Assembly (NCBI RefSeq): GCF_030419005.1
Contig: NZ_CP106951.1
Coordinates: forward strand, 2,790,001-2,854,000
Reading direction: 5' to 3'
Length of the DNA stretch: 64,000 nt
DNA from: Eleftheria terrae
GTDB taxonomy: Bacteria > Pseudomonadota > Gammaproteobacteria > Burkholderiales > Burkholderiaceae_C
The position numbers were made by a program, and so were the translations under genes. The notes under the pieces are model-generated. The model searched no databases, was not told the origin of the DNA, and saw nothing but the letters and a program-made list of their open reading frames with translations. Positions 1 through 64,000 of the stretch are shown in pieces. Position 1 is the stretch's first letter. Each line of letters begins with the position of its first letter.

Positions 1-105
1 GAGACCTGCAGCATCAACATCACCGCGAACGGCGACGTGTATGTGCTGCTCAAGGGGTACACCGCGGGCAGCTACAACCTCAGCGTGAGCTACCGGCCGC
101 AGTAG
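1..105 (+). CDS. 3' end of a secreted protein, PPC-like domain
   Basis: The window opens inside a gene; frame 1 is open to a TAG at 103-105 and gives 34 residues ending GSYNLSVSYRPQ. The pattern GDVYVLLKGYTAGSYNLSVSY resembles the last strands of the bacterial pre-peptidase C-terminal (PPC) beta-sandwich. That domain is found at the C-terminus of many secreted peptidases and is often removed during maturation. The catalytic part, if it is a protease, lies upstream of the window, so the enzyme class cannot be named. Confidence 0.5.
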   Translation, partial: ETCSINITANGDVYVLLKGYTAGSYNLSVSYRPQ

Positions 106-120
106 GGAGAACCGGAACGG

Positions 121-172
121 CCGGGCCGCTGCGGCCCGGCCCGCCTGCACGAGGCGGGTCCCGACCCGCCTC
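121..172. terminator. Two tandem GC hairpins after the secreted-protein gene
   Basis: Two inverted repeats follow the stop codon: one at 121-139 (CCGGGCC / GGCCCGG arms) and a perfect 10-bp stem at 151-160 and 163-172 (GAGGCGGGTC / GACCCGCCTC, 2-nt gap). Neither has a U-tract, so they may be a weak terminator or an RNA 3'-end stabiliser rather than a strong intrinsic terminator. Confidence 0.4.
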
Positions 173-910
173 GCCGGACGCGCTTTCGCGCGCCCACCGA
201 GCGGGGCCGGTGCCCCTCCGGGTCAATGCACCGGTAGAGCAGGGCGCCGACGACGCAAGTGCCGATCCGGCCATCGGCTGTGGACCCGCATCCCCGGACA
301 CCGGGCGCCTGGCCACGCTGCCAGGCAGCCCGGTCGATCACGCCTCCTGCACACCCTTCCCTGGCCGGCCAGGCCGTCACCATCGAGCCACTGATGCGGG
401 CAGCGCCGGGGCGGTCGCTTGACCAGGCAGTGAAGACTCTTTACAGTGCCATCCCTCGCCGCAGCCCGCTGGCTGGCGCCAGGGGGTTCACGGTTCTGGC
501 AAGTGCCCGCCGTGAGCCGCTCGCCTGCAGGTGCTTGAAGCCGCGCAGCATCCCGGACTGCTGCGGTGGCGCGCAGGTGTCCGGCATCGCGCCTGATTGC
601 GTGTTGATTGCGTGGTGGTCGCGTGCGATGCGACTCCCCCGGAGGCAGCCCTCGACGGCCCCACCGATCGCCGGGCCTCGACAAGGCCTGCGCGGCAGCG
701 CGCCGGGGCTGCCTTGCGGGCGTCCCGCAGCATGGGTGGGCAGCGCCTTCGCGCTGCCCTGAGCCCAAGCTGCCTGAACGGCGCAGACCATGCACCGCGA
801 CAGGAGATGCCCCGCCTCGGCGGACCGATTCACCTTCGGGCAGCCCGGCAGGGCCCCGCCCTGTGCGCCTTGGGAGCCGCTGCGCCGGCTTGACCTAGAG
901 AGAGACGACC
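173..910. other. Long intergenic region
   Basis: No open frame here looks coding: the frames are mutual shadows with arginine- and proline-rich translations and no ribosome binding site. It contains a promoter-like module at 419-447 on the + strand. The next gene starts at 911 behind the purine-rich AGAGAGAGACG at about 895-905, which is the likely ribosome binding site of that gene. Confidence 0.5.
419..447 (+). promoter_or_regulatory. Sigma70-like promoter with dyad in the spacer, copy 1
   Basis: TTGACC (419-424), a 17-nt spacer and TACAGT (442-447) make a good vegetative promoter. The spacer and -10 carry AGTGAAGACTCTTTACAGT (429-447), whose core GTGAAGA-C-TCTTTAC is a 7-1-7 inverted repeat with one mismatch. 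The same 19 bases recur at 17478-17496 with the same -35 spacing, so a repressor or activator may bind both. What this copy drives is unclear; the next + strand gene is about 460 nt away. Confidence 0.55.
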
Positions 911-1681
911 ATGTTCTGGATCCTGCAGAAGAACCTGTTCAACGAACCCGCATTCCAGTCGCTGCAGGACCAGCTCGTCGTGCAGCAGGTGCCTCATGCC
1001 GTGGTCCACCTGCGCCCCTTCACCCACGAGATCGAGCCGGACGTCGAGGTGTCGGGGCCGGTGTTCGTGTGCGGCAGCACCGGCTTGCGCCATGTGGCCC
1101 GGCGCAAGGGCTGGTCGCCCGGCTACTTTGACCAGAACCTTGACTACCGCCTGCTGCTGCAGCACTACGGCCCGCGCATGCTGAACGCGGACGCAAGAGT
1201 CGCGCCCCTCAAGGATGCGTGCCTGGGCGCAGACGCGGCTTTCGTCAGGCCGGTCGACGACGACAAGCAGTTCCCCGGCCAGGTCATGACAAAAGCCGAA
1301 TTCAGCCACTGGCAGGCGAGTGTCATGAAGCCCGACCGCCCGCACACGCACTCCACCCTGACGGGCGACGATCCGATCGTCATCGCCCGGCCGAAGCCGC
1401 TGCATGCCGAATACCGCTTCCAGGTGGTCGATGCGCGGGTGATCTCCGGCTCGCTGTACCGGCGGGGCGCGAGCGTCTGCCAGGACGCGCGGGTCGATGA
1501 CCGGGTGCGGCGCTTCGCACAGGCCTGCGCCGACATCTGGTGCCCGAACCGGGCCTTCTGCCTAGACGTCGCCGACACGCCGGACGGATTGAAGGTGCTG
1601 GAGATCAATGCCATCAACGCCAGCCGCTTCTATGCCTGCGACCTGGGGACGTTCGTGAACGCCATCAACGCACTCGGCTGA
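911..1681 (+). CDS. ATP-grasp domain protein (DUF4343-like)
   Basis: 256 aa. The C-terminal third reads CLDVADTPDGLKVLEINAINASRFY, the typical end of ATP-grasp ligases in which Asp, Glu and Asn (here D222, E233, N235, approximate) hold Mg-ATP. The N-terminal half (VSGPVFVCGSTGLRHVARRKGW) matches the small ATP-grasp family annotated as DUF4343. Members are presumed to join an acyl-phosphate to an amine or thiol; no substrate is known. The start is chosen on the purine-rich site just upstream. It stands alone between two long non-coding stretches, so context gives no pathway. Confidence 0.7.
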   Translation: MFWILQKNLFNEPAFQSLQDQLVVQQVPHAVVHLRPFTHEIEPDVEVSGPVFVCGSTGLRHVARRKGWSPGYFDQNLDYRLLLQHYGPRMLNADARVAPLKDACLGADAAFVRPVDDDKQFPGQVMTKAEFSHWQASVMKPDRPHTHSTLTGDDPIVIARPKPLHAEYRFQVVDARVISGSLYRRGASVCQDARVDDRVRRFAQACADIWCPNRAFCLDVADTPDGLKVLEINAINASRFYACDLGTFVNAINALG

Positions 1682-1901
1682 GTCGCCGCCGCCGGGGCCA
1701 CGCACCCTGACCGCCGAACCATAATGCGCCCACCATGGCGAGGACGACCGACAACCGGGTGACCCCCCGCAGGGGGCGACGTGGCGTGCCCGCGCCCCAT
1801 CGCCACCGCGGTCGCGCGGTCCATGGCCACCTGGCCTTGGGCGGCCGCCTCGGCTGCTCGCAGCGAGAGGGCAGCGTCCTCCCTCGGCATCGCCGGCCGG
1901 C
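1682..1901. other. Intergenic, REP-like hairpin
   Basis: A short perfect hairpin CCCCC-GCA-GGGGG lies at 1764-1776, followed by GC-rich sequence ending in a CCTTGGGCGGCC-like tail near 1831-1844. Short palindromes of this kind are dispersed in Burkholderiales genomes. No promoter or gene is evident. Confidence 0.3.
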
Positions 1902-3122
1902 ATGGATGCACTGATCGCTGCCGCCGCCCGCGCGCTGGCCACCGGCGACGCGCTGGGCGCACTCAAGCGCGTCGCCCTGCGCGACGACCCGCCCGCACTC
2001 GCCTTGCGGGGCATTGCCATGGCACAGCTCGGCGAGCACGTGCGCGCCCGCGAACTGCTGCGACTCGCTGCCCGCCGCTTCGGCAGCCACGAGGAGCTGG
2101 CCCGCGCCCGCTGCGTGGTGGCCGAGGCCGAGGTGGCACTGGCCATGCGCGACCTTGCCGGCTCGCCCCGCTCGCTGGGCGCCGCGGCGGCCATGCTGGA
2201 AGCACGGGCCGACCGCGCCAATGCAGCGCAGGCCCGGCTGATCGCGGCACGCCGGCTCTTGCTGCTGGGCCGCCTGGACGAGGCCGCCGCGGCGCTCGCC
2301 GGGCTGGACACGCAGGGCCTCCCCGCTGCGCTCGAGGCCCTGGCCGCCCTGGCCGCGGCAGAGCTCGCACTGCGCTCCCTGCACACCGGCGCGGCAGGCG
2401 CGGCACTCACACGCGCCGGGGAGGCAGCGCAACGCGCCCGTGTACCGGCGCTGCTGGCCGAAGTGGCGCAAGCGCGCAGCCTGCTGGACCGTCCCGCCGC
2501 GCGGCAGCTTCGCAGCGGTGCGGAGCAGCCGCTGCGCCTCGACGAGGTGGCGACGCTGCTGGCCTCCGGGGCGCTGGTGGTCGATGCCTGCCGCCGCGGC
2601 CTGAGGGCGGGTGCACAGTGGCGGTCCCTGGCGCGCCGGCCGGTGCTGTTCGCGCTCGCCCAAGCGCTGGCGCAGGCCTGGCCCGCGGACGTGGCACGCC
2701 CCGTCCTGATCGCATCCGCCTTCGGCTTTCGCCAGCCGGACGAAACACACCGTGCCCGCCTGCGCGTCGAGATCGGGCGGTTGCGCGCCGTGCTGGCAGG
2801 GCTGGCCGATATCGAAGCGAGTGAGCGGGGCTTTGCCCTGCAGCCCCGTGACGGGCGCGAGGTCGTCGTCCTCGCGCCACCCATCGATGGCCAGCAGGGA
2901 GCGCTGCTGGCACTGCTCTGCGACGGTGCTCCGTGGTCGACATCGGCCCTGGCCCTGGCGCTGGGCGCCAGCCAGCGCACGGTGCAACGAGCGCTGGCCG
3001 AGCTGGAAGATGCGGGGCGGGTGCGCTCGATCGGGCAGGGCCGCGCGCAGCGCTGGCTGTCGCCGCCGCTGGCCGGATTCACGACGATCTTGTTACTCCC
3101 CGCTGCGCTGCCGCCTGCGTAG
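1902..3122 (+). CDS. Alanine-rich helical protein with C-terminal winged helix-turn-helix
   Basis: 406 aa. Roughly residues 1-200 are Ala/Leu/Arg-rich helices with a TPR-like rhythm (ALALRGIAMAQLGEHVRARELLRLAARRFG). The C-terminal part (about 325-385) is a winged helix: LLCDGAPWSTSALALALGASQRTVQRALAELEDAGRVRSIGQGRAQRWL, with recognition helix SQRTVQRALAELE. The pattern suggests a one-component regulator. It sits 44 nt upstream of the beta-propeller gene at 3167 in the same orientation, so the pair may be co-transcribed. Ligand and targets are unknown. The ATG at 1902 is the first that keeps the helical repeat; a later start cannot be excluded. Confidence 0.65.
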   Translation: MDALIAAAARALATGDALGALKRVALRDDPPALALRGIAMAQLGEHVRARELLRLAARRFGSHEELARARCVVAEAEVALAMRDLAGSPRSLGAAAAMLEARADRANAAQARLIAARRLLLLGRLDEAAAALAGLDTQGLPAALEALAALAAAELALRSLHTGAAGAALTRAGEAAQRARVPALLAEVAQARSLLDRPAARQLRSGAEQPLRLDEVATLLASGALVVDACRRGLRAGAQWRSLARRPVLFALAQALAQAWPADVARPVLIASAFGFRQPDETHRARLRVEIGRLRAVLAGLADIEASERGFALQPRDGREVVVLAPPIDGQQGALLALLCDGAPWSTSALALALGASQRTVQRALAELEDAGRVRSIGQGRAQRWLSPPLAGFTTILLLPAALPPA

Positions 3123-3166
3123 AGTGATCCTGTCGCGCCACCCGACGGCGCGCAAGGACACCGGCA

Positions 3167-3844
3167 ATGACATCCAGGACAGACCCCCACCGCCCCCCCG
3201 CCCCCGCTCATGCCGCGGAGATCGTGCGCGAGTACGGCCCCTTCCCCGACGCCGAGTGCATCCATGGCGTCACCCACGACGGACACCGCGTCTGGGCCGC
3301 CACCGGCGCCCGGCTGCTGGCCTTCGATCCCGGCAGCGGCGAGCCCACCGCAGCGCTCGACTGCGCCTGCGACGCCGGCACGGCCTTCGACGGGACGCAC
3401 CTCTACCAGATCGCCGAGGCGCGCATCGACAAGATCGAGCCCGCCTCCGGCAAGGTGGTGGCATCGATTCCGGCGCCCGGCCACGGCAGCCACTCGGGCC
3501 TCACCTGGGCCGAAGGCAGCCTGTGGGTCGGACAGTACCGTGATCGCCGGATCCACCAGGTCGACCCGGCCACCGGCGCGGTCCTGCGCACCATCGAGTG
3601 CGACCGCTTTGTCACCGGTGTGACCTGGGTCGACGGCGAGCTGTGGCATGGCACCTGGGAAGGCGGCGAGAGCGAGGTCCGCCGCATCGACCCCGGCAGC
3701 GGTGCCGTGATCGAGCGGCTCACGATGCCAAGCGGCACCGGCGTCAGCGGGCTGGAGTCCGACGGTGACGGGCTCTTCTACTGCGGCGGCGGAGCGAGCG
3801 GCAAGGTGCGTGCAGTGCGGCGCCCGAAGCCAGGGGCTGCCTGA
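3167..3844 (+). CDS. Beta-propeller protein, SMP-30/glutamine-cyclotransferase-like
   Basis: 225 aa made of repeated blades with alternating W/G and D-P-x-T/S-G motifs: VWAATGARLLAFDPGSGEPT, LYQIAEARIDKIEPASGKVV, LWVGQYRDRRIHQVDPATGAVL, LWHGTWEGGESEVRRIDPGSGAVI. These are features of the SMP-30/YVTN-type and glutaminyl cyclotransferase-like propellers. It has no signal peptide, so it is probably cytoplasmic. Enzymatic activity cannot be assigned by eye. It follows the winged-helix gene by 44 nt and is likely its partner. Confidence 0.65.
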   Translation: MTSRTDPHRPPAPAHAAEIVREYGPFPDAECIHGVTHDGHRVWAATGARLLAFDPGSGEPTAALDCACDAGTAFDGTHLYQIAEARIDKIEPASGKVVASIPAPGHGSHSGLTWAEGSLWVGQYRDRRIHQVDPATGAVLRTIECDRFVTGVTWVDGELWHGTWEGGESEVRRIDPGSGAVIERLTMPSGTGVSGLESDGDGLFYCGGGASGKVRAVRRPKPGAA

Positions 3845-4117
3845 CCGTGCAGCGCCCGGCCACCCGCTGAAGCGCCCAAGGACCGGCTGCAGCCGATCCT
3901 TCAGCGGCACGGCCGCTGCGCCAACCCAGGCGGGGCCCACGGTGCCCGCCCCTTCATGGACGCCGCCCGATCACCCCCGGCGTCCCCGCGCAACCGGGCG
4001 AGACAGCGCCCGGTTGCCGGCTTTCCTGCCTCTGCCAACGGCACGAGCGGCACCCGGGGCCGAAGCTGCCGCATCGACCCCAGTAACGCAACGGCTCGTC
4101 GAGCCCAGGAGTGAACC

Positions 4118-4909
4118 ATGAACACCACCATTGCCCGCCCGAGCACTTCCGGCCATCCCGTCGTCCCACGCGACCAGTGGGTCACCGCCCGCAAGGCCCT
4201 GCTGGCCCGCGAGAAGGAGTTGACGCAGCTGCGCGACCAGATCGCCAGTGAGCGGCGCGCACTGCCGTGGGTGCGTGTGGAGAAGCCCTACGTCTTTGCC
4301 ACGCCCGAGGGCCCGCGCCGGCTGGCCGAGCTGTTCGAAGGCCACCACCAACTGCTGGTGCAGCACTTCATGTTCGCGCCCGGCTGGGACCAGGGCTGCA
4401 AGAGCTGCTCCTTCATGGCTGACCACCTGGACGGCGCCCGGCCCCACCTGGCCCAACGCGACTTGGCGCTGCTGGTCGTGTCGCGCGCCCCGCTCGGCGA
4501 GATCATGCGGTTCCGCCAGCGCATGGGCTGGCAGTTCAGATGGGTGTCGTCCCACGGCAGCGACTTCAACCACGACTTCGGCGTCAGCTTCACGCCGCAG
4601 GAGATGGCCAGCGGCGGGGTTAACTACAACTACGTCGTCCAGCCCTTCCCGCAGCCCGAAGCGCCGGGGATCAGCGTGTTCTACAGGGACGAGGCGGGCG
4701 ATGTCTTCCATACCTACTCCACCTATGGCCGAGGCGTGGAGGTGATGATGGGCACCTACCCACTGCTCGACCTGGTGCCCAAGGGCCGCGACGAAGATCC
4801 GCACGATGACCCGATGGCGTGGGTGCGCCACCACGACCGCTACCCCTCTCCGCCCCTCGCCGGCCAGGCCACGCCAGCGGCCGCGGCGTGCTGCAAGGCC
4901 TCGGCCTGA
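4118..4909 (+). CDS. DUF899 family thioredoxin-like protein
   Basis: 263 aa. The motifs HQLLVQHFMFAPGWDQGCKSCSFMADHLDGARPHL and GWQFRWVSSHGSDFNHDFGVSF are diagnostic of the DUF899 family, a thioredoxin-fold group. The pair GCKSCSF (about residues 91-97) is the likely redox-active CxxC. DUF899 genes often travel with stress or metal genes, but the substrate is unknown. The start is supported by AGGAG at 4107-4111. A 31-nt gap to the membrane-protein gene suggests an operon. The C-terminal tail (AAAACCKASA) holds two further cysteines. Confidence 0.8.
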   Translation: MNTTIARPSTSGHPVVPRDQWVTARKALLAREKELTQLRDQIASERRALPWVRVEKPYVFATPEGPRRLAELFEGHHQLLVQHFMFAPGWDQGCKSCSFMADHLDGARPHLAQRDLALLVVSRAPLGEIMRFRQRMGWQFRWVSSHGSDFNHDFGVSFTPQEMASGGVNYNYVVQPFPQPEAPGISVFYRDEAGDVFHTYSTYGRGVEVMMGTYPLLDLVPKGRDEDPHDDPMAWVRHHDRYPSPPLAGQATPAAAACCKASA

Positions 4910-4940
4910 CCTGCGGTCCCCTCGGGCAGGCAAGCCACTG

Positions 4941-5522
4941 ATGGACAGCATCTGGCCCTGGCTCGCCATCGCAGGCGCCGGTGCGCTGCATGGGCTGAAC
5001 CCGGTCAATGGCTGGATGTTCGCCGCCGCCTGCGGCCTGCGCTCTGGCGACCGCAGGCATGCAGGGCGAGCCTTGATGGCGATCGCCGCCGGGCACGCTG
5101 CCTCGGTCGTCTGGGTGGCGGCCGCGGCGGCGCTCGGCTGGTCGATGGACCGCGGCTGGCTGCAGGCTGCGGCGCTTGGCTTGCTCGCAGTGGCACTGGC
5201 CGCCCGGTGCCCGGGCCGCATCTTCAAGCCGGCCTGGGTGCCGGCGGCCGGGCAGGCTGGGCTGGCCGCCTGGTCTTTCATGATGTCGGTCGCCCATGGC
5301 GCCGGCTGGCTGCTGCTGCCCGCCCTCGCCTCCTTGTGCACCGGCCAGGCGGCTGCCGCCGCAGACATCCGCACTGATCCGTTGCTGCTCACCGTCATGG
5401 CCGCCGGCATTCACACCGCGGTGATGCTGGGGGTGGCCGGCATCCTCACCTGGGTAGCGTGCCGCAGCGCCAACGCGGGAGTCGCCTGCCTGCGCGCCCT
5501 TCGACGGCAGCCCGCGCCGTGA
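4941..5522 (+). CDS. Small integral membrane protein downstream of DUF899
   Basis: 193 aa with about five hydrophobic segments: WPWLAIAGAGALHGLNPVNGWMFAAA, ALMAIAAGHAASVVWVAAAAALG, LQAAALGLLAVALAA, the AWSFMMSVAHGAGWLLLPALASL block and LLLTVMAAGIHTAVMLGVAGILTWVA. Intramembrane His residues occur in the motifs GALHGLNP, AGHAAS, VAHGAG and GIHTA, which suggests metal or proton handling; this is inference. ATG 4941 is preferred because the first helix follows directly; an upstream in-frame extension is Arg-rich and overlaps DUF899. Probably co-transcribed with the DUF899 gene. Confidence 0.6.
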   Translation: MDSIWPWLAIAGAGALHGLNPVNGWMFAAACGLRSGDRRHAGRALMAIAAGHAASVVWVAAAAALGWSMDRGWLQAAALGLLAVALAARCPGRIFKPAWVPAAGQAGLAAWSFMMSVAHGAGWLLLPALASLCTGQAAAAADIRTDPLLLTVMAAGIHTAVMLGVAGILTWVACRSANAGVACLRALRRQPAP

Positions 5523-6502
5523 TGTGCCGCGGTCGCCGGCGATCGCCCCGCACGCCCGGCCCTGCCCGGTGTCCGGTGCCGGCGGCACGCTACTTGGCAT
5601 GGGGCGACTCCGGTCGGCCCTGCCAGCTCGGCCCCCCGCGCACGGCAACCCATGCCACGGTTCAGCACTGCCTTTCGCCTCGCTGCTTCCGGTATTCACT
5701 GCAGGCCAGGCAATTTCTCTGTGGTGAAAGAAGGGCCGCCCCATTAAATGGGATCGATTACCTCAAACACAAAGATCACGGCACCATTATCACGATGCCG
5801 CGCAAAAACCACCGCAAGAACTGACAGGTGACAAGCAATTCTTCCCGCCGTTTTTCGAGAACCAAAACGGACCGAAGCGCCATTCGGCAATAACCCCTAG
5901 CATTCACCCCGCCAGATTCAAGTAACAGAACGTGTAAAAACAACTGCCAATCATCCCCCCGAAAGGGGGTGTCCACGCTGAAACCGATTGAAATATAGTG
6001 GTTCCATTCGGAGAGTTGATCGAATCGCTTGACAGGCTGGCGCAGTTGCTTATAGGCCACCGGCCATTTTCATCCACTGCGCGGCGGGTCTGATGGTGCG
6101 GCATTGCGTCGCGACATTTGGCGACGGTCTTGATAATCAATAAAACAATCCCGCCTGCCCCATGTTTTCCAGATTTTCCCCATGCCGCGGCTCCGGCCGT
6201 TTTTGCGGTGCCGTGACGGCGGCACGCGATGGTGTCCACCCATTCGCCATTCGGCTGACGGCTGTTCCGCCGGGCGCTCCAGGCCGCAGGCCCGGGTCGT
6301 TGAGTCCCGCCCCGGCGCGCTCACCGGCCCTGCCCTGAGGGAATCAACCTTCCCTGCACGCGGACGCTGACGCGCCGCCCCCTCACGCCACGGCCGACCG
6401 GCCCCGGACGCCGGGATGGCTATTTCCGCCAGGCGGGCAGCGCCAGCCACCAGGCTGGCTGCGCATCGGCAGGCCATGACATCGAACAACAAGGAAAACC
6501 GG
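5523..6502. other. Intergenic, AT-rich upstream region of the biosynthetic cluster
   Basis: Nearly 1 kb without a convincing gene. About 5690-6180 is clearly AT-richer than everything around it, unlike neighbouring spacers, and fits either a promoter-rich control region or DNA of foreign origin. It contains a promoter candidate at 6029-6056 and an 11-bp perfect palindrome TTGATAATCAA at 6130-6140. No 19-bp Fur box was found. Confidence 0.45.
6029..6056 (+). promoter_or_regulatory. Sigma70-like promoter upstream of the biosynthetic cluster
   Basis: TTGACA (6029-6034), a 16-nt spacer and TATAGG (6051-6056) lie in the AT-rich stretch on the cluster strand. It would give a leader of roughly 440 nt before the first start codon at 6503. 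It is the best promoter match upstream of the cluster. Confidence 0.45.
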
Positions 6503-7387
6503 ATGCAGATCGAAATTCTGGAGCGCAGCATCGACCCCGCGGCATTCAGGAACGACTTTGTCGCCAAAAGAAGGCCGCTGCTGGTCCGAGGATATGGCAA
6601 GGACTGGGGAGCCACCCAGAAGTGGAAACCCGAGTATTTCAAGCAGCGGTTCGGCGACACGAGCATCCAGACGAAAACATTTCCCGGTAACGGAAAAATC
6701 GTGCTGGAACGAGCCGACCTGTCCTCCTATATGGACAGCCTGACGGAATATGAGGAATCACTCGCAACTTCGGCGCCCCGTGCACGCCCGGCTTATTGGC
6801 ATGACGTGCCGATCTTCCAGATGTTCGAGGAACTGATGCAGGACGTGGCGCAGTTCGAGCCAGCACTGCTGCCCCGTTTTTATCGGGCGAACTGGAGCCA
6901 GTATGTCCAGTTCTTCATGGGCCCCTCCGGCAGCGTGACCAAGCTGCACTTCGACACGTTGCGGACCCACAACCTCTTTTTCCAGGTGAGCGGCCGCAAG
7001 ACCTGGACGCTGCTGCCGCCTTCCGACTTCGAGCGCTGTGGCCGCCGGCAATGGCGCTGGTTCGACCTCGATCCGGAAGCGCCCGACCTGGCCCGCTTTC
7101 CTGAATACCGGCAGGCCCGGCCGGTGACCGTCACCATCGATTCCGGCGACCTTCTCTACATTCCGCCGGGCACGCTGCACCACGTGCGCAGCCTCGATCC
7201 CTGCATTTCTTTCAATATCGACTTCCACACGCCGAGCAGCGTCATGGACAGCTTCCGCTTCATCAATCGCGGCATGCCGAGGGAAGCGCTTTACTACAAC
7301 CTCATCTCGTTCCTCGGCCTGGTTCTCAAGCTGCCCGAGAAGCTGCTGTTTCGCTTCTACAAGCCCTACCTCAACTATGTCTCCTGA
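6503..7387 (+). CDS. JmjC-type cupin (Fe(II)/2-oxoglutarate hydroxylase-like)
   Basis: 294 aa. A cupin_8/JmjC-like fold is indicated by TKLHFDTLRTHNLFFQVSGRKTWTLLPPSD and IDSGDLLYIPPGTLHHVRSLD. The iron triad would be H149, D151 and H226 or H227. Family members hydroxylate side chains of peptides, carrier-bound amino acids or small molecules using 2-oxoglutarate and O2. ATG 6503 is chosen because AAGGA lies 8 nt upstream; in-frame ATGs at 6476 and 6416 have no such site. It is the first gene of the cluster and overlaps the next by 11 nt, so translation is coupled. The substrate is probably an intermediate made by the A-PCP protein downstream (inference). Confidence 0.75.
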   Translation: MQIEILERSIDPAAFRNDFVAKRRPLLVRGYGKDWGATQKWKPEYFKQRFGDTSIQTKTFPGNGKIVLERADLSSYMDSLTEYEESLATSAPRARPAYWHDVPIFQMFEELMQDVAQFEPALLPRFYRANWSQYVQFFMGPSGSVTKLHFDTLRTHNLFFQVSGRKTWTLLPPSDFERCGRRQWRWFDLDPEAPDLARFPEYRQARPVTVTIDSGDLLYIPPGTLHHVRSLDPCISFNIDFHTPSSVMDSFRFINRGMPREALYYNLISFLGLVLKLPEKLLFRFYKPYLNYVS

Positions 7388-7907
7388 CCCGATCCAGATG
7401 CGCGACGCCACTTCCAGGACGGCCCCCCCAGGGTCCCGCATGCCGGGTGCCTGGGTCCGGGCCCTCACGCTGGCTCCAGCCCTGCTGCTGGCGGCCTGCG
7501 CGGTGACTCCGCCAAGCGAGACCGGCAAGACGGTGCCAATCGCCAAGCGGGTGCCCGACCATGTGAAGACGACACAGGCGCCCGACACCGATCCGGCCCA
7601 CTACCAGGTCCTCGCCGGCACTCATTTCTCTTACCGCTGCCATGTGCCCTACGTGCTGAGCACGCAGCAGGCGGCCATCGAGGTGTGCGAGATCGATCCG
7701 GTCAAGCTGCAGATCCTCCATTGGCCCGAGACCGAGGTCATCCAGATCGTGTCCGGCCGGGTAAGCATCACCGAAGCGGACGGCAGCACGCGCCACTACG
7801 CGGCCGGTGACCTGTTCGTCCTGCCGCAAGGCTTCAAGGGCATCTGGGAGCAAGCGGAACCCTTGTCCAAGGTGGTCGTGCGCCATCCGCTGTTCTGGAA
7901 GGACTGA
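7377..7907 (+). CDS. Lipoprotein with C-terminal cupin domain
   Basis: 176 aa. A long basic N-region leads to the hydrophobic stretch ALTLAPALLLAACAVTP with a lipobox (LLAAC, Cys about residue 41), so it is likely lipid-anchored in the envelope. Residues about 95-170 form a cupin_3-like beta-barrel: ILHWPETEVIQIVSGRVSITEADGSTRHYAAGDLFVLPQGFKGIWEQAEPLSKVVV. The usual His metal ligands of active cupins are mostly absent, so it may bind a ligand rather than catalyse. It overlaps the JmjC gene and precedes the KAS III gene by 50 nt. An envelope cupin in a biosynthetic operon is unusual; it could bind the product. Confidence 0.65.
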   Translation: MSPDPIQMRDATSRTAPPGSRMPGAWVRALTLAPALLLAACAVTPPSETGKTVPIAKRVPDHVKTTQAPDTDPAHYQVLAGTHFSYRCHVPYVLSTQQAAIEVCEIDPVKLQILHWPETEVIQIVSGRVSITEADGSTRHYAAGDLFVLPQGFKGIWEQAEPLSKVVVRHPLFWKD

Positions 7908-7957
7908 GCCCGCCAGGGCCGTCCTGTCCCCACCGGGAAACAACACTGCGAGACCCG

Positions 7958-8902
7958 ATGACATGTGAAGTCTACGTAGGCGCGGCGCACTATGCGGCCG
8001 GGACGCTCCTACCCATCGAGCACGGGATTCCCGATCCCGCCATCTGCGCCTCGCTGCGCGCCGGCAACCACGGCGCCAACACCTATGCGCACCATGCATC
8101 GGACATCCTCGAACTGGCGGAGGCGGCGATGCGCGCCTGCCTGGCCGGCGCGGCGCTGCGGCCCGGACAGATCGATGCCGTGTTCCTTGTCTCCAGCGCG
8201 CTGGACGCCCGCAACAACCTCGACCCTGCCTGGCTGGGAGACCTGAACGAGCGCCTCGAGCTCGACCAGGCCGTGCACTACCACATCGGCATCACGGGCT
8301 GTGGCGGCTTCCACTGGGCAGCCCGGCTGGCGGCCGGCCTGGTGGGCGCGGGCAGCTGCAGCCGCATCCTGGTTGTCTGCTTCGACCAGGCCGCGGGGCC
8401 GCTGCAGCGCCTCTACGGCGAAGGCACGAGCTTCACCTATGTCACCGGCGATGCAGCCGCGGCCTGCGTCATCGGCAACAGCGCCGAGGGCCTGGACTAC
8501 CGGCTGCTGGGGCAGGTGGTCAACCTGTATGACGGCAAGCAGATCGCACGGCCCTCGATCGACAGTGAGATCGAGACGATCTCCCGCCTGTTCCAGAAGA
8601 CCTATGAGCAGGCGGGCCTGTCACCGCGCGACATCGACGCCTTCATCACCAACAACTATTCCCTCGACATCAGCCGGCTCTATTGCCAGCTGGCCGGGCT
8701 CCCGTTCGCAAAGGCCTGGACGTCGACCATCGCCACGCACGCGCACTGCTTCAGCGCAGACAACCTCATCAACCTCAGCCAGCTGACCGCGGCCGGTGGC
8801 ATGAAGGACGGCGACACCGCCCTGCTGTTCAGCACCGGGCCCATCCAGTGGGGCGCCTGCGTCCTGCAGAAGCTGCCTCGCTCCACCGAAAGGGCCTGCT
8901 GA
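7958..8902 (+). CDS. KAS III (FabH)-like condensing or acyl-transfer enzyme
   Basis: 314 aa, normal FabH length. The nucleophile motif GITGCGGFHWAARLAAGLV gives Cys115. The C-terminal half keeps the thiolase fold (TGDAAAACVIG, DIDAFITNNYSLDISRLYCQLAGLP, THAHCFSADNLINLSQL). The canonical FabH HQAN His is replaced by TNNYS and the GNTSA Asn block by HAHCFSADN, so the Cys-His-Asn triad is rearranged. This is expected for KAS III-like acyltransferases of secondary metabolism (CerJ type) rather than fatty-acid initiation. It overlaps the A-PCP gene (TGATG), so it probably takes an acyl or aminoacyl group from that carrier protein. Confidence 0.75.
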   Translation: MTCEVYVGAAHYAAGTLLPIEHGIPDPAICASLRAGNHGANTYAHHASDILELAEAAMRACLAGAALRPGQIDAVFLVSSALDARNNLDPAWLGDLNERLELDQAVHYHIGITGCGGFHWAARLAAGLVGAGSCSRILVVCFDQAAGPLQRLYGEGTSFTYVTGDAAAACVIGNSAEGLDYRLLGQVVNLYDGKQIARPSIDSEIETISRLFQKTYEQAGLSPRDIDAFITNNYSLDISRLYCQLAGLPFAKAWTSTIATHAHCFSADNLINLSQLTAAGGMKDGDTALLFSTGPIQWGACVLQKLPRSTERAC

Positions 8903-10641
8903 TGGACACCGTCGTCTCCCGCTTCCTGGGCATCGCCCAGGCGCATCCCGCCCGACCGGCCCTGGTGTCGGATGCCGAGACGCTCGGCTATGGCGAGTTG
9001 CATCGCCATGCGGCCGGCGTCGCCCACGCGGTGCACCAGTGGTTCCAGGCCGAGAAGGGCCGGCCGGTGCAACCCACGGACGTGATCGGCATCCGCATCG
9101 AGAAATGTGCGGACCTCTACATCGCGATCGTCGGGGTCCTCCTTGCAGGCGCGAGCTATGTGCCGCTGGACCCGGAGCTGGCCCCGGACACCCAGCGCTA
9201 CATCATGGAGCGGTGCGCCTGCCCGCTCGTGCTCACGCTGGGCACATCCTGCGGGCTGCCTGAAGGATGCGCCGGCCTCGCCGTGGAGCGCAGCCGGCCC
9301 GGCACCGGGCCGGAGCCGGCGGTGGTGCCCCCGCCGGCAACGATCCCGACCGACATCTGCTACACGATCTTCACCTCCGGCTCCACCGGGAAGCCGAAGG
9401 GCGTTGCCGTGCACCACGCCAACCTGCTCAACCTGGTGGACTGGGCGGTGCAGGCCTTCGGGATGTCGCCCACCACGCGGGTGCTGCAGTACTCGACCAT
9501 CAATTTCGACGCCTCCATCCTCGACATCTTCCCCACGCTGTTGAGCGGCGGTGCCCTGTGCATCCCCACCGCCACGCAGCGGCTCGCGGCAGGCGCCCTG
9601 GCCGAGTTCTGCCGAAGCACCGGGGTGGACCAGGCCTTCCTGCCACCCTCGCTGCTCGGCGTGCTGGATCCTCTGGCCTTCCGCTCGATCGGCACGCTGC
9701 TGACCGGTGGCGAGGCCTGCAGCCCGCAGGTGACGCAGGCCTGGGCGCCCGGCAGGCACTTCTACAACCTCTACGGTCCCACCGAGTGCACGGTGCTGGC
9801 CACCTGCCGGCTGCTGGATGCCGGGGCCTCGCCGAAGAACCTCGGCCGCGCCATCAGCGGGGTGCGCACCCACGTCCTCGACGAGGAGGGCCGCCCCGCC
9901 CGGCGCGGAGAGCTGCACATAGCCGGGCTCGCGGTGTCGCCCGGCTATGTCGGCGACCCGGCCAGCACGGCGGCCAAGTTCGTGCGGATCAGCGCCCTCG
10001 ATGCCAGCGTGCTCTACAAGACGGGCGACATCGTCGAGCTGGACGAGGCCGGTGAGCTTCATTTCATCGGCCGCAAGGACCGCCAGGTGAAGGTACGCGG
10101 CTATCGCATCGAGCTGGAGGAGATCGAGGGCGCGCTGCTCTCGCTGGGCTGCCGGGAGGTGGCCGTGACGCTGTCGCCCAAGGGCGCGCTCGTCGCCTAT
10201 GTCGCCACCGGGGAGCCGCTCGATGCGCAAGCGCTGAAGGCGGCGCTCGAGCAGCGCCTGAGCAGCTTCAAGGTGCCGCAGCACATCGTCGCGCTGCCTC
10301 GCCTGCCTCACAAGAGCAACGGCAAGGTGGACCACGCGCTCTTGCCGGCGCACGAGCCGGCAGCAGCGACCCATCCAGGCCGGGGCCCGGCCGATGCGCT
10401 CGATGCGCGTCACGCACCGATTGCCGAGCTGTGGGCCCAGGCACTCGGCGTCGACGCGGCCGCCCTGCACCTGCAGTCCAACTTCCGCGAGCTGGGCGGC
10501 AGCTCGATCGACATCGTGCATCTGTTGAGCGCCGTGGAGAGTCGGTTCGGCGCTTCGGTCAGCTTCATCGACTTCTTCAAACAACCGACCATCGAGTTTC
10601 TATTTCACTCTCTCAGCGAAAGCCAGGACACACCATGTTGA
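8902..10641 (+). CDS. Stand-alone NRPS adenylation-PCP didomain
   Basis: 579 aa. Adenylation motifs in order: A3 FTSGSTGKPKG (about 156-168), A5 NLYGPTECTV, A7 YKTGDI, A8 GRKDRQVKVRGYRIELEEIE, A10 KSNGK. The PCP motif FRELGGSSIDIV gives Ser535 as the phosphopantetheine site. There is no condensation, reductase or thioesterase domain, so the loaded residue must be passed to another protein. Read by eye, the specificity residues are roughly D-A-L-F-L-G-L-V-L-K, a hydrophobic pocket close to leucine-type codes; this is tentative. ATG 8902 overlaps the KAS III stop, and the gene overlaps the VOC gene at its end, so the three are translationally coupled. Confidence 0.88.
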   Translation: MDTVVSRFLGIAQAHPARPALVSDAETLGYGELHRHAAGVAHAVHQWFQAEKGRPVQPTDVIGIRIEKCADLYIAIVGVLLAGASYVPLDPELAPDTQRYIMERCACPLVLTLGTSCGLPEGCAGLAVERSRPGTGPEPAVVPPPATIPTDICYTIFTSGSTGKPKGVAVHHANLLNLVDWAVQAFGMSPTTRVLQYSTINFDASILDIFPTLLSGGALCIPTATQRLAAGALAEFCRSTGVDQAFLPPSLLGVLDPLAFRSIGTLLTGGEACSPQVTQAWAPGRHFYNLYGPTECTVLATCRLLDAGASPKNLGRAISGVRTHVLDEEGRPARRGELHIAGLAVSPGYVGDPASTAAKFVRISALDASVLYKTGDIVELDEAGELHFIGRKDRQVKVRGYRIELEEIEGALLSLGCREVAVTLSPKGALVAYVATGEPLDAQALKAALEQRLSSFKVPQHIVALPRLPHKSNGKVDHALLPAHEPAAATHPGRGPADALDARHAPIAELWAQALGVDAAALHLQSNFRELGGSSIDIVHLLSAVESRFGASVSFIDFFKQPTIEFLFHSLSESQDTPC

Positions 10642-11069
10642 TAGCCATGAACCACGTCGGTCTCACCGTGTTGAGCATCGAGGACACCATCCGCTTCTAC
10701 AAGCAGCTGACCACCGTCGAGGTGTTCGAGGAAACGGTCCACATCTCCGGCGACGGGGTGGGCGAAGTGATCAATGTGCAGAAGCCCGACTACAAGTCCT
10801 GCATGGTCCGCATCGGCAACCGCAGCTTCGAGCTGATCGAGCACCTCAGCTCGAAGGGCCGGCACCTGGTGGCCAACCACAACGATGTCTGCGGCATCCA
10901 CCTCGCCTTCATGGTCAGTGACATCGAGGACATCTACCAGCGGGTGAAAACGCTCGGCATCGAGCCCACCACCCGGGCGCCCTACACCGCCACCGACCTG
11001 GGCGGCTACAAGGCCTTCTTCTTCCGTGACCCCAACGGCGTGCAGATCGAGATCGGCCAGGTCCACTGA
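10635..11069 (+). CDS. VOC-superfamily protein (glyoxalase/epimerase-like)
   Basis: 144 aa, a two-module VOC fold. Metal-ligand positions look intact: H in MNHVGLTV, E in FELIEHL, H in GIHLAFMV and E in QIEIGQV. The arrangement resembles methylmalonyl-CoA epimerase and small VOC tailoring enzymes. It starts inside the A-PCP stop region (7-nt overlap), which argues for a role on the carrier-bound or released product, such as epimerisation, isomerisation or dioxygenation. Binding and self-protection, as in bleomycin-resistance VOC proteins, is an alternative. Confidence 0.75.
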   Translation: MLIAMNHVGLTVLSIEDTIRFYKQLTTVEVFEETVHISGDGVGEVINVQKPDYKSCMVRIGNRSFELIEHLSSKGRHLVANHNDVCGIHLAFMVSDIEDIYQRVKTLGIEPTTRAPYTATDLGGYKAFFFRDPNGVQIEIGQVH

Positions 11070-11088
11070 GGCCAGGCCCGGAGCCACC

Positions 11089-11532
11089 ATGAAAATCATC
11101 AAATGCGGACTCGAGCACCTGCAAAGCGCAGCAGAGCTGTTCGACAACTACCGGATCTTCTACGAGCAGGCCAGTGACCCGGAAGGCGCCCGCGCCTTCA
11201 TCCAGGCCAACATCGAGCACGATCGCTCGCAGATCTTCCTCCTGCTGGACGACAGCGGCCGGGCGGTGGCCTTCTCGCAGCTGTACCCGTCGTACTGCTC
11301 GATCGCGATGAAGCCGTTCTACTACCTGTCGGACCTCTACGTCGACAAGTCGGCCCGGCGCCACGGTTATGCCAAGAAGCTGATGGAATACCTCATCCTC
11401 TACTTCGGCGAGCGCGCCATCCAGCGCCTGACGCTGGAGACGGCGACCACCAACCATGCCGCGCAACGTCTCTACGAATCGCTCGGCTACGAGAAGGAAC
11501 AGGTGTTCATCACCTATCACAAGATCCTGTGA
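11089..11532 (+). CDS. GNAT family N-acetyltransferase
   Basis: 147 aa, a single GNAT domain. Motif A is YYLSDLYVDKSARRHGYAKKLMEYLILYF (acetyl-CoA pyrophosphate loop RRHGYAKKL) and motif B is LTLETATTNHAAQRLYESLGYEKEQ. The protein resembles small diamine/aminoglycoside-type acetyltransferases. In this cluster the obvious acceptors are 1,3-diaminopropane or its N-hydroxy form, giving an N-acetyl or hydroxamate product (inference). It follows the VOC gene by 19 nt. Confidence 0.8.
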   Translation: MKIIKCGLEHLQSAAELFDNYRIFYEQASDPEGARAFIQANIEHDRSQIFLLLDDSGRAVAFSQLYPSYCSIAMKPFYYLSDLYVDKSARRHGYAKKLMEYLILYFGERAIQRLTLETATTNHAAQRLYESLGYEKEQVFITYHKIL

Positions 11533-11862
11533 CGCGTCGCCACGGCCGGCCCCTGACTCGTCGGCGGCGCAGCTCGACTCAGCCGCCCGCCCGCCGGGGA
11601 GCCCGGCCGTAGGGCCAGCTCCACGCTGGGCAGGCCGGCACTGGCCGGTGGAGCAAGCCGTCCCCGCAGGCGGCCCGCGACGGGGCGGGCTGGCCTGCCG
11701 TGCCAGGGTCGCCCCCGGCCTTCGCTGAACACCGCGCGCCGCCGGACAGCGCGTGGGCGCGGCGGCGGGCCGCTGCGAGCACGCGGCCTGCCGCGCCCCT
11801 GTGTGCCCCCAGACGTCGTCCCGGGTCCGTGCCGACCTGACCCCAACTGCCCAACACACTCC
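11533..11862. other. Intergenic within the biosynthetic cluster
   Basis: About 330 nt, very GC-rich, splitting the cluster into a tailoring half and a diaminopropane half. No promoter, terminator with a U-tract, or coding frame stands out. A second promoter for the genes downstream could be here but was not recognised. Confidence 0.35.
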
Positions 11863-13200
11863 ATGGAATCCACTGCCAGCGCACCCATACACGACCTGAT
11901 CGGCGTCGGCGCCGGACCGTTCAACCTCGGCCTCGCCGCCCTGCTCGATCCCCTCCCGTCGCTGAGCTGCCGGTTCTTCGAAGCCAAGGATCGCTTCAAC
12001 TGGCATGCCGGGCTGCTGATGGAGGACTGCACCCTGCAGGTGCCATTCATGGCGGACCTGGTGACGATGGTCGACCCGACCAGCCGCTACAGCTACCTCA
12101 ACTACCTGCACGAGCAGGGCCGGCTCTACCAGTTCTACTTCTACGAGAACTTCCACATCCCTCGCACCGAATACAACCGGTATTGCCAATGGGTCAGCCA
12201 GCAGCTGCGCGGCATGCAGTTCTCGACCCAGGTGATCGGGGTCGAGCCCGCCGGCCCGCTGTTCCGGGTGTCGGTGAGGGACACCGCCAGCCAGGCCGTG
12301 TCCCACCACCTGGCCCGCAATCTCGTGCTGGGCATCGGCACGGTGCCGAGCTGGCCGGAGGCGGCCCGGGACTTCCAGGGCCATCCCGGCTGCCTGCACT
12401 CGGCCGACTACCTGTTCCGCAAAGCCGAGCTGCAGCGCAAGAAGAGCATCACCATCGTCGGCGGCGGGCAGAGCGCGGCCGAGATCGTGCTCGACCTGCT
12501 GAACGAGCAGCCGGCGCACGGCTATGAACTGCACTGGATCTCGCGCAGCAGCGGGTTCTTCCCCATGGAGTACTCGAAGCTCGGGCTGGAGCATTTCTCG
12601 CCCGACTACATCGAGCACTTCCACCGGCTGCCCGAGGAACAGCGCAACCGGGTCCGAAGCGGCCAGGGCCATTGGTACAAGGGCATCTCCTTCAGCACCA
12701 TCAAGGACATCTACGACCGCCTGTACATCCGCTCCATCGAGAAAGCAGCACCGGTCGTGCTGCAGGCCCGCACCGAGCTCACGCAGCTCGAAGCGCAGGC
12801 AGGGCGCCTGCGGCTGACGTTCCGGCACCTCGACCTGCAGCAGTGCTTCGAGGTCGAGAGCGACGCGGTGGTCCTGGCCACCGGACACCAGTACGTGTTC
12901 CCGTCCTTCCTGAACGGCGTCCGGCATGCCCTGCAGACCAATGCGCAAGGACAGCCGCTGATCGACCGCAACTACGGCATCGTGAGCGATGCGACGCTGG
13001 GCGGCCGCATCTATGTGCAGAACGGCGAGATGCACACCCACGGCATAGGCGCGCAGGACCTGGGCCTGGGCCCCTACCGCAGCGCCACCATCATCAACAC
13101 CGTGCTCGGCCGCGAGCACTACCGCGTGTCTTCTCGCAACGTGTTCCAGAGCTTCGGCATCGCGGACAAATGGCGCACCGCCATCCAGGACGCCGCCTGA
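11863..13200 (+). CDS. L-lysine/L-ornithine-type N-hydroxylase (IucD/SidA family)
   Basis: 445 aa, the usual length for flavin N-hydroxylating monooxygenases. The FAD site is DLIGVGAGPFNLGLA near the N-terminus and the NADPH site is SITIVGGGQSAAEIVLDLL at about residue 195. The C-terminal family motif VVLATGHQY and the end block GIGAQDLGLGPYRSATIIN are present. These enzymes hydroxylate a primary amine of lysine, ornithine or a diamine. Because the next two genes make 1,3-diaminopropane, that diamine is the likely substrate, as in the rhizobactin-1021/schizokinen pathway. ATG 11863 gives a direct run into the FAD motif. Confidence 0.88.
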   Translation: MESTASAPIHDLIGVGAGPFNLGLAALLDPLPSLSCRFFEAKDRFNWHAGLLMEDCTLQVPFMADLVTMVDPTSRYSYLNYLHEQGRLYQFYFYENFHIPRTEYNRYCQWVSQQLRGMQFSTQVIGVEPAGPLFRVSVRDTASQAVSHHLARNLVLGIGTVPSWPEAARDFQGHPGCLHSADYLFRKAELQRKKSITIVGGGQSAAEIVLDLLNEQPAHGYELHWISRSSGFFPMEYSKLGLEHFSPDYIEHFHRLPEEQRNRVRSGQGHWYKGISFSTIKDIYDRLYIRSIEKAAPVVLQARTELTQLEAQAGRLRLTFRHLDLQQCFEVESDAVVLATGHQYVFPSFLNGVRHALQTNAQGQPLIDRNYGIVSDATLGGRIYVQNGEMHTHGIGAQDLGLGPYRSATIINTVLGREHYRVSSRNVFQSFGIADKWRTAIQDAA

Positions 13201-13279
13201 GCACGCCCTCCTCCACCCGGGGCCGGCATGCCCACACCAGCTGCCTGCGGCCTCTTCGACATGGCATCCCTTCGACACC

Positions 13280-14677
13280 ATGAACAGCACCATCGCCACC
13301 CGCCCCCTCGCAGGCCCCCAGGCTTTCCCCGGCCACCGGGGCGACTATGACTTCCCGCAGGACCAGACGCTGGGCAACCAGGAAAAGCTGGAATCGGCCG
13401 TCCGATCCTATCCACGGCGCTTCCCCATCTCGATCAAGCGCGCCGCAGGCGCGATGATCGAGGACACCCGCGGGCAGGCTTATCTCGACTGCCTGTCCGG
13501 CGCCGGCGCGCTGCCGCTCGGCCACAGCCATCCCGAGATCAACCAGGAGATCGTGGCCCAGCTGAACGCCGGCCTGCCCTACCAGACGCTCGACGTGACG
13601 ACGCCGGTGAAGGACGCCTTCGTGCAGGAAGTGATGGCCTTCCTGCCGCAATCCTTCGCCCAGGAGGCCTGCATCCAGTTCTGCGGCCCGTCCGGCTCGG
13701 ACGCGGTGGAAGCCGCGCTGAAGCTGGCCAAGCTGTACACCGGGCGCAGCAACATCGTGGCGTTCCATGGCGCCTACCACGGCATGACCAACGGCTCGCT
13801 GGCGCTGATGGGCAACCTCAACGCCAAGGCCCGCCGCAGCGGGCTGATGCCGGATGTGCATTTCCTGCCCTTCCCCTACAGCCTGCGCTGCAAGTTCGGC
13901 CTGGGCGGCGAGGCCGGCGAGCGCGCCTCCATCCGCTACATTGAATCGGTGCTGCATGACCAGGAGAGCGGCATCGTCAAGCCGGCAGCCATCATCCTGG
14001 AGCCCATCCAGGGCGAAGGGGGCGTCATCCCGGCATCGCCGGCCTGGCTGAAGGAGATCCGCCGCATCACGTCGGAGCTCGGCATCCTGCTGATCCTGGA
14101 CGAGATCCAGTGCGGCATCGGCCGGTCGGGCCGGAACTTCGCCTTCGAATACGCCGGCATCGACCCGGACATCCTCGTCCTGTCCAAGGCCGTCGGCGGC
14201 GGCCTGCCGCTGTCCTGCCTGGTGTTCAAGAAGAAGTTCGATGCCTGGAACGCGGGCGAGCATGCCGGCACCTTCCGGGGCAACCAGCTCGCCATGGCGG
14301 CGGGCGCCAAGACGCTGCAGATCATCCGGCGCGACGACCTGGTCGCCAACGCTGCCCACAGGGGTGAGCGGCTCGCCGCGCGGCTGCGCGAGCTGCAGCG
14401 CGAGCAGCCCTGCATCGCCGAAGTGCGCGGGCGGGGTCTGATGCTGGGCGTGGAGATCGTCGATCCCCGCAAGGCCGACGCACTGGGCCAGCCGCTGGCA
14501 CATCCGGAGCTGGCCAACCGCATCCAGCACACCGCGCTGAAGCACGGCCTCATCATCGAGAAGGGGGGCCGCCATGGTGCGGTGCTGCGCTTCCTGCCGC
14601 CCCTCAACATCACCGAGCAGCAGGTGGACTATGCCGCGTGGGCGTTCGCCCAGGCGGTCCGGTTGTGCGGGGAGTGA
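13280..14677 (+). CDS. dat: L-2,4-diaminobutyrate:2-oxoglutarate aminotransferase
   Basis: 465 aa, class III PLP aminotransferase. Motifs: CGPSGSDAVEAALKLAK (cofactor phosphate), FHGAYHGMTNGSLALMG, ILEPIQGEGGVIPA, LILDEIQCGIGRSG, and the Schiff-base lysine in LVLSKAVGGGLPLSC (about Lys303). The family (Dat, PvdH, RhbA) converts aspartate semialdehyde plus glutamate to L-2,4-diaminobutyrate. Adjacency to the decarboxylase (5-nt gap) makes this assignment firm. It supplies the precursor of 1,3-diaminopropane for the cluster. Confidence 0.9.
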   Translation: MNSTIATRPLAGPQAFPGHRGDYDFPQDQTLGNQEKLESAVRSYPRRFPISIKRAAGAMIEDTRGQAYLDCLSGAGALPLGHSHPEINQEIVAQLNAGLPYQTLDVTTPVKDAFVQEVMAFLPQSFAQEACIQFCGPSGSDAVEAALKLAKLYTGRSNIVAFHGAYHGMTNGSLALMGNLNAKARRSGLMPDVHFLPFPYSLRCKFGLGGEAGERASIRYIESVLHDQESGIVKPAAIILEPIQGEGGVIPASPAWLKEIRRITSELGILLILDEIQCGIGRSGRNFAFEYAGIDPDILVLSKAVGGGLPLSCLVFKKKFDAWNAGEHAGTFRGNQLAMAAGAKTLQIIRRDDLVANAAHRGERLAARLRELQREQPCIAEVRGRGLMLGVEIVDPRKADALGQPLAHPELANRIQHTALKHGLIIEKGGRHGAVLRFLPPLNITEQQVDYAAWAFAQAVRLCGE

Positions 14678-14682
14678 GCGCG

Positions 14683-16158
14683 ATGCAGGACTGGCAACAG
14701 CATTTCATCCGGGTCGGCGCCGGCGGCAGCGACGACTACCGCCAGGCCATGGCCACCTGCACCGAGCAGATCACCGCGCTGTTCGAAGCAGCGCAGGCGC
14801 CCTACTCGGGCATCGATCCGCTGGCCCTGCGCGCGGCCATCGCCCGGCAGCCCCTGTCGCAGGAGAGCGTGGTGCCGCTGGCGGCGGCCATCGAGGAGGC
14901 CGGCACCCTGATCGGCCGCAACTCCATCCTGGTGCAGCACCCCCACTGCATCGCCCACCTGCACACACCGCCGATGATCGCCGGCATGGTGGCCGACCGC
15001 TTCATGTCCGCCCAGAACCAGTCGCTCGACTCCTGGGACCAGTCGGGCGCGGCCACCTATGTGGAGCAGCATGTCATCGACTGGATGTGCGAGCTGTTCG
15101 GCTATGCCGGCAGCGGGGACGGTGTCTTCACCAGCGGCGGCACGCAGGGCAACATCATGGCCCTGCTCATTGCCCGCGACTGGGCCGCCCACCGCATCTC
15201 GGGCCACGACGTGCAGCGCGACGGCCTGCCCCCGTACTTCTCCAAGCTGCGCATCGTCGGCTCGGCCAAGAGCCACTTCACGCTCAGGAAGGCCGCCGCC
15301 CTGATGGGCCTGGGCCAGCAGGCGATGGTCACCGTGCCCTCGCATCCCGACGGCACGATGGTGGTGGAGGCGCTCGAGCCCACCCTGGCCGGCCTCCGGC
15401 AGGCCGGGCTCATTCCCTTCGCCGTCGTGGGCACGGCCGGCACGACCGACCACGGCGCGGTGGACGACCTGCGCTCCATCGCGGCCATCGCGCAGCAGCA
15501 CCAGGCCTGGTTCCATGTGGACGCGGCCTATGGCGGCGCCTTGATGCTGAGCCGGGCCAGGCACCGGCTGGCCGGCATCGAGCAGGCCGACTCGGTGATC
15601 GTCGACTTCCACAAGCTCTGGTTCCAGCCCATCAGCTGCGGCGCCATCCTCCTCAAGGACCGCGGCCACTTCCGCCACCTGCTGCATCGCGCCGAGTACC
15701 TGAACCGTGAAAGCGACGAGCTGCCGAACCTGGTGGACAAATCGATCTCGGCCACCCGGCGCTTCGATGCACTGAAGGTGTGGATGACATTGCGCGCGGT
15801 CGGGGCGGCTACCATCGGTGCCATGGTGGACCACCTGCTCGAACAGACCCAGGCCGTGGCCGGCCTGGTGCGGGACCGCCCGGCGCTTCGGCTGCTGGCC
15901 CGTCCCAGCCTGTCGACCATCCTGTTCCGGTACGTCGGCGTGCCGCAGGCCGACGCGCTCGACGACTTCAACCGGAGGCTGCGCGTCGGCCTCCTGAAGG
16001 CCGGCGTGGCCGTGCTGGGCGAGACCATGGTGGACGGGCAAGTGGCCTTGAAGCTCACCATCCTGAACCCCTGCCTGTCGATGGGCGACTTCGAGCAGCT
16101 GCTGGACAAGATCACCGACTTCGCCGCCCGGCTGCCGCCGGCACAGCAGCCGGCATGA
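14683..16158 (+). CDS. ddc: L-2,4-diaminobutyrate decarboxylase
   Basis: 491 aa, group II PLP decarboxylase. Motifs: FTSGGTQGNIMALLIARDW, GTAGTTDHGAVDDL, WFHVDAAYGGALMLS, and the PLP lysine in VDFHKLWFQP (Lys311). The family (Ddc, RhbB) produces 1,3-diaminopropane from diaminobutyrate. The start at ATG 14683 follows the aminotransferase stop by 5 nt. The pair followed by an N-hydroxylase is the signature of hydroxydiaminopropane-containing metabolites. Confidence 0.9.
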   Translation: MQDWQQHFIRVGAGGSDDYRQAMATCTEQITALFEAAQAPYSGIDPLALRAAIARQPLSQESVVPLAAAIEEAGTLIGRNSILVQHPHCIAHLHTPPMIAGMVADRFMSAQNQSLDSWDQSGAATYVEQHVIDWMCELFGYAGSGDGVFTSGGTQGNIMALLIARDWAAHRISGHDVQRDGLPPYFSKLRIVGSAKSHFTLRKAAALMGLGQQAMVTVPSHPDGTMVVEALEPTLAGLRQAGLIPFAVVGTAGTTDHGAVDDLRSIAAIAQQHQAWFHVDAAYGGALMLSRARHRLAGIEQADSVIVDFHKLWFQPISCGAILLKDRGHFRHLLHRAEYLNRESDELPNLVDKSISATRRFDALKVWMTLRAVGAATIGAMVDHLLEQTQAVAGLVRDRPALRLLARPSLSTILFRYVGVPQADALDDFNRRLRVGLLKAGVAVLGETMVDGQVALKLTILNPCLSMGDFEQLLDKITDFAARLPPAQQPA

Positions 16159-16237
16159 GGTGGCATCGGGCCGGCGGATCATCGGCAACGGGCCGCGCCG
16201 GCCCATCGACTGGCCCACGGCCTGAGGAGCCATCAAC

Positions 16238-16813
16238 ATGATCGACAAGGCCCGCCTGGCCCGGCGCTGTGCGCCGATCAAGGGAACGCAATGCCGGTAT
16301 GTCGAGACCTCGGTCGGCCTGTGCCGCATCGACTGGTCCGGCGAGCTGCTGCAGGGCGTGCACCTGAACCAGAGCCTGTCTGACGAATCCTCCGTCGCAG
16401 ACAGCGTGCCGCCCTTCGTGGCCGAGGCCATCGATGGCATACGCCGGGCGGTGGACGGGCAGCCGGTGGCGTTCGACCTGGCCCGGCTCGATTGGTCCCT
16501 GGTGCGCGACTTCAGCAAGCGCGTGCTGATCACGACGCATGCCATTCCGCCCGGGCGGACGATGACCTACAAGGAAGTCGCCGCCGCAGTGGGCAGCCCG
16601 GGCGCCATGCGGGCCGTCGGGCAGGCGCTGGGCAAGAACCCGTGGTCCATCATTGTTCCCTGCCATCGCGTGCTCGGCTCCCGCGGCTTGATCGGTGGCT
16701 TCTCCGCGCCGGACGGCACGCGCGTCAAGCAGGCGCTGCTGCTGTCCGAAGCCCGCCATGCCGGGCTGAGCCTGCCGCTGACCGACGCCACCAGTCCCGC
16801 CGCCGCGGCCTGA
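16238..16813 (+). CDS. ogt: O6-alkylguanine-DNA alkyltransferase (MGMT/Ogt family)
   Basis: 191 aa. The C-terminal domain is textbook: TYKEVAAAVGSPGAMRAVGQALGKNP, then the acceptor motif IVPCHRV (Cys142), then LIGGFSAPDGTRVKQALLLSEA. The protein transfers O6-alkyl groups from guanine irreversibly to its cysteine, repairing alkylated DNA. The N-terminal domain is divergent. It lies 79 nt after the decarboxylase on the same strand and is the last gene of the block. It could be an ordinary repair gene, or self-protection against a DNA-alkylating product of the cluster; see findings. Confidence 0.88.
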   Translation: MIDKARLARRCAPIKGTQCRYVETSVGLCRIDWSGELLQGVHLNQSLSDESSVADSVPPFVAEAIDGIRRAVDGQPVAFDLARLDWSLVRDFSKRVLITTHAIPPGRTMTYKEVAAAVGSPGAMRAVGQALGKNPWSIIVPCHRVLGSRGLIGGFSAPDGTRVKQALLLSEARHAGLSLPLTDATSPAAAA

Positions 16814-16828
16814 GGCCGGCCCCCGCCC

Positions 16829-17410
16829 TCAGGCGCCTTGCAGGTCTCGCCTCACATACACGCTGCCGTCGCTGTCGGTGCGGTGGATCGAGAAGCCGGC
16901 TGCCAGATACATGCTCAACGGGCCGAAGTGATGTTCGGCATCCTTGGTTGCCGCCGGCCGCGGATTCGCTTCGGCATAGCGCAGGCCCTGCGCCCGCAGC
17001 GACTCGCAGGCTGCCTCCAGCAGCGCGCTGGCAATGCCCTGTCCACGGTGGTTCGGCGCCACCAGGAAGCACATGATGGCGCCGACCGCGTCCGCGTCGG
17101 GGGTGGGTTCGTTGTCCAGCGCCCGGTATAGCCGGCGCGGCCCGGCACTGCACCAACCCACCGGCCGGCCGTCCAGGTAGGCGAGCAGGCCCTGCATCGC
17201 GCCGCTGGCAACGCGCTGGCAGGCTTGCTGGCGGTTCTCCTGGGCCGTCCTGGAAGGCCAGTGCACCACCGCATGGTCTTCATGGAAGCACTGGCAGTAG
17301 CAGAAGGCCCAGGCCGGGTTGTCGGCGAACGCATCACCGTCGAACAGGCGAAGGAAGTCGGGCAATGTTCCGGGCTGCAGGGGCCGGATGTCGATAGGGT
17401 GGGGGGTCAA
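16829..17410 (-). CDS. GNAT family N-acetyltransferase, Cys-rich N-terminus
   Basis: 193 aa if started at TTG 17410, which has GAGGAG 6 nt upstream; a longer frame runs to 17857 but its extra part is not protein-like. Residues about 20-40 read LFDGDAFADNPAWAFCYCQCFHEDH, typical of a GNAT subfamily with a CYC motif. The acetyl-CoA motif is CFLVAPNHRGQGIASALLEAACESLRAQG. The C-terminus FGPLSMYLAAGFSIHRTDSDG is also typical. Function unknown. It converges on the alkyltransferase gene with 15 nt between stops, so it is not part of that operon. Confidence 0.7.
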   Translation of the reverse strand: MTPHPIDIRPLQPGTLPDFLRLFDGDAFADNPAWAFCYCQCFHEDHAVVHWPSRTAQENRQQACQRVASGAMQGLLAYLDGRPVGWCSAGPRRLYRALDNEPTPDADAVGAIMCFLVAPNHRGQGIASALLEAACESLRAQGLRYAEANPRPAATKDAEHHFGPLSMYLAAGFSIHRTDSDGSVYVRRDLQGA

Positions 17411-17467
17411 CAGCAACTCCTCGATCAGGCACTCGCCGCAGGCCGAAAAAAAATCGCGCACACCTGC

Positions 17468-17496
17468 TTGACGAAGAAGTGAAGACTCTTTACAGT
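17468..17496 (+). promoter_or_regulatory. Sigma70-like promoter with dyad in the spacer, copy 2
   Basis: TTGACG (17468-17473), 17-nt spacer, TACAGT (17491-17496). The segment 17478-17496 is identical to 429-447. It points away from the GNAT gene toward a short unit that ends in the terminator at 17804-17835. The dyad also lies about 70 nt upstream of the GNAT start, so a bound protein could control both directions. Confidence 0.55.
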
Positions 17497-17566
17497 TCAA
17501 CCTGTCGCTGCAACGCCATCGCTGCAGCTCCTGAATCGTACCGACCATTCCACTGAAGAGTTCATC

Positions 17567-17770
17567 GTGAAAACCCACGGCCACATCATCGATCGCTCGC
17601 TGTCCCTGCTGGGTCAGTGCGGCTTCGTGCCGGCGGGCGTCGAGAGCCAGTGCTGCAGCCAGCGGCACAGTGACCGTTCGATGAATCAAGATCCGTCCGT
17701 CCTGCGCCGGCCAGTGGCTGCATCGCAGGGTGAGGAACATCGAAAACATCCGGGCCAGGGAGGCGCTTGA
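17567..17770 (+). CDS. Possible small protein or sRNA unit between promoter and terminator
   Basis: A 67-aa frame starting GTG, with GAAGAG 8 nt upstream, translates MKTHGHIIDRSLSLLGQCGFVPAGVESQ and onward. It resembles no family I know and its composition is ordinary. It is listed because it is bracketed by a good promoter (17468-17496) and an intrinsic terminator (17804-17835), defining a transcript of about 330 nt. The product may equally be a small RNA. Confidence 0.3.
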   Translation: MKTHGHIIDRSLSLLGQCGFVPAGVESQCCSQRHSDRSMNQDPSVLRRPVAASQGEEHRKHPGQGGA

Positions 17771-17787
17771 GGCGCACACCCCTGTCG

Positions 17788-17835
17788 CTTGATCACCGAT
17801 CAAGGCCCGGATTCCGAAAGGATCCGGGCCTTTTT
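17788..17835 (+). terminator. Intrinsic terminator (double hairpin)
   Basis: A 7-bp stem CTTGATC/GATCAAG (17788-17804) is followed by a 9-bp stem GGCCCGGAT/ATCCGGGCC (17804-17812 and 17822-17830) and TTTTT. It insulates the tRNA-array promoter region from upstream transcription. Confidence 0.8.
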
Positions 17836-17916
17836 GCTTTCTGCCGGGCAACCGCAAAGCGGTTCAGCCCATCCCGAGCCGGCTGGCGACCGGCCATCGT
17901 GTTCCACCGGGACACA

Positions 17917-17952
17917 CCGTTGCGCACGGCGCAACGGACTGCTCTTTAACAA
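17917..17952 (+). promoter_or_regulatory. boxB/boxA-like antitermination leader
   Basis: A perfect 9-bp hairpin CCGTTGCGC-ACG-GCGCAACGG (17917-17937) is followed 2 nt later by TGCTCTTTAACAA (17940-17952), which matches the boxA of bacterial rRNA operon leaders. The order hairpin then boxA is that of an rrn leader. In rRNA operons this loads NusB/S10/SuhB and makes polymerase resistant to Rho. Here it precedes a tRNA and RNA-repair array instead of rRNA. It may have been copied from an rrn leader. Confidence 0.65.
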
Positions 17953-18014
17953 GTTGCCGCGAGCCGCCTGTGCCACTGGGTACAAGGCGCGCTCGCATCT
18001 CAAGAAGAAATGAA

Positions 18015-18090
18015 GCGGATATAGCTCAGTCGGCAGAGCGCGACCATGCCACGGTCGAGGCCCCGGGTTCGAATCCCGGTATCCGCTCCA
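18015..18090 (+). tRNA. tRNA-Gly(GCC)
   Basis: Complete 76-nt cloverleaf: acceptor GCGGATA/TATCCGC, D stem GCTC/GAGC, anticodon stem CGACC/GGTCG with loop ATGCCAC (anticodon GCC), T arm CCGGG-TTCGAAT-CCCGG, discriminator T, encoded CCA. First member of the array. Confidence 0.9.
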
Positions 18091-18289
18091 GCATCTCATT
18101 GCGGGTGTGCTTCAGCACCACGGCCAGTCAGTTGCCTCTGAAAGCGCAGGGGTGGCCGGGATGTGCGCAGCGGGCCGGCCCGCATCGTGCAGCGAGACCG
18201 CGCTGAGCGGGAGTTCCCCGCGCTCGCGCCGAAGCACAACCGCAATGGGATACAGGGCAGCGCTCCGTCACTCCAGGAGCCGCCCATTT

Positions 18290-18379
18290 GGAGAGCTGCC
18301 CGAGCGGTAAGGGGCCGGCTTGCTAAGCCGTGGCCGGTGCGAAAGCGCCGCACAGGTTCGAATCCTGTGCTCTCCGCCA
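18290..18379 (+). tRNA. tRNA-Ser(GCT)
   Basis: 90-nt class II tRNA: acceptor GGAGAGC/GCTCTCC, loop TTGCTAA (anticodon GCT), variable arm CGGTGC-GAAA-GCGCCG, T arm ACAGG-TTCGAAT-CCTGT, discriminator G and CCA. The outermost anticodon-stem pair (27-43) is a C-T mismatch. Confidence 0.87.
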
Positions 18380-18399
18380 ATTGATCATCTGGTTCATGA

Positions 18400-18475
18400 G
18401 TCTCGTTCGTCTAGCGGTCCAGGACACGACGCTTTCACTGTCGGAACACGGGTTCGATCCCCGTACGAAACGCCA
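18400..18475 (+). tRNA. tRNA-Glu(TTC)
   Basis: 76 nt. Acceptor GTCTCGT/ACGAAAC has a C-A mismatch at the third pair; D stem GTC/GAC; anticodon stem CGACG/TGTCG with loop CTTTCAC; T arm ACGGG-TTCGATC-CCCGT; discriminator G and CCA encoded. Confidence 0.85.
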
Positions 18476-18569
18476 GCCTGCCTGGCAGCACCTTGGCCCG
18501 CTTCCAGCGGCGCCGGCCTGATCCGGCCTTGACTGGGCGGCACCCCCTTGGCGGCTCACACTGATCTGA

Positions 18570-18642
18570 TGGGGTGTCGTCGAGTGGCCTCAGACAGCCG
18601 GCTTTGACCCGGTGTACGCAGGTTCGAATCCTGCCGCCCCTG
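18570..18642 (+). tRNA. tRNA-Gln(TTG)
   Basis: 73 nt without encoded CCA (GCCC follows). Acceptor TGGGGTG/CGCCCCT pairs except U1-U72, where Gln tRNAs usually have U1-A72. D stem GTC/GAC, anticodon stem GCCGG/CCGGT with loop CTTTGAC, T arm GCAGG-TTCGAAT-CCTGC, discriminator G. Confidence 0.8.
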
Positions 18643-18810
18643 CCCCCCGCGACGGTGCCCCTGCCAGGCCCCGGATGCGCTTGCACAGGACAGGCCCTGC
18701 GCTGCCTGCCTGGTGCTGCCCCGTGCCGGCCCTCGTGTCGTGCAGGGCCAACCCCAGCCAGGACGCGCATGTGGCCACTGCCGTGGCAGGCGCATCATCC
18801 CCCCACCCTT

Positions 18811-18887
18811 GCGTCCGTAGCTCAGCTGGCAAGAGCGTGGCCGTCCGAAGGCCAAGGCCGGTGGTTCAAGTCCATCCGGACGCTCCA
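18811..18887 (+). tRNA. tRNA-Arg(CCG)
   Basis: 77 nt: acceptor GCGTCCG/CGGACGC, D stem GCTC/GAGC, anticodon stem TGGCC/GGCCA with loop GTCCGAA (anticodon CCG; purine at 32 is unusual), T arm GGTGG-TTCAAGT-CCATC with one G-U, discriminator T, CCA encoded. Confidence 0.85.
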
Positions 18888-18973
18888 ATGCGCGGCTCGC
18901 CGCGCCGATGACAGACACCGCCCGCATGGGCCGATGTCGCGCACGGAGGGGCCCTGGGCGCCCCTCTCTCTTC

Positions 18974-19063
18974 CGGCGCGAAGGCCGGCCAAAGGACAGG
19001 AAAGGCCGCATCGACGCTTCACGTCGGGCAGCCTGCGATGTCCTTGCCGCCCGGGTCGCGCCG
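18974..19063 (+). ncRNA. Y-RNA-like structure 1
   Basis: Outer stem CGGCGCGA (18974-18981) pairs perfectly with TCGCGCCG (19056-19063). The motif GCGCGAAGG on the 5' side and CCTTG on the 3' side match those of the other four structures near the TROVE gene. An inner stem AAGGACA (18992-18998) / TGTCCTT (19039-19045) and a hairpin CGACG-CTTCA-CGTCG (19012-19026) complete it. It lies directly before structure 2, just as structure 4 lies directly before structure 5. The tRNA-like part is not evident. Confidence 0.45.
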
Positions 19064-19072
19064 CCCGTTTTT

Positions 19073-19220
19073 CCGTTCGAGGGCGGGGAATGCAGGTGGA
19101 ACTACAGCCTGCCATGCTCGTGGTCGCGGGTTCGAATCCCGCCGGCTTCCCGTCAGGGGGGCCGTAGCTCAGTGGTTAGAGCACGATGTTTCACCGCTCC
19201 TTGTCACCGCCTTCGAACGG
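19073..19220 (+). ncRNA. Y RNA with circularly permuted tRNA-like domain (YrlA-like), copy A
   Basis: The ends pair over 17 positions (19073-19089 with 19204-19220; one mismatch, one G-U). An inner 8-bp stem GGTGGAAC/GTTTCACC follows. Between them, in permuted order, come a T arm GCGGG-TTCGAAT-CCCGC (19126-19142), a 9-bp acceptor-like stem (19143-19151 with 19156-19164) closed by GTCA, and a D arm GCTC-AGTGGTTA-GAGC (19167-19182). Reading the 3' half before the 5' half of a tRNA with the acceptor closed by a tetraloop is the architecture described for bacterial YrlA RNAs, which bind Ro60/Rsr. The TROVE gene is 4 kb downstream. Confidence 0.8.
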
Positions 19221-19353
19221 ATCCTTCATGTCGAGCCAGCCCGCCCTGCCCAGTGCACGGCCCGGCAGGTGCCACCGCGTGCCGGCCCTGCGGCCGGAGC
19301 GCGGTTCGGACAACAGGGACAATCCAGCGTCGCCCCCCGTTTGGAGAACGCGC

Positions 19354-19590
19354 TTGAAAACCTATGAAATTGAAGTACAGCGCCTGAAGTCGATGAAGCA
19401 CGACAAGGGCCTGATCGAGATCAACATCGATGCCCTCGTGCTGGCCCGTGCCGTGCGCGACGAGCAGTCCGCCACCAGCAGCCTGCGCCTGCAGGTCGAC
19501 GATGCCCGCACCCTGCTCATCCTGCTGAAGCAGCAGCTGGCCGAACTCGACAAGCTGCAGCCGCGCAGCCGGCGCTCGGGCCGCTGCTGA
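19354..19590 (+). CDS. Small protein encoded inside the tRNA array
   Basis: 78 aa from TTG 19354, with GGAGA 6 nt upstream; no ATG in the frame gives a sensible start. Sequence begins MKTYEIEVQRLKSMKHDKGLIEINIDALVLARAVRDEQ and continues LRLQVDDARTLLILLKQQLAELDKLQPRSRRSGR. The C-terminal half is a heptad-like Leu-rich helix with a basic tail, suggesting an RNA- or protein-binding coiled coil. Codon use is more coding-like than in the surrounding array. I do not recognise the family. Position between a Y RNA and tRNA-Asp suggests it belongs to the RNA-repair island. Confidence 0.65.
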   Translation: MKTYEIEVQRLKSMKHDKGLIEINIDALVLARAVRDEQSATSSLRLQVDDARTLLILLKQQLAELDKLQPRSRRSGRC

Positions 19591-19897
19591 AGCGCGAAAC
19601 CGCTCCCCGGCCTGGCGCCGCCGCGACCGGTGCTGCGCCGGCCCGCCCGCCGGCCGCACCTGGGTCCGAGTCCCGCCGCAAAGGCAGCACCGCCACCAAC
19701 TTGCCCGGCCTTCCGCGCCGCTGCCCCATCGGCAGGAGCGGATGCAGCCAAGCCGCCGGCCAGGGGCAGGCACCACGGCAGCCCTCATCGGGCCCGCGCC
19801 AGGCGGGCTGCCATCGGCCGCAAGGACGGGGCGGCGTCGGAACCCGTCACCGTAGAACACCAGGGAGGCCGGGCATGCAGGTCCTCGCCACCCAATT

Positions 19898-19973
19898 GCT
19901 CCGTTAACTCAGAGGCCAGAGTGCCGGCCTGTCTAGCCGGAAGCCGCGGGTTCGACTCCCGCACGGGGCGCCA
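19898..19973 (+). tRNA. tRNA-Asp(GTC)
   Basis: 76 nt: acceptor GCTCCGT/ACGGGGC with one G-U, D stem ACTC/GAGT, anticodon stem CCGGC/GCCGG with loop CTGTCTA (anticodon GTC; T at 37 and A at 38 instead of the usual A-C), T arm GCGGG-TTCGACT-CCCGC, discriminator G and CCA. Body sequence is unlike ordinary bacterial tRNA-Asp. Confidence 0.83.
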
Positions 19974-20146
19974 CTGTCATCACCCACCGAACCGGCGGAA
20001 GACCCCAGCCGCCCCCGCATGCCGCCAGCGCCCCGGGGATCGGGCTGGCCGGCTCGGGCGGGCCGGAGGGACGCCGCCCGGTCATCGAAGTGGCTGCGTC
20101 TCCCCGGAAAGCCGACCGGTCGAGTTCGGTCGGTGACCCAAATCAT

Positions 20147-20230
20147 CTCGGGATTGCCAAGCGGTCGAAGGCAGCGGTTTGCAACACCGCCGGCATCTTG
20201 CCCTCGCTGGTTCGAATCCAGCTCCCGAGT
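20147..20230 (+). tRNA. tRNA-Cys(GCA) with a long variable arm
   Basis: 84 nt. Acceptor CTCGGGA/TCCCGAG with C1-G72, class II D arm GCC-AAGCGGTCGAA-GGC, anticodon stem GCGGT/ACCGC with loop TTGCAAC, a 15-nt variable arm containing GGC-ATCTT-GCC, T arm GCTGG-TTCGAAT-CCAGC, discriminator T73; CCA not encoded. GCA and U73 are the main CysRS identity elements. Ordinary bacterial tRNA-Cys has a short variable loop, so this is a rare form. Confidence 0.8.
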
Positions 20231-20347
20231 CCTTTGCCCGGTGCCGGGGGCACCCGCTCGGATCGAGCGGCCGCCCCCGGCCCTTGCTTGCTGTGCCAGC
20301 CGCATGCTGCATGCGGGCCACGGTGCCGGGATTCCCTTCAACCCGCA

Positions 20348-20422
20348 CCTCGTGTAGCTCAGTGGCAGAGCACCGTCTTGATAAGGCGGGGGCCGGTGGA
20401 TCGTTCCCACCCACGAGGACCA
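20348..20422 (+). tRNA. tRNA-Ile(GAT) with aberrant T loop
   Basis: 75 nt: acceptor CCTCGTG/CACGAGG, D stem GCTC/GAGC, anticodon stem CCGTC/GGCGG with loop TTGATAA, T stem GGTGG/CCACC, discriminator A and CCA. The T loop is ATCGTTC rather than TTCRANY, so the invariant T54-T55-C56 and hence the normal D-loop/T-loop contact are missing. Confidence 0.78.
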
Positions 20423-20513
20423 AGACCAGCGTGCAGGCCCGTCCGGGACCGCTGCTCCTGCTGACAGGCAAGAGCGGTGCCTCGACCAGGGCCGCCCGTG
20501 CGGGCAGGACAAA

Positions 20514-20589
20514 CTCGGTGTGGCGCAGCAGGCAGCGCGCGTGCTTTGGGAGCATGAGGTCGTCCGTTCGATCCGGACCACCGAGACCA
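20514..20589 (+). tRNA. tRNA-Pro(TGG)
   Basis: 76 nt: acceptor CTCGGTG/CACCGAG, D stem GCGC/GCGC, anticodon stem CGTGC/GCATG with loop TTTGGGA, T arm GTCCG-TTCGATC-CGGAC, discriminator A and CCA encoded. Confidence 0.85.
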
Positions 20590-20686
20590 TCGCGTCGCAA
20601 TGGCGCGCAACCGGGCGGCGCCCGGCCCGGGGCCGGAGGCGGCGCGGCCGGTGCCTGCCACCTCCCCCCTCACGGTGCGCTCAGGT

Positions 20687-20757
20687 GTGGCCGTAGCTCA
20701 ACGGCAGAGCCGCGGGTTGTGGTCCCGCTGGTGTCGGTTCGATTCCGACCGGCCACC
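20687..20757 (+). tRNA. tRNA-His(GTG) lacking an encoded G-1
   Basis: Acceptor GTGGCCG/CGGCCAC, D stem GCTC/GAGC, anticodon stem GCGGG/CCCGC with loop TTGTGGT, T arm GTCGG-TTCGATT-CCGAC, discriminator C73. The base before G1 is T, so the G-1 that pairs with C73 and is the key HisRS identity element in bacteria is not encoded; CCA is not encoded either (CCT). Confidence 0.8.
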
Positions 20758-20841
20758 CCTGAGCGCATCCCCCTTTCCCCTCGTGCGGGTGCCGATGTGA
20801 TCGGCGCGCGGCCCCGGGGGTTTCAGTCGCCTTGGCGACAA

Positions 20842-20878
20842 GGCCCGCCCCCCGGTCTCCGTCCCGGGGAAGCGGGCC
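20842..20878 (+). other. Strong GC hairpin between the tRNA array and the operon
   Basis: GGCCCGC (20842-20848) pairs with GCGGGCC (20872-20878), enclosing a second stem CCCCGG / CCGGGG. It has no U-tract. It may be a processing site or attenuator separating the tRNAs from the rtcB mRNA. Confidence 0.35.
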
Positions 20879-20894
20879 ACCCCAGGAGAACATC

Positions 20895-20969
20895 ATGAAG
20901 AATCACAAGCAAGAACCGCCATTCCGGTGTCGAGACGACGAGCAAGCGTCGCAAGAGGCAGTGGTCTGA
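20895..20969 (+). CDS. Possible 24-aa leader peptide upstream of rtcB
   Basis: ATG 20895 with AGGAG at about 20884-20888 opens a frame MKNHKQEPPFRCRDDEQASQEAVV. The ribosome binding site is among the best in the island and the frame directly follows the hairpin, but 24 codons carry little evidence. Could be a regulatory leader peptide. Confidence 0.3.
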   Translation: MKNHKQEPPFRCRDDEQASQEAVV

Positions 20970-21294
20970 GGCCCGCGTGCAGGCGGCACCGTTGTCGTGC
21001 AGGGCGCCAAGCCCCTGCACGAGACATTCGGCCGCCATGCACCCTGCCCGTGTGGGTGGGGTCGCTGCTTTCGAGCGCTGCTGCGAGCGCAGCGGCTGCT
21101 TCGACGGCATGCGGCACCCTCATGACCACCGCGCGTAGCCGGCGCCATCGACCGGGCCGTGCCGCTCGGCAACGGCAATGTCCTGCGGCATCGCCGCCGG
21201 CCGCTTTCGCGCCGGTGCAGGCTCGCCGATCGCCGAGGCTGCCCGAAGCTGCCAGTCCATCCGGACGCATCACCCCCCAATAAGGAGAACAGCC
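20970..21294. other. Intergenic upstream of rtcB
   Basis: A 9-bp hairpin (CGTGCAGGG / CCCTGCACG, about 20998-21023) lies 280 nt upstream of rtcB. No sigma54 promoter (GGCAC-N5-TTGC), which normally drives rtcB operons under RtcR, was seen, and no rtcR gene is in the window. The operon may depend on the boxA-led transcript from about 17.95 kb. Confidence 0.4.
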
Positions 21295-22497
21295 ATGGAG
21301 CTGATGAAGAATGTCCAGGGATGGACCGAAGGCGTCGAGGTCGACCACCAGGCGCTCAACCAGATCCGCCACATCGCCGGCCTGCCCATCGTGGCGGGTC
21401 ATGTGGCCATCATGCCCGACGTGCACCTGGGCAAGGGCGCGACGGTGGGCTCCGTGATTCCCACCCGGGGCGCCATCATTCCCGCGGCCGTCGGTGTCGA
21501 CATCGGCTGCGGCATGTGTGCCGTGCGAACCGACCTGCGGGCCGGGGATCTGCCCGACAGCCTGGCCGCCATTCGATCGGCGATCGAATCCTTGGTGCCG
21601 GTCGGGTTCGCGGCGCACGACAAGGAAGTGAACCCGACGCATGAAGCCGCCCATGGCCGCGTGCTGAAGCAGCGCATGGACGCGCTGTACGCCCGGTTCG
21701 AGAAGCTGTCCATCCTGTCGGTGCTCGGTGCCCTCGACGCCCGCCGCATCTGGAAGCAGATCGGCACGCTGGGCGGCGGCAACCACTTCATCGAACTGTG
21801 CCTCGACGAGGCCGGCGCGGTGTGGGTGATGCTGCACTCCGGCTCGCGCAATATTGGCAAGACGATCGGCGAAGCCGCCATCGGCATGGCGCGCGAAGCG
21901 TGCGCCCGGGCCGGCGTGGGCTTGCCCGACCGCGACCTGGCCTGGCTGAACGAAGGCTCGCCCGAGTTCCACCAGTATGTGCAGGCCTTGCAATGGGCGC
22001 AGGACTACGCGGCGCTCAACCGCGACCTGATGCTGTTCCGCGTGATGCGCGCACTGCGCGAGACACTCGGGCGCGAGATCGGCTCCACCAAGGAAGCCAT
22101 CAACTGCCACCACAACTACGCGACGGTCGAAGAGCATTTCGGCGCCAAGGTGTGGATCACCCGCAAGGGCGCGGTGAGCGCGCGCGAAGGCCAGCTCGGG
22201 ATCATTCCCGGCTCGATGGGCGCCAAGTCCTACATCGTGCGGGGCAAGGGCAACCCCTTGTCGTACTGCTCATGCTCGCATGGCGCCGGCCGGCGCCACT
22301 CGCGCGGCATGGCAAAGCGCCTGTTCGACCTCGACGCGCTGGCGGCCCAGACGGCCGGCGTGGAATGCCGCAAGGACGAAGGCGTGCTCGACGAGATTCC
22401 GGGCGCCTACAAGGACATCGATGCCGTCATGGCCGCGCAGGCCGACCTGGTGAGCGTGGAGCACACGCTCAAGCAGGTCTTGTGTGTGAAAGGCTGA
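21295..22497 (+). CDS. rtcB: RNA-splicing/repair ligase RtcB
   Basis: 400 aa, full-length RtcB. Metal-binding motifs GVDIGCGMCAV (Cys near residue 75), GTLGGGNHFIEL and HSGSRNIGK are present, and the guanylylated histidine lies in CSHGAGRRHSR (His329). RtcB joins 2',3'-cyclic phosphate or 3'-phosphate RNA ends to 5'-OH ends using GTP and Mn2+, healing tRNAs cut by ribotoxins. ATG 21295 follows a perfect AAGGAG. It heads a three-gene operon with an HNH gene and the TROVE gene, directly downstream of the tRNA array. No rtcA cyclase is present. Confidence 0.96.
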   Translation: MELMKNVQGWTEGVEVDHQALNQIRHIAGLPIVAGHVAIMPDVHLGKGATVGSVIPTRGAIIPAAVGVDIGCGMCAVRTDLRAGDLPDSLAAIRSAIESLVPVGFAAHDKEVNPTHEAAHGRVLKQRMDALYARFEKLSILSVLGALDARRIWKQIGTLGGGNHFIELCLDEAGAVWVMLHSGSRNIGKTIGEAAIGMAREACARAGVGLPDRDLAWLNEGSPEFHQYVQALQWAQDYAALNRDLMLFRVMRALRETLGREIGSTKEAINCHHNYATVEEHFGAKVWITRKGAVSAREGQLGIIPGSMGAKSYIVRGKGNPLSYCSCSHGAGRRHSRGMAKRLFDLDALAAQTAGVECRKDEGVLDEIPGAYKDIDAVMAAQADLVSVEHTLKQVLCVKG

Positions 22498-22578
22498 AAG
22501 GCTGGAGGGGGCTGGTACTGCCATCTTCCTTCAGCGATTCCCCAAGAAAAGCAGAAGGAAGGAAAGGAGGAAACTCCG

Positions 22579-23142
22579 ATGCACCAGCACGTCCTGCAAC
22601 TGGACATCCAGGGTACGCCACAGCGTTGGATCACGCTGGAGCAGGCGGCCCTGCACTACGCCACCGACACGGTCGCCTGGGTCGACGGCAACGAGCCGCT
22701 GCGCACGCTGCGCGGCGGCGTCAACGCGGCCACCGGCCGGCAGTCGCTGATCGAGGTGCACCCGATCATCGCGCTGCGGGGCGCGTCCCGCATCAACCTG
22801 TTCGAGGTCACGCCCTCGCTCGCGAAACACAAGCTGTTCTGCCGCGACCGATACACCTGCGCCTACTGCGGCCAGCGCTTCCAGGAGCGTGAACTGCAAT
22901 GCGAGCACATCGTGCCGGAATCGCGCGGTGGCGGATGGACCTGGATGAACCTGGTCACTGCCTGCGGCCCGTGCAACGGCCGCAAGGCCGCCCGCACGCC
23001 CGAGGAGGCCGCCATGCCGCTGCTCTACCTGCCCTATGTGCCCAGCCGCTTCGAAGATTTTCTGCTCGAAGGCCGGCACATCCGGGCCGACGTGCACGAG
23101 TGGCTGGCCGCACGCCTGCCGAGGGGATCGCGGCTGAACTGA
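22579..23142 (+). CDS. HNH endonuclease between rtcB and the TROVE gene
   Basis: 187 aa. The C-terminal half is an HNH domain: RYTCAYCGQRF, LQCEHIVPESRGGGWTWMNLVTACGPCNGRKAARTPEEA, that is CxxC - H(E)H-type beta-beta-alpha metal - CxxC. The N-terminal 80 residues are an extension of the kind seen in small HNH proteins of the McrA group. AGGAGG at about 22566-22573 supports the start. Location inside an RNA-repair operon raises the question whether it acts on RNA or DNA; no such role is established. Confidence 0.85.
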   Translation: MHQHVLQLDIQGTPQRWITLEQAALHYATDTVAWVDGNEPLRTLRGGVNAATGRQSLIEVHPIIALRGASRINLFEVTPSLAKHKLFCRDRYTCAYCGQRFQERELQCEHIVPESRGGGWTWMNLVTACGPCNGRKAARTPEEAAMPLLYLPYVPSRFEDFLLEGRHIRADVHEWLAARLPRGSRLN

Positions 23143-23178
23143 CACCCACACCCCGACCATGACCCGAAGGAGGCTCCA

Positions 23179-24768
23179 ATGGTCAACACCCAACTGTTCC
23201 AGACGCTGAAGGGTGGACTGCTGCCGAAGGCCGATGCCGTGAACCACGCGCAGGCCCCGGCCTACGCCTTCAGCCCTCGCCACCAGCTGGCGCAACTGGC
23301 AGCCACCGGCTGCCTCAACCACACCTTCTACGCCACCGCCGACGAGCAGCTCGACCAGGTGCTGGTCCTGGCCCGCGAGCTCGAACCGGCCTTCGTCGCA
23401 AAGACGGCGATCCACGCGCGACAGGCCGGCCACATGAAGGACATGCCGGCGCTGCTGCTGGCGGTGCTGGCCAGCCGCGACGTGCAACTGCTCGAATCCG
23501 CCTTCGGCCGTGTGGTGGACAGCGGCAAGATGCTGCGCAACTTCGTGCAGATCGTCCGCTCCGGCGTGACCGGTCGCAAGTCGCTCGGCTCACGGCCGAA
23601 GAAGCTGGTGCAGCAATGGCTGCTGACGGCCAGCGAAGCGCAGCTGCTGCAGGCGTCGGTGGGCAACAGCCCGTCGCTGGCAGACGTCGTCAAGATGGTG
23701 CACCCCAAGCCGACGGAGCCCTGGCGCGCCGCCTGGTTCGCCTGGTTGATCGGCAAGCCGCATGACGAGGCGGCGCTGCCGCCGCTCACCTGGGCGTTCG
23801 AGCAATTCAAGCGCGCCTTGCTGAACGGGCCGGATGCCACGCGGCCGCTGCCGGCGCTGCCGGACGTGCCGTTCCAGCTGCTGACCGCCCTCGACTTGTC
23901 GACCGGGCACTGGTCCGACATCGCCCGCAAAGGGTCGTGGCAGATGGTGCGGCAGAACCTCAACACCTTTGCGCGCCACGGCGTGTTCGCGGTGCCGGGG
24001 GTGGCCGAGGCTGTGGCGGCGAAGCTGCGCGACCTCTCCTCGATCCGGCGGGCCCGCGTGCTGCCCTACCAGTTGCTGGCGGCTTTCAAGGCGGCGGGCC
24101 CGGAGGTGCCGGCGGTGGTGCGTGAAGCGCTGCAGGACGCGATGGACACCGCACTGGTGAACGTGCCGCAGCTCGACGGCCAGGTTGTGGTGTGTCCCGA
24201 CGTGTCGGGCTCGATGAGCTCGGCAGTGACGGGCCAGCGCGGCACTGCCACTTCGGCGGTGCGTTGCATCGACATCGCGGCGCTGGTGGCAGCGGCCTTC
24301 TGCGCGAAGAACCGGCACACGCAGGTGCTGCCGTTCGAGCGGACGGTGGTGCAGGTCGATCTGAATCCTCGCGATTCGGTGCTGACCAACGCGGCCCGGC
24401 TGGCATCGATCGGCGGCGGCGGCACCAACGTCAGCGCACCGCTGGCGCGGTTGAACGATCAGCGCGCCATGGTGGACCTGGTCGTCATCGTCTCGGACAA
24501 CGAGTCGTGGGTGGATGCCCGCCACCACGGCGGCACCGAAACGATGCGCCAATGGTCCGCGTTGAAGGCCCGTTGCCCCGCAGCCAAGCTGGTGTGCATC
24601 GACATCCAGCCGAACCGCACCAGCCAGGCGGCGGAGCGGGCCGACGTGATGAACGTCGGCGGATTCTCGGATGCGGTCTTCCTCGCGGTGGCGCAGTTTG
24701 CCAACGGCACGCTGGACGCCGGCCACTGGGTGGGCGAGATCGAGAAGATCCCGCTCGAGGCGCAGTGA
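23179..24768 (+). CDS. rsr: TROVE-domain protein (Ro60 orthologue, Rsr)
   Basis: 529 aa, typical Ro60/Rsr length. The N-terminal two thirds are HEAT-like helical TROVE repeats (FSPRHQLAQLAATGCLNHTFYA, HARQAGHMKDMPALLLAVLA, GRVVDSGKMLRNFVQIVRSG). The C-terminal part is a von Willebrand A domain with an intact MIDAS motif DVSGSMS (D341, S343, S345). Ro60 rings bind misfolded RNA and Y RNAs; in Deinococcus the Y RNA tethers the ring to PNPase for RNA degradation. AAGGAGG precedes the ATG by 8 nt. Five Y-RNA-like structures near the gene strengthen the assignment. Confidence 0.95.
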   Translation: MVNTQLFQTLKGGLLPKADAVNHAQAPAYAFSPRHQLAQLAATGCLNHTFYATADEQLDQVLVLARELEPAFVAKTAIHARQAGHMKDMPALLLAVLASRDVQLLESAFGRVVDSGKMLRNFVQIVRSGVTGRKSLGSRPKKLVQQWLLTASEAQLLQASVGNSPSLADVVKMVHPKPTEPWRAAWFAWLIGKPHDEAALPPLTWAFEQFKRALLNGPDATRPLPALPDVPFQLLTALDLSTGHWSDIARKGSWQMVRQNLNTFARHGVFAVPGVAEAVAAKLRDLSSIRRARVLPYQLLAAFKAAGPEVPAVVREALQDAMDTALVNVPQLDGQVVVCPDVSGSMSSAVTGQRGTATSAVRCIDIAALVAAAFCAKNRHTQVLPFERTVVQVDLNPRDSVLTNAARLASIGGGGTNVSAPLARLNDQRAMVDLVVIVSDNESWVDARHHGGTETMRQWSALKARCPAAKLVCIDIQPNRTSQAAERADVMNVGGFSDAVFLAVAQFANGTLDAGHWVGEIEKIPLEAQ

Positions 24769-24782
24769 GGAAGCAGTAGAAC

Positions 24783-24895
24783 GGCGTCGCAGGCGAATGC
24801 GCGCAGGAGTACAGCACCACCCTGCCCAGGAGGCCGCTGACCTCCACCGGTGACCCCGGCCGGCAGCTCTTGCGCCTCTTGTCGCCTGCGACGCC
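24783..24895 (+). ncRNA. Y-RNA-like structure 3
   Basis: A perfect 14-bp outer stem (24783-24796 with 24882-24895) is followed by an internal loop ATGC / CTCTTG and a 10-bp inner stem (24801-24810 with 24866-24875, two G-U). The top holds hairpins GGAGG-CCGCTGA-CCTCC and CCGG-TGACC-CCGG but no clear T arm. The asymmetric loop after GGCGA matches the other members. It starts 15 nt after the TROVE stop codon. Confidence 0.65.
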
Positions 24896-24910
24896 ACCCG
24901 CCCTGTTTTC

Positions 24911-24999
24911 GGCGCGAATGCGGGCAGGACTCCATGGATCATCAAGTTCGACTCTTGACGCCGGGCGACCGGCGAGGTCTTGCCCATTCTGGTCGCGCC
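24911..24999 (+). ncRNA. Y-RNA-like structure 4 with T-arm mimic
   Basis: Outer stem GGCGCGA/TCGCGCC (24911-24917 with 24993-24999), internal loop ATGC / ATTCTGG, inner 10-bp stem (24922-24931 with 24976-24985). The apex carries a T-arm mimic TCAAG-TTCGACT-CTTGA (24942-24958) followed at once by a 6-bp stem CGCCGG/CCGGCG closed by the GNRA tetraloop GCGA (24959-24974). The D arm is missing. It looks like a reduced version of copies A and B. Confidence 0.65.
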
Positions 25000-25007
25000 A
25001 CCCTTTT

Positions 25008-25153
25008 CCGTTCGAAGGCGGTGAATGCAGGTGGAACTACAGCCTGTCACGCTCGCGGTCGCGGGTTCGAGTCCCGCCGGTCTCCGCAAGGGGAACGTAG
25101 CTCAGTAGGTAGAGCACGACGTTTCACCGATCCTCGTCACTGTCTTCGGATGG
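25008..25153 (+). ncRNA. Y RNA with circularly permuted tRNA-like domain (YrlA-like), copy B
   Basis: Ends 25008-25024 and 25137-25153 pair at all 17 positions (13 Watson-Crick, 4 G-U). Inner stem GGTGGAAC/GTTTCACC (25030-25037 with 25121-25128). T arm GCGGG-TTCGAGT-CCCGC (25061-25077), acceptor-like stem CGGTCTCC/GGGGAACG (25078-25085 with 25090-25097, one mismatch) closed by GCAA, D arm GCTC-AGTAGGTA-GAGC. The stretch CCTGTCACGC before the T arm resembles the anticodon region of tRNA-Asp. Differences from copy A preserve pairing almost throughout, so the structure is under selection. The terminator at 25168 follows. Confidence 0.85.
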
Positions 25154-25167
25154 ATCTTTCCTCGTGG

Positions 25168-25199
25168 AAAACGGGCGCCTTCGGGCGCCCGTTTTTTTT
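25168..25199 (+). terminator. Strong intrinsic terminator closing the RNA-repair island
   Basis: ACGGGCGCC-TTCG-GGCGCCCGT (25171-25179 and 25184-25192), flanked by four A and followed by eight T. It is the best terminator in the window and lies 14 nt after Y RNA copy B. Confidence 0.92.
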
Positions 25200-25407
25200 G
25201 GTGGCACCGACCCTGCGTCATCGCCCTTGCGACGCGGCGCTTGACGCAAAGAGCGCTTCGAAGGCCGGAGACAGCGGCTCGGTGACACGGCCAGCCTCGC
25301 AGGCCGCCTCCCTGTCCAGAGCAAGCCAATGGCAGAGACCAGCCGCCCGGCGACCCGGAAGGCCCGGCCGCCGGCCGGCAGGAACAGGCGCCCCTCAGGC
25401 CGTCCCC

Positions 25408-27261
25408 TCAGGCCGCCTGCAGCACGGGGGCCAGCACCGCCAGGGGCAGGTTCCCGGCGCGCAGCACCGCATCGTTGAAGCGCACGTCGCCGCCGGCACT
25501 GCCTCGCCGGTTCCGCCATTGCGTCCGCAAGCGCAGCAGCTCGGCCTGCCCGATCATGTAGCCGCAGGCCTGGCCCGGCTTGACGCAGTAGCGGTCGACC
25601 TCGCCTTCCAGCGCGCCGCGCGGGCGGCCGGTGGCGTCCGCCATGGCCTGGATCGCGCGCTCGCGGCTCCAGCCCAGGGCATGCAGCCCGGTGTCCACCA
25701 CCAAGCGCGTCGCGCGCAACTGCTGCGCCTGCAGGTAGCCCAGGCGGGCCAATGGGTCGTCGTCGTAGAAGCGCGCCTCGTCCACCAGTTGCTCGGCATA
25801 CAGCGCCCAGCCTTCGGAATAGCCGTTGAACTTGAGCAGCGCATGGATCGGATGGCGCCGTGCCAGCTCGGCCTCGTTCGCCTCCTGCCACACGTGGCCG
25901 GGCAGGGTCTCATGCGCCACCAGCGTGGGCAGCGCCCAGCGTGGCCACTGCGCGGTGTCGCGCAGGTTGAGGTAGAAGGTGGCTTCGCGCGAGCCATCGA
26001 GCGAGCCGGGGGACAGGTAGGCGCCGGCCGCCCCAGCCTCGACCTCTACCGGCACTCGCTCCACCGCCAGCGGCGCCCGCAGGGGCAGTGCCGACCAGCG
26101 CGGCATGGCGGCACGGAACCGGACCACCCACTGCCGGCACAAGGTCAGGGCCGCCTCGCGGCCGGCGTCGGTGTTCTGGAAGCCGTGCTGGGCGGCGCGG
26201 CCCAGGGCCCGCATGCGCTCGCCCACCGAGCCTTGCGCCAGCCCCTGCGATCGCAGCAGGCGGTCCATCTCCGCGCCGATCTCGGCCGACCGCGCCAGCC
26301 CGATGCGGTGGACCTCGGCAGCGGACCGCGCGGTGGTCGTGCCCACGCGCAGGGCCCAGGCGTAGTAGCGCTCGCCGTCGGGGAGGTGACACACGCCAGC
26401 CTCGTCGCGTGCACGCGCCATCGCGGCGTGAACCGCATCACGCTGACGCTGCACGGCGGGATGAAAGCCACGTTCCCAATGAAAACCCGCCTGCGCCAGC
26501 GCGCCAGGCGTGCCCGGTGCACTGGCCCGCAAGGCCGCCAGCGGGCGCGAGGCCGCCGGCGGCGTGGCGAGCAAGCCGTCGAGCTGATCGAGCAGGGTCG
26601 CGAGCACAAAGCGGGGTGGCAGGACGCCCCGTGCGGCGTCGTGGCGGAATCGCTCGGTCTCGTGGTCGATCTGCGCGGGCAGGGCCGCCAGGCGGGCCAG
26701 CCAGGCATCGAGGTCCTGCGGCGTGCGCAGCGGCTGGTGGCTCGCCAGGAAGGGCGGCGCGTTCAATGCCAGGCCCAGCATCTGGTTGATCGCATAGGGC
26801 GTGTTCTCCTGGCACAGCATGGCGACCAGCCCTTGGTCGCCGTAGCCGAAGGCGGCGCCTTCCACGGCGAGCTCCAGCGCAAAGCGCACGGCATCGAGCG
26901 TGGCAGCGGCGCTGGCATCCAGGCCGGCGCGGGGCAGGCGGTCGAGTCGTGCCAGTGCCTCCGCATTGCGTGCGCTGCCCGCCTGGGCCGCAGCCAGCGA
27001 CCGATCGGCCCACCGGCTGCGCAGCGCCCGGTGCTGGCCGAGGTCCAGCCCTTGGGCCGTGGCCTCGTGGGGCGCGTCGGCCAGCCATTGGGCCAGCAGC
27101 GCGTCGAGCTGCCGGTTCAGCGCCGATGCTGGCGTGGGCGTGCGCGGCGCAGTGCAGGCGGCGAGCGCCGCTGCGGCACACCAGGCGCCGCTGCGCTGCA
27201 GCCACTGCCGCCTGGAAACAGGGTGGGGGTGAAACGGGTCCATGCCGGGATCATGGTTCAT
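25408..27261 (-). CDS. DUF885 lipoprotein, putative metallopeptidase-like
   Basis: 617 aa from ATG 27261 (ATGs at 27276 and 27243 are alternatives). The N-terminus has a twin-arginine-like SRRQWLQRSG and a lipobox LAAC (AAAALAACTAP), so it is probably a Tat-exported lipoprotein. The body is DUF885: LVAHETLPGHVWQEANEAEL gives the HExxPGH motif, KFNGYSEGWALYAEQLVDE the second conserved block, and RYCVKPGQACGYMIGQAELL the third. DUF885 proteins have a peptidase-like fold and are often called X-Pro-dipeptidyl carboxypeptidase-like; activity is unproven. Transcribed divergently from the LysR gene. Confidence 0.85.
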   Translation of the reverse strand: MNHDPGMDPFHPHPVSRRQWLQRSGAWCAAAALAACTAPRTPTPASALNRQLDALLAQWLADAPHEATAQGLDLGQHRALRSRWADRSLAAAQAGSARNAEALARLDRLPRAGLDASAAATLDAVRFALELAVEGAAFGYGDQGLVAMLCQENTPYAINQMLGLALNAPPFLASHQPLRTPQDLDAWLARLAALPAQIDHETERFRHDAARGVLPPRFVLATLLDQLDGLLATPPAASRPLAALRASAPGTPGALAQAGFHWERGFHPAVQRQRDAVHAAMARARDEAGVCHLPDGERYYAWALRVGTTTARSAAEVHRIGLARSAEIGAEMDRLLRSQGLAQGSVGERMRALGRAAQHGFQNTDAGREAALTLCRQWVVRFRAAMPRWSALPLRAPLAVERVPVEVEAGAAGAYLSPGSLDGSREATFYLNLRDTAQWPRWALPTLVAHETLPGHVWQEANEAELARRHPIHALLKFNGYSEGWALYAEQLVDEARFYDDDPLARLGYLQAQQLRATRLVVDTGLHALGWSRERAIQAMADATGRPRGALEGEVDRYCVKPGQACGYMIGQAELLRLRTQWRNRRGSAGGDVRFNDAVLRAGNLPLAVLAPVLQAA

Positions 27262-27310
27262 GCTGCCTGATGCCAAAATGAATCGTCATTCATACCCTGG
27301 GGTGCCACGG

Positions 27311-28197
27311 ATGCCACGCAGCCCGCAAATGACCCTCGGTCAGCTGGAGCTCTTTGTCGCACTGGTCGAGGCCGGCGGGTTCTCGGCCGCGGGGGCGCGG
27401 CTTGGCATTGGCCAGTCGTCGGTCAGCCACACGGTGAAGGCGCTGGAGCAGGCGCTGGGCACCCCGCTGTTCGATCGCCGCCAGTCGCCCCGGTGCTCAC
27501 CGACGGCGCGCGCCGCCTGCTGCCCCACGCGCGGGCCATGTTGTCCGCGGCCGAGGCCATTCGCCAGGAGGTGCAGGCCGAGAAGGGGCTGAAGGCGGGC
27601 CTGTTGCGCATTGGCTCCTTCGGACCCAGTTCGTCCCTGCGCCTGCTGCCGCAGCTGCTGCGTGCCTTTGCGCTGCGTCACCCGGGGGTGGAGATGCGGG
27701 TGGAGGAAGAGGCGGACGGTGTCATTGCGCAGTGGCTGGTCGACCGGCGGGTGGAACTCGGCTTTGTCACCTTGCCCGAGGCTCGCTTCGACACGGTGCA
27801 TCTGGCGAGCGACGAATACGTGGCGGTGCTGCCCGAGCACCATCCGCTGGCCGCCCAGGAAGCGGTGCGCCCACGGCAGCTGCATCGGCAACGCTACATC
27901 GCCACCTCGGCCGGCTGCGGGGACGAGATTGCCGCGCTGCTGGCTCGCGCGGGGGCCGAACCGGTGGAGCTGTTCAGGCTGCCGCAGGTGCTGTCGGTGC
28001 TGGGGCTGGTGCAGCAGGGGCTGGGGGTGTCGGTGTCGGTGAGGCTGGCGTTGCCGGATGTGTGGCCCGGCGTGGTGTACCGGCCGTTGCGGCCGGCGGC
28101 GGCCCGGCATGTGGGGTTGGCGATGCTGGATCAGGGCGCGCTGTCGCCGGGCGCGCGGGCGTTTGTGGAAATGGCCCGGGCGCAATCCATCATGTGA
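27311..28197 (+). pseudogene. LysR-family regulator with a single-base frameshift
   Basis: The N-terminal HTH (MTLGQLELFVALVEAGGFSAAGARLGIGQSSVSHTVKALEQALGTPLFDRRQSP) and the effector domain (VLTDGARRLLPHARAML ... QSIM) are in different frames. They join at about 27485-27495, where CCCCGGTGCTC would need one more G to restore the reading frame. Otherwise both parts are complete and total about 295 aa. Either the gene is recently broken or this is a sequencing error. It is divergent from DUF885, which it may have regulated. Confidence 0.8.
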
Positions 28198-28438
28198 TCC
28201 GATGTGCCCGGGCCGCGCGGCGCGCCCGACCCACGCCCGCCGTTCAAGTGGCCAGCACCATGTCCGCTGCGATCCACAGCAGAGGGGTGGCGCGGGCGGG
28301 AACCGGCCGGTCGCTTCCGACGCCCGACGGGTTGCAAGCACCTCCGCCTGACCCGGTCTACCCGGAGGCGCCAGGCTGAGCTGGAATCGAAAGCAAGCTA
28401 CGCTGTGCGCAGGCCCGCGCGCTTCTTCAGGAGAACCG

Positions 28439-28813
28439 ATGTTTGACCACGTGAAATTCGGAGCCAGCGACTATGCAGCCAGCAAGGCGTTCTTCCTGCA
28501 GGCGCTCGAGCCGCTGGGCGTCGCCCTTGTCGCGGAGGGACCGCCGACCTACGGTGTCGAGCTCAGCGCAGACGGCAAGTCGTCTCTGTGCATCTACGAA
28601 ACCCAGGAGAAGCCAGCGCATCTTCACCTGGCGTTCGTGGCAGAGAATCGCGAGCAGGTCGCGGCTTTCCATCGCGCGGCCCTGGCGGCGGGTGGCAAAG
28701 ACCATGGTGCGCCGGGCCTGCGCCCGCACTACCACGCGAACTACTATGCGGCTTTCGTCATTGGTCCCGACGGGCACAACATCGAAGTGGTTTGCCATGC
28801 ACCGGAGGCCTGA
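28439..28813 (+). CDS. VOC family protein
   Basis: 124 aa glyoxalase/bleomycin-resistance fold: MFDHVKFGASDYAASKAFFLQALEPLGVALV at the N-terminus, AHLHLAFVAENREQVAAFHRAALAAGG and YYAAFVIGPDGHNIEVVCH at the C-terminus. Conserved H4 and E119 fit metal ligands. AGGAG lies 6 nt upstream of ATG. Function not assignable. Confidence 0.85.
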   Translation: MFDHVKFGASDYAASKAFFLQALEPLGVALVAEGPPTYGVELSADGKSSLCIYETQEKPAHLHLAFVAENREQVAAFHRAALAAGGKDHGAPGLRPHYHANYYAAFVIGPDGHNIEVVCHAPEA

Positions 28814-28950
28814 CTCTCCGATCGAGCGGGCAACGCCGGGCGACCGCTGCCGGCAGCGGGCCCTCTCGTCTTGCCGCGAACGATCCGTGTCATTGATCTC
28901 TCGGACATCGCACCCATGCCTGCGACAGCGCGCCTCGGGACGAAGGCCGC

Positions 28951-29292
28951 ATGGCAGCGGGAGCAGGCCAAGCGCGGGCCCTTCCCGCTTTTGAGCTCCG
29001 CATGGACCGCAGGCAACTCGTGCTCTTTCTCGAGCATCCGTACGCGGCGTTCGACGGATCTCTGGCTGCGCCAACGGAGCTGCTTCTCGCCGGCTTGACT
29101 TGGCCGACCGAACACTGGGTGGACCTGGCGGTGTCATGGATCGAGCAGGGAGCGCCGATCGATGAAGGCATTGCCTGCGCGCTCGAAGAGGTCAGCAGGA
29201 AGCCGTTCTCCCAGCGCCTGCGACACCGCAGCTTTGCGCTGGCGGCACGGTGGCGGCGGCAGGGGAACGCAAGGCGACGGGATGGGGACTGA
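28951..29292 (+). CDS. Conserved-looking small hypothetical protein
   Basis: 113 aa, or 96 aa from ATG 29002, which may be the better start because the first 17 residues are not protein-like. Core sequence MDRRQLVLFLEHPYAAFDGSLAAPTELLLAGLTWPTEHWVDLAVSWIEQGAPIDEGI, then FSQRLRHRSFALAARWRR. Balanced composition and codon use favour a real gene. Family unknown to me. Confidence 0.5.
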   Translation: MAAGAGQARALPAFELRMDRRQLVLFLEHPYAAFDGSLAAPTELLLAGLTWPTEHWVDLAVSWIEQGAPIDEGIACALEEVSRKPFSQRLRHRSFALAARWRRQGNARRRDGD

Positions 29293-29329
29293 AACGGCGC
29301 AGCCTGGGGTTCGCTCTCACCACACAAGC

Positions 29330-29614
29330 GTCCGCGTCAAGTAGACAGCCTATTGCCCGAGTCCTCGGCGGCCGTGATCCTGAGCAGCAACTGCCGTGGC
29401 GGCAGCCCTCCCAGGGCGTCGTGAGATGTGCGCTCGTTGTGGTCGAGCAGCACCTTCGATGATCCAAGGCCTGCACGGCGTACATGAGCTTGAGCTTGGC
29501 GTTCTCTGCTTCCAGGCGACCTGGCTCTCGCTGAGCTTGCTCTCTCTTATCGGTCTTCGCCTCCCGCTCGCGACCGCATTGTCCAGATGCAGGCATCTTC
29601 GGCTTGGGGGAGCC
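29330..29614. mobile_element. Internally deleted IS3-family remnant
   Basis: Both ends resemble the IS3 element at 39265-40467: GTCAAGTAGACAG near 29337 corresponds to its left end and CATCTTCGGCTTGGGGGAGC near 29593-29612 to its right end. Between them are shortened pieces of the same transposase (a GGCGGCAGCCCTCCCAGGGC block near 29400 and a GAGCTTGAGCTTGGCGTTCTC block near 29485). Nearly all of the catalytic domain is missing. Confidence 0.7.
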
Positions 29615-29693
29615 CACGCAAGGAGCAGCCGCGCCTGGCCAGGCTCAACGACTGCCGATTGCAGTAGTTCGAGTGCCGCAAACGGTTGGTGAT

Positions 29694-30365
29694 TCAAGCC
29701 GGCTGCTGGCAGGCAAAACGAACCCGGAACCGGATCGTGGAGGAACGTGTTGCAGGGTCCAGAGAGACTGGCGCGTCTTCGTCTGCGCCTGCCCCCGGGC
29801 CCATTGCCGCCGCGGCATACCCTCCCCAAGCCTCATCGCCGTAGGCGCCGGAGTGGCCGATCTTGCTGCCCAGTTCCTCGACCTCGACAACACCTCGGAG
29901 GCAGAGTCCAGCGGCGGCCGCGATGTTTTCAGCCTTGGTCCGTGCGTTCGCCAAGGCTTCCCGCTCGGCACTGCGCCTTGCTTCTTCGGATGTGGCAAAT
30001 CGTGGGGGGCGCATGAAGACCGACAGGGTGTGGCGCTGGTTCTCGAACAGCGGCTCCAGCGCCGCCAGCGCGCCGCTCAGTCGCTGCATGTCATCGCATG
30101 CCAGCAAGATGCGGTGCGAGGCTTCTTGGCCGGCCTTTCGCTTCCCGTACCATGGACGCCAAACATCCGCTCCGCCCTCCTGCAGTTCGCTGTCTCTCAA
30201 GCCGCTCTTGCGAAGCGACTCCACGCATCGACGACGCAACTCCGTCGCTTCGTTCACCGCCGTCTCGGTCTGCGCGGCTCGCACGGACATCGTCAGATCG
30301 GCGCGGTACTCGGCCGCCGTCTCGACCAGTTGGGCAGCACCAACCACCTCGATGGAGTTCTGCAC
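29694..30365 (-). CDS. SIMPL-domain (DUF541) protein
   Basis: 223 aa from GTG 30365 with GAGGAG 8 nt upstream. It begins MQNSIEVVGAAQLVETAAEYRADLTMSVRAAQTETAVNEATELRR, typical of the SIMPL fold; NARTKAENIAAAAGLCLRGVVEVEE is the conserved second half. Family members are mostly periplasmic or outer-membrane-associated, but no signal peptide is visible here, so this one may be cytoplasmic. Function unknown. It ends beside the IS3 remnant. Confidence 0.75.
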   Translation of the reverse strand: MQNSIEVVGAAQLVETAAEYRADLTMSVRAAQTETAVNEATELRRRCVESLRKSGLRDSELQEGGADVWRPWYGKRKAGQEASHRILLACDDMQRLSGALAALEPLFENQRHTLSVFMRPPRFATSEEARRSAEREALANARTKAENIAAAAGLCLRGVVEVEELGSKIGHSGAYGDEAWGGYAAAAMGPGAGADEDAPVSLDPATRSSTIRFRVRFACQQPA

Positions 30366-30503
30366 CTTGTGTGCTCCTCTTCGTGAATCATCGCCGCGCA
30401 GTTCGCTTCTCGCGCAAGGCTCCAGTAAGGCGCCCGCTGGGCACATCAGACGCGGTTGATGCACAGCCGCGGTGCATGTGCGAGGCCAGCCGTATCGATG
30501 GGA

Positions 30504-31283
30504 TCAGGGGGCAGAGTGACCCGCTGGACCTTGACGCAACTGCATCTGCAGGTCGGAGAGTTTGAGCTTTGAGGCAATCTTATGGCGCAATTGCTTCAGA
30601 TCCTGCAGCACGCTGGTCAACTCCCTTTCGGAGGGGCGAAGGGGATGGAGTGACATGGCCAAAGTCGGGATGACGTCACGCCGCATGAACCGGCGGCCTG
30701 AGAGCGCGAACTGCCAAACGAGAAGCAAGGCGCCCAAGCCCATGAAGACCAGCAGCGACAGCTCGGCGGCATCCGGGTAAACGGAACGGACAACACCAGG
30801 CCCTACAGCGGTGAGAGCCAGCGCACCACCAGCAGCCAAAGCGACCTCTTTGTCAATGTGAGTGGCAGCGAATCGCTTCTCAACCTTGGGAGAAAGCAGT
30901 TCGAAGGTATTTCTGATCAGTGCATACCGCTCTTCGCCGGACAGCAGCGTGGGATCGCGCTTCACCTTCGCTTCCAGCTCAAGCCGTTCACGCAGCACGG
31001 TGGCAAGGTGGGGAAACGTGCGTTGCTGCAGTTCGGGCAACGGCACGACCGTCTTCACTGCCCCTGCATAAACCGAGGGCTCGGCATTGAAAGAGGTCTT
31101 GCAGGCTTGACAAGTACGCTCGTAGCCGACGAGCTCGCCCTGCCCGAAACTGAGGTAATAGACGTGGCCCACCGACCCTAGCCGCTCCAGCTTGAACGGC
31201 TGGATCACTCTGCAAATAGGGCAAAAATCAGCCACGTAGCCGAGGCCGCGCCGCACCAGTTTGCGTCCCCACACAATGAACAT
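30504..31283 (-). CDS. Zinc-ribbon membrane protein
   Basis: 259 aa. The N-terminus has a split zinc ribbon CPIC (about 21-24) and CQAC (about 59-62). Two hydrophobic segments at about 150-200 (EVALAAGGALALTAVGPGVV and LSLLVFMGLGALLLVWQFAL) make a hairpin, followed by a helical tail rich in K/R/L. It lies 194 nt downstream of the TerD-like gene on the same strand. Not a family I recognise. Confidence 0.6.
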   Translation of the reverse strand: MFIVWGRKLVRRGLGYVADFCPICRVIQPFKLERLGSVGHVYYLSFGQGELVGYERTCQACKTSFNAEPSVYAGAVKTVVPLPELQQRTFPHLATVLRERLELEAKVKRDPTLLSGEERYALIRNTFELLSPKVEKRFAATHIDKEVALAAGGALALTAVGPGVVRSVYPDAAELSLLVFMGLGALLLVWQFALSGRRFMRRDVIPTLAMSLHPLRPSERELTSVLQDLKQLRHKIASKLKLSDLQMQLRQGPAGHSAP

Positions 31284-31477
31284 TGCCTCGCCCCTTCAAA
31301 CACCCTCAGCGTTTCATATTGTGTCACGAGGACAACACGAGGGTGCCACCCAGGTGTGGGGTTCGCAGGGGGCCGCTGTGCGCATCGGGTATGGCTGAAC
31401 GGCACTGAATGGCGCGGCTACTCCGGTGCGGTGCGCGTCTGGCAGCGGGCAACCGGATGCGAAGCCCACATGCGAGC

Positions 31478-33544
31478 TCACATGAACTGAGAGCGAATGA
31501 CATCCATGTCGAATGGCGTGACGCCCTCATGCGGAGAGAAGACGGCGTCTGCCTGCTCTGGACTGTCCACCAGCACCCCACGCGCGCGGGCGTGCAACGA
31601 GAACAGGGTGGCAAGATCGGGCCGCGGCGTGTCGACCAAGGCGCGCAACATGAGCGACACGCCGCGCAGGTTGTTGCGAACATTGTTCCAGCGGGGCGAG
31701 GCGGTCAGACCCAGGTCCGCCCACAGCCCCCGGCGCTCGTGCAAGTCCATCATGAAGGGCAGGCAGAGGCGGGTGTCGGAGGCGATGTCGATGCGATCGA
31801 CCACGGTGCGGGGCTCGAAGACCTCACCGGAGTTCACGTCGCCACGAGCCATCCAGCCCGCGAAGCATTCCGGCAGATCGCAATACGGCTGCTCGGTGTA
31901 GCTGTTGATCGACGGCACCACGTAGCGAATGCCTTGTTCGGTCAGCGCGTCGATATCAAGGTCAATGAATTCGGCTGCGCCTTTCGGCGCATCCACGATG
32001 TCGCCGCTGTGGTATCCACCGAACGCCTTCAGGTTGTAGTAGGCGACGGTTTGTCTGAAGACGAATTCGGCATTGAAGAAGGCCACCGAGAGGTCGATGT
32101 CCGTGCGCGAACTGCCATTCTTCCACCAAAGGAAGAGGCGGATGAAGCGGGTGTCCGGCATGGGCAGGCGGCTGCCACGCACCAGGGTACGCAAGGACTT
32201 CGACGCGGCGCGCTGCGCCATGGGCACCTTGTACTCCGCCAGCGCACCATCCACATAGCACCGGCCTAGCGGCGGCAGTTGGGCAAACCGGGCCAGCAAT
32301 GCGGCTTCGCACACGTGGGCGGCGCGTGCCAGTGAAGTGGGCGCAACAGGTCCTCGCTGATCTGTGGTGCCAAACACCTTGGCCAATGAGCCCTTCGGCA
32401 CGAACGCACGCAGGGGCAGAGGTCGAGCCGACCGCGTTTGTGCCATGACCTGCAACAAGACCGGTGTGGCGACCTGCGATGCAATCGCCTCGAAGCTGTC
32501 GACGATCGCTTCGGCGTCGGGCGCGCGACGCAGCAACACGTCAAGGCGCCGGGCGAACTCACCCGGGCGCTGCAGCAGCAACGTGGCGAGTGCTTCAATG
32601 CACCCCTGGTCCAGCAGCGTTTCCACACGCGACGCGAAGGTGGGCGGCGCATTCCCGCGTCTTGCGGCAGTGATGGCGCCCAAAGCCCGCGGAAGCTGTT
32701 CAGCATAGTCCCCGGGATGCAGCACCTCGCCGAGCCGCTTCCACCGTTCGGCATGGCGCATCACGTCTTCCACGGCGTTGGGCGCCCGGTCGAGCAGCCG
32801 GAGCAGCTGGCGGCGGATGGACCGCTTCATGGCCAGGAACCGGGTTGCCGTGGCGAGCGAAACGTCTCCGCCGCAGAAGGCGACGGCCAGGCGCAGGACG
32901 TCCGTTGCGGTCTCGACGTGCCGCTCGAGAAACGCCTCGACGCGTGGATCACCGGGGATGTGCTTCAGCAGCGCTCCGCCCACCTGGGCACGCGTTTCGC
33001 GGAACGGAACCGATTCAGGCAGCAGCCGGAACACGTCGGCCCGGTATTGCCGAACGAACCAGTGGATATCCTCGGCGTCCTGAACGGATAGCGACGTTCG
33101 TGAAGCCACCAGCGGCGCCAGCAGGCCTTCGAATTCTTCGACACTACCGAGATCGAGAACGCGAGGCGTTCGTCCCTCCAGCAATGCGGGCCGAGCCAAC
33201 TCCGACGGCGGCAGTTGCCGGTGGGTGAGGTAGTGCACCACTGCATGAAGGTACAACTCCGCCTCTTGCGCCATGAGTACCTGCTCCGGGAACCCGGGAA
33301 ACAGCGGCGTGTGAGACCGATGCGCTCCGGTTTGGGGTTTGAGCAGATCCATCGTCTCGCGCAACCACAGCGTGAGGTGGTCGGTCGACAGTGTGGCCAG
33401 GCGCTCAGTCAATGCCTCGGAGAACGCATAGCCGAGCGCCGCGATTTCCTTCTGGGCCGTGGCGATCTGGCTGCGCGTTGCGCCGCCCGTGCCTTCGCGA
33501 ACGTAGACCTTGCCGCGACGGCGCAAATAGAGCTCACGATTCAT
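31478..33544 (-). CDS. Large protein with TerD-like C-terminal domain
   Basis: 688 aa from ATG 33544. The first 450 residues are helical with a possible repeat structure. From about 500 on, the sequence FIRLFLWWKNGSSRTDIDLSVAFFNAEF, AFGGYHSGDIVDAPKGAAEFIDLDIDALTEQGIRYVV and INSYTEQPYCDLPECFAGWM follows the TerD pattern: an Asp-rich DxDLS strand, HSGD, then E/DLD. TerD domains bind Ca2+ and occur in tellurite/phage-stress systems. The helical region plus TerD-like tail suggests a stress-response scaffold. Start chosen at the first Met before RELYLRRRGKVYVREG. Confidence 0.6.
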   Translation of the reverse strand: MNRELYLRRRGKVYVREGTGGATRSQIATAQKEIAALGYAFSEALTERLATLSTDHLTLWLRETMDLLKPQTGAHRSHTPLFPGFPEQVLMAQEAELYLHAVVHYLTHRQLPPSELARPALLEGRTPRVLDLGSVEEFEGLLAPLVASRTSLSVQDAEDIHWFVRQYRADVFRLLPESVPFRETRAQVGGALLKHIPGDPRVEAFLERHVETATDVLRLAVAFCGGDVSLATATRFLAMKRSIRRQLLRLLDRAPNAVEDVMRHAERWKRLGEVLHPGDYAEQLPRALGAITAARRGNAPPTFASRVETLLDQGCIEALATLLLQRPGEFARRLDVLLRRAPDAEAIVDSFEAIASQVATPVLLQVMAQTRSARPLPLRAFVPKGSLAKVFGTTDQRGPVAPTSLARAAHVCEAALLARFAQLPPLGRCYVDGALAEYKVPMAQRAASKSLRTLVRGSRLPMPDTRFIRLFLWWKNGSSRTDIDLSVAFFNAEFVFRQTVAYYNLKAFGGYHSGDIVDAPKGAAEFIDLDIDALTEQGIRYVVPSINSYTEQPYCDLPECFAGWMARGDVNSGEVFEPRTVVDRIDIASDTRLCLPFMMDLHERRGLWADLGLTASPRWNNVRNNLRGVSLMLRALVDTPRPDLATLFSLHARARGVLVDSPEQADAVFSPHEGVTPFDMDVIRSQFM

Positions 33545-33808
33545 CCGCCTGACTCCCCGGTTGCCTCCTACCGTGCGGACCGAACCTGGCCATGGCCAGC
33601 CCGTCACGGGCAACTCGGCGTTGCTTCAATGGTCGATGTGAAAACGCCTGCCAAAGGCAGGCGTTGGTGTGGAGAGCGGGGACCCTAGGTATTCAGGGTG
33701 GAGAAGGAAGGACCCCCATAGCCACCCTCGAATTCTATGACGACCGAGCATGACAGCACTGCATGCATCGGCGACAGCCACTGCTCAGGCAGACGGATGC
33801 GCCGGCGG

Positions 33809-34678
33809 TCAGGCCGCCTCGATGGCTTCCTTGACGAAGTCAGCGTACTTGCGCAGCGGGCGGCCCAGGATGTCCTCGAGCCGGGCAACCGTTCCTTCAG
33901 ATCCATGCATGCCGATCGTCTGGATGCCGGACATCATCAGCCGCATGTCATAGGCGAACCATGACGGGCTGAACTGCGCCATCTGTCCTTCGAAGGCCAC
34001 CACATCGTCGCCCCCGTAGCCGATCTTGCGACCCAGCGCCGCGCTCCAGGCCGCAGCCGCGGACTGGCCGGTCAGCACGTCAGGGCCGGTGAGGTCGAGC
34101 GTCAAGCGTGGCAGCGGGCCGGCCGCCTTGTCGCGACGCAGCAGTTCGGCCACGGCGATATCGGCGATGTCGCGCGCGTCAACCATCGCGACGCCCGTCG
34201 ATCCGATCGGCATCGGATAGACGCCATGGCTGCGGATGACCTGCTGCACTGTCAGGTCGTTCTGCATGAAGTACGCAGGCCGCAGGATGGTCGCCGGAAC
34301 GTCCATGCTGTCGATCATCCGCTCCACCGTGTGCTTGCCGGTGAAGTGCGGCACGTTGGTGTACCGCTCGGCGTGGATCACGGACAGGTAGACGATGCGT
34401 TCAATGCCCGCCTCGCGCGCCAGGTTCAGTGCGACGAGCGCCTGCGTGACCTCGTCGGCCGTGACCGCATTGAGCAGGAACAGCGTGCGCACCGACGAGA
34501 ACGCTGCGCGCAGCGAGGGCACGTCGGTCAGGTCACCGACCAGTTCGGTGACACCTGCAGGGAAGGTCTTCTTGCCCTTTGCGCGAACCAGGGCCTTGAC
34601 GTCGGCGCCTGCGGCGGCCAGGCCTTGGACCACGAGAGAGCCAATCGTGCCGGTGGCACCGGTGACCAGAATGCTCAT
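33809..34678 (-). CDS. NmrA-like NAD(P)-binding protein
   Basis: 289 aa. Rossmann motif ILVTGATGTIGSLVVQGLAAAGADVKALVR at the N-terminus; NmrA-type blocks ILRPAYFMQNDL and LTLDLTGPDVLTGQSAAAAWSAALGR follow. These atypical SDRs sense or reduce quinones and other electrophiles. AAGGAAA upstream supports ATG 34678. It lies 50 nt after the zinc-independent oxidoreductase on the same strand, forming a two-gene operon divergent from a LysR regulator. Confidence 0.87.
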   Translation of the reverse strand: MSILVTGATGTIGSLVVQGLAAAGADVKALVRAKGKKTFPAGVTELVGDLTDVPSLRAAFSSVRTLFLLNAVTADEVTQALVALNLAREAGIERIVYLSVIHAERYTNVPHFTGKHTVERMIDSMDVPATILRPAYFMQNDLTVQQVIRSHGVYPMPIGSTGVAMVDARDIADIAVAELLRRDKAAGPLPRLTLDLTGPDVLTGQSAAAAWSAALGRKIGYGGDDVVAFEGQMAQFSPSWFAYDMRLMMSGIQTIGMHGSEGTVARLEDILGRPLRKYADFVKEAIEAA

Positions 34679-34728
34679 TTGAATTTCCTTCAAGGATGCG
34701 TTGGGTGGGGGTGGATGTGAGTGGCAGG

Positions 34729-35661
34729 TCAGCGGGAAAAGTCGACCACGGTCTTGCCGGCGTGCGAGCCGACGCGCTTGCGCTCGATCGCGGCGGGGAT
34801 GTCTTGGAACCCGACCACCTCGCTGACGTTGGACTGCAGCGAACCATCGACGACACGGGCTGCCAGCCTCTCAAGAAGCGCCGGATCCGGTTGATGCATG
34901 AACCACAGGCCGCGGCGGCCGGCAGGCGTGCGTGCCAGGATCTCGGGAGACGAGGTGCCGACGATCACGCCGGTGTCGCTCAGCACCGGCCACGAACGGT
35001 CGAGCACTTCGCCGCCGACGTAGTCGAGCACCAGCTGGATGTCGCGTAAGGTGTCCTCGAAACGCTGCGCCCGGTCGTCGATGACGCGGTCCGCGCCGAG
35101 GCTGCGAACGTAGTCCACGTGCGCCGCGGCCGCGGTGGCGACCACTTCGGCACCCGCCTGCTTGGCATACTGAACGGCATACCCTCCGAGGGCGCCGGCG
35201 GCGCCGTGGATGAGGATCCGCTGCCCGGCGCGGATCGGGCCAGCGTGGTGCAGGCTCTGCCAAGCCGCCACCGTCGCCACCGGCAGAGCCGCTGCCTGCA
35301 CGTCGTTCAGCGCTTCAGGGGTGCGTGACAGATGGGACTCGTTCACGACCACCGCATCCGCATACGCGCCAAAGCCGCCCAGCGGGCCCATCACGCGATC
35401 GCCGACACGCCAGCGTGACACGCCAGGGCCGACCGCCTCGACGACCCCCGCCAACTCGATGCCCAGCACGGCGGGCAGTTGAAGCGGGAAGGCGTCACGC
35501 ACCCTGCCCTCGCGAACCTTCCAGTCGATGGCGTTCATGCCCGCGGCGCCCACCCGGACCAGGACCTGGCCTGGTCCCGCGCTGGGCGCCGCGACCTCCG
35601 CGAGTTCGGCGGCATGCGCGCCGCCATAGTGCCGAATCAGTACGGCGCGTTGCATGGTCAT
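34729..35661 (-). CDS. Zinc-independent MDR oxidoreductase (quinone reductase-like)
   Basis: 310 aa from ATG 35661 with AGGGGAA upstream. MDR motifs: AGMNAIDWKVREGR, LPAVLGIELAGVVEAVGPGVSRWRVGDRVMG, and the NADPH site ILIHGAAGALGGYAVQYAKQAGAEVVATA. No structural-zinc cysteines are present, as in quinone oxidoreductases. Likely reduces quinones or enones with NADPH. Divergent from the LysR gene at 35765, which probably controls it. Confidence 0.87.
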   Translation of the reverse strand: MTMQRAVLIRHYGGAHAAELAEVAAPSAGPGQVLVRVGAAGMNAIDWKVREGRVRDAFPLQLPAVLGIELAGVVEAVGPGVSRWRVGDRVMGPLGGFGAYADAVVVNESHLSRTPEALNDVQAAALPVATVAAWQSLHHAGPIRAGQRILIHGAAGALGGYAVQYAKQAGAEVVATAAAAHVDYVRSLGADRVIDDRAQRFEDTLRDIQLVLDYVGGEVLDRSWPVLSDTGVIVGTSSPEILARTPAGRRGLWFMHQPDPALLERLAARVVDGSLQSNVSEVVGFQDIPAAIERKRVGSHAGKTVVDFSR

Positions 35662-35764
35662 GTCAGTTCCCCTTGAAAACGTTGCGATGGGTGAACGATA
35701 GGCCGTTGCAGGAACCAAACGAAGACCAGAAAATCGGGACACACCGTTTCAATACCGGAACACC
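35662..35764. promoter_or_regulatory. Divergent promoter region, oxidoreductase/LysR
   Basis: 103 nt between two divergent starts. This is the usual arrangement for a LysR regulator and its target operon. The sequence is AT-richer than its surroundings (AAACGAAGACCAGAAAATC), but no clean T-N11-A palindrome was picked out. Confidence 0.45.
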
Positions 35765-36640
35765 ATGGACCTCAATGCTTTGGCTGACTTTGCCCTGGTG
35801 GCCACGAACGGCGGGCTGGGCAAGGCCAGCCGCGCCAGCGGCCGGTCGAAGGCCACGCTGTCGCGGCGCATTGCCGACCTGGAGGAGGCACTGGGGGTGC
35901 GCCTCGTCGAGCGCAGCGCCCGGGGTGTCAAGCTGACCGAGGCCGGCGAGCTGCTGGCGGCGCGCACCGAAGGGCCGATGCACGAGATGTTGGAAGCGGT
36001 GACGGCCGCACGCGAGGGGGTGTCCACGCCGCGCGGCCGCCTGCGAGTGGCATCGCCGGTGCTGTTCTCGCAGCTCGCGATGGGGCGCATCTGCGCCGAG
36101 TTCTGCGCGGCCTACCCGGAGGTGACCTTCGAGGTGGTGTCGGACGACCGCATCGTCGACCTGGTGGAAGAGCAGTTCGACGTCTCGATCAGAGTCAACC
36201 CGGCGCCGGACAGCAGCTTGGTCGGTCGCTGCTTCGCCAAGGACCGGCTGGTGGTGGTGGCGGCGCCTTCGGTGCCGATGCCCGAACCCGGTGCCGTCCT
36301 GCCCGTACCGAGCATCGTGTTTTCGAACTTCCAGCCGACCCACTGGACCCTGGACGGCGGGCGCCTGGTCATCGAGCCAGTGCCGAAGCTGCGGCTTTCA
36401 TCGTTCCTCATGATCCGCGACGCCGCCGTGGCCGGCGCGGGCGCTGCGCTCTTGCCGCAGTCGATCGCGTGGAACCCGCTCAGCCGCGGAGAACTGCTTC
36501 AGTGGGGAACGGTCTCGGACGTGGAGGTCGCGCTGTGGGTCTTGCACACATCTCGTCGCTTGCCGCCGCCGAAGGTGCGCGCGTTTGTCGAGTTCATGTG
36601 TGCGCAGTACCCGGAAGGGTCGCTCGTGCTGAAAGGCTAG
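35765..36640 (+). CDS. LysR-family transcriptional regulator
   Basis: 291 aa. N-terminal winged HTH: DLNALADFALVATNGGLGKASRASGRSKATLSRRIADLEEALGVRLVERSARGVKLTEAG. The effector domain follows from about residue 90 (GRLRVASPVLFSQLAMGRICAEF). It belongs to the group that regulates divergent oxidoreductase/NmrA pairs in response to electrophiles (inference from context). Confidence 0.9.
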   Translation: MDLNALADFALVATNGGLGKASRASGRSKATLSRRIADLEEALGVRLVERSARGVKLTEAGELLAARTEGPMHEMLEAVTAAREGVSTPRGRLRVASPVLFSQLAMGRICAEFCAAYPEVTFEVVSDDRIVDLVEEQFDVSIRVNPAPDSSLVGRCFAKDRLVVVAAPSVPMPEPGAVLPVPSIVFSNFQPTHWTLDGGRLVIEPVPKLRLSSFLMIRDAAVAGAGAALLPQSIAWNPLSRGELLQWGTVSDVEVALWVLHTSRRLPPPKVRAFVEFMCAQYPEGSLVLKG

Positions 36641-36841
36641 CGCGACCTGTCCTTCGTGAACGGGCAGGTGCCGCCCGATTCTGTCGAGCAACCCGGTCCG
36701 CCTCGCCGGGCTGGAGCAGCATCGCGGTGCTCGCTACTTCGGATTGCTGCGAAGTTTGAGCGCGAAGCAGGCTTGCTGAGCCCCTTCTAACCGGCGCCAG
36801 CTCCTGACTGCTCGGTCGCTAGGCTATTCGCCGCAACCGGG

Positions 36842-37063
36842 TTGGAGTTGGACTTCCGCCGGCCAGGCCGGCCGACGGACAACGCCGGGGTGGACAGCAT
36901 CAACGGCCGACTGCGTCAGGAGTGCCTGAACGCGAATGGGTTCTTGTCACTGGACGACGCAAAGACCAAGATCGGGGCCTGGCGGAGCCACGACAACGAG
37001 ACACGGCCCCACTCTGCGCTGGAATGGGCCACCCCCGCCGAATTCGCCCGCCCCCAAGTGCAT
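36842..37063 (+). pseudogene. IS3-family transposase C-terminal fragment
   Basis: The reading LDFRRPGRPTDNAGVDSINGRLRQECLNANGFLSLDDAKTKIGAWRSHDNETRPHSALEWATPAEFA is the end of an IS3-family OrfB integrase core, including the catalytic-Glu region. The rest of the transposase is missing and the frame then runs into unrelated sequence. Confidence 0.85.
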
Positions 37064-37070
37064 CGCACAG

Positions 37071-37304
37071 TCACGTCCCTGTCCGGGCAACCAGGCTTTC
37101 ATAGGAAGGCAGCCCACCGTAGCGCTGCAATGCGTCCTCATAGGCATTCTTCAGATCATCCGCAGCGAGGTCGAAGCTGAGCAGCAACTGCTCCAGTTCC
37201 TCCGGGTCGGGCGTTTGATCGTTCTGGAGTTGCTCATCCAGCAAGCGCACCTGCGCGGCGACACATTGAATCGCCACCATCAATGATTGAGGCCTCAGTT
37301 CCAT
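37071..37304 (-). CDS. Small conserved-looking acidic protein
   Basis: 77 aa: MELRPQSLMVAIQCVAAQVRLLDEQLQNDQTPDPEELEQLLLSFDLAADDLKNAYEDALQRYGGLPSYESLVARTGT. AAGGAGCCATC directly before ATG is an excellent ribosome binding site. Acidic, all-helical, with a heptad-like middle. It sits intact between two transposase fragments. Function unknown; possibly a regulatory or anti-toxin-sized helper. Confidence 0.65.
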   Translation of the reverse strand: MELRPQSLMVAIQCVAAQVRLLDEQLQNDQTPDPEELEQLLLSFDLAADDLKNAYEDALQRYGGLPSYESLVARTGT

Positions 37305-37339
37305 GATGGCTCCTTAGCGACCGCGAACTTGTTCGTACT

Positions 37340-38225
37340 GCCGTCGAATCGCATTGCGTGCGAAGTTGTCCATTTGACAAGACGGCTCGCAACTACCGCC
37401 GGATCATGGCCAGCTTGACGCCACCGAGATAGTGCAAGGGCAGCTTCTCGAAGCGGGTAGCAACGGCACGTGCTTCCTTCAACCAGCGATGCAGCGCTCA
37501 ATGACGTTACGGCGGCGATATTGCTGAAGGTCGAAGTCAGGAGGTCGGCCCCGGCGACGCTGTGGCAGATCACGCCGTTCAGGGATGGCGGCTCGCATGT
37601 GTCGCTGCCGCAGCCACTGCCTGATACGCCGCTGGCTGTAGGCCTTGTCGCCAGCCACGCGCTCGGGCCTTTGCCGCACTGTGCCGCTGGGCCGACAGAC
37701 GCGCACGGAGTCGAGCACTGACTCAGCGTACAGCGATTCATGGGCCTGCCCAGGGCTGAGCTTCACGGCCAGCGGTATCCCGGCGCCGTCACTCACACAT
37801 GATGCTGGCTGCCGCAGCCGCCGCGGCTACGCCCCCAGTGCATGGTCCGCTGGTTCGCGCGCCGGGCGACTTTTTTTGGGCGCCAGCCGCCGCTTTGTGC
37901 GCGCGCACGTTGGAGCCGTCTACACATCACAGCCACCACTGGATGCGGCCCACCGCGTCCAGTTCGCTCTGCAGCGCCTGCAGCATCCGGTCCCACAATC
38001 CACAACGGCACCACCGCCGCGAGCGCGAATACACCGTCTGCCACGGGCCGTAACGCTCGGGCAGATCGCGCCACCCAATACCGGTGTTCAGCCGGAACAG
38101 CATGGCATTGAGCATCCTGCGATGCTCCCCGTACGGTCGCCCCGCCGTCTTGCGCGGTGGCAACAGCGGCTCCAGCACCGCCCACTCAGCATCTGACAGT
38201 TCATGACGATGATGTGCCATCCGTT
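37340..38225 (-). mobile_element. Decayed IS5-family element
   Basis: Starting from ATG 38220, MAHHRHELSDAEWAVLEPLLPPRKTAGRPYGEHRRMLNAMLFRLNTGIGWRDLPERYGPW is the IS5 (IS427 group) transposase N-terminus. Continuations appear in other frames: MHWGRSRGGCGS near 37830, then MSDGAGIPLAVKLSPGQAHES (37796-37734) and GDKAYSQRRIRQWLRQRHMRAAIP, then VKLAMI-type C-terminal residues near 37400. At least three frameshifts make it inactive. Terminal repeats were not identified, so the ends are approximate. Confidence 0.8.
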
Positions 38226-38443
38226 CCTTCGAACCTCACCTATGCCCGTTCACCCTAGGCGGGATCGGCTCGCCTATCAACACACCCTAGTAATTGCAAC
38301 AAGCCGGGTGCCTCGCCCCCCGATTGAGGGAGTCGGGATCTACAGACAGTTACTCTCTCACTCACTACATTCCTATCCAGGTAAATGCTTCCCCGGCAAG
38401 GGAAAGCGATATTTCAGATAAAACAATCAGGAAGGGGTGTTCA

Positions 38444-38806
38444 ATGGTCTGGGCTTACGAAGTAACGACAAGAAAGCTGTACCACAATAACGTGCTTATT
38501 TATAGCAACGGCTATGCTGGTCGCGGGGAGCATAAAGATAAACCAACCTCCGAACACATCTCCAACTGGGGGCCTATTCCTCGCGGAAAGTGGCGGATTA
38601 ACGGGCACACCAACAGCAAGGGGCCCCTCACGATTGTTCTCACTCCCGTGGCCGGAACACATACCTACGGAAGGACCGATTTCCGTATCCATGGGGACAG
38701 CATCAGCAACCCTGGCACGGCCTCTGAGGGTTGCATCATCGTGGGCTACAACGCACGTCTAGCAATCGTCAACTCTGGCGACAGCGATCTTGAGGTTGTT
38801 TGGTGA
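38444..38806 (+). CDS. Tlde1-type T6SS effector (L,D-transpeptidase-like, DUF2778)
   Basis: 120 aa. YSNGYAGRGEHKDKPTSEHISNWGPIPRGKWRI, then FRIHGDSISNPGTASEGCIIV: the HGD...SxGC pair gives His83 and Cys97, the catalytic dyad of the DUF2778/Tlde1 family. Such effectors act in the periplasm of rival bacteria, cutting or exchanging D-amino acids in peptidoglycan tetrapeptides. No signal peptide, as expected for a secreted-by-contact toxin. An AAGGGG site precedes ATG 38444. GC content is visibly lower than the genome, and the gene lies between IS5 and IS3 debris. Confidence 0.85.
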   Translation: MVWAYEVTTRKLYHNNVLIYSNGYAGRGEHKDKPTSEHISNWGPIPRGKWRINGHTNSKGPLTIVLTPVAGTHTYGRTDFRIHGDSISNPGTASEGCIIVGYNARLAIVNSGDSDLEVVW

Positions 38807-39258
38807 TGCGCAAATCGGCAGCGGTACTGTCCTTAGTTCTCACAAGCTTTTTTGGGGCGGCGCAAGGCGTGCCGGCAAAGCCATCCGAGAAAGTTCCGTT
38901 GTGCTATGGGCCGGACAGGTGGGCTACACGAGTGGCGCTTGGCCACATGGTCGATGCTGGATTGATTCGCGACTCATCATCAATCTACCGGGGTGACACT
39001 CCATATTCCCTAACTACTGCACTTCTCGACTCGTACAAGGTGGGCGTGTTTTCTGGCCCGGAATTTCCGAAGTCAGATGTCTATCAGCAGATCGAGAAGT
39101 TCACAGTAAAAACAAAGGAAGGGCAGTTGTATGAGGTGATGACAATCACCGAGGCCACGTTTGTCGAGTGCTCTATGGCTCATTTGGCCACTGTGGTCCT
39201 CACTCCGGAGTTCCGCATCTTGCAAACCGGAAAGTCGATTCTGAAAGAGAAGAAATAG
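38806..39258 (+). CDS. Cognate periplasmic immunity protein for the Tlde1-type effector
   Basis: 150 aa. Signal peptide MRKSAAVLSLVLTSFFGAAQGVPA, then a mature domain with LCYGPDRWATRVALGHMVDAGLIR and two later cysteines. The start overlaps the effector stop by one base (TGATG), the classic effector-immunity coupling. A periplasmic product fits the site of action of Tlde1 toxins. Assignment is by context; I do not recognise the sequence family itself. Confidence 0.78.
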   Translation: MRKSAAVLSLVLTSFFGAAQGVPAKPSEKVPLCYGPDRWATRVALGHMVDAGLIRDSSSIYRGDTPYSLTTALLDSYKVGVFSGPEFPKSDVYQQIEKFTVKTKEGQLYEVMTITEATFVECSMAHLATVVLTPEFRILQTGKSILKEKK

Positions 39259-39264
39259 GCGTCG

Positions 39265-40467
39265 CGTAAGCTTTCCCGTCGAGTAGACATCCCAGAACTG
39301 GAGTCTGTGGCTGTTGTGATTCAGGGCAGGAACTGCCGCGGCGGCAGCCCTCCCAGGGCATTGGGAGGCCGGCGCTCGTTGTATTCGAGCAGCCACTCCT
39401 CGGTGATGTGCTGCAGCTGCTCGATCGACTTGAACAGGTAGGCATCGAGCACCTAGTTGCGGTACGTGCGGTTGAAGCGCTCGATGTAGGCATTCTGGTG
39501 GGGCTCGCCCGGCTCGATGAAGCGCAGCGCGATGCCTTTGGCAGCGGCCCACTCGGTGAACGCCAGGCAGGTCATCTCCGGCCCGTTGTCCAAGCGAATC
39601 GAGTCCGGCGTGCCATACCACTCGATCAAGCGGCTGAGCGTGCAAATCAGCCGCATGGCCGGAATTGAGCTGCCGACCTCGATGGCCAGCGCCTCTCGAT
39701 TGGCTTCGTCGATGACGTTCAGCGTCCTGAAGCGTCTGCCGTCGTACAGCGCGTCGTGCATGAAGTCCAGCGCCTAGCCTTGATTGACGTACTGGCCCGC
39801 CTGCAGCGGCACTCGCTCCCGCTGTGGCACACGCTTTTTCGTTCGCCGCGGCAGGTTCAATCCCATCTCGCAGTACGCGCGCCATACCCTTTTGTGGTTC
39901 CACGCACGCCCATCCAGGCGCAGCCGCTGGTAGCACTTCCAGACGCCCAAGCGACCATTGCGCCCGACAACCTCGTTCAGCGCCTGAATCACATCCCCGT
40001 CCCGCATCAGACCATTGACAGGCTGACGGTCGTACGCCGCCCGCGACAGGCCCGCCAGCGCACAGGCCTGTTTGACCGGCACGCGGTGCTCGTCAACCAT
40101 GATTTGCACCACCTGCCGCTTCGCAGACGGCGTCACCACTTTCGCGACAGCACGTCCTTCGTCGCCACGATCTCCAGCGCCTGCTCCGCGTACATGCGCT
40201 TGAGCTTTGCATTCTCGGCTTCCAACTCGCGCATGCGCGTGAGGTCGCTGACCGTGGCTCCCGCGTACTTGCTCTTTCAGCTGTAGTACGTCGCAGCGCT
40301 GATGCCGTGCTTGCGGCACAGTTCGGCCACCGCGACACCGGCCTCGCTCTCCTTCAGGATCGCCACGATCTGGCTCTCGCTGAACTTGCTCTTTCTCATC
40401 GTCCTCGTCTTCCTGTTCGAGGCCGCATTCTCCAGATTCAGGTGTCTACGTCGAGGGGGAGCTTACG
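39265..40467 (-). mobile_element. IS3-family element abutting glmS
   Basis: About 1.2 kb. The left end CGTAAGCTTTCCCGTCGAGT (39265-39284) and right end GTCGAGGGGGAGCTTACG (40450-40467) form imperfect inverted repeats. The right end stops 2 nt from the glmS stop codon. Two transposase frames lie on the minus strand, both carrying nonsense codons, so the element is inactive on its own. Confidence 0.85.
39320..40399 (-). pseudogene. IS3-family transposase OrfA/OrfB with three nonsense codons
   Basis: OrfA begins MRKSKFSESQIVAILKESEAGVAVAELCRKHGISAATYYS (ATG 40399), then TGA where the family has Trp (YYSWKSKY). OrfB runs VVQIMVDEHRVPVKQACALAGLSRAAYDR ... [33 protein letters not shown] ... [51 protein letters not shown]. 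The stops replace Trp and Glu codons by single changes and the frame is otherwise intact, so decay is recent. Confidence 0.85.
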
Positions 40468-40469
40468 CC

Positions 40470-42341
40470 TCACTCCACCGTGACACTCTTCGCCAAATTC
40501 CGCGGCTTGTCCACATCCGTTCCCCGCGCACACGCCGTGTGATACGCCAGCAACTGCAGCGGCACCACATGCAGGATCGGCGACAGCGCCCCGTAGTGCT
40601 CCGGCATGCGGATCACATGGATACCCGCCTCGCTCTCGATGCGCGTGTCCCCGTCGGCAAACACGTACAGCTCCCCGCCCCGGGCCCGCACCTCCTGCAG
40701 ATTGCTCTTCAGCTTCTCCAGCAAGGTGTCGTTCGGCGCCACCGTCACCACCGGCATCTGGCTGGTCACCAGCGCGAGCGGCCCATGCTTCAGCTCGCCC
40801 GCCGGGTACGCCTCGGCATGGATGTAGCTGATCTCCTTCAGCTTCAGCGCCCCCTCCAGCGCAATCGGATAGTGCAAGCCACGCCCCAGGAACAACGCGT
40901 TCTCCTTGCGCGCGAATTCCTCTGCCCAGGCGATCACCTGCGGCTCCAGCGCCAGCACCGATTGAAGCGCCACCGGCAGGTGCCGCATCGCCTTCAGGTG
41001 CGACGCCTCCTGCTCGTCGCTCAGCTGTCCACGCACCTGGGCCAGCGCCAACGTCAGCAGGAACAGGCCAGCCAGCTGCGTCGTGAAGGCCTTGGTCGAC
41101 GCCACGCCGATCTCCACCCCCGCCCGCGTGATGTAGGCCAGCTTGCATTCGCGCACCATCGCGCTCGTGGCCACATTGCAGATCGTCAGCGTGTGCTGCA
41201 TGCCCAGGCTGCGCGCATGCTTGAGCGCCGCCAGGGTGTCGGCCGTCTCGCCCGACTGCGTGATGGTCACCACCAGCGTCTTCGGGTGCGGCACGCTGTC
41301 GCGGTACCGGTATTCGCTGGCGATCTCCACGCTGGTCGGGATGCGCGCGATCGACTCCAGCCAGTACTTGGCGGTGGAGCCCGCGTAATAGCTGGTGCCG
41401 CAGGCCAGGATCAGCACCCGGTCGATGTCCTTGAACACCGAATACGCACCGTCGCCGAACAGCTCCGGCGAAATGCCCTCCACGCCCTCCAGCGTGTCGG
41501 CAATGGCCCGCGGCTGCTCGAAGATTTCCTTCTGCATGTAGTGGCGGTACGGGCCCAGCTCGGCCGCACCGGTGTGTGCGTGCACGGTGCGCACTGCGCG
41601 CTCCACCCGGGCAAAGCGATCGCCCTCGCCGCCGCGTGATTCGATCCAGTACTTGCCCAGCTGCAGGTCCACCACGTCACCCTCTTCGAGGTAGACGATC
41701 TGGTCGGTCACGCCAGCCAGGGCCATGGCGTCCGAGGCGAGGAAGTTCTCGCTGCCGTTGGCCCCCACGCCGAGCACCAGCGGCGAGCCCTCGCGTGCGC
41801 CAATGACACGGTGCGGCTCGTCGCGGCAGAACACGGCGATGGCATAGGCGCCCTTCAGCTGCAGCGTGGCACGCTTGACAGCGTCGTACAGGTCGCCGTC
41901 GTACAGATGGTCCACCAGGTGCGAAATCACCTCGGTGTCGGTCTGGCTCACGAACACATAGCCCTTCGCGCGCAGCTCGGCCCGCAGCTCGTCGTGGTTC
42001 TCGATGATGCCGTTGTGCACCAGCGCGATCCGGCCGGGGCGCGCAGCGTAGGCGTCTTCGCCCGGGCCGTGCGAGAAGTGCGGGTGGGCGTTGTGCACCG
42101 CCGGCGCGCCATGGGTGGCCCAGCGGGTGTGGGCCACGCCCGTGAAGCCGCCGACACCGTCGGCCGCCACCTGGGCATCGAGCTCAGCCACCCGCGAGGT
42201 GCTGCGGGCCCGTCGCAGCTGGCCGTCCTGGTGCACCGCCACACCGCAGGAGTCGTAGCCGCGGTATTCCAGGCGCTTCAGGCCTTCGAGCAGGATGGGA
42301 ACGATGTTGCGCTGGCTGACCGCGCCGACGATGCCGCACAT
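40470..42341 (-). CDS. glmS: Glutamine--fructose-6-phosphate aminotransferase
   Basis: 623 aa. The N-terminal glutaminase begins with the catalytic MCGIVGAV (Cys2 after Met removal is Cys1), with [10 protein letters not shown] and [12 protein letters not shown]. Two SIS domains follow ([35 protein letters not shown]). The C-terminal [11 protein letters not shown] is fully conserved. Makes glucosamine-6-phosphate, the first step to UDP-GlcNAc. It is divergent from the Lrp-type gene. Its 3' end is directly adjoined by an IS3 element, leaving the coding sequence intact. Confidence 0.97.
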
Positions 42342-42484
42342 GGTGCTTCCTCAACGGAGTGATGAAATGAATGCGCCGATGGTAGGCCAGGCGTCAAGAA
42401 ATTTTCTTTCCGCTAGACGCTGCTTTCGAAGGAATCATCCATACTCATAAGGATCCGCAACAAACTTTCAAGATCCTCCTCTCA

Positions 42485-42985
42485 ATGAAGGAATCGATCA
42501 AGTCACCCCCTCAACTGGATGCCCTGGACCTGCGGCTGCTGGAGTGCCTTCAGCGGGACGCATCGCTCAGCAACCAGGCGCTGGCCGAGCAGGTGCATGT
42601 GTCGCCGGCCACTTGCCTGCGCCGTGTGCGGCGGCTCACCGAGTCGGGCTTCATCGAGCGCACCGTGGCCCTGTTGTCGCCGGACCGGCTCGGCGCCGGC
42701 CTCACCGCGGTCGTCGAGATCACGCTGGACCAGCAGGCGGCGGAGAAGCTGCAGGCCTTCGAGGCGCGGGCGGTTGCCGAGCCGGCCGTGCAGCAGTGCT
42801 ACCGCACCTCCAGCGGGCCGGACTTTGTGCTCATCACCCAGGTGCCGGACATGGCGGCCTACCACGCGCTCGTGCAGCGGCTGTTCACCAGCGACGCCAA
42901 CGTCCGTAACGTGAAGACCTACTTCTCGGTCAAGCGCGCCAAGTTCGAACCCGCCATCGCGCTGCCTTCACCGCCGGCCGCCTGA
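42485..42985 (+). CDS. Lrp/AsnC-family transcriptional regulator
   Basis: 166 aa. N-terminal HTH: LDALDLRLLECLQRDASLSNQALAEQVHVSPATCLRRVRRLTESGFIERTVALL. C-terminal RAM ligand-binding domain: VEITLDQQAAEKLQAFEARAVAEPAVQQCYRTSSGPDFVLITQVPDMAAYHAL. Probably senses an amino acid. It is transcribed away from glmS; its last 67 nt overlap the convergent CWC gene. Confidence 0.93.
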   Translation: MKESIKSPPQLDALDLRLLECLQRDASLSNQALAEQVHVSPATCLRRVRRLTESGFIERTVALLSPDRLGAGLTAVVEITLDQQAAEKLQAFEARAVAEPAVQQCYRTSSGPDFVLITQVPDMAAYHALVQRLFTSDANVRNVKTYFSVKRAKFEPAIALPSPPAA

Positions 42986-43188
42986 CGCACCGCGCACGCC
43001 GGGCACAGGCACGCGAGCTTGCGCGCGGCTTCCGGCACCCGGGCCAGTTGCGCCGGGTCGAACTGCACGGTGGTGCACCAGCACGGCAGGCCCGGATCGC
43101 CCGCCCCGGGCGAGGCCGCCATCACGCAGCGGTTGGAGGCGCCGCACAGGGGGCAGCGGGTGGTGTCGATCTCGGCTTCAGCGGTCAT
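42919..43188 (-). CDS. Cysteine-rich CWC family protein
   Basis: 89 aa. RCPLCGASNRCVMA, PGLPCWCTTVQFDPAQLARVPEAARKLACLCPACA: eight cysteines in CxxC, CWC and CLCPAC motifs define this small proteobacterial family of presumed metal-binding proteins. The stop lies 67 nt inside the 3' end of the convergent Lrp gene; the overlapping tail (RQAAGGEGSAMAGSNLARLTEK) is outside the conserved region. Confidence 0.8.
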   Translation of the reverse strand: MTAEAEIDTTRCPLCGASNRCVMAASPGAGDPGLPCWCTTVQFDPAQLARVPEAARKLACLCPACAVRQAAGGEGSAMAGSNLARLTEK

Positions 43189-43305
43189 GCATCAGGCTCC
43201 GTGCTGTGCTGCGCAGCAAGCGCCGCGGCGGGCGCTTGCTGACGGGCGGACATCCCCCACGCCGGGCGCAGCAGCGGGCGGCGTCGAGGCGCCCGCTGCT
43301 GCGCC

Positions 43306-44688
43306 TCAACGCGCCTTCTTCGGTCGCTGCCAGCCGGACAGCGACACCTGCTTGGCACGCGCCACCGTCAACTGGCCAGCCGGCGCGTCCTTGGCGATCG
43401 TGCTGCCGCCACCGATGGTGGCGCCGGCGCCCAGCGTCACCGGGGCCACCAGCACGCAGTTGGAGCCCACATGCACGTCCGCCTCGATCACGGTGCGGTG
43501 CTTGTTGGCGCCGTCGTAGTTGGCGGTGATGCTGCCGGCGCCGTAGTTCACCCGCTCGCCCACCGTGGCATCGCCCAGGTAGGCCAGGTGGTTGGCCTTG
43601 GCCCCCTTGGCCAGCGTCGAGTTCTTCACTTCGACGAAGTTGCCGATGTGCACCTCGGCCCCCAGGTCAGCTCCCGGACGCAGCCGGGCGAACGGACCGA
43701 TGAGCGCGCCCTCGCCCACCTTCACGCCCAGCTGCTCGCCGTCGATGTGGGTGAAGGGATGGATGACGGCACCTGCAGAAATGACGGCATTCTTGACCAC
43801 GCAGTTCGCGCCGATGCGCACCCCGTCGCCCAGCGCCACGCGGCCTTCGAAGACACAGTTGACGTCGATCTCCACGTCCATGCCGCACTCCAGCGTGCCC
43901 CGCAGGTCGAAGCGCGCCGGGTCGGCCAGGCGCACACCGGCCTCCATCAGCCGCTCGGCCTGGCGGCGCTGGTAGCGCCGCTCCAGGTCGGCCAGCTGGG
44001 CCGGGCTGTTGACACCCAGCACCTCGATCTCGCTGCCCGGCTGCACCGCCACCACCGGCACACCATCAGCCACCGCAAGGGCCACGATGTCGGTGAGGTA
44101 GTACTCGCCCTGGGCGTTGTCGTTCTTCAGCAGCGACAGCCAGCGCTTGAGCAGGGCGGTGGGCGCGGCCATCACGCCGGCGTTGATCTCGCGGATCAGG
44201 CGCTGCTCCAGCGTGGCGTCCTTGTGCTCGACGATGCCCAGCACCTCGCTGCCCGAGACGCCGCCCCGCACGATGCGGCCGTAGCCGGTGGCATCGGGCA
44301 CCTGCAGGGTCAGCAGTGCCAGGCGCTGGCCGCCGCATGCCTGTACCAGCGCCTCGGCGGTGGCGGGCTCCAGCAGCGGCACGTCGCCGTTGAGGATCAG
44401 CGTGCTGCCGTCGTCGCCCAGCTGCGGCACCGCCTGCTGCACGGCATGGCCGGTGCCGAGCTGCGGCGACTGCCGCACGAAGCTCAGGCCCGGCGCTTGC
44501 ACTGCGGCTTCTACCTGCTCGGCGCCATGTCCGGTGACGACCACGGTGCGACGCGCCGCGAGGCCCGCCACCGCGGCCAGCACATGTTGCAGCAGCGCCC
44601 GGCCCGCCAGCGCATGCAGCACCTTGGGACGACTGGATTTCATGCGGGTGCCTTTGCCCGCGGCCATGATGACGACGTCGAGTGCCAT
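43306..44688 (-). CDS. glmU: Bifunctional UDP-GlcNAc pyrophosphorylase/GlcN-1-P acetyltransferase
   Basis: 460 aa. The uridyltransferase domain starts [23 protein letters not shown] with [11 protein letters not shown] and [10 protein letters not shown]. The C-terminal left-handed beta-helix (about 250-450) has hexapeptide repeats ([67 protein letters not shown]). Supplies UDP-GlcNAc for peptidoglycan and LPS, in the same pathway as GlmS 1 kb away. Confidence 0.97.
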
Positions 44689-44704
44689 GCCGATTCTGTG
44701 GAGG

Positions 44705-45637
44705 ATGTATTCGTTGAACGCTTCGGTGACGAAGGGCGATGCGGCGATTATCGGCGCCCGGCCCCGCGGGATCTGCCCCCTGATCCTGGTGATGCTGCTG
44801 GTCCTGCTCTCGGTGTTGAGCGGCTGCAGCAGCCTGCGGCTGGCCTATGGACAGGGCCCGACCGTGGCCTACTGGTGGCTCGATGACTATGTGGACTTCC
44901 ACGACGCGCAGCGCCCCCAGGCGCGCGAAGCGCTGGCGAGCTGGTTCAGCTGGCACCGCAAGACGCAGCTGCCGCTCTACGTCCAGGCACTGGCCCAGGT
45001 GCAGCAGGAAGCCCTGCGCGACGGCACCGCCGCCCAGGCCTGTCAGTGGTGGATCCGCGTGCAGCGCTGGCGCGACGAGGCGCTGGAACAGGCCCTGCCC
45101 GCCATGGCCGACCTGGCGCTGCGCCTGACGCCCGAGCAGCTGCAACACCTGGAGGCGCGCTATGCCAAGTCGAACCAGAAGTTCCGCAAGGAGCACCTCC
45201 AGGAGGCGCCCGACGAACGCCTGCGGGCCCGCCTGAAACGCTCGCTGGAGCGGGCGGAGGATTTCTACGGCCGCCTCGACACCACCCAGCGGCACTGGCT
45301 GGCGCAACGCATGCAGGCGTCGCCCTTCGACGCCGAGCTGGCACAGCGCGAACGGCTGCGCCGACAGCAGGACATCCTGCAAAGCCTGCGCAGCCTGCAG
45401 GCCAGCCAGCCCGGTGCCGAGCAGGCGCGCCACACGGTGCGCGAGCTGGTGCAGCGGCTGCTCACCTCCCCCGATGCGAATTACCGCGCTTACCAGGAGC
45501 GCCTGACGGCCTACAACTGCGAGCTGGTGGCCGAGCTGCACAACCGCACCACGCCGTCACAGCGCAAGCGGGCACAGGGCCAGCTTTACCAATGGGAGCA
45601 GGACCTGCGGGCGCTGTCGGCCATGCCGGGGCACTGA
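44705..45637 (+). CDS. DUF6279 family lipoprotein
   Basis: 310 aa from ATG 44705. The lipobox lies in [27 protein letters not shown]. The mature part is a long helical domain: [66 protein letters not shown]. The block [18 protein letters not shown] fits the DUF6279 family, as far as I recall it. Envelope role unknown. Divergent from glmU with 16 nt between starts, so the promoters overlap. Confidence 0.82.
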
Positions 45638-45779
45638 GGCCGCACCTGCAGGCGATGCGGCGCAGGACGGCAGCCGCGGGCAGTGCATCGGCCTCGCGTG
45701 TCGAGGACACCGGGGCCACCGCTGCCGCTACCCAACGACCGCCCCTCGGCGCCGCCGGGGCGCCAGGCGGCCGGCCACA

Positions 45780-46469
45780 CTACCTGGCGGGCGCCTGGGG
45801 GCTGGCCGCCGGCGTGGCAGGCTTGCTGGCGGGCGCCGGGGCCGGGGCGCCGGTGGCCTCGGTCGGCGCTTTCGCGTCGCGTGGCAGCTCGATGCGCACC
45901 TGCCGCGGGCTGATGGCGGGTTTCGGGAAGTCCTGCAGGGCGGCTTCGAACAGGGCCGCCCTCAGCACATCGTCGGCCCAGCGGCCGTCGTGCTTGGCAT
46001 GGGTCTCGTAGAGCACTTGCTTGCTCTTGGCGTCGCGGATCAGCACCGCAGCGTCGAACACGTAGTAGGGCGACGGCGCATACCATCCCATGCCGAGCCC
46101 CACCCCGCCCCGGTGGCGATAGCGGCCGCCGTAGTAGAAGCCGGAGCCGAAGCCCCAGGGATAGGGGTCGTCCCAGGGTGCGCGGTCATAGTAGGTCTCG
46201 CTCAGGCCCACCTGCACCGTGAGCTCGCCGCTGCCGCTGGCCGCCGGGCGCAAGCCGGCCTTCTTCAGCGCGGGCAGGGCCAGTTGCTCCAGCCTGTCCT
46301 GCTCCTGGGGGCGCGCCTGCTGCGACGGCAGGCGCTCGAACGAGAACGTGCCCGGCTGGCGTGACTCGGGCCACTGCGTATAGCTGCGCACGTCGCTCTC
46401 GACCAGCCGCACCGTCGAGCAGCCGCCCAACACCAGCAGCGCGGCCGCACACACCGACACCTTCCACAT
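45780..46469 (-). CDS. DUF4136 lipoprotein
   Basis: 229 aa. Lipobox LLVLGGCSTVRLVESDVRSYTQWP; then TFSFERLP, ALKKAGLRPAASGSGELTVQVGLSETYYDRAPWDD and a Gly/Tyr-rich turn region before VLIRDAKSKQVLYETHAKHDGRWADDVLRAALFEAALQDFP, all typical of DUF4136. The Ala/Pro-rich C-terminal tail is low complexity. Likely outer-membrane lipoprotein; function unknown. Confidence 0.87.
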   Translation of the reverse strand: MWKVSVCAAALLVLGGCSTVRLVESDVRSYTQWPESRQPGTFSFERLPSQQARPQEQDRLEQLALPALKKAGLRPAASGSGELTVQVGLSETYYDRAPWDDPYPWGFGSGFYYGGRYRHRGGVGLGMGWYAPSPYYVFDAAVLIRDAKSKQVLYETHAKHDGRWADDVLRAALFEAALQDFPKPAISPRQVRIELPRDAKAPTEATGAPAPAPASKPATPAASPQAPAR

Positions 46470-46511
46470 CTCACACCTCCTGGTTGCTTTTGGGGCAGGC
46501 GCCGCCGGGAT

Positions 46512-47459
46512 CTATTCGTCCAGCTTCAAGCGCACCACCGACGTCGTCGCGGGGGTGGCGCAATCATCGTCGTCATCGAAGGCCTTGTCGCCGCCGGGAT
46601 GGGCCACACCCGTCGGTTGGAGGCCGGCGAAGGGATAGAGGTTCCGGTCCATCAGGTGGGAAGGCACCACGTTCTGCAGGGCGCCGAACATGTTCTCGAT
46701 GCGGCCCGGGAACTTCTTGTCCCAGTCGCGCAGCATGGCCTTGATCTGCTTGCGCTGCAGGTTCTCCTGGCTGCCGCACAGGGTGCAGGGGATGATGGGG
46801 AAGCGCCGGTGCTCGGCCCAGCGCTCCAGGTCGATCTCGTTCACATAGGCCAGCGGGCGGATGACGATGTTCTTGCCATCGTCGCTCACCAGCTTCGGCG
46901 GCATGCCCTTGAGCTTGCCACCGAAGAACATGTTGAGGAAGAAGGTCTGCAGCATGTCGTCGCGGTGGTGGCCCAGCGCGATCTTGTTGGCGCCCAGCTC
47001 GCCGGCCACCCGGTAGAGCACCCCGCGGCGCAGCCGCGAGCAGAGCGAGCACATGGTCTTGCCCTCGGGCACCACCCGCTTGACGATGGAATAGGTGTCC
47101 TGCTCCTCGATATGAAAGGGCACGCCCAGGCCCTTGAGGTACTCGGGCAGCACATGCTCGGGGAAGCCGGGCTGCTTCTGGTCGAGGTTGACCGCCACGA
47201 TGTCGAAGTGCACCGGCGCGCGCCGCCGCAGGTTGAGCAGGATGTCGAGCAGGGCGTAGGAGTCCTTGCCGCCAGAGAGGCAAACCATCACCTTGTCGCC
47301 CGGCTCGATCATGTTGAAGTCGCCGATCGCCTGGCCCACCAGGCGGTGCAGGCGCTTGGACAGCTTGTGGGCCTCGAAGGCGGCCTTGGCGGCCTTCTTG
47401 GCGTCGTCGTCGCCGGCCGGCGTGGTGGATTCGTCGTGGGGGTGCAACACGGCACTCAT
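46512..47459 (-). CDS. ttcA: tRNA 2-thiocytidine biosynthesis protein TtcA
   Basis: 315 aa. PP-loop ATPase motif [19 protein letters not shown], then the two CxxC pairs [15 protein letters not shown] and [18 protein letters not shown] that bind the [4Fe-4S] cluster, and [16 protein letters not shown]. Thiolates C32 of certain tRNAs. ATG 47459 overlaps the folB stop by 4 nt (ATGA), so it is translationally coupled to folB. Confidence 0.96.
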
Positions 47460-47869
47460 GGCTGGATCTCGGTCATCGAGGACTTGATGCGGAACACTTC
47501 GACGCCGACGGATTCGCAATCCGGGTAGACGTCGGGCTTGGCGGTGGAAACGCGCGCCGCGCGCACGCGGGGGTGGGCCATCATCAGCTCCGCCACGTCG
47601 TCGCACAGCGTCTCCTGCAGGTGCACATGGCCCTGGGAGACACGCTGGGCGATGGTGCGGCGCATGAAGTCGTAGTCGACCACCTCGTGCAGCTGGTCGG
47701 CCCGGGGGGTGGACAGCGCCAGCGGGATGTACAGCTCGACGTTGATCAGCACGCGCTGCTCGCCGCGCTTCTCATAGTCATGCACGCCGATGTTGATCCA
47801 CACCTCGTAGTTGCGCAGGAACAGGCGCCTGCAATCAAGCAGGCTCGGGTGACTCAACATGCTGTGCAT
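47456..47869 (-). CDS. folB: Dihydroneopterin aldolase family protein
   Basis: 137 aa. [105 protein letters not shown]: the FolB tunnel-fold with catalytic Glu in HLQETL and Lys in TAKPD. Converts dihydroneopterin to hydroxymethyl-dihydropterin in folate synthesis. AAGGAAA precedes ATG 47869. Confidence 0.9.
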
Positions 47870-47980
47870 CTCAGGTTTCCTTGTTCGCGTGCCGTGCCGC
47901 CGCCGGCACCGGCCGTTGCATGGCCCGGCGCGGCGCCCGGCTCGCAGCGCTGCAGGACGGCTTCTTCCTACAATGCGGCA

Positions 47981-49132
47981 ATGCAACACGAAGAACCTGT
48001 CAGTGTAGCGGCCGAGCTGCAGGCCCGGTTGCTTGCCCGGCTTCGCGAGGCCGCGCAGGGCGACGGCGGCTGGCTGGGCTTCGACCGCTTCATGGCCATC
48101 GTGCTCTACGAGCCGGGCCTGGGCTACTACGCCAACAGCGGCCGCAAGTTCGGCCTGCTGCCCGGCAGCGGCAGCGACTTCGTCACCGCGCCGGAACTCA
48201 CGCCACTGTTCGGCCGGGCGCTGTCGCGCCAGGTCCGCCAGGCACTGGTGGAAACCGGCACGGCCGAGGTCTGGGAGTTCGGTGCCGGCTCCGGGGCCCT
48301 GGCCTCGGCCCTGTTGCAGGCGCTCGGCAGCGCCTGCAATGCCTACCATGTGGTGGAGCTGTCGGGCGTGCTGCGCGAGCGCCAGCGCGAGCGCGTCGAG
48401 CGGGAGGCGCCTACGCTTGCCCACCGCGTGGTCTGGCACGAGCAGCTGCCGGCCGAGATGCGCGGCGTGGTGGTGGGCAACGAGGTGCTGGACGCGATGC
48501 CGGTGCAGTTGCTGCACTTCGACGGGCAGGACTGGCACGAACGCGGCGTGGCGGTGGCCGAGACCGGGCTCGCCTGGGCCGACCGGCCCACCGTACTGCG
48601 CCCGCCGGTCGACGGGCCCTTCGTGCCCGGCACGGTGTGCGAGATCCATCCCCAGGCGGAAGCTTTCATCCGCACGATGGCCGACCGGCTGACACGCGGT
48701 GCCGCCTTCTTCATCGACTACGGATTCCCTGAAAGCGAGTACTACCATCCGCAGCGCACCGGCGGCACGCTGATGTGCCACCGAGCCCATCGCGCCGACC
48801 CCAATCCGCTGGTGGAGCTGGGGCTGAAGGACATCACCGCCCACGTGAACTTCACCGGCATTGCGCTCGCGGGCCAGGACAGCGGGCTGGACGTACTGGG
48901 CTACACCTCCCAGGGCCGCTTCCTGCTGAATTGCGGCCTGCTCGAGTTGCTGCCGCCAGCCACCGAAGGTGGCCCCACCGAGGCAGCCCGGCTGCGCGAG
49001 GTGGCGCTGGCGCAGAAGCTGGTGGCCGAGCATGAGATGGGCGAGCTGTTCAAGGTCATCGGCTTCAGCCGTGGCGCCGACCTGGCGAACGCCATCGGCT
49101 TCGCCAGCGGCGACCGCAGCCACACGCTCTAG
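47981..49132 (+). CDS. MidA/NDUFAF7-family SAM-dependent methyltransferase
   Basis: 383 aa. WLGFDRFMAIVLYEPGLGYYANSGRKFGLLPGSGSDFVTAPELTPLFGRALSRQV is the family signature; the SAM site is VWEFGAGSGALASALLQAL. VVGNEVLDAMPVQLLHF and FFIDYGFPESEYYHPQRTGGTLMCHRAHRADPNP follow. The mitochondrial homologue methylates an arginine in complex I subunit NDUFS2; the bacterial target is presumed similar but unproven. Divergent from folB. Confidence 0.92.
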   Translation: MQHEEPVSVAAELQARLLARLREAAQGDGGWLGFDRFMAIVLYEPGLGYYANSGRKFGLLPGSGSDFVTAPELTPLFGRALSRQVRQALVETGTAEVWEFGAGSGALASALLQALGSACNAYHVVELSGVLRERQRERVEREAPTLAHRVVWHEQLPAEMRGVVVGNEVLDAMPVQLLHFDGQDWHERGVAVAETGLAWADRPTVLRPPVDGPFVPGTVCEIHPQAEAFIRTMADRLTRGAAFFIDYGFPESEYYHPQRTGGTLMCHRAHRADPNPLVELGLKDITAHVNFTGIALAGQDSGLDVLGYTSQGRFLLNCGLLELLPPATEGGPTEAARLREVALAQKLVAEHEMGELFKVIGFSRGADLANAIGFASGDRSHTL

Positions 49133-49145
49133 CGGAGCCCGGCCG

Positions 49146-49340
49146 ATGCTGCGCTGGCTCATCGTGGTCGTGCTGGCGATGCTGGTCTTCACCAGCCTGC
49201 GGTCGTGGCTGGAGAAGTTCGGCTTCGGCCGACTGCCCGGCGACCTGCGGTTTCGCTTCGCCGGGCGGCAGTGGCAGCTGCCGTTGGGCAGCACTGTCGT
49301 GCTGAGCCTGCTGGCGATGGCCATCGGGCAGCTGTTCTGA
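49146..49340 (+). CDS. DUF2905 small membrane protein
   Basis: 64 aa: MLRWLIVVVLAMLVFTSLRSWLEKFGFGRLPGDLRFRFAGRQWQLPLGSTVVLSLLAMAIGQLF. Two transmembrane helices separated by the conserved loop LPGDLRF-RFAGRQ, diagnostic of DUF2905. 13 nt after the MidA gene, so co-transcribed. Confidence 0.9.
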   Translation: MLRWLIVVVLAMLVFTSLRSWLEKFGFGRLPGDLRFRFAGRQWQLPLGSTVVLSLLAMAIGQLF

Positions 49341-49372
49341 CGTCGCCGCCACCCGCCGCAGTCCCAGGAAAG

Positions 49373-49400
49373 AAAAAGCCGGGCATCAGCCCGGCTTTTG
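49373..49400. terminator. Bidirectional intrinsic terminator
   Basis: AAAAGCCGGGC-ATCA-GCCCGGCTTTT with A-tract on one side and T-tract on the other. It serves both the DUF2905 gene (+) and the DUF945 gene (-). Confidence 0.9.
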
Positions 49401-49425
49401 CGTCATGTCGGCTTGCGCCGCGAAC

Positions 49426-50922
49426 TCACTGGCCGGCAGCCGCGCCTTCGGCATGGTCGCCATGCTCGGCGTCTTCTTCGGCTTCGCCCAGGTCGGGGAG
49501 GCCACCGCCGAGGCCCGGCACCGGGATGGGCTTGCCGTTCAGCAGCACGGCCCCCTTCTCCAGGCGCATGCTCGCAGCCACGTGCTCGCCCTGGCGGACG
49601 ATGAAGCCTTGCTGCGCGAACTGGTCCAGCATCATGCCCACCATGCCGGGTTCCATCGCAGCGGTCTGCGTCGGCGCCTTGGCGGCGATCTGCTCGATCC
49701 AGGTGACCGGCAGCTTCACGTCGGCCTTCACCACGCCCTTGCCCATCAGCAGCATCATGGCCGGGGTCTTCAGGTCGGCTTCGGTCACGCCTTCCACGCC
49801 CACCGAGTACGACAGTTCGCCGCGCTTGCCGGCGTATTCCACCGCCAGCTTGTCCAGGGCGTATTCCGGGTTGTACGGCAGCAGGGCCAGCAGTTCGTTC
49901 TGCATGCCGGCGAGCATCTCGTCCGGATTCGGCTGCTCTTCAGGCTTGGCGCAGGCCGTGCCGGCCGCCTTCATCAGGCTGGACATGATGCGCTGGTAGG
50001 TCGGCGCATGCAGGCGCTTCAGCGAGGCCTGCATCTCCAGCTTGTCGAGCTTGGTGCCGGCAATGGTGCCGGCGCCAGTCATCGTGACCTTGCTGTTCAG
50101 CAGGTCCTTCTCGACGCTGGTGTCCGACGCGAACTTCAGCTTGTCGAAGGTGAACTTGAAGGGCTCGCCTGCACCTTCGGCGGCCTGCTGTGCCAGCGGC
50201 GGCGCGGCGAACTCGATGCTCGCGATCTCACCCTCGTCCTTGCCGGTGCGCAGCCACATCGAGCCATTCACCGGGCGGCTTTCGCCGCGCCAGCTGATGT
50301 TGGTGACCACCATCTTGGCGCCCTTGGCCGGGTCGTTCACTTCCAGGCCGGGTGCGCTGACGTCGTACTTAAGGTAGGTGCCGCCAGCATCGCTGCTGAT
50401 GTTGGCCTTCACGCCCTTCCATGCCAGCTGCTCGCCCTGCGGGCCCTTGAACTGGATGTCGGGGCTGGAGAATTCGCTGCTGTAGCCGCCGCCGAAACCC
50501 ACCAGGGTGCGGACGGTGAACGGCTTCTTGTCGCCGAACAGCTGGGTCAGGCCCTTGCGGACTTCGGGCGGCAGTTCGAGCTCGGACTCGATCAGCGCGG
50601 CGCCGAACTGGCCACCGGCCAGCGGGCCGTGGCTGATGTGGTCGCGCAGGGTGATCAGCACCGGCTTGGGCGGTGCCTCCTCGCCCTCTGCCGGGGTGCC
50701 GGCATCGCAGCCAATTTGCACGGTGACGGTACGGGTGGCGGAGAACAGGCCCTTCTCGTACTTGTGGTCGGTCACCTTGATGAAAGGCAGTTGCTCCGAC
50801 AGCTTCGTCTGCTGAGCCAGCAGTTCGGTCTGCACCCGGCCGCCGACGTAGGCCGCCGATCCGACATACGCGGCCGCAGCCAGCGCCACCACACCCAGGC
50901 CGACGGCCAATGGCTTCTTCAT
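49426..50922 (-). CDS. DUF945 (YdgA-like) family protein
   Basis: 498 aa from MKKPLAVGLGVVALAAAAYVGSAAYVGGRVQTEL, an N-terminal membrane anchor. Body motifs: YEKGLFSATRTVTVQIG, ITLRDHISHGPLAGGQFGAALIESELE, YSSEFSSPDIQFKGPQGEQLAWKGVKANISS. These fit DUF945/YdgA periplasmic proteins. Acidic C-terminus (EAEEDAEHGDHAEG). Function unknown. Confidence 0.87.
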   Translation of the reverse strand: MKKPLAVGLGVVALAAAAYVGSAAYVGGRVQTELLAQQTKLSEQLPFIKVTDHKYEKGLFSATRTVTVQIGCDAGTPAEGEEAPPKPVLITLRDHISHGPLAGGQFGAALIESELELPPEVRKGLTQLFGDKKPFTVRTLVGFGGGYSSEFSSPDIQFKGPQGEQLAWKGVKANISSDAGGTYLKYDVSAPGLEVNDPAKGAKMVVTNISWRGESRPVNGSMWLRTGKDEGEIASIEFAAPPLAQQAAEGAGEPFKFTFDKLKFASDTSVEKDLLNSKVTMTGAGTIAGTKLDKLEMQASLKRLHAPTYQRIMSSLMKAAGTACAKPEEQPNPDEMLAGMQNELLALLPYNPEYALDKLAVEYAGKRGELSYSVGVEGVTEADLKTPAMMLLMGKGVVKADVKLPVTWIEQIAAKAPTQTAAMEPGMVGMMLDQFAQQGFIVRQGEHVAASMRLEKGAVLLNGKPIPVPGLGGGLPDLGEAEEDAEHGDHAEGAAAGQ

Positions 50923-51031
50923 CCCTCGCACTCCCTGTGGCGCCCCTCGCGCCGGACGTTTCCCGCAGCCACCGCGGCCCGGTTAGAAGCGGCGCAGTGT
51001 AACAAGGGGTCGCGCGCTTGGCGCCCCCTAC

Positions 51032-52258
51032 TTAATGGGGGTGGACGGCGGCCACCGCCTCGATGCGGGCCTGGTGGATGGCCTCGGCGATCTGCGGCCC
51101 GTGCAGCCCACGCGCGGCAGCAGCGGCCGCGATCGGCGCGGTCGGCACAGCGCGCGCAGCCTCCAGGGCGGCGAGCAGGCGGGGGCGTTGCGGATAGGGC
51201 TCGTGCTCCATGTCGACGTGGCCGCGAGCGTCACATTCGCAGGCCAGCAGCGCATCGGCGAACCGCTGCGGCTTGCGCAAGGCGTCGCACCGCTCCAACA
51301 GGCAGACGATGTCCGCCGGCCCGAGTTCGCCGCTGTCGTGCAAGTGGCTGTGCTCGCGAGCCACGAGCTCGGCCAGCTCGCGGCATTCGTTGGGCACCCG
51401 CAGGCGCTGGCAGAGCTGGCGCAGCAGTTCGGCACTGCGCGCCTCATGGCCCGGGTGGTGGGGCAGCAGCTCGGCCGGCGTGGCGCCCTTGCCGAGATGC
51501 TGCGTCAGGCAGGAAAAGCGCACCGGCAGGCTGGCCTGCAAGTGAGCGCTCATCTCGAGCACCATCATCACGTGCATGCCAGTGTCGACTTCCGGGTGGT
51601 ATCCGGCCCGATGCGGCACCCCCCAGAGGCGGTCGACCTCCGGCAGGATGCGAGCCAGCGCGCCACAGCTGCGCAGCACCTCGAACATGCGTGACGGCCG
51701 GGCCTCCATCAAGCCGCGGGCCAGCTCCTGCCAGACCCGCTCGGGCACCAGCGCATCGACCTCGCCTTCCTGCACCATGCGCTGCATCAGCACCTGGGTT
51801 TCGGCGGCCACGCTGAAGTCGGCAAAACGCGCGGCGAACCGGGCCAGCCGCAGGATGCGCACCGGGTCTTCGACAAAGGCATCGGACACATGCCGCAGCT
51901 CGCGCGCCTGCAGGTCGTGCAGGCCGCCGTAGGGATCGATCAGCTGTCCATCCTCGGCCTGGGCCATGGCGTTGATGGTGAGGTCGCGGCGCTGCAGGTC
52001 CTGCTCCAGCGTGACGTCGGGCGCCGTGCGGAAGCTGAAGCCGTGATAGCCGCGCGCCGTCTTGCGCTCGGTGCGGGCGAGCGCGTACTCCTCATGGGTC
52101 TGCGGATGCAGGAACACCGGGAAATCCTTGCCCACCGGCAGGTAGCCGGCCGCCAGCATCGCCTCGGGCGTGGCTCCCACCACCACCCAGTCGTGATCCT
52201 GCACCGGCAAGCCGAGCAGGCGATCGCGCACCGCGCCGCCAACCATGTAGACCTTCAT
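51032..52258 (-). CDS. cca: CCA tRNA nucleotidyltransferase (multifunctional CCA protein)
   Basis: 408 aa. [37 protein letters not shown] holds the nucleotidyltransferase GGxVRD and the catalytic Dx[13 protein letters not shown] and [17 protein letters not shown] follow. An HD domain ([11 protein letters not shown]) gives the 2',3'-cyclic phosphodiesterase/phosphatase seen in the E. coli enzyme. Completes tRNA 3' ends; relevant here because several array tRNAs lack encoded CCA. Confidence 0.96.
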
Positions 52259-52719
52259 GCCGGCAGTGTATCGGCGCGCCCGGGTCGCCCCCCTCCCGCG
52301 CGGTGTGGCGCGGCTGGCGAAGAAGCCGCCAGCCGCCTCGCGCTGATGCAAGCAGGGCCGGATCGGATCGATTGCCTCCTGGCCATCTGCGGCCGCGACG
52401 GAAGCCGATCGTCACTGACAGCCCGGGCTCGCAGCGTCCGGTGCCGACGGTGGGCCACTGCAGGCCGATGCTCAGGCAGGCCCAGCAGCGGCGGTCAGCG
52501 GGTAGAGCGGCACGTCATCCCGGCCGGCCGGGAGGAGGCATCGGACACATTTCCTTGCGCCAAGAGCATTGGTCATGCCCAGTGCTCCCCCCGAGGCATG
52601 GCGTTCCCTCCCACAGCAGAGCTAGGTAAAAAGGCAGTCGCGCAGCGTCTGCCGGGTGGCGCCGCCGGGGAGACGCCGCGCGCGTACAACCACTCTCAAC
52701 ACTCTCTGGAAGTACTAAG
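52259..52719. other. Intergenic
   Basis: About 460 nt upstream of the PEP-CTERM gene. No coding frame convinces. It probably carries the promoter of that gene in its last 100 nt, which are less GC-rich, but no clear -35/-10 pair was found. Confidence 0.4.
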
Positions 52720-53235
52720 ATGAAAAAACTCCTCCTGGCAGCGGCCCTCGGCCTCGGCCTTGCATCCCAAGCCTTCGCGGCGGTGGACCTGTCCAACGGG
52801 CCGTACGACTTCGACGCCAAGAAGTTCAGCACCAGTCCCTTCACCGACACCTACGATTTCCTTGCCGGCCCGAACGGTGGCTCCGTGTCCTTCAGCCTCA
52901 TCGAAGTGAAGCTGGCGAACAACGTCAACATCGACTGGGACGACACGGCCGCCTTCTCCGTCATCGGCGCCGACGGCTCGGTGCTGTTCCAGGCCGGCGA
53001 AAACGGCCCCATCCACTTCACCTTCGGCGACAGCCTGCCGGTGCCCGGCTCGTTCTCCATCGTGCTGAAGGGCGCGGCCATCGGCGACGGCAGCTCGCCG
53101 TGGAACCCGGGACTGAAGGGCTCCTACAGCCTGTCCGTGATTGCCAACCCGGTGCCGGAACCCGAGACCTATGCGCTGATGCTGGCCGGCCTTGGGGTGG
53201 TGGGCTACATGTCCCGCCGTCGTCGGGCGAACTGA
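52720..53235 (+). CDS. FxDxF-type PEP-CTERM secreted protein
   Basis: 171 aa. Signal peptide MKKLLLAAALGLGLASQAFA; the FTDTYDFLAGPNGGSVSFSLIEV block is the FxDxF region. The C-terminus NPVPEPETYALMLAGLGVVGYMSRRRRAN is a textbook PEP-CTERM sorting signal (VPEPE, hydrophobic helix, Arg cluster). The exosortase system cleaves such signals; its genes are not in this window. Probably part of extracellular matrix or surface structure. Confidence 0.95.
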   Translation: MKKLLLAAALGLGLASQAFAAVDLSNGPYDFDAKKFSTSPFTDTYDFLAGPNGGSVSFSLIEVKLANNVNIDWDDTAAFSVIGADGSVLFQAGENGPIHFTFGDSLPVPGSFSIVLKGAAIGDGSSPWNPGLKGSYSLSVIANPVPEPETYALMLAGLGVVGYMSRRRRAN

Positions 53236-53263
53236 GCTTCCAGGCGCGTTCCGCGCAGGTGCA

Positions 53264-53289
53264 AGGCGGGCTGCGGCCCGCCTTTTTTT
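53264..53289 (+). terminator. Intrinsic terminator of the PEP-CTERM gene
   Basis: AGGCGGGC-TGCG-GCCCGCCT with a run of seven T, 28 nt after the stop codon. Confidence 0.92.
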
Positions 53290-53336
53290 GTGTCTGCCGT
53301 CGAGGTGCTGCCGCCGGCTGGGGCAGCACTGGCCGC

Positions 53337-54017
53337 TCAGTCGCGGCTCTGGCGGTAGGGCTCGTCGAAATCGAGGAAATCCCGCTCGGCCAGCGCCGCC
53401 TCGACCCACGATCGCATGGCGGGCAGCGCGAACACCCGCTCGACGTAGGCCTCGATGTCGGCCGGCACCGGCACGCCGTAGGTGCGCAGCCGGGTGCATA
53501 CCGGCGCGAAGTAGGCGTCGGCGATGGTGAAGTCGCCGAACAGCATCGGGCCACCGGAAGCCTGCAGCAGCTCGCGCCACATCTGCACGATGCGCTCGAC
53601 ATCGGCAGCCACTTCCGGCCGGCTGGCCAGCACCTGCTCGCCGACCTGCGGCAGGCGGGCTTCGATGTTCATCGGGAAGTGCTGGCGCAGCCCCTGGAAG
53701 CCACCGTGCATCTCGGCGCAGACGCTTCGAGCCCGGGCCCGCTGGCGCACGTCAGTGGGCCACAGGCGCTTGTCCGGGTATTTCTCGGCCAGGTATTCGC
53801 AGATGGCCAGGGTGTCCCACACGGCAAACCCGTCGTCCACCAGCACCGGCACCTTGCCGGTGGGCGTCCAGCGGGACAGCGCGGCCTTGAATTCCGAGCC
53901 GGCATCGAAACTCAGGCGCAGCTTCACTTCCTCGAAAGGAATGCCGGCCTGCGTCAGCACCAGCCATGGCCGCAGCGACCAGGACGAGTAGTTCTTGTTG
54001 CCAATCACCAGTTGCAC
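53337..54017 (-). CDS. Glutathione S-transferase family protein
   Basis: 226 aa. LVIGNKNYSSWSLRPWLVLTQAGIPFEEV is the thioredoxin-fold start with the SSWSLRPW active-site loop; VPVLVDDGFAVWDTLAICEYLAEKYP is the GSH-binding part (VPVL, D-T). Helical C-terminal domain with MLFGDFTIADAYFAPV. The substrate is unknown. Confidence 0.93.
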   Translation of the reverse strand: MQLVIGNKNYSSWSLRPWLVLTQAGIPFEEVKLRLSFDAGSEFKAALSRWTPTGKVPVLVDDGFAVWDTLAICEYLAEKYPDKRLWPTDVRQRARARSVCAEMHGGFQGLRQHFPMNIEARLPQVGEQVLASRPEVAADVERIVQMWRELLQASGGPMLFGDFTIADAYFAPVCTRLRTYGVPVPADIEAYVERVFALPAMRSWVEAALAERDFLDFDEPYRQSRD

Positions 54018-54112
54018 GCTCGCTCCCCATGCAGTGTTTCAGGGAGGTCGATGCTAGCCGAGGAGCACCTTGCCGCGTTCGGGAATCGACGGTGCTAGCT
54101 CGCGTGGTGGGC

Positions 54113-55072
54113 TCATCCCCGTCGTGCCGTCGCACGCAGGCCGTAGAGCCGGTCGGTCAGCCCGGGCTCGGCCAGGTAGCCCGGCGCGATGGCCTCGAGC
54201 GCGGCCGGCGTGATGTGCAATTCGCGCAGGCCCGGGCAGCGTCCGGAAGCGACGTTGTCGACCTGCAGGGAGGCGAGGTTGTCGCGCGTCATCAGCGGCT
54301 CGCCGGGCAGTGCTTCGAGCAACAGGGCCTGCAGGCGGCCCAGGACGGGCGGCAGCGGCAGGACGGGCCGCGAATGCCCCGACCACACGCCGGCGCAATG
54401 CACCAGCTCGCGCAAGGTGTAGACGCGCGGCCCGGCACACTCGTAGACCTGGCCGATGCTGTCGGGACGGTCCAGGCAGCGCAGGATGGCACGCGCCACA
54501 TCCTCCACCCACACGGGCTGCAGGCGCGATTCGCCACCGGCCAGGGGCAGCACCGGGAAGCTGCGCTGCAGGCGGGCGAAGAGCGTGAGGAAGCGGTCGC
54601 CCTCGCCGAACACGACAGACGGGCGCAACAGCGTCAGCTGCAGGTCGGTGGCCGCCCGCAGCGCCGCTTCACCAGCCGCCTTGGAGCGCAGGTAGTGCGA
54701 AGGAGCGTCCGCCGAGGCGCCCAGCGCACTGACGTGCACCACACGCCGGACACCAGCCTGGCGGCAGGCCCGCACCAGCTGCTCGGGCAGGCCCGCATGG
54801 GCCTGCCGAAAGGCCGCCTCGCTGCCGTGCAGGATGCCCACCAGGTTGACCACCGCATCGGCACCGTGCAACAGCGGGGCCAGGCGCTTTTCGTCGAGCC
54901 GCTCGAGCAGGGCCGGCTCGATGCCGGGCAGCGGCAGCAGGTCGCGCACATGGGCGGGGCGGCGGGTCGGCACCACCACGGTCGCGCTGCCCTCCGGCCA
55001 GCTGGCGACCCACTTCTCGCACAGGTGGCGGCCGATGAAGCCGGACCCACCCAGGACGACGATCCTGTTCAT
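54113..55072 (-). CDS. Complex I NDUFA9-like NAD(P)-binding protein
   Basis: 319 aa. RIVVLGGSGFIGRHLCEKW Rossmann start, then AVVNLVGILHGSEAAF, VVHVSALGASADAPSHYLRSKAAGEAAL (YxxxK replaced by YLRSK), LRPSVVFGEGDRFLTLFARL. This matches the atypical SDR family annotated as complex I NDUFA9 subunit-like. AGGAGG lies just upstream of ATG 55072. It follows the slt gene by 25 nt and is probably co-transcribed. Confidence 0.88.
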   Translation of the reverse strand: MNRIVVLGGSGFIGRHLCEKWVASWPEGSATVVVPTRRPAHVRDLLPLPGIEPALLERLDEKRLAPLLHGADAVVNLVGILHGSEAAFRQAHAGLPEQLVRACRQAGVRRVVHVSALGASADAPSHYLRSKAAGEAALRAATDLQLTLLRPSVVFGEGDRFLTLFARLQRSFPVLPLAGGESRLQPVWVEDVARAILRCLDRPDSIGQVYECAGPRVYTLRELVHCAGVWSGHSRPVLPLPPVLGRLQALLLEALPGEPLMTRDNLASLQVDNVASGRCPGLRELHITPAALEAIAPGYLAEPGLTDRLYGLRATARRG

Positions 55073-55097
55073 GCTCACCTCCTGGCGCCCCTCATGG

Positions 55098-57128
55098 TCA
55101 GGGCAAGTCGGTCTGCGGCGGCGGCGCATTCGGGTCGCGCGGGCCCACCGTGGGGCCCAGGCGGGCCTTCAGCGAGGGCATGCGGCCGCTGATCAGCGCC
55201 CCATAGTAGGTCGCATTGGACAACACCTTCTTCACATAGTCGCGCGTTTCCGAGAACGGAATGCTCTCGATCCAGATCGGCGTCTCCAGCACCGCGCCTT
55301 CGCGCCAGCGGCGCGGGCGCCCGGGGCCGGCGTTGTAGGCGGCGGCGCCCATGGCCTGCGAGCCGCCCACATCGTCGAGCACCAGCTTCAGGTAGCTGGT
55401 GCCGAGCGCGATGTTGGTGTTGCGGTCGGTGATCATGTCCGGCGTGTAGTTGATGCCGATGCGGCGCGCCGTCCAGCGGGCGGTGGCGGGCATCAGCTGC
55501 ATCAGGCCGGAGGCCCCGACATGCGAGCGCACGTCCATCACGAAGCGCGATTCCTGCCGGATGAGGCCATAGACATAGGCCGGGTCGAGCCCGATCTCGC
55601 GGGCGCGCGCCACCACCTCGCGGCGAAAGGGCATCGGGAAACGCTGCTCGATGTGGAACTCGGCCTCGGTGCGGTCGCTGGTGTTGATGCAGCGGTCCCA
55701 GATCTCGCGGTCGCAGGCGATCTGGGCGGCCGCCAGCAATTGCCGGTCGTTCATGCGAGCGCCGCCCGGTCCGCCGAAGGACAAGGTCCAGTTCCATTCG
55801 CGCACCGCCTCGCCGCGCAGGCCGAGGCTGAACAGTTGCAGCGCGCGCTGCAGGCCGGGATTGCGGCGCGCGACGTCGCGCTCTTCGTCGGTGAGGGCCG
55901 CCGGCCGGGCCGGCAGCATCAGCGGCCGGCCCAGGTCTTCGGCGGCCAGCTTGCCGTAGAAGTCATGCCAGCCGGCGATCGAGTCCAGCAGGGTGTGGGC
56001 CTCGGCCCTCAGCTTCTCGCCGTCCTGCGAGTCGCGCGCCAGCGCCTGCAGCGCGCGCGCCTTCCAGTACACCCAGGCGGAATCGGCCTGCTGAGTTTCA
56101 GGCATCGCATTGATGGCCTGGCTCACCTGCTGCCAGCGGCCGGCGCGCAAGGCGGCACGCGCCTTCCAGGCCAGCATGTCGTCCGACCAGTCGGCCTCGC
56201 GCGCGCCCTGGCTGGCGCGCTGGTAGAACTCGGTGGCCCGCGGCGACAGCCGAATGCCGGCCTGCCGGCCGATGGCGGCCCAGGCCCAGGCCGAGAGCTC
56301 CTGCGGCAGCCGCTCGGTCCAGCCCTCAAGCTGCGCGGCGGCGGCCTCGGGGTCGCTCGCGGCCAGGCGCACCAGCGCGAGCGTGGTCAGCTCGGCGTCG
56401 GTGCGGTTGGCGGAGCCGGCCCGTCGCGCCAGGTAGCGGGCGGGGTTCTCGTACAGCTCGTCGTAGCGCTGGGCGGCGTCGGTGCCCACCACCACCACGG
56501 CCTGGCGTCCCGGGTTGCGGCGGCCGGCCTCGGTCGCCAGGCGCGCCTTGCGCCAGATGTCGGCATGGGTCAGCACGCCGGCCTGGTACAGCGTCAAGGC
56601 CATCAGGGAGCAGCCCTGGTCGGCCTCGCGCTGCGCCATCCAGGCCTTGCGGGCGGCGGCGCGCAGGTCGTCGCCGCCGCCGTCGCGGCGGGCCAGCACG
56701 GCATAGCAGTCGACCTGCTTGTCGTCCTGCATGCGAAAGCGCGGCAACTGGGTGGAAAAGGTCGCCCAGTCGTTGCGCCGGCCCAGCTCCAGCAGCCAGT
56801 CGTTGCGCAGCCGATCGGCAACGTAGGTGTCGGGCCAGCGGGCGAAGAAGGCGTTCAGCTCCTCCGCATCGGCCTGCTGCAACCGGTTCTGCAGCTCCCA
56901 GTAGTCCACCCACTGTGCCAGCGGATGCTGCTGCGAGGTGGCGCTTGCCTTGGCCAGGGCCAGCCGGCCCGCGTCGCGGCGGCGCAGTGCGTCGCGGGCG
57001 TCGAGCACCGGGTCCACCGGTGCCTGCGCGGCCGAGGGCTGCGCCGCGAGGCACAGGCTGGCCGCCGCGAGCAAGGCCGCCCAGGTGCGCCGATATACTG
57101 AATTCACACGGTTTGCCTTTTTCATCAT
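55098..57128 (-). CDS. slt: Soluble lytic murein transglycosylase
   Basis: 676 aa. Signal peptide around RTWAALLAAASLCLAAQPSAAQA; a long alpha-superhelical U domain; then the GH23 catalytic domain with GLIRQESRFVMD (catalytic Glu), GASGLMQLMPATA and GAAAYNAGPGRPRRW. Cleaves glycan strands in the periplasm, giving anhydro-muropeptides. The start is one of two adjacent ATGs (57128, 57125) or GTG 57107. It is only 9 nt from the divergent fau start, so each promoter must lie inside the other gene. Confidence 0.95.
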   Translation of the reverse strand: MMKKANRVNSVYRRTWAALLAAASLCLAAQPSAAQAPVDPVLDARDALRRRDAGRLALAKASATSQQHPLAQWVDYWELQNRLQQADAEELNAFFARWPDTYVADRLRNDWLLELGRRNDWATFSTQLPRFRMQDDKQVDCYAVLARRDGGGDDLRAAARKAWMAQREADQGCSLMALTLYQAGVLTHADIWRKARLATEAGRRNPGRQAVVVVGTDAAQRYDELYENPARYLARRAGSANRTDAELTTLALVRLAASDPEAAAAQLEGWTERLPQELSAWAWAAIGRQAGIRLSPRATEFYQRASQGAREADWSDDMLAWKARAALRAGRWQQVSQAINAMPETQQADSAWVYWKARALQALARDSQDGEKLRAEAHTLLDSIAGWHDFYGKLAAEDLGRPLMLPARPAALTDEERDVARRNPGLQRALQLFSLGLRGEAVREWNWTLSFGGPGGARMNDRQLLAAAQIACDREIWDRCINTSDRTEAEFHIEQRFPMPFRREVVARAREIGLDPAYVYGLIRQESRFVMDVRSHVGASGLMQLMPATARWTARRIGINYTPDMITDRNTNIALGTSYLKLVLDDVGGSQAMGAAAYNAGPGRPRRWREGAVLETPIWIESIPFSETRDYVKKVLSNATYYGALISGRMPSLKARLGPTVGPRDPNAPPPQTDLP

Positions 57129-57137
57129 TCTCGAGAC

Positions 57138-57737
57138 ATGGATTGGACCGCTCCCCCTCAGGCACTCATCAAAGATCGTGCCGCCCTGCGTCGGCACCTG
57201 CTGGCCGAACGCGAACGCTGGGCGGGCGGCATGGCGTCCGACGCCGGATGGCAGGCGGTGCAGGAGGCGATGGCGGGGCATCTCCGGCAGGTACTGCTGA
57301 TGCTGGAGCCGCAGTTGTTGGGGGTGTACTGGCCGATACGATCCGAATTTAACGCAGCAGTTGCATTAAAGGCCGACAACGAGTGCGCCCGGCTGCCGCT
57401 GGCGCTGCCCTGGGCGCGCCGCACACCGCGCGAGATGGAGTACCGCCGCTGGCAAGGTGACGCGCCGACGCTGCTGGACGAGTGCGGCATTCCGAGCGTG
57501 GCGGGTGCCGCGGTGGTGCCGGACGTGCTGCTGGTGCCCTGCGTCGGCTACCACCCCCAGGGCTTTCGGCTCGGCTACGGCGGCGGCTACTTCGACCGCT
57601 GGCTGGCACGCCACCCGCACGTGACGGCGGTAGGCATCGCCTGGTCCGGCAGCGAAGTCGCCTTCGAGCCGGAGGCACACGACCTGCCGTTGATGCTGGT
57701 CGTGACCGAACGCGGCGTGGTCAGTCCAGGGAGCTGA
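57138..57737 (+). CDS. fau: 5-formyltetrahydrofolate cyclo-ligase
   Basis: 199 aa. KDRAALRRHLLAERERW at the N-terminus and the nucleotide/folate motif LLVPCVGYHPQGFRLGYGGGYFDRWL identify the family. Converts 5-formyl-THF to 5,10-methenyl-THF with ATP. Its last 17 nt overlap the convergent LysR gene. Confidence 0.94.
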   Translation: MDWTAPPQALIKDRAALRRHLLAERERWAGGMASDAGWQAVQEAMAGHLRQVLLMLEPQLLGVYWPIRSEFNAAVALKADNECARLPLALPWARRTPREMEYRRWQGDAPTLLDECGIPSVAGAAVVPDVLLVPCVGYHPQGFRLGYGGGYFDRWLARHPHVTAVGIAWSGSEVAFEPEAHDLPLMLVVTERGVVSPGS

Positions 57738-58710
57738 GCGAGGTCGAGGCGTCCGATTCGGCCTCTACCCCGGCGCGCGTCAGCGCGGCCTGCCGTTCCA
57801 CCCAGGCGCAGAACTGCGCCACCTCCGGCCGCTCCAGCGCGAGCGGCGACACCACCAGCCAGTAGACATGGGCGCCCTGCAGGCGGCCGGCGGGACCGAA
57901 AGGCTCCACCAGCTCGCCGGAGGCCAGCGCGGGCGCGACCATCGGCAGGCGGGCCAACGCCACGCCTTGGCCCGTCAGCGAGGCCTGCACCTGCTGGTAG
58001 GTGTAGTTGAAGTAGATCCAGCGCTGCGGCGTCAGCTCCGGCAGGCCCTGATGTGCGAGCCAGGTGCGCCAGCTCAGCAGGTGGCTGTAGGGATGGCCAT
58101 CGTCCTCCTCCAGCAGGGTGTGCTGCGCCAGATCCGCAGGGCTGCGCAGCGGCGGCCCCTGGCCGTTGCTGGCCCGCTCCAGCAGCCAGGGGCTGACCAC
58201 CGGCGTCAACACTTCACCAAACAGCCGGCGGGCCTCGCAGCCGTCCTGGGGACCGCGCGAATAGCGCAGGGCGGCGTCGATCTCCACACCGTCAACCTCC
58301 ACGAAGGCGTCGCAGGCGCTGACGCGGATGTCGAGGTCGGGATGCTCGCGCTGGAAGGCCTCCAGCCGCGGGATCAACCACAGCGACGCCATCGAGGCGA
58401 AGGTGGTCACACTGATGGTGCGGCGTGACCGCGTGCGCCGGATCTGCCGCACGGTGAGGTCCAGCCGGTGCAGCAGCGGCGCGACCGTGCGGAGCAACGC
58501 CGTGCCGGCCTGGCTCAGCTCCACATGCCGCGTGCCGCGCACGAAAAGGGGCGCCCCCACCTCCTGCTCCAGCGACTGAATCTGCCGGCTGATGGCCGAC
58601 TGCGTCAGGTGCAGCTCTTCCGCCGCCAAGCGGAAGCTGAGGTGGCGAGCCACCGCCTCGAATGCACGCAACGTGCCCACCGCTAGCGGCCGCTGACGAT
58701 GCTCATTCAT
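57721..58710 (-). CDS. LysR-family regulator, GcvA-like
   Basis: 329 aa. HTH: LAVGTLRAFEAVARHLSFRLAAEELHLTQSAISRQIQSLEQEVGAPLFVRGTRHVELSQAG. Effector domain with DAALRYSRGPQDGCEARRLFGEVLTPVVSPWLLE, typical of the GcvA/AmpR-like subgroup. Divergent from the DUF2917 gene across about 100 nt; that gene is its likely target. Confidence 0.92.
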   Translation of the reverse strand: MNEHRQRPLAVGTLRAFEAVARHLSFRLAAEELHLTQSAISRQIQSLEQEVGAPLFVRGTRHVELSQAGTALLRTVAPLLHRLDLTVRQIRRTRSRRTISVTTFASMASLWLIPRLEAFQREHPDLDIRVSACDAFVEVDGVEIDAALRYSRGPQDGCEARRLFGEVLTPVVSPWLLERASNGQGPPLRSPADLAQHTLLEEDDGHPYSHLLSWRTWLAHQGLPELTPQRWIYFNYTYQQVQASLTGQGVALARLPMVAPALASGELVEPFGPAGRLQGAHVYWLVVSPLALERPEVAQFCAWVERQAALTRAGVEAESDASTSLSSLD

Positions 58711-58807
58711 GCTTGTGTCTCATCAATACAGCGCAAGGAAGTCATTGGACCGCGCCCCGGGCAAACCCTAGGATTCACTCATATCGCAGCAAGAAGGAGC
58801 AGATCTC

Positions 58808-59197
58808 ATGGACCGCATCGACAGCTCGGCACTCATGTTCACATCGCAACAATGTGGCAGCGCAGTATGGACATTGGCCGCAGGGCGGTCAATCACGCTG
58901 AAGACGGTGGCGCCGACGGTGCTCAAGGTCTCCTCGGGCCGCGTCTGGGCCACTGCCGGCGACGGCAGCGACCAGACGTCCGATGACCTCGTGCTGTCGG
59001 CCGGCGAGGAGCTGGCCCTGCCGGCCGGCCAGACCCTGGTGATTGAAGGCTGGCCGAGCGCCTGCTTCGAGATGGCCCTGGCGGCGCTGCCGGTGCGCCG
59101 CCAGGAGGCTGCCATGCCGCCGCTGTGGCCGGCCCTCAAGGCGCTCGGCGCCTGGTGGTCCGCTTCGGCGCGGGCGCCGCAGCGGGCTTGGCGCTGA
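58808..59197 (+). CDS. DUF2917 family protein
   Basis: 129 aa. VWTLAAGRSITLKTVAPTVLKVSSGRVWATAGDGSDQTSDDLVLSAGEELALPAGQTLVIEGWPSACFEM is the DUF2917 core, a small cupin-like beta structure common in Burkholderiales and usually divergent from a LysR gene, as here. AAGGAG precedes ATG. Its 3' end overlaps the convergent tfoX-like gene by 62 nt. Confidence 0.85.
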   Translation: MDRIDSSALMFTSQQCGSAVWTLAAGRSITLKTVAPTVLKVSSGRVWATAGDGSDQTSDDLVLSAGEELALPAGQTLVIEGWPSACFEMALAALPVRRQEAAMPPLWPALKALGAWWSASARAPQRAWR

Positions 59198-59564
59198 GGC
59201 GGGTGCGCGCGGTGCCGGCCGAGCGGGCGCGCAGCGCCGCCTCCAGCGCCAGCCGGGCCCAGGGCAGCATCAGGGTGGAGGATTCGAGGGCCTCGTCCGG
59301 CGGCGTGTAGTAGCGCACCTTGACCTCGCGGCCGCGGGCGGCGTAGATGAACGGCTCGCCGCCAGCCTCGCGCCACAGCGATTCGGTCAGCGCATCGACC
59401 TTGAAGTAGAGGCGTTCGCTGACGATGAGGGCGAAGAACAGGCCGTCGTGGTAGATGCCCCAGCCGCCGAACATGCGCCGGGCGTTGCAAGGCCCCAGGC
59501 TTTGCAGCAGCTCCAGACAGTGGTCGGTCCAGGCTCGGGCGGGGTCGATCGCGGTGGCAGACAT
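59136..59564 (-). CDS. TfoX N-terminal domain protein
   Basis: 142 aa. DHCLELLQSLGPCNARRMFGGWGIYHDGLFFALIVSERLYFKVDALTESLWREAGGEPFIYAARGREVKVRYYTPPDEALE is the TfoX/Sxy N-terminal domain. The TfoX C-terminal domain is absent and replaced by a basic Ala/Arg/Pro tail that may bind nucleic acid. Full-length TfoX controls competence; stand-alone N-domains are of unknown role. Confidence 0.88.
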   Translation of the reverse strand: MSATAIDPARAWTDHCLELLQSLGPCNARRMFGGWGIYHDGLFFALIVSERLYFKVDALTESLWREAGGEPFIYAARGREVKVRYYTPPDEALESSTLMLPWARLALEAALRARSAGTARTRLSAKPAAAPAPKRTTRRRAP

Positions 59565-59627
59565 GTGGCCAGTGTAGAGGGGTAAGCGGCGCCGCGTTGC
59601 ACCGCAGCGCCCCGCGGCCACCGGCCC

Positions 59628-60044
59628 TCAGTGGGCCGGGGCCGCCTTCTTGGGCGTCGGCTCGACTTCCTCGACCTCTTCTTCCTCGTCCTCGGCCGCC
59701 CGGGCCGGCGCGGAGGCCTTGGGCGGCGGCGGCGCGACCGGCTGCGACGGTGCCACCACCGGCTTCACTTCCTCGATCTTGTTTTCGCCCATGTAGTCGT
59801 TCATCTCGCGCCAGCCGGCGAAGATGGCGGCCTTGTCGGCCTTGGCATTGAGGGCGTAGCAGTCCTCGATGGCCCGGCCCGCATGGCGGCAGGCCGCGCC
59901 AATGGCACGGCCCTCGGCCTCCTTGCGCGCCGCCGACTGCGCGCCCGTTTCAATGCCGAGCATGTCGCAGCCGCCGAGCATCGCCAGGCAGAGCCCCGCC
60001 AGGGCCAGCCGCCCGCCCGGGCGCATGAAAGTGGAAAGGGTCAT
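59628..60044 (-). CDS. Putative lipoprotein
   Basis: 138 aa from ATG 60044. Signal and lipobox: LALAGLCLAMLGGCDMLGIE. Two later cysteines in IGAACRHAGRAIEDCYALN could form a disulfide; ADKAAIFAGWREMNDYMGENKIEEVKPVV is a recurring block in Burkholderiales lipoproteins. The tail is Pro/Ala-rich with an acidic run (DEEEEVEEVE). Function unknown. Confidence 0.75.
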   Translation of the reverse strand: MTLSTFMRPGGRLALAGLCLAMLGGCDMLGIETGAQSAARKEAEGRAIGAACRHAGRAIEDCYALNAKADKAAIFAGWREMNDYMGENKIEEVKPVVAPSQPVAPPPPKASAPARAAEDEEEEVEEVEPTPKKAAPAH

Positions 60045-60109
60045 GACCGCTCTTCGGCACAAAACGCGCCCACTTGAGGCGAGCGCGGAGAGCACGCCCT
60101 GCCCCGCGC

Positions 60110-60967
60110 TCAGCGCATGGCGGCGCCGCGCGCCATGGCCAGCAGGCGCTCCACCCGCTCCTCGGTGCTCGGGTGGGTGCTGAACAGGCCGCTCAGCCCG
60201 CCGCCCGACAGCGGATTGACGATCATCATCTGCGCCGTCTCGGGATGGCGCTCGGTGGCGTCGAGCGGGATGCCGCGGGCATGGCGGTGGATCTTGTCCA
60301 GCGCCGAGGCCAGCGCCTGCGGATCGCCCGAGATCTCGGCACCGCCGCGGTCGGCCTCGAACTCGCGTGCACGGCTGATGGCCATCTGGATGAGGCTGGC
60401 CGCCAGCGGGGCCAGCAACATCACCAGCAGGCCCGCAATGGGGTTGGCCGGACGGCCTTCGCTGTCGCGGCCGCCGAAGAACATCGCCATGTTGGCCAGC
60501 ATCGAGATGGCGCCGGCCATCGTCGCGCTGATGGTGCTGATGAGGATGTCGCGGTGCTTCACGTGCGCCAGCTCGTGCGCCATCACGCCGCGCAGCTCAC
60601 GGTCGGTCAGCACCCGCATGATGCCGGTGGTGGCGGCGACCGCCGCGTTGGACGGGTTGCGGCCGGTGGCGAAGGCGTTCGGCGCGTGCTCGTCGATGAT
60701 GTAGACCCGCGGCATCGGCAGCTGGGCCCGCTGCGCCAGCTCGCGCACCATGCGGTAGAACTGCGGCGCGGTGCTTTCGTCGACCTCGCGGGCGTTGTAC
60801 ATCTTCAGCACCAGCTGGTCGCTGAACCAGTAGCTGAAGAAGTTCATGCCCAGGGCGATCAGCAGCGCCACCATCATGCCCTGCTGCCCGCCGAGCACGG
60901 CGCCAATGGCGACAAACAGCGCGGTGATGGCGGCCATCAGGACCGCCGTCTTCAGCAAGTTGAACAT
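60110..60967 (-). CDS. htpX: Membrane protease HtpX
   Basis: 285 aa. Two N-terminal transmembrane helices ([45 protein letters not shown]), zinc motif [35 protein letters not shown] upstream and [14 protein letters not shown] downstream. M48 metalloprotease of the inner membrane, involved in quality control of membrane proteins. Confidence 0.96.
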
Positions 60968-61018
60968 GTGAGCCTCCTACAGACGCTAGCCGCTATCTGC
61001 GGCCCCCGCGTTTGTATT

Positions 61019-61978
61019 TCAAGCGGCAGGCAGCTCAAAAACCATGCCTGGCTTCACAGTATGACCGGAGAGGAATTCGGCCGCCGCCAGCCGGCGTCCG
61101 CCCGGCTTCTGCAACTGCGTGAGCCGCAGCGCCCCGCTGCCGCAGGCCACCACCGGGCCGGCAGCATCCACCGCCAGCACCCGCCCCGGCTCACCCTGCG
61201 CGTCGACCCGTTCGGCGCGCCAGCATTTCAGGGCCACGCCGTCGAGCAAGCCCACCGCACCGGGGAAAGGGTCGAACGCCCGCATGCGGCGCTCCAGCAC
61301 GTCGGCGGGCAGGCGCCAGTCGATCTCGGCCTCCGCCTTGTCGATCTTGTGCGCGTAGGTGACGCCCTGCTCCGGCTGCGGCCGGGGCGACAGGCCGCCG
61401 CAGGCGGCGAGCTCCAGCGCCTCGACGATCAAGCGGCTGCCCAGCGGCGCCAGCTTGTCGTGCAGTGAGCCGGTGCTGTCGGTCGCGGCGATCGGCAGCA
61501 CCTCGGTCAGCAGCATGTCGCCGGTGTCCAGGCCCTCGTCCATCTGCATGATGGTGATGCCGCTGCTGCCGTCGCCGCTCTCGATGGCGCGGTGGATGGG
61601 CGCCGCCCCGCGCCAGCGCGGCAGCAGCGAGGCATGGATGTTGAGGCAACCGAGCCGCGGCAGCGCGAGCACCCAGGCCGGCAGGATCAGCCCGTAGGCA
61701 GCCACCACCATCACGTCCGGCTGCACCGCCTGCAGCCGGGCCTGGGCGGCGGCCGCTTCGTCGGGAAACTTGCCGTCCAGGCGCAGGCTGCGCGGCTGCG
61801 CCACCTCGATGCCGTGCGACAGGGCAAACTGCTTCACCGGGCTGGGCTGCAGCTTCATGCCGCGGCCCGCCGGGCGGTCGGGCTGGGTCAATACTAGCGG
61901 GATCTCGAAGCCCGCGGAATGCAGCCCTGCCAGCGCGGCCTGGGCAAATTCCGGCGTGCCGGCAAAAACTAGCTTCAT
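61019..61978 (-). CDS. fmt: Methionyl-tRNA formyltransferase
   Basis: 319 aa. [18 protein letters not shown] start, formyl-THF site [26 protein letters not shown] with the catalytic Asn-His-Asp set, [17 protein letters not shown], and a C-terminal OB-like tRNA-binding domain. Formylates Met-tRNAfMet. It follows def by 94 nt on the same strand; def-fmt is the standard pair. Confidence 0.96.
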
Positions 61979-62072
61979 CTGTCTGGAACCCGTCTGAAGG
62001 GCACCGCCGGGCCGGCGGCTGGGCAAGACGGCGGGCCGGCCACAGGGCGCAGCCCGCCAGAGCGGGCCGACT

Positions 62073-62588
62073 TCAGCGCGCCTTCGTGTCCTCGCGGTGG
62101 CGCTTGACCAGCTTGCTGCGGATGCGGTCGCGCTTGAGCGGCGACAGGTACTCCACGAAGACCTTGCCCATCAGGTGGTCCATCTCGTGCTGCACGCAGA
62201 CCGCGAGCAATTGCTCGGCGTCGAACTGGTGGGGCCGGCCCTCGCGGTCCAGCGCCTTCACGGTGACACGGGCATGGCGGTCCACCTTGTCGTAGAAGGT
62301 GGGCACCGACAGGCAGCCCTCTTCCCACACCAGCATCTCGTCGCTGACGGCCACCAGCTCGGGGTTGATCAACACGCGCGGCTCGTCACGCTCGTCGGAG
62401 ACGTCGATCACGATGACACGCTCGTGGACGTCCACCTGGGTGGCGGCCAGCCCGATGCCATTGGCGTCGTACATGGTTTCCAGCATGTCGTCGACCAGGC
62501 GCTGGATGCGGGCGTCCACCGCCTGCACCGGCTTGGCGACGGTGTGCAGGCGGGGATCGGGATATCGGAGGATGTTCAGTTTGGCCAT
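62073..62588 (-). CDS. def: Peptide deformylase
   Basis: 171 aa. The three class I motifs are intact: [16 protein letters not shown] and HEMDH (metal Cys and two His). Removes the formyl group from nascent proteins, acting after Fmt. Divergent from the LysM gene across about 240 nt of AT-richer sequence that should hold both promoters. Confidence 0.96.
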
Positions 62589-62830
62589 GATCGGGGAAGC
62601 GCCGGGACGATTTTTAAGGGGAAGGCATGCCGCTCAAGCGTGAAACAGTGCCGGGCGAACGGCAACCTTCAACAAAATTCGTTGCGGCATCAAGGGTTTA
62701 TGGGCAGAATCTGTGAAACTATGTGAGGATTTTCGCCGAACTGCAGCTGCCCGGCGAGACGACAAATTCATTAACCATATAGCGTCATGGCCGCCATCTT
62801 CCAGGCCATGCCGGCCCGCGGAGACCCTGC

Positions 62831-64000
62831 ATGATTCGAACCCAGTGGCTGCCAGCCCGACTGACCGCAGCCCAGCGCATGGGCGGATGGCGTGCCGCCA
62901 TCGGCATCGCCTTGCTGGCGGGCACCACCGCGGCCTGGGCCGTCAATTATCCGATCACGCCGCAGCAGCGTTCCACCGCACAGCAGGTGGCCGAAGCCGG
63001 TGTGCCGCTGTCGGAACTGTCGCCCAACGCCCCTGACTCCTACACCGTGAAGCGCGGCGATACGCTGTGGGACATCTCTTCGATGTTCCTCAAGCGTCCG
63101 TGGCGCTGGCCGGAACTGTGGGGCATGAACCTCGACCAGATCCGCAACCCCCACCTGATCTACCCCGGCCAGGTGCTGTTCCTTGAAAAGGTCGACGGCC
63201 GTGCACGACTGCGCGTGGGCCGCCCGGTGGGCAACGGCACGGTGAAGCTCTCGCCGCGCGTGCGCAGCGAAGGCCTGGACGGCGCCATCAGCTCCATCCC
63301 GCTGCACCTGATCGAGCCCTTCCTCAACGAGGCGGTGATCTTCAACACCAATGAGCTGGAGGCCGCCCCCCGCATCGTCGCCGCTCAGGAAAACCGGGTG
63401 TTGCTGACCCGTGGCGACAGTGCCTATGTGCGTGGCGGCGAGATTGCCGACCTGCGCGACTGGCGCCTGTTCCGCAATCCCAAGCCGCTGGTCGACCCGC
63501 GCAGCAAGGAAGTGCTGGGCTACGAGGCCGTCTATGTCGGCACTGCGTCCTACACCCGCCCCGGTGAGACCGGCAAGAACGGCGAAGTCATCCCCGCCAC
63601 CTTCCGCATCGAGTCGACGCGGCTGGAAGCCGGCATTGGCGACCGCCTCTCGCCGGTGCCGCCGCGCGACTTCATCAGCTACGTGCCGCATGCACCGCAA
63701 CAGGAAGTCGACGGCCTGATCGCCTCGCTCTACGGCGATGCGCTGACCGCCGGCCAGAACCAGATCGTGGCGCTCAACAAGGGCAGCCAGGACGGCCTGG
63801 AGCGTGGCCATGTGCTGGCCCTGTGGCGCTATGGCCGTAACGCGGTGGACAACACCGACGGCAAGCGCGTCGCCATCAAGCTGCCCGACGAACGGCATGG
63901 CCTGCTGTTCGTGTTCCGTGTGTTCGACCGCATGTCGTATGCGCTGGTCCTGAACGTGCAGGAACCGGTGCGGGTCGGCGACCGCTTCACGCAGCCCTGA
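62831..64000 (+). CDS. LysM-domain periplasmic protein
   Basis: 389 aa, ending exactly at the window edge with TGA. Signal peptide AAIGIALLAGTTAAWA; a LysM domain at about 70-120: SYTVKRGDTLWDISSMFLKRPWRWPELWGMNLDQIRNPHLIYPGQVLFLE. The rest (GNGTVKLSPRVRSEGLDGAISSIPLHLIEPFLNEAVI, VALNKGSQDGLERGHVLALWRYGR, MSYALVLNVQEPVRVGDRFTQP) is the family conserved next to def/dprA in Burkholderiales. Likely binds peptidoglycan. Confidence 0.93.
   Translation: MIRTQWLPARLTAAQRMGGWRAAIGIALLAGTTAAWAVNYPITPQQRSTAQQVAEAGVPLSELSPNAPDSYTVKRGDTLWDISSMFLKRPWRWPELWGMNLDQIRNPHLIYPGQVLFLEKVDGRARLRVGRPVGNGTVKLSPRVRSEGLDGAISSIPLHLIEPFLNEAVIFNTNELEAAPRIVAAQENRVLLTRGDSAYVRGGEIADLRDWRLFRNPKPLVDPRSKEVLGYEAVYVGTASYTRPGETGKNGEVIPATFRIESTRLEAGIGDRLSPVPPRDFISYVPHAPQQEVDGLIASLYGDALTAGQNQIVALNKGSQDGLERGHVLALWRYGRNAVDNTDGKRVAIKLPDERHGLLFVFRVFDRMSYALVLNVQEPVRVGDRFTQP

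Follow-up and report, generated by a model that had tools for sequence, protein, structure and literature searches.

Why should ten tRNA genes, all with anticodons already encoded elsewhere in the chromosome, share one strand with genes for an RNA ligase and a Ro60 protein? This arrangement is found in the window, the 64,000-nucleotide stretch of Eleftheria terrae DNA analysed here. The island is probably a stress-induced backup for protein synthesis that is combined with repair genes and placed behind a leader responsive to ribosome stalling. On the best reading, by analogy, the backup tRNA set resembles the trn operon of Anabaena but uses a different switch. As a preliminary description of the window had it, the ten tRNA genes, rtcB, an HNH gene and a Ro60/TROVE gene all lie on the + strand. 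The island starts about 450 bases upstream of the point given there, with a promoter-operator, a leader frame and a terminator at 17468-17841.

The tRNA genes occupy 18015-20759 (+), and all are recovered by both ARAGORN and Rfam: Gly(gcc) at 18015-18090, Ser(gct) at 18290-18379, Glu(ttc) at 18400-18475, Gln(ttg) at 18570-18644, Arg(ccg) at 18811-18887, Asp(gtc) at 19898-19973, Cys(gca), with a long variable arm, at 20147-20232, Ile(gat) at 20348-20422, Pro(tgg) at 20514-20589 and His(gtg) at 20687-20759. The possibility that these are the sole genomic copies of their isotypes was checked and does not hold. Every anticodon has an ordinary copy among the dispersed chromosomal tRNAs, and of the 69 tRNA matches in the genome, 68 lie on the 5.46 Mb contig that bears the array. 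Ten genes fall below the 20 or more by which tRNA array units are defined (PMC5966550); homologous arrays in relatives hold up to 29.

Eight isotypes of array tRNA were measured, and in seven of them the acceptor stems are 98.7-100% paired; 6-7 of the 7 stem positions show changes in both bases. In the window, tRNA-Glu has one mismatched acceptor pair, and the Gln, Cys and His tRNAs lack an encoded CCA; the unit may be eroding. Anticodon loops are altered in the Asp, Glu, Leu-cag and Gly-gcc tRNAs of array loci. For Asp, the loop is ordinary in none of 40 array copies versus all 31 chromosomal ones, and the chromosomal Glu, Leu-cag and Gly-gcc tRNAs (30, 30 and 33 sampled) bring the ordinary-looped copies to all 124. 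Arg, the isotype most often retained in arrays, is mostly ordinary-looped (38/44 for Arg-ACG), 18 of 21 array Cys tRNAs carry one of two chromosomal loops, and the window's own Glu, Ile and Pro tRNAs have ordinary loops. Judged by sequence, most array tRNAs look functional. The earlier proposal sees them as spares for times of tRNA damage, when RtcB and Ro60 would repair or sort the fragments; it fits the duplicated anticodons, the paired acceptor stems and the Anabaena case described below. The decoy role that was also suggested is less likely, since most of these molecules resemble working tRNAs.

Downstream of the array, Pfam bears out all three protein genes: rtcB (21295-22497, +; PF01139, 1.8e-125), the array-type HNH nuclease gene (22579-23142, +; HNH_5, 3e-16) and the Ro60/TROVE-vWA gene, Rsr (23179-24768, +; vWA_Ro60, 2.7e-16), whose TROVE match of 5.2e-5 sits exactly on the Pfam cut-off. 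An intact rtcB and a TROVE gene thus occur within one unit, as in RNA repair operons. The Ro60 protein is 65-75% identical in 17 other genomes of the family, and a 93% identical rtcB counterpart lies between array and HNH gene in Caldimonas mangrovi. RtcR, present at 16 of 17 TROVE loci of relatives, has no match in the window. There is no rtcA in the island; the genome's only RTC match is at C2:3252225, and RtcR, RtcA and a second RtcB are grouped 0.44 Mb from the island.

The linkage of these genes, present here, had been taken to define a single unit. In relatives, a tRNA lies just upstream of the HNH gene in 66 of 76 array-HNH loci, and 17 control HNH loci have neither an array nor rtcB. 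Because rtcB is only frequent (40/76) and TROVE occasional (10/76), the array does not form one ancient unit with the repair genes; its core is array plus HNH. The objection named in advance, that relatives would show the array apart from rtcB and TROVE, is thus borne out in part. Comparison with relatives shows two joined modules, an HNH-ended tRNA array and the known rtcR-TROVE-YrlA-rtcB operon.

Five Y-like RNAs had been proposed, and two of them are strong matches to RF02553, at 19083-19213 within the array (+; E 8.1e-13) and at 25018-25146 (+; E 4.7e-13). The first copy, whose similarity spans 18971-19230, is 81% identical to the second over 217 nt. Their scores of 62.7 and 63.5 bits fall under the gathering score of 69, and both are named YrlA-type because their place matches that in relatives. 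A third module at 24911-25002 (+) is only weakly YrlA-like (31.6 bits, E 8e-4). The fourth, at 24777-24897 (+), is a covarying long hairpin of 37 pairs, 10 of them with both bases changed (covariation term -3.36 kcal/mol, 16 sequences), and hairpins of this type recur in the TROVE-rtcB gaps of relatives. The fifth, at 18093-18251 (+), proved to be another, array-specific kind of RNA. This element, E2, is about 150-160 nt long with the closing stem CUCAUUGCGG/CCGCAAUGGG and occurs in 61 of 76 array loci. It has 33 pairs, 13 with both bases changed (covariation term -3.6 kcal/mol, 30 sequences), and no convincing match in Rfam. The strong terminator said to close the island, at 25168-25199 (+), is evident on reading the sequence, though absent from the pattern-scan list.

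Three further elements lie in or beside the array. The embedded 78-aa frame noted previously (19354-19590, +, TTG start) has no Pfam match; a single other array locus carries a 69% relative of it, there on the opposite strand. E3 (19780-19856, +), a conserved noncoding stretch ahead of tRNA-Asp with little covariation, is found in 29 of 76 array loci. E4 (20928-21111, +; 22/76 loci) is apparently a decayed copy of a small zinc-motif gene that occurs in other arrays; the motif GRNDPCPCGS..RFKRCC, picked out by eye in the translations, is one we take to be of the SEC-C family.

The island begins with a sigma70-like promoter at 17468-17496 (+; TTGACG, 17 nt, TACAGT), whose -10 element overlaps the near-palindrome GTGAAGAcTCTTTAC, a putative operator. 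This motif is conserved in 63 of 89 array loci versus 0 of 89 shuffled copies, and none was found on either strand of the 17 control HNH loci (263 kb). The 7.03 Mb genome holds three exact occurrences of the operator. Two of them lead tRNA clusters, the island and a second small one. The third, at 418-447 (+) and 17 kb from the island, precedes an R2K_3 ATP-grasp gene (911-1681, +), which on this basis is a putative member of the island's regulon. Motif and terminator scans also bear out the boxB/boxA-like leader described earlier (17917-17951, +), a boxB-like hairpin at 17917-17937 followed by boxA TGCTCTTTAACA at 17940-17951. A boxA with at most one mismatch occurs in 27 of 89 array loci; that of the genome's own rrn leader is AGCTCTTTAACA.

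Attenuators of the trp and his type combine a leader frame, a terminator and a mutually exclusive upstream pairing. Here, a leader frame of 67 codons with a GTG start (17567-17770, +) is predicted in silico to be translatable upstream of an intrinsic terminator (17802-17841, +), which was found by scan and folding and is 92-100% identical among the best 15 matches listed. The end of the frame carries ATCCGGGCC at 17748-17756, complementary over nine base pairs to the first terminator arm GGCCCGGAT (17804-17812). Palindromic operator-promoter and conserved terminator occur together in 59 of 89 array loci. In 58 of these 59 leaders the two flank a counterpart of the frame, recognised by a PG a few residues before its end, and the end of this frame is able to pair with the first terminator arm. 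When the start and CCGGG anchors are placed without regard to reading frame, 49 of 50 leaders have the two in register, with 18 different distances between them represented. Of the two alternative frames, one is open in 3 of 58 leaders and the other in 25. Codon positions differ equally (0.355/0.293/0.351), so the peptide shows no conservation at the protein level. The leader has no visible run of control codons, and comparison of leader residues with array isotypes gave a median p of 0.10 and 0.003 after thinning of relatives.

When an early-stalled ribosome is modeled in silico, the pairing of leader end and terminator arm has a probability above 0.5 in 46 of 57 leaders, and in none of the 57 when the leader frame is shuffled. 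That this antiterminator is absent when the ribosome sits on the stop codon follows from how the mask was built. Without any ribosome the antiterminator is predicted as well (above 0.5 in 52/57), and the static model therefore has untranslated leaders reading through. When the full leader is folded to its optimum, the terminator forms whichever of four ribosome positions is tried, which means that switching has to be kinetic. The arms pair only a little more stably with their own partners than with swapped ones (-13.18 versus -12.63 kcal/mol; permutation p 0.0019, kinship ignored), and covariation is weak, with 14 of 40 distinct pairs mismatched beside the core. In these models the leader resembles trp-style attenuation, in which a stalled ribosome would let transcription proceed into the array.

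From these features we infer the direction of the switch, its trigger, a repressor and the task of each product. A putative repressor would hold the promoter through the palindrome. Once transcription starts, ribosomes would translate the leader; if they complete it, 17748-17756 would be covered, allowing the terminator to form and halt transcription. If they stall early, as when tRNAs are cut or translation is blocked, this segment would remain free to pair with the emerging first arm, and the polymerase would read through. The boxA could then aid its passage across the long untranslated stretch. Read-through would yield a further set of tRNAs whose anticodon loops are altered, RtcB would rejoin broken RNA, and Ro60 with the YrlA RNAs would sort or break down RNA beyond repair. 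The product of the HNH gene, a predicted DNA nuclease, would most likely spread the array.

Other readings have to be set beside this one. The leader may encode an antibiotic-sensing arrest peptide, or be a Rho-linked element, stalled by specific drugs or peptides. The recurrent motifs RPxxGxxAFV near the start of the frame (by eye) and PGxGxA at its end would suit such a peptide, the Anabaena trn array answers to ribosome-targeting antibiotics (PMC10272220) and in E. coli a single uORF responds to drugs of several classes (PMC12121999). Against this rather doubtful reading, the peptide is otherwise weakly constrained and the terminator is intrinsic. Somewhat less probable is domesticated anti-defence cargo of a phage or plasmid, in which the array once allowed the mobile element to translate when anticodon nucleases of the host had been set off, with the leader answering that event. 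It departs from the backup reading mainly in origin. Consistent with it, 7 of 13 hand-picked plasmid loci with HNH-linked arrays carry 20-35 tRNAs, a viral contig has 27, TROVE occurs inside the tRNA region of Myxococcus phage Mx1, and the loop changes match those predicted for phage tRNAs (PMC10264068). The chromosomal setting of the window's array among nearly all the genome's tRNAs, the rrn-like boxA and the operator common to the R2K gene look instead like host integration.

An improbable reading is a selfish HNH-tRNA element that homes into tRNA regions carrying tRNAs with it, the link to rtcB and TROVE being incidental co-location. No protein gene accompanies the arrays more constantly than HNH, which was also the search query; the best solved-fold neighbours of its model are DNA-cutting HNH domains such as the Gme HNH nickase and that of Cas9, and for arrays of mycobacteria and phages homing has been proposed (PMC5966550, PMC6409571). 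A conserved leader, compensated stems and rtcB at 40 of 76 loci would be surprising in an element that is purely selfish. An ordinary extra tRNA operon for codon supply, lacking a stress role, would explain functional-looking tRNAs and a boxA like that of the rRNA operon. It is highly improbable, given that the anticodons are all present already, loops are altered, the leader holds a terminator and repair genes share the unit.

The backup reading has its closest precedent in the trn (L-array)/TrcR regulon of Anabaena sp. PCC 7120 (PMC10272220, PMC9938897), where a redundant array beside an HNH gene responds to translation stress. The array, rtcB, HNH and slipin genes are all derepressed without TrcR (PMC10272220). 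There, rtcB is chromosomal and the array lies on a plasmid, whereas the island has rtcB, HNH and TROVE in one unit behind an attenuator-like leader; the Anabaena repressor is a ribbon-helix-helix protein with the site TGTAGTAT, from which the island palindrome differs. The terms 'uORF', 'leader peptide' and 'attenuation' are absent from the text of PMC10272220. The Salmonella rsr-yrl-rtcBA operon (PMC7790460) also brings together RtcB, Ro60/Rsr and YrlA RNAs, but the island lacks adjoining RtcR or rtcA and adds the array and HNH gene. Array units of mycobacteria, and of mycobacterial plasmids and phages (PMC5966550, PMC12803027), share redundant anticodons, a changed anticodon domain and a common HNH gene, though the island has only ten tRNAs. 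As in phage tRNAs (PMC10264068), array loops depart from the host's at positions 32-38; in contrast, the array is chromosomal, and among array tRNAs at large Arg-ACG, Asn, Trp and most Pro-TGG keep the host's loop. The leader is like trp/his attenuators and stress-sensing uORFs (PMC12121999) in its frame, terminator and predicted exclusive pairing. Unlike them, it would control a tRNA and RNA-repair transcript, and its untranslated form is predicted to read through. The island had been called little described, which is half right. Arrays with HNH genes are already published for mycobacteria and phages (PMC5966550, PMC12803027, PMC6409571); 'RtcB' is absent from the texts of PMC5966550 and PMC12803027.

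The role of redundant tRNA arrays is called unknown in PMC12803027. If true, a leader through which stalled ribosomes set free an entire tRNA set would give these arrays a direct mechanism and protein synthesis a self-correcting backup. It would also join RNA repair operons to tRNA arrays, for which the Anabaena regulon is the one published link found, and account for the repeated occurrence of RtcB and Ro60 next to tRNA genes. Because the loop changes are specific to certain isotypes (Asp, Glu, Leu, Gly), they may help to identify the hostile nuclease. More tentatively, with chances a little short of even, Burkholderiales at large may keep a near-complete spare tRNA set with recoded anticodon loops, silent behind a repressor and a generic attenuator that senses ribosome progress. 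Any loss of tRNA would open the switch, and its product would close the feedback loop by refilling the pool; RtcB, slipin or Ro60 modules would serve as interchangeable repair arms.

Both gene finders agree on the ten tRNA genes reported in the preliminary description (ARAGORN and Rfam, 18015-20759, + strand), and Pfam supports each of the rtcB, HNH and Ro60/TROVE genes that follow, with a TROVE match exactly at the curated cut-off and a clear vWA_Ro60 match. The parts of the island are real. The 7.03 Mb genome has four contigs and 69 tRNA matches, 68 of them on the contig that carries the array. ARAGORN, run on stretches covering these matches, finds at least one ordinary copy outside the array for each of the ten anticodons: four of Ile-gat, two each of Gly-gcc, Glu-ttc and Asp-gtc, and one each of Ser-gct, Gln-ttg, Arg-ccg, Cys-gca, His-gtg and Pro-tgg, plus one odd Pro-tgg with a long arm. 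Because each anticodon is duplicated in this way, the possibility that the array holds the sole genomic copies, which would have counted against the preliminary description, is ruled out.

In seven of the ten array tRNAs of the window, the seven-base anticodon loop is unlike that of the host copy. When unique array sequences are compared with chromosomal copies, the change is isotype-specific across arrays. The ordinary loop occurs in 0/40 array and 31/31 chromosomal copies for Asp, 1/35 and 30/30 for Glu, 4/15 and 33/33 for Gly-gcc, and 0/29 and 30/30 for Leu-cag (Fisher p 6e-8 to 8e-21, ignoring relatedness). The chromosomal set comprises the 30 best-matching loci from each of three 40-genome searches, own genome included, and therefore leans towards host-like copies. 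Cys gives a less clear contrast, with TTGCAAA in 28/30 and CTGCAAA in 2/30 chromosomal copies versus 6/21 and 12/21 in arrays. Arrays keep the host-type loop in Arg-ACG (38/44), Asn (16/17) and Trp (15/15). Array copies of tRNA-Cys measure 86-87 nt, including a long variable arm (window 20147-20232; locus L084 7505-7591; locus L089 6873-6958), versus 74 nt for chromosomal tRNA-Cys.

Acceptor stems were counted in tRNAs already accepted by ARAGORN and encoding CCA, with isoacceptors lumped. Seven of the eight measured isotypes have 98.7-100% standard pairs, with changes on both sides at six to seven of the seven positions; the figure for Gln is 86%, perhaps due to ends set by a fixed offset. 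CCA is encoded by 585 of 665 array tRNAs. In the window, one acceptor pair of Glu is mismatched, and the genes for Gln, Cys and His do not encode CCA. Merging 111 array loci, some from genomes that had entered twice, left 88 unique loci, over which the most retained isotypes are Arg (70), His (63), Pro (46), Asp (45) and Glu (41). We read the array genes, from their sequences, as probable working tRNAs with altered loops and not as decoys.

The HNH protein has a near-universal paralogue, with some match in 349 of 399 genomes, and among the matches listed there is also a closer, array-type group. A scan of named genomes took the best 80 of 106 candidates and obtained 79 loci; L245-L247, with HNH proteins 41-52% identical and no tRNAs, were left out of the 76 array-type loci, which are not independent since 23 are named Variovorax. 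A same-strand tRNA lies less than 600 nt upstream of the HNH gene in 66 of the 76, and 41 have at least three upstream tRNAs within 9 kb. The fetched flanks contain rtcB in 40 loci, TROVE in 10 and RtcR in 10, and 24 loci include a Band_7 (slipin) gene; among the 46 array-type loci longer than 20 kb, 20 carry rtcB. Array, rtcB and TROVE are found in none of 17 control loci around the HNH paralogue, three of which have a single tRNA-Met. The array-HNH-rtcB link departs widely from the picture in these controls. Read by eye, the isotype order is largely common to the arrays, with Gly first and HNH last. One tRNA of varying isotype follows the HNH gene and precedes the rtcB part in L139, L140, L141, L143, L148, L151, L154, L159 and L167, and two do so in L163. 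This tRNA may be a partner RNA of the slipin.

Within the family, 18 of 200 genomes encode the TROVE protein, this genome among them. All 17 relatives' TROVE loci combine TROVE with RtcB, 16 have RtcR, and four also contain a tRNA array whose last gene is closely related to the HNH gene of the window (76-82% identical). In the nearest relative, Caldimonas mangrovi, an array of Gly-Asp-Arg-Ile-Pro-His-Arg is followed by rtcB (93%) and then HNH (87%), and rtcR-TROVE lies 8 kb beyond. In E. terrae, the sole RtcA of the genome sits with RtcR and a second RtcB at about C2:3252225-3255685, 0.44 Mb from the island. We infer that two modules have been joined in the window, one made up of array, rtcB and HNH and the other a TROVE-YrlA module without its former rtcR.

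The five Y RNAs of the preliminary description survive only in part. At a permissive threshold, Rfam gives two strong YrlA-model matches, 25018-25146 (63.5 bits, E 4.7e-13) and copy 1 at 19083-19213 (62.7 bits, E 8.1e-13), both just below the gathering score of 69, and a weak third at 24911-25002 (E 8e-4). The number five is rejected on these scores and on the covariation of two other structures, 18093-18251 and 24777-24897. The latter is a long hairpin with a covariation term of -3.36 kcal/mol over 16 sequences; of its 37 pairs, 10 show changes on both sides. Its sequence also occurs in the TROVE-rtcB gap of relatives. The two strong YrlA-type copies share 81% identity over 217 nt, and relatives carry this sequence between TROVE and rtcB as well; for these reasons copy 1 is most simply explained as a duplicate inserted into the array.

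The structure at 18093-18251, termed E2, is a structured RNA found in 61 of 76 array loci. Over 30 sequences, 13 of its 33 pairs show changes on both sides and the covariation term is -3.6 kcal/mol; a search of Rfam gave no convincing match. This RNA may serve array processing or the repair complex. A third copy, at 5704-5865 on the - strand of locus L353, immediately precedes a tRNA-Pro-like gene whose variable arm is long. Two further elements are conserved within the array stretch. E3 (19780-19856) is conserved in sequence in 29 of 76 array loci. E4 (20928-21111) is rejected as an RNA by a SEC-C-like motif in its translations, a motif we take to belong to the SEC-C family, and is instead a small gene whose two halves are in different frames in the copies read. 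GRNDPCPCGS and RFKRCC are split in this way in the window and in L138, L232 and L242, and, depending on frame, between 2 and 13 of 27 copies are open over the whole stretch. Programmed frameshifting or shared decay could account for the split.

An AlphaFold model of the HNH protein (mean pLDDT 79.5, pTM 0.55, 18 sequences) has as its best solved neighbours Cas9 HNH domains and the Gme HNH nicking endonuclease, six of them with E 3e-5 to 7e-4. Because these are DNA-cutting domains, the model favours DNA as the putative substrate and spread of the array as the putative role. Two papers propose HNH-mediated spread for other arrays (PMC5966550, PMC6409571). From 85 plasmid records matching HNH relatives, 13 loci were picked; seven carry 20-35 tRNAs, in cyanobacteria, actinobacteria and alpha- and betaproteobacteria, and six carry none or one. 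As annotated, the plasmid array of Variovorax RA8 (L380 5434-6495) encloses an RNA ligase gene, and that of Methylibium PM1 (L346 5197-6549) encloses HD and AlkB genes; these are possible other repair arms. The region of Myxococcus phage Mx1 (L097) that holds 26 tRNAs and an HNH gene also encloses a TROVE gene of 45% identity. A viral contig (L253) has 27 tRNAs around an HNH gene, and its tRNA-Asp loop, CTGTCTA, is as in bacterial arrays.

A conserved leader, absent from the preliminary description, lies upstream of the arrays. In the window it consists of a promoter-operator (17468-17496), a 67-codon frame (17567-17770) and a terminator (17802-17841). Among 89 array loci (88 unique plus the window), the promoter TTGACG-spacer-GTAAAGAnTCTTTACAGT, with a -10 element overlapping a palindrome, is present in 63, the terminator in 68 and both in 59; a boxA within one mismatch is found in 27. 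Loci shuffled by mononucleotide yielded counts of 0, 0 and 0. With up to two mismatches, boxA lies 61-75 nt before the first tRNA in 17 of 19 Gly-first arrays. A sigma54 promoter was rejected, its pattern being absent from 45 scanned stretches of up to 500 nt each. The leader is present on the Methylibium plasmid (L346) and was not found on the Variovorax plasmid (L380) or in the seven arrays or phage regions from outside Burkholderiales that were tested.

A reading frame separates promoter and terminator in 58 of 59 leaders, mostly starting with GTG after CATC and chosen by its ending in PG plus a few residues; L187 is the sole exception. The frame comes in 17 different lengths, and the other two frames are open in 3/58 and 25/58. 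That the frame is real is strengthened by a frame-blind check, in which the start anchor and the last CCGGG are in register in 49 of 50 leaders over 18 distances, the nine leaders without one of the two anchors being left out. Differences are spread evenly over the three codon positions (0.355, 0.293, 0.351), which rules out a conserved protein; therefore, translation of the leader seems to matter more than the peptide sequence. Tuning of the leader codons to the isotypes of the array gave mixed values (p 0.0002 before thinning relatives, 0.10 and 0.003 after) and was set aside.

Near its end the frame contains CCGGG, complementary to the first arm of the terminator; counted from the end of the stop codon, it usually begins 21 nt upstream. 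In the window, the leader-end segment ATCCGGGCC (17748-17756) can form nine base pairs with 17804-17812 as an antiterminator. RNAs extending up to, but excluding, the second terminator arm were folded for 57 leaders, with L206 left out because the script did not find that arm. With a ribosome stalled at the twentieth codon, the pairing probability of the antiterminator exceeds 0.5 in 46 of 57; other stall positions give 47, 48 and 53. A ribosome at the stop codon gives zero pairing by construction, the mask covering the segment. When the frame letters are shuffled, none of the 57 exceeds 0.5, and the mean falls from 0.70 to 0.03. Own leader-terminator partners show a small gain over swapped ones (p 0.0019, ignoring relatedness), and the base beside the core pairs in 26 of 40 distinct leader-terminator pairs.

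These features make the array leader look like a ribosome-stall attenuator, at least in folding models. The likeness to the trp system is weakened because the ribosome-free leader also gives the antiterminator (above 0.5 in 52/57). A trp leader, when untranslated, does not read through; unlike it, the untranslated leader here is predicted to do so. Completed leader RNA of the window folds preferentially into the terminator at each of four ribosome positions. Thus, the leader would be a kinetic, trp-like switch in silico, with a putative trigger and direction.

The operator pattern has three sites in the genome, all without a mismatch though one was permitted, and a reversed control pattern has one match. 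Besides the site at this array, one lies at 430-447, about 460 nt before an R2K_3 ATP-grasp gene (site and gene spanning 418-1681); of 76 other loci, one (L244) has R2K close to its array. The third site, C2:2652066-2652083 on the other strand, heads a further small cluster that has a leader frame and terminator of its own, then tRNA-Arg, an odd 101-nt tRNA match and tRNA-Trp. This small array (L352, C2:2640000-2658000) is on the - strand, with a leader from about C2:2652095, and includes the E2 RNA. The motif was found in none of the 17 paralogue control loci (263 kb, both strands) and in none of 13 relatives' TROVE loci without an adjacent array.

Related arrays are known elsewhere. One study describes a silent 26-tRNA operon of Anabaena that, with rtcB and an HNH gene (all8564), is repressed by TrcR; the operon is induced by translation-targeting antibiotics, and its deletion lowers resistance to them (PMC10272220). 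According to another, all8564 adjoins the array, and rtcB and slipin changed alongside it, possibly as an effect of erythromycin (PMC9938897). Hughes et al. report that tRNA fragments turn on rtcBA via RtcR (PMC7790460). Among texts with two of the terms 'tRNA array', 'RtcB' and 'TROVE', only PMC10272220 joins 'tRNA array' and 'RtcB'. A search confined to pairings of tRNA array, operon or gene-cluster with leader-peptide, uORF or attenuation terms gave none among the matches listed. The island is best classed with redundant tRNA arrays that include RNA repair genes, here behind a leader resembling a ribosome-stall attenuator. Of the claims made for it, the putative attenuator is both the most surprising and the easiest to test.
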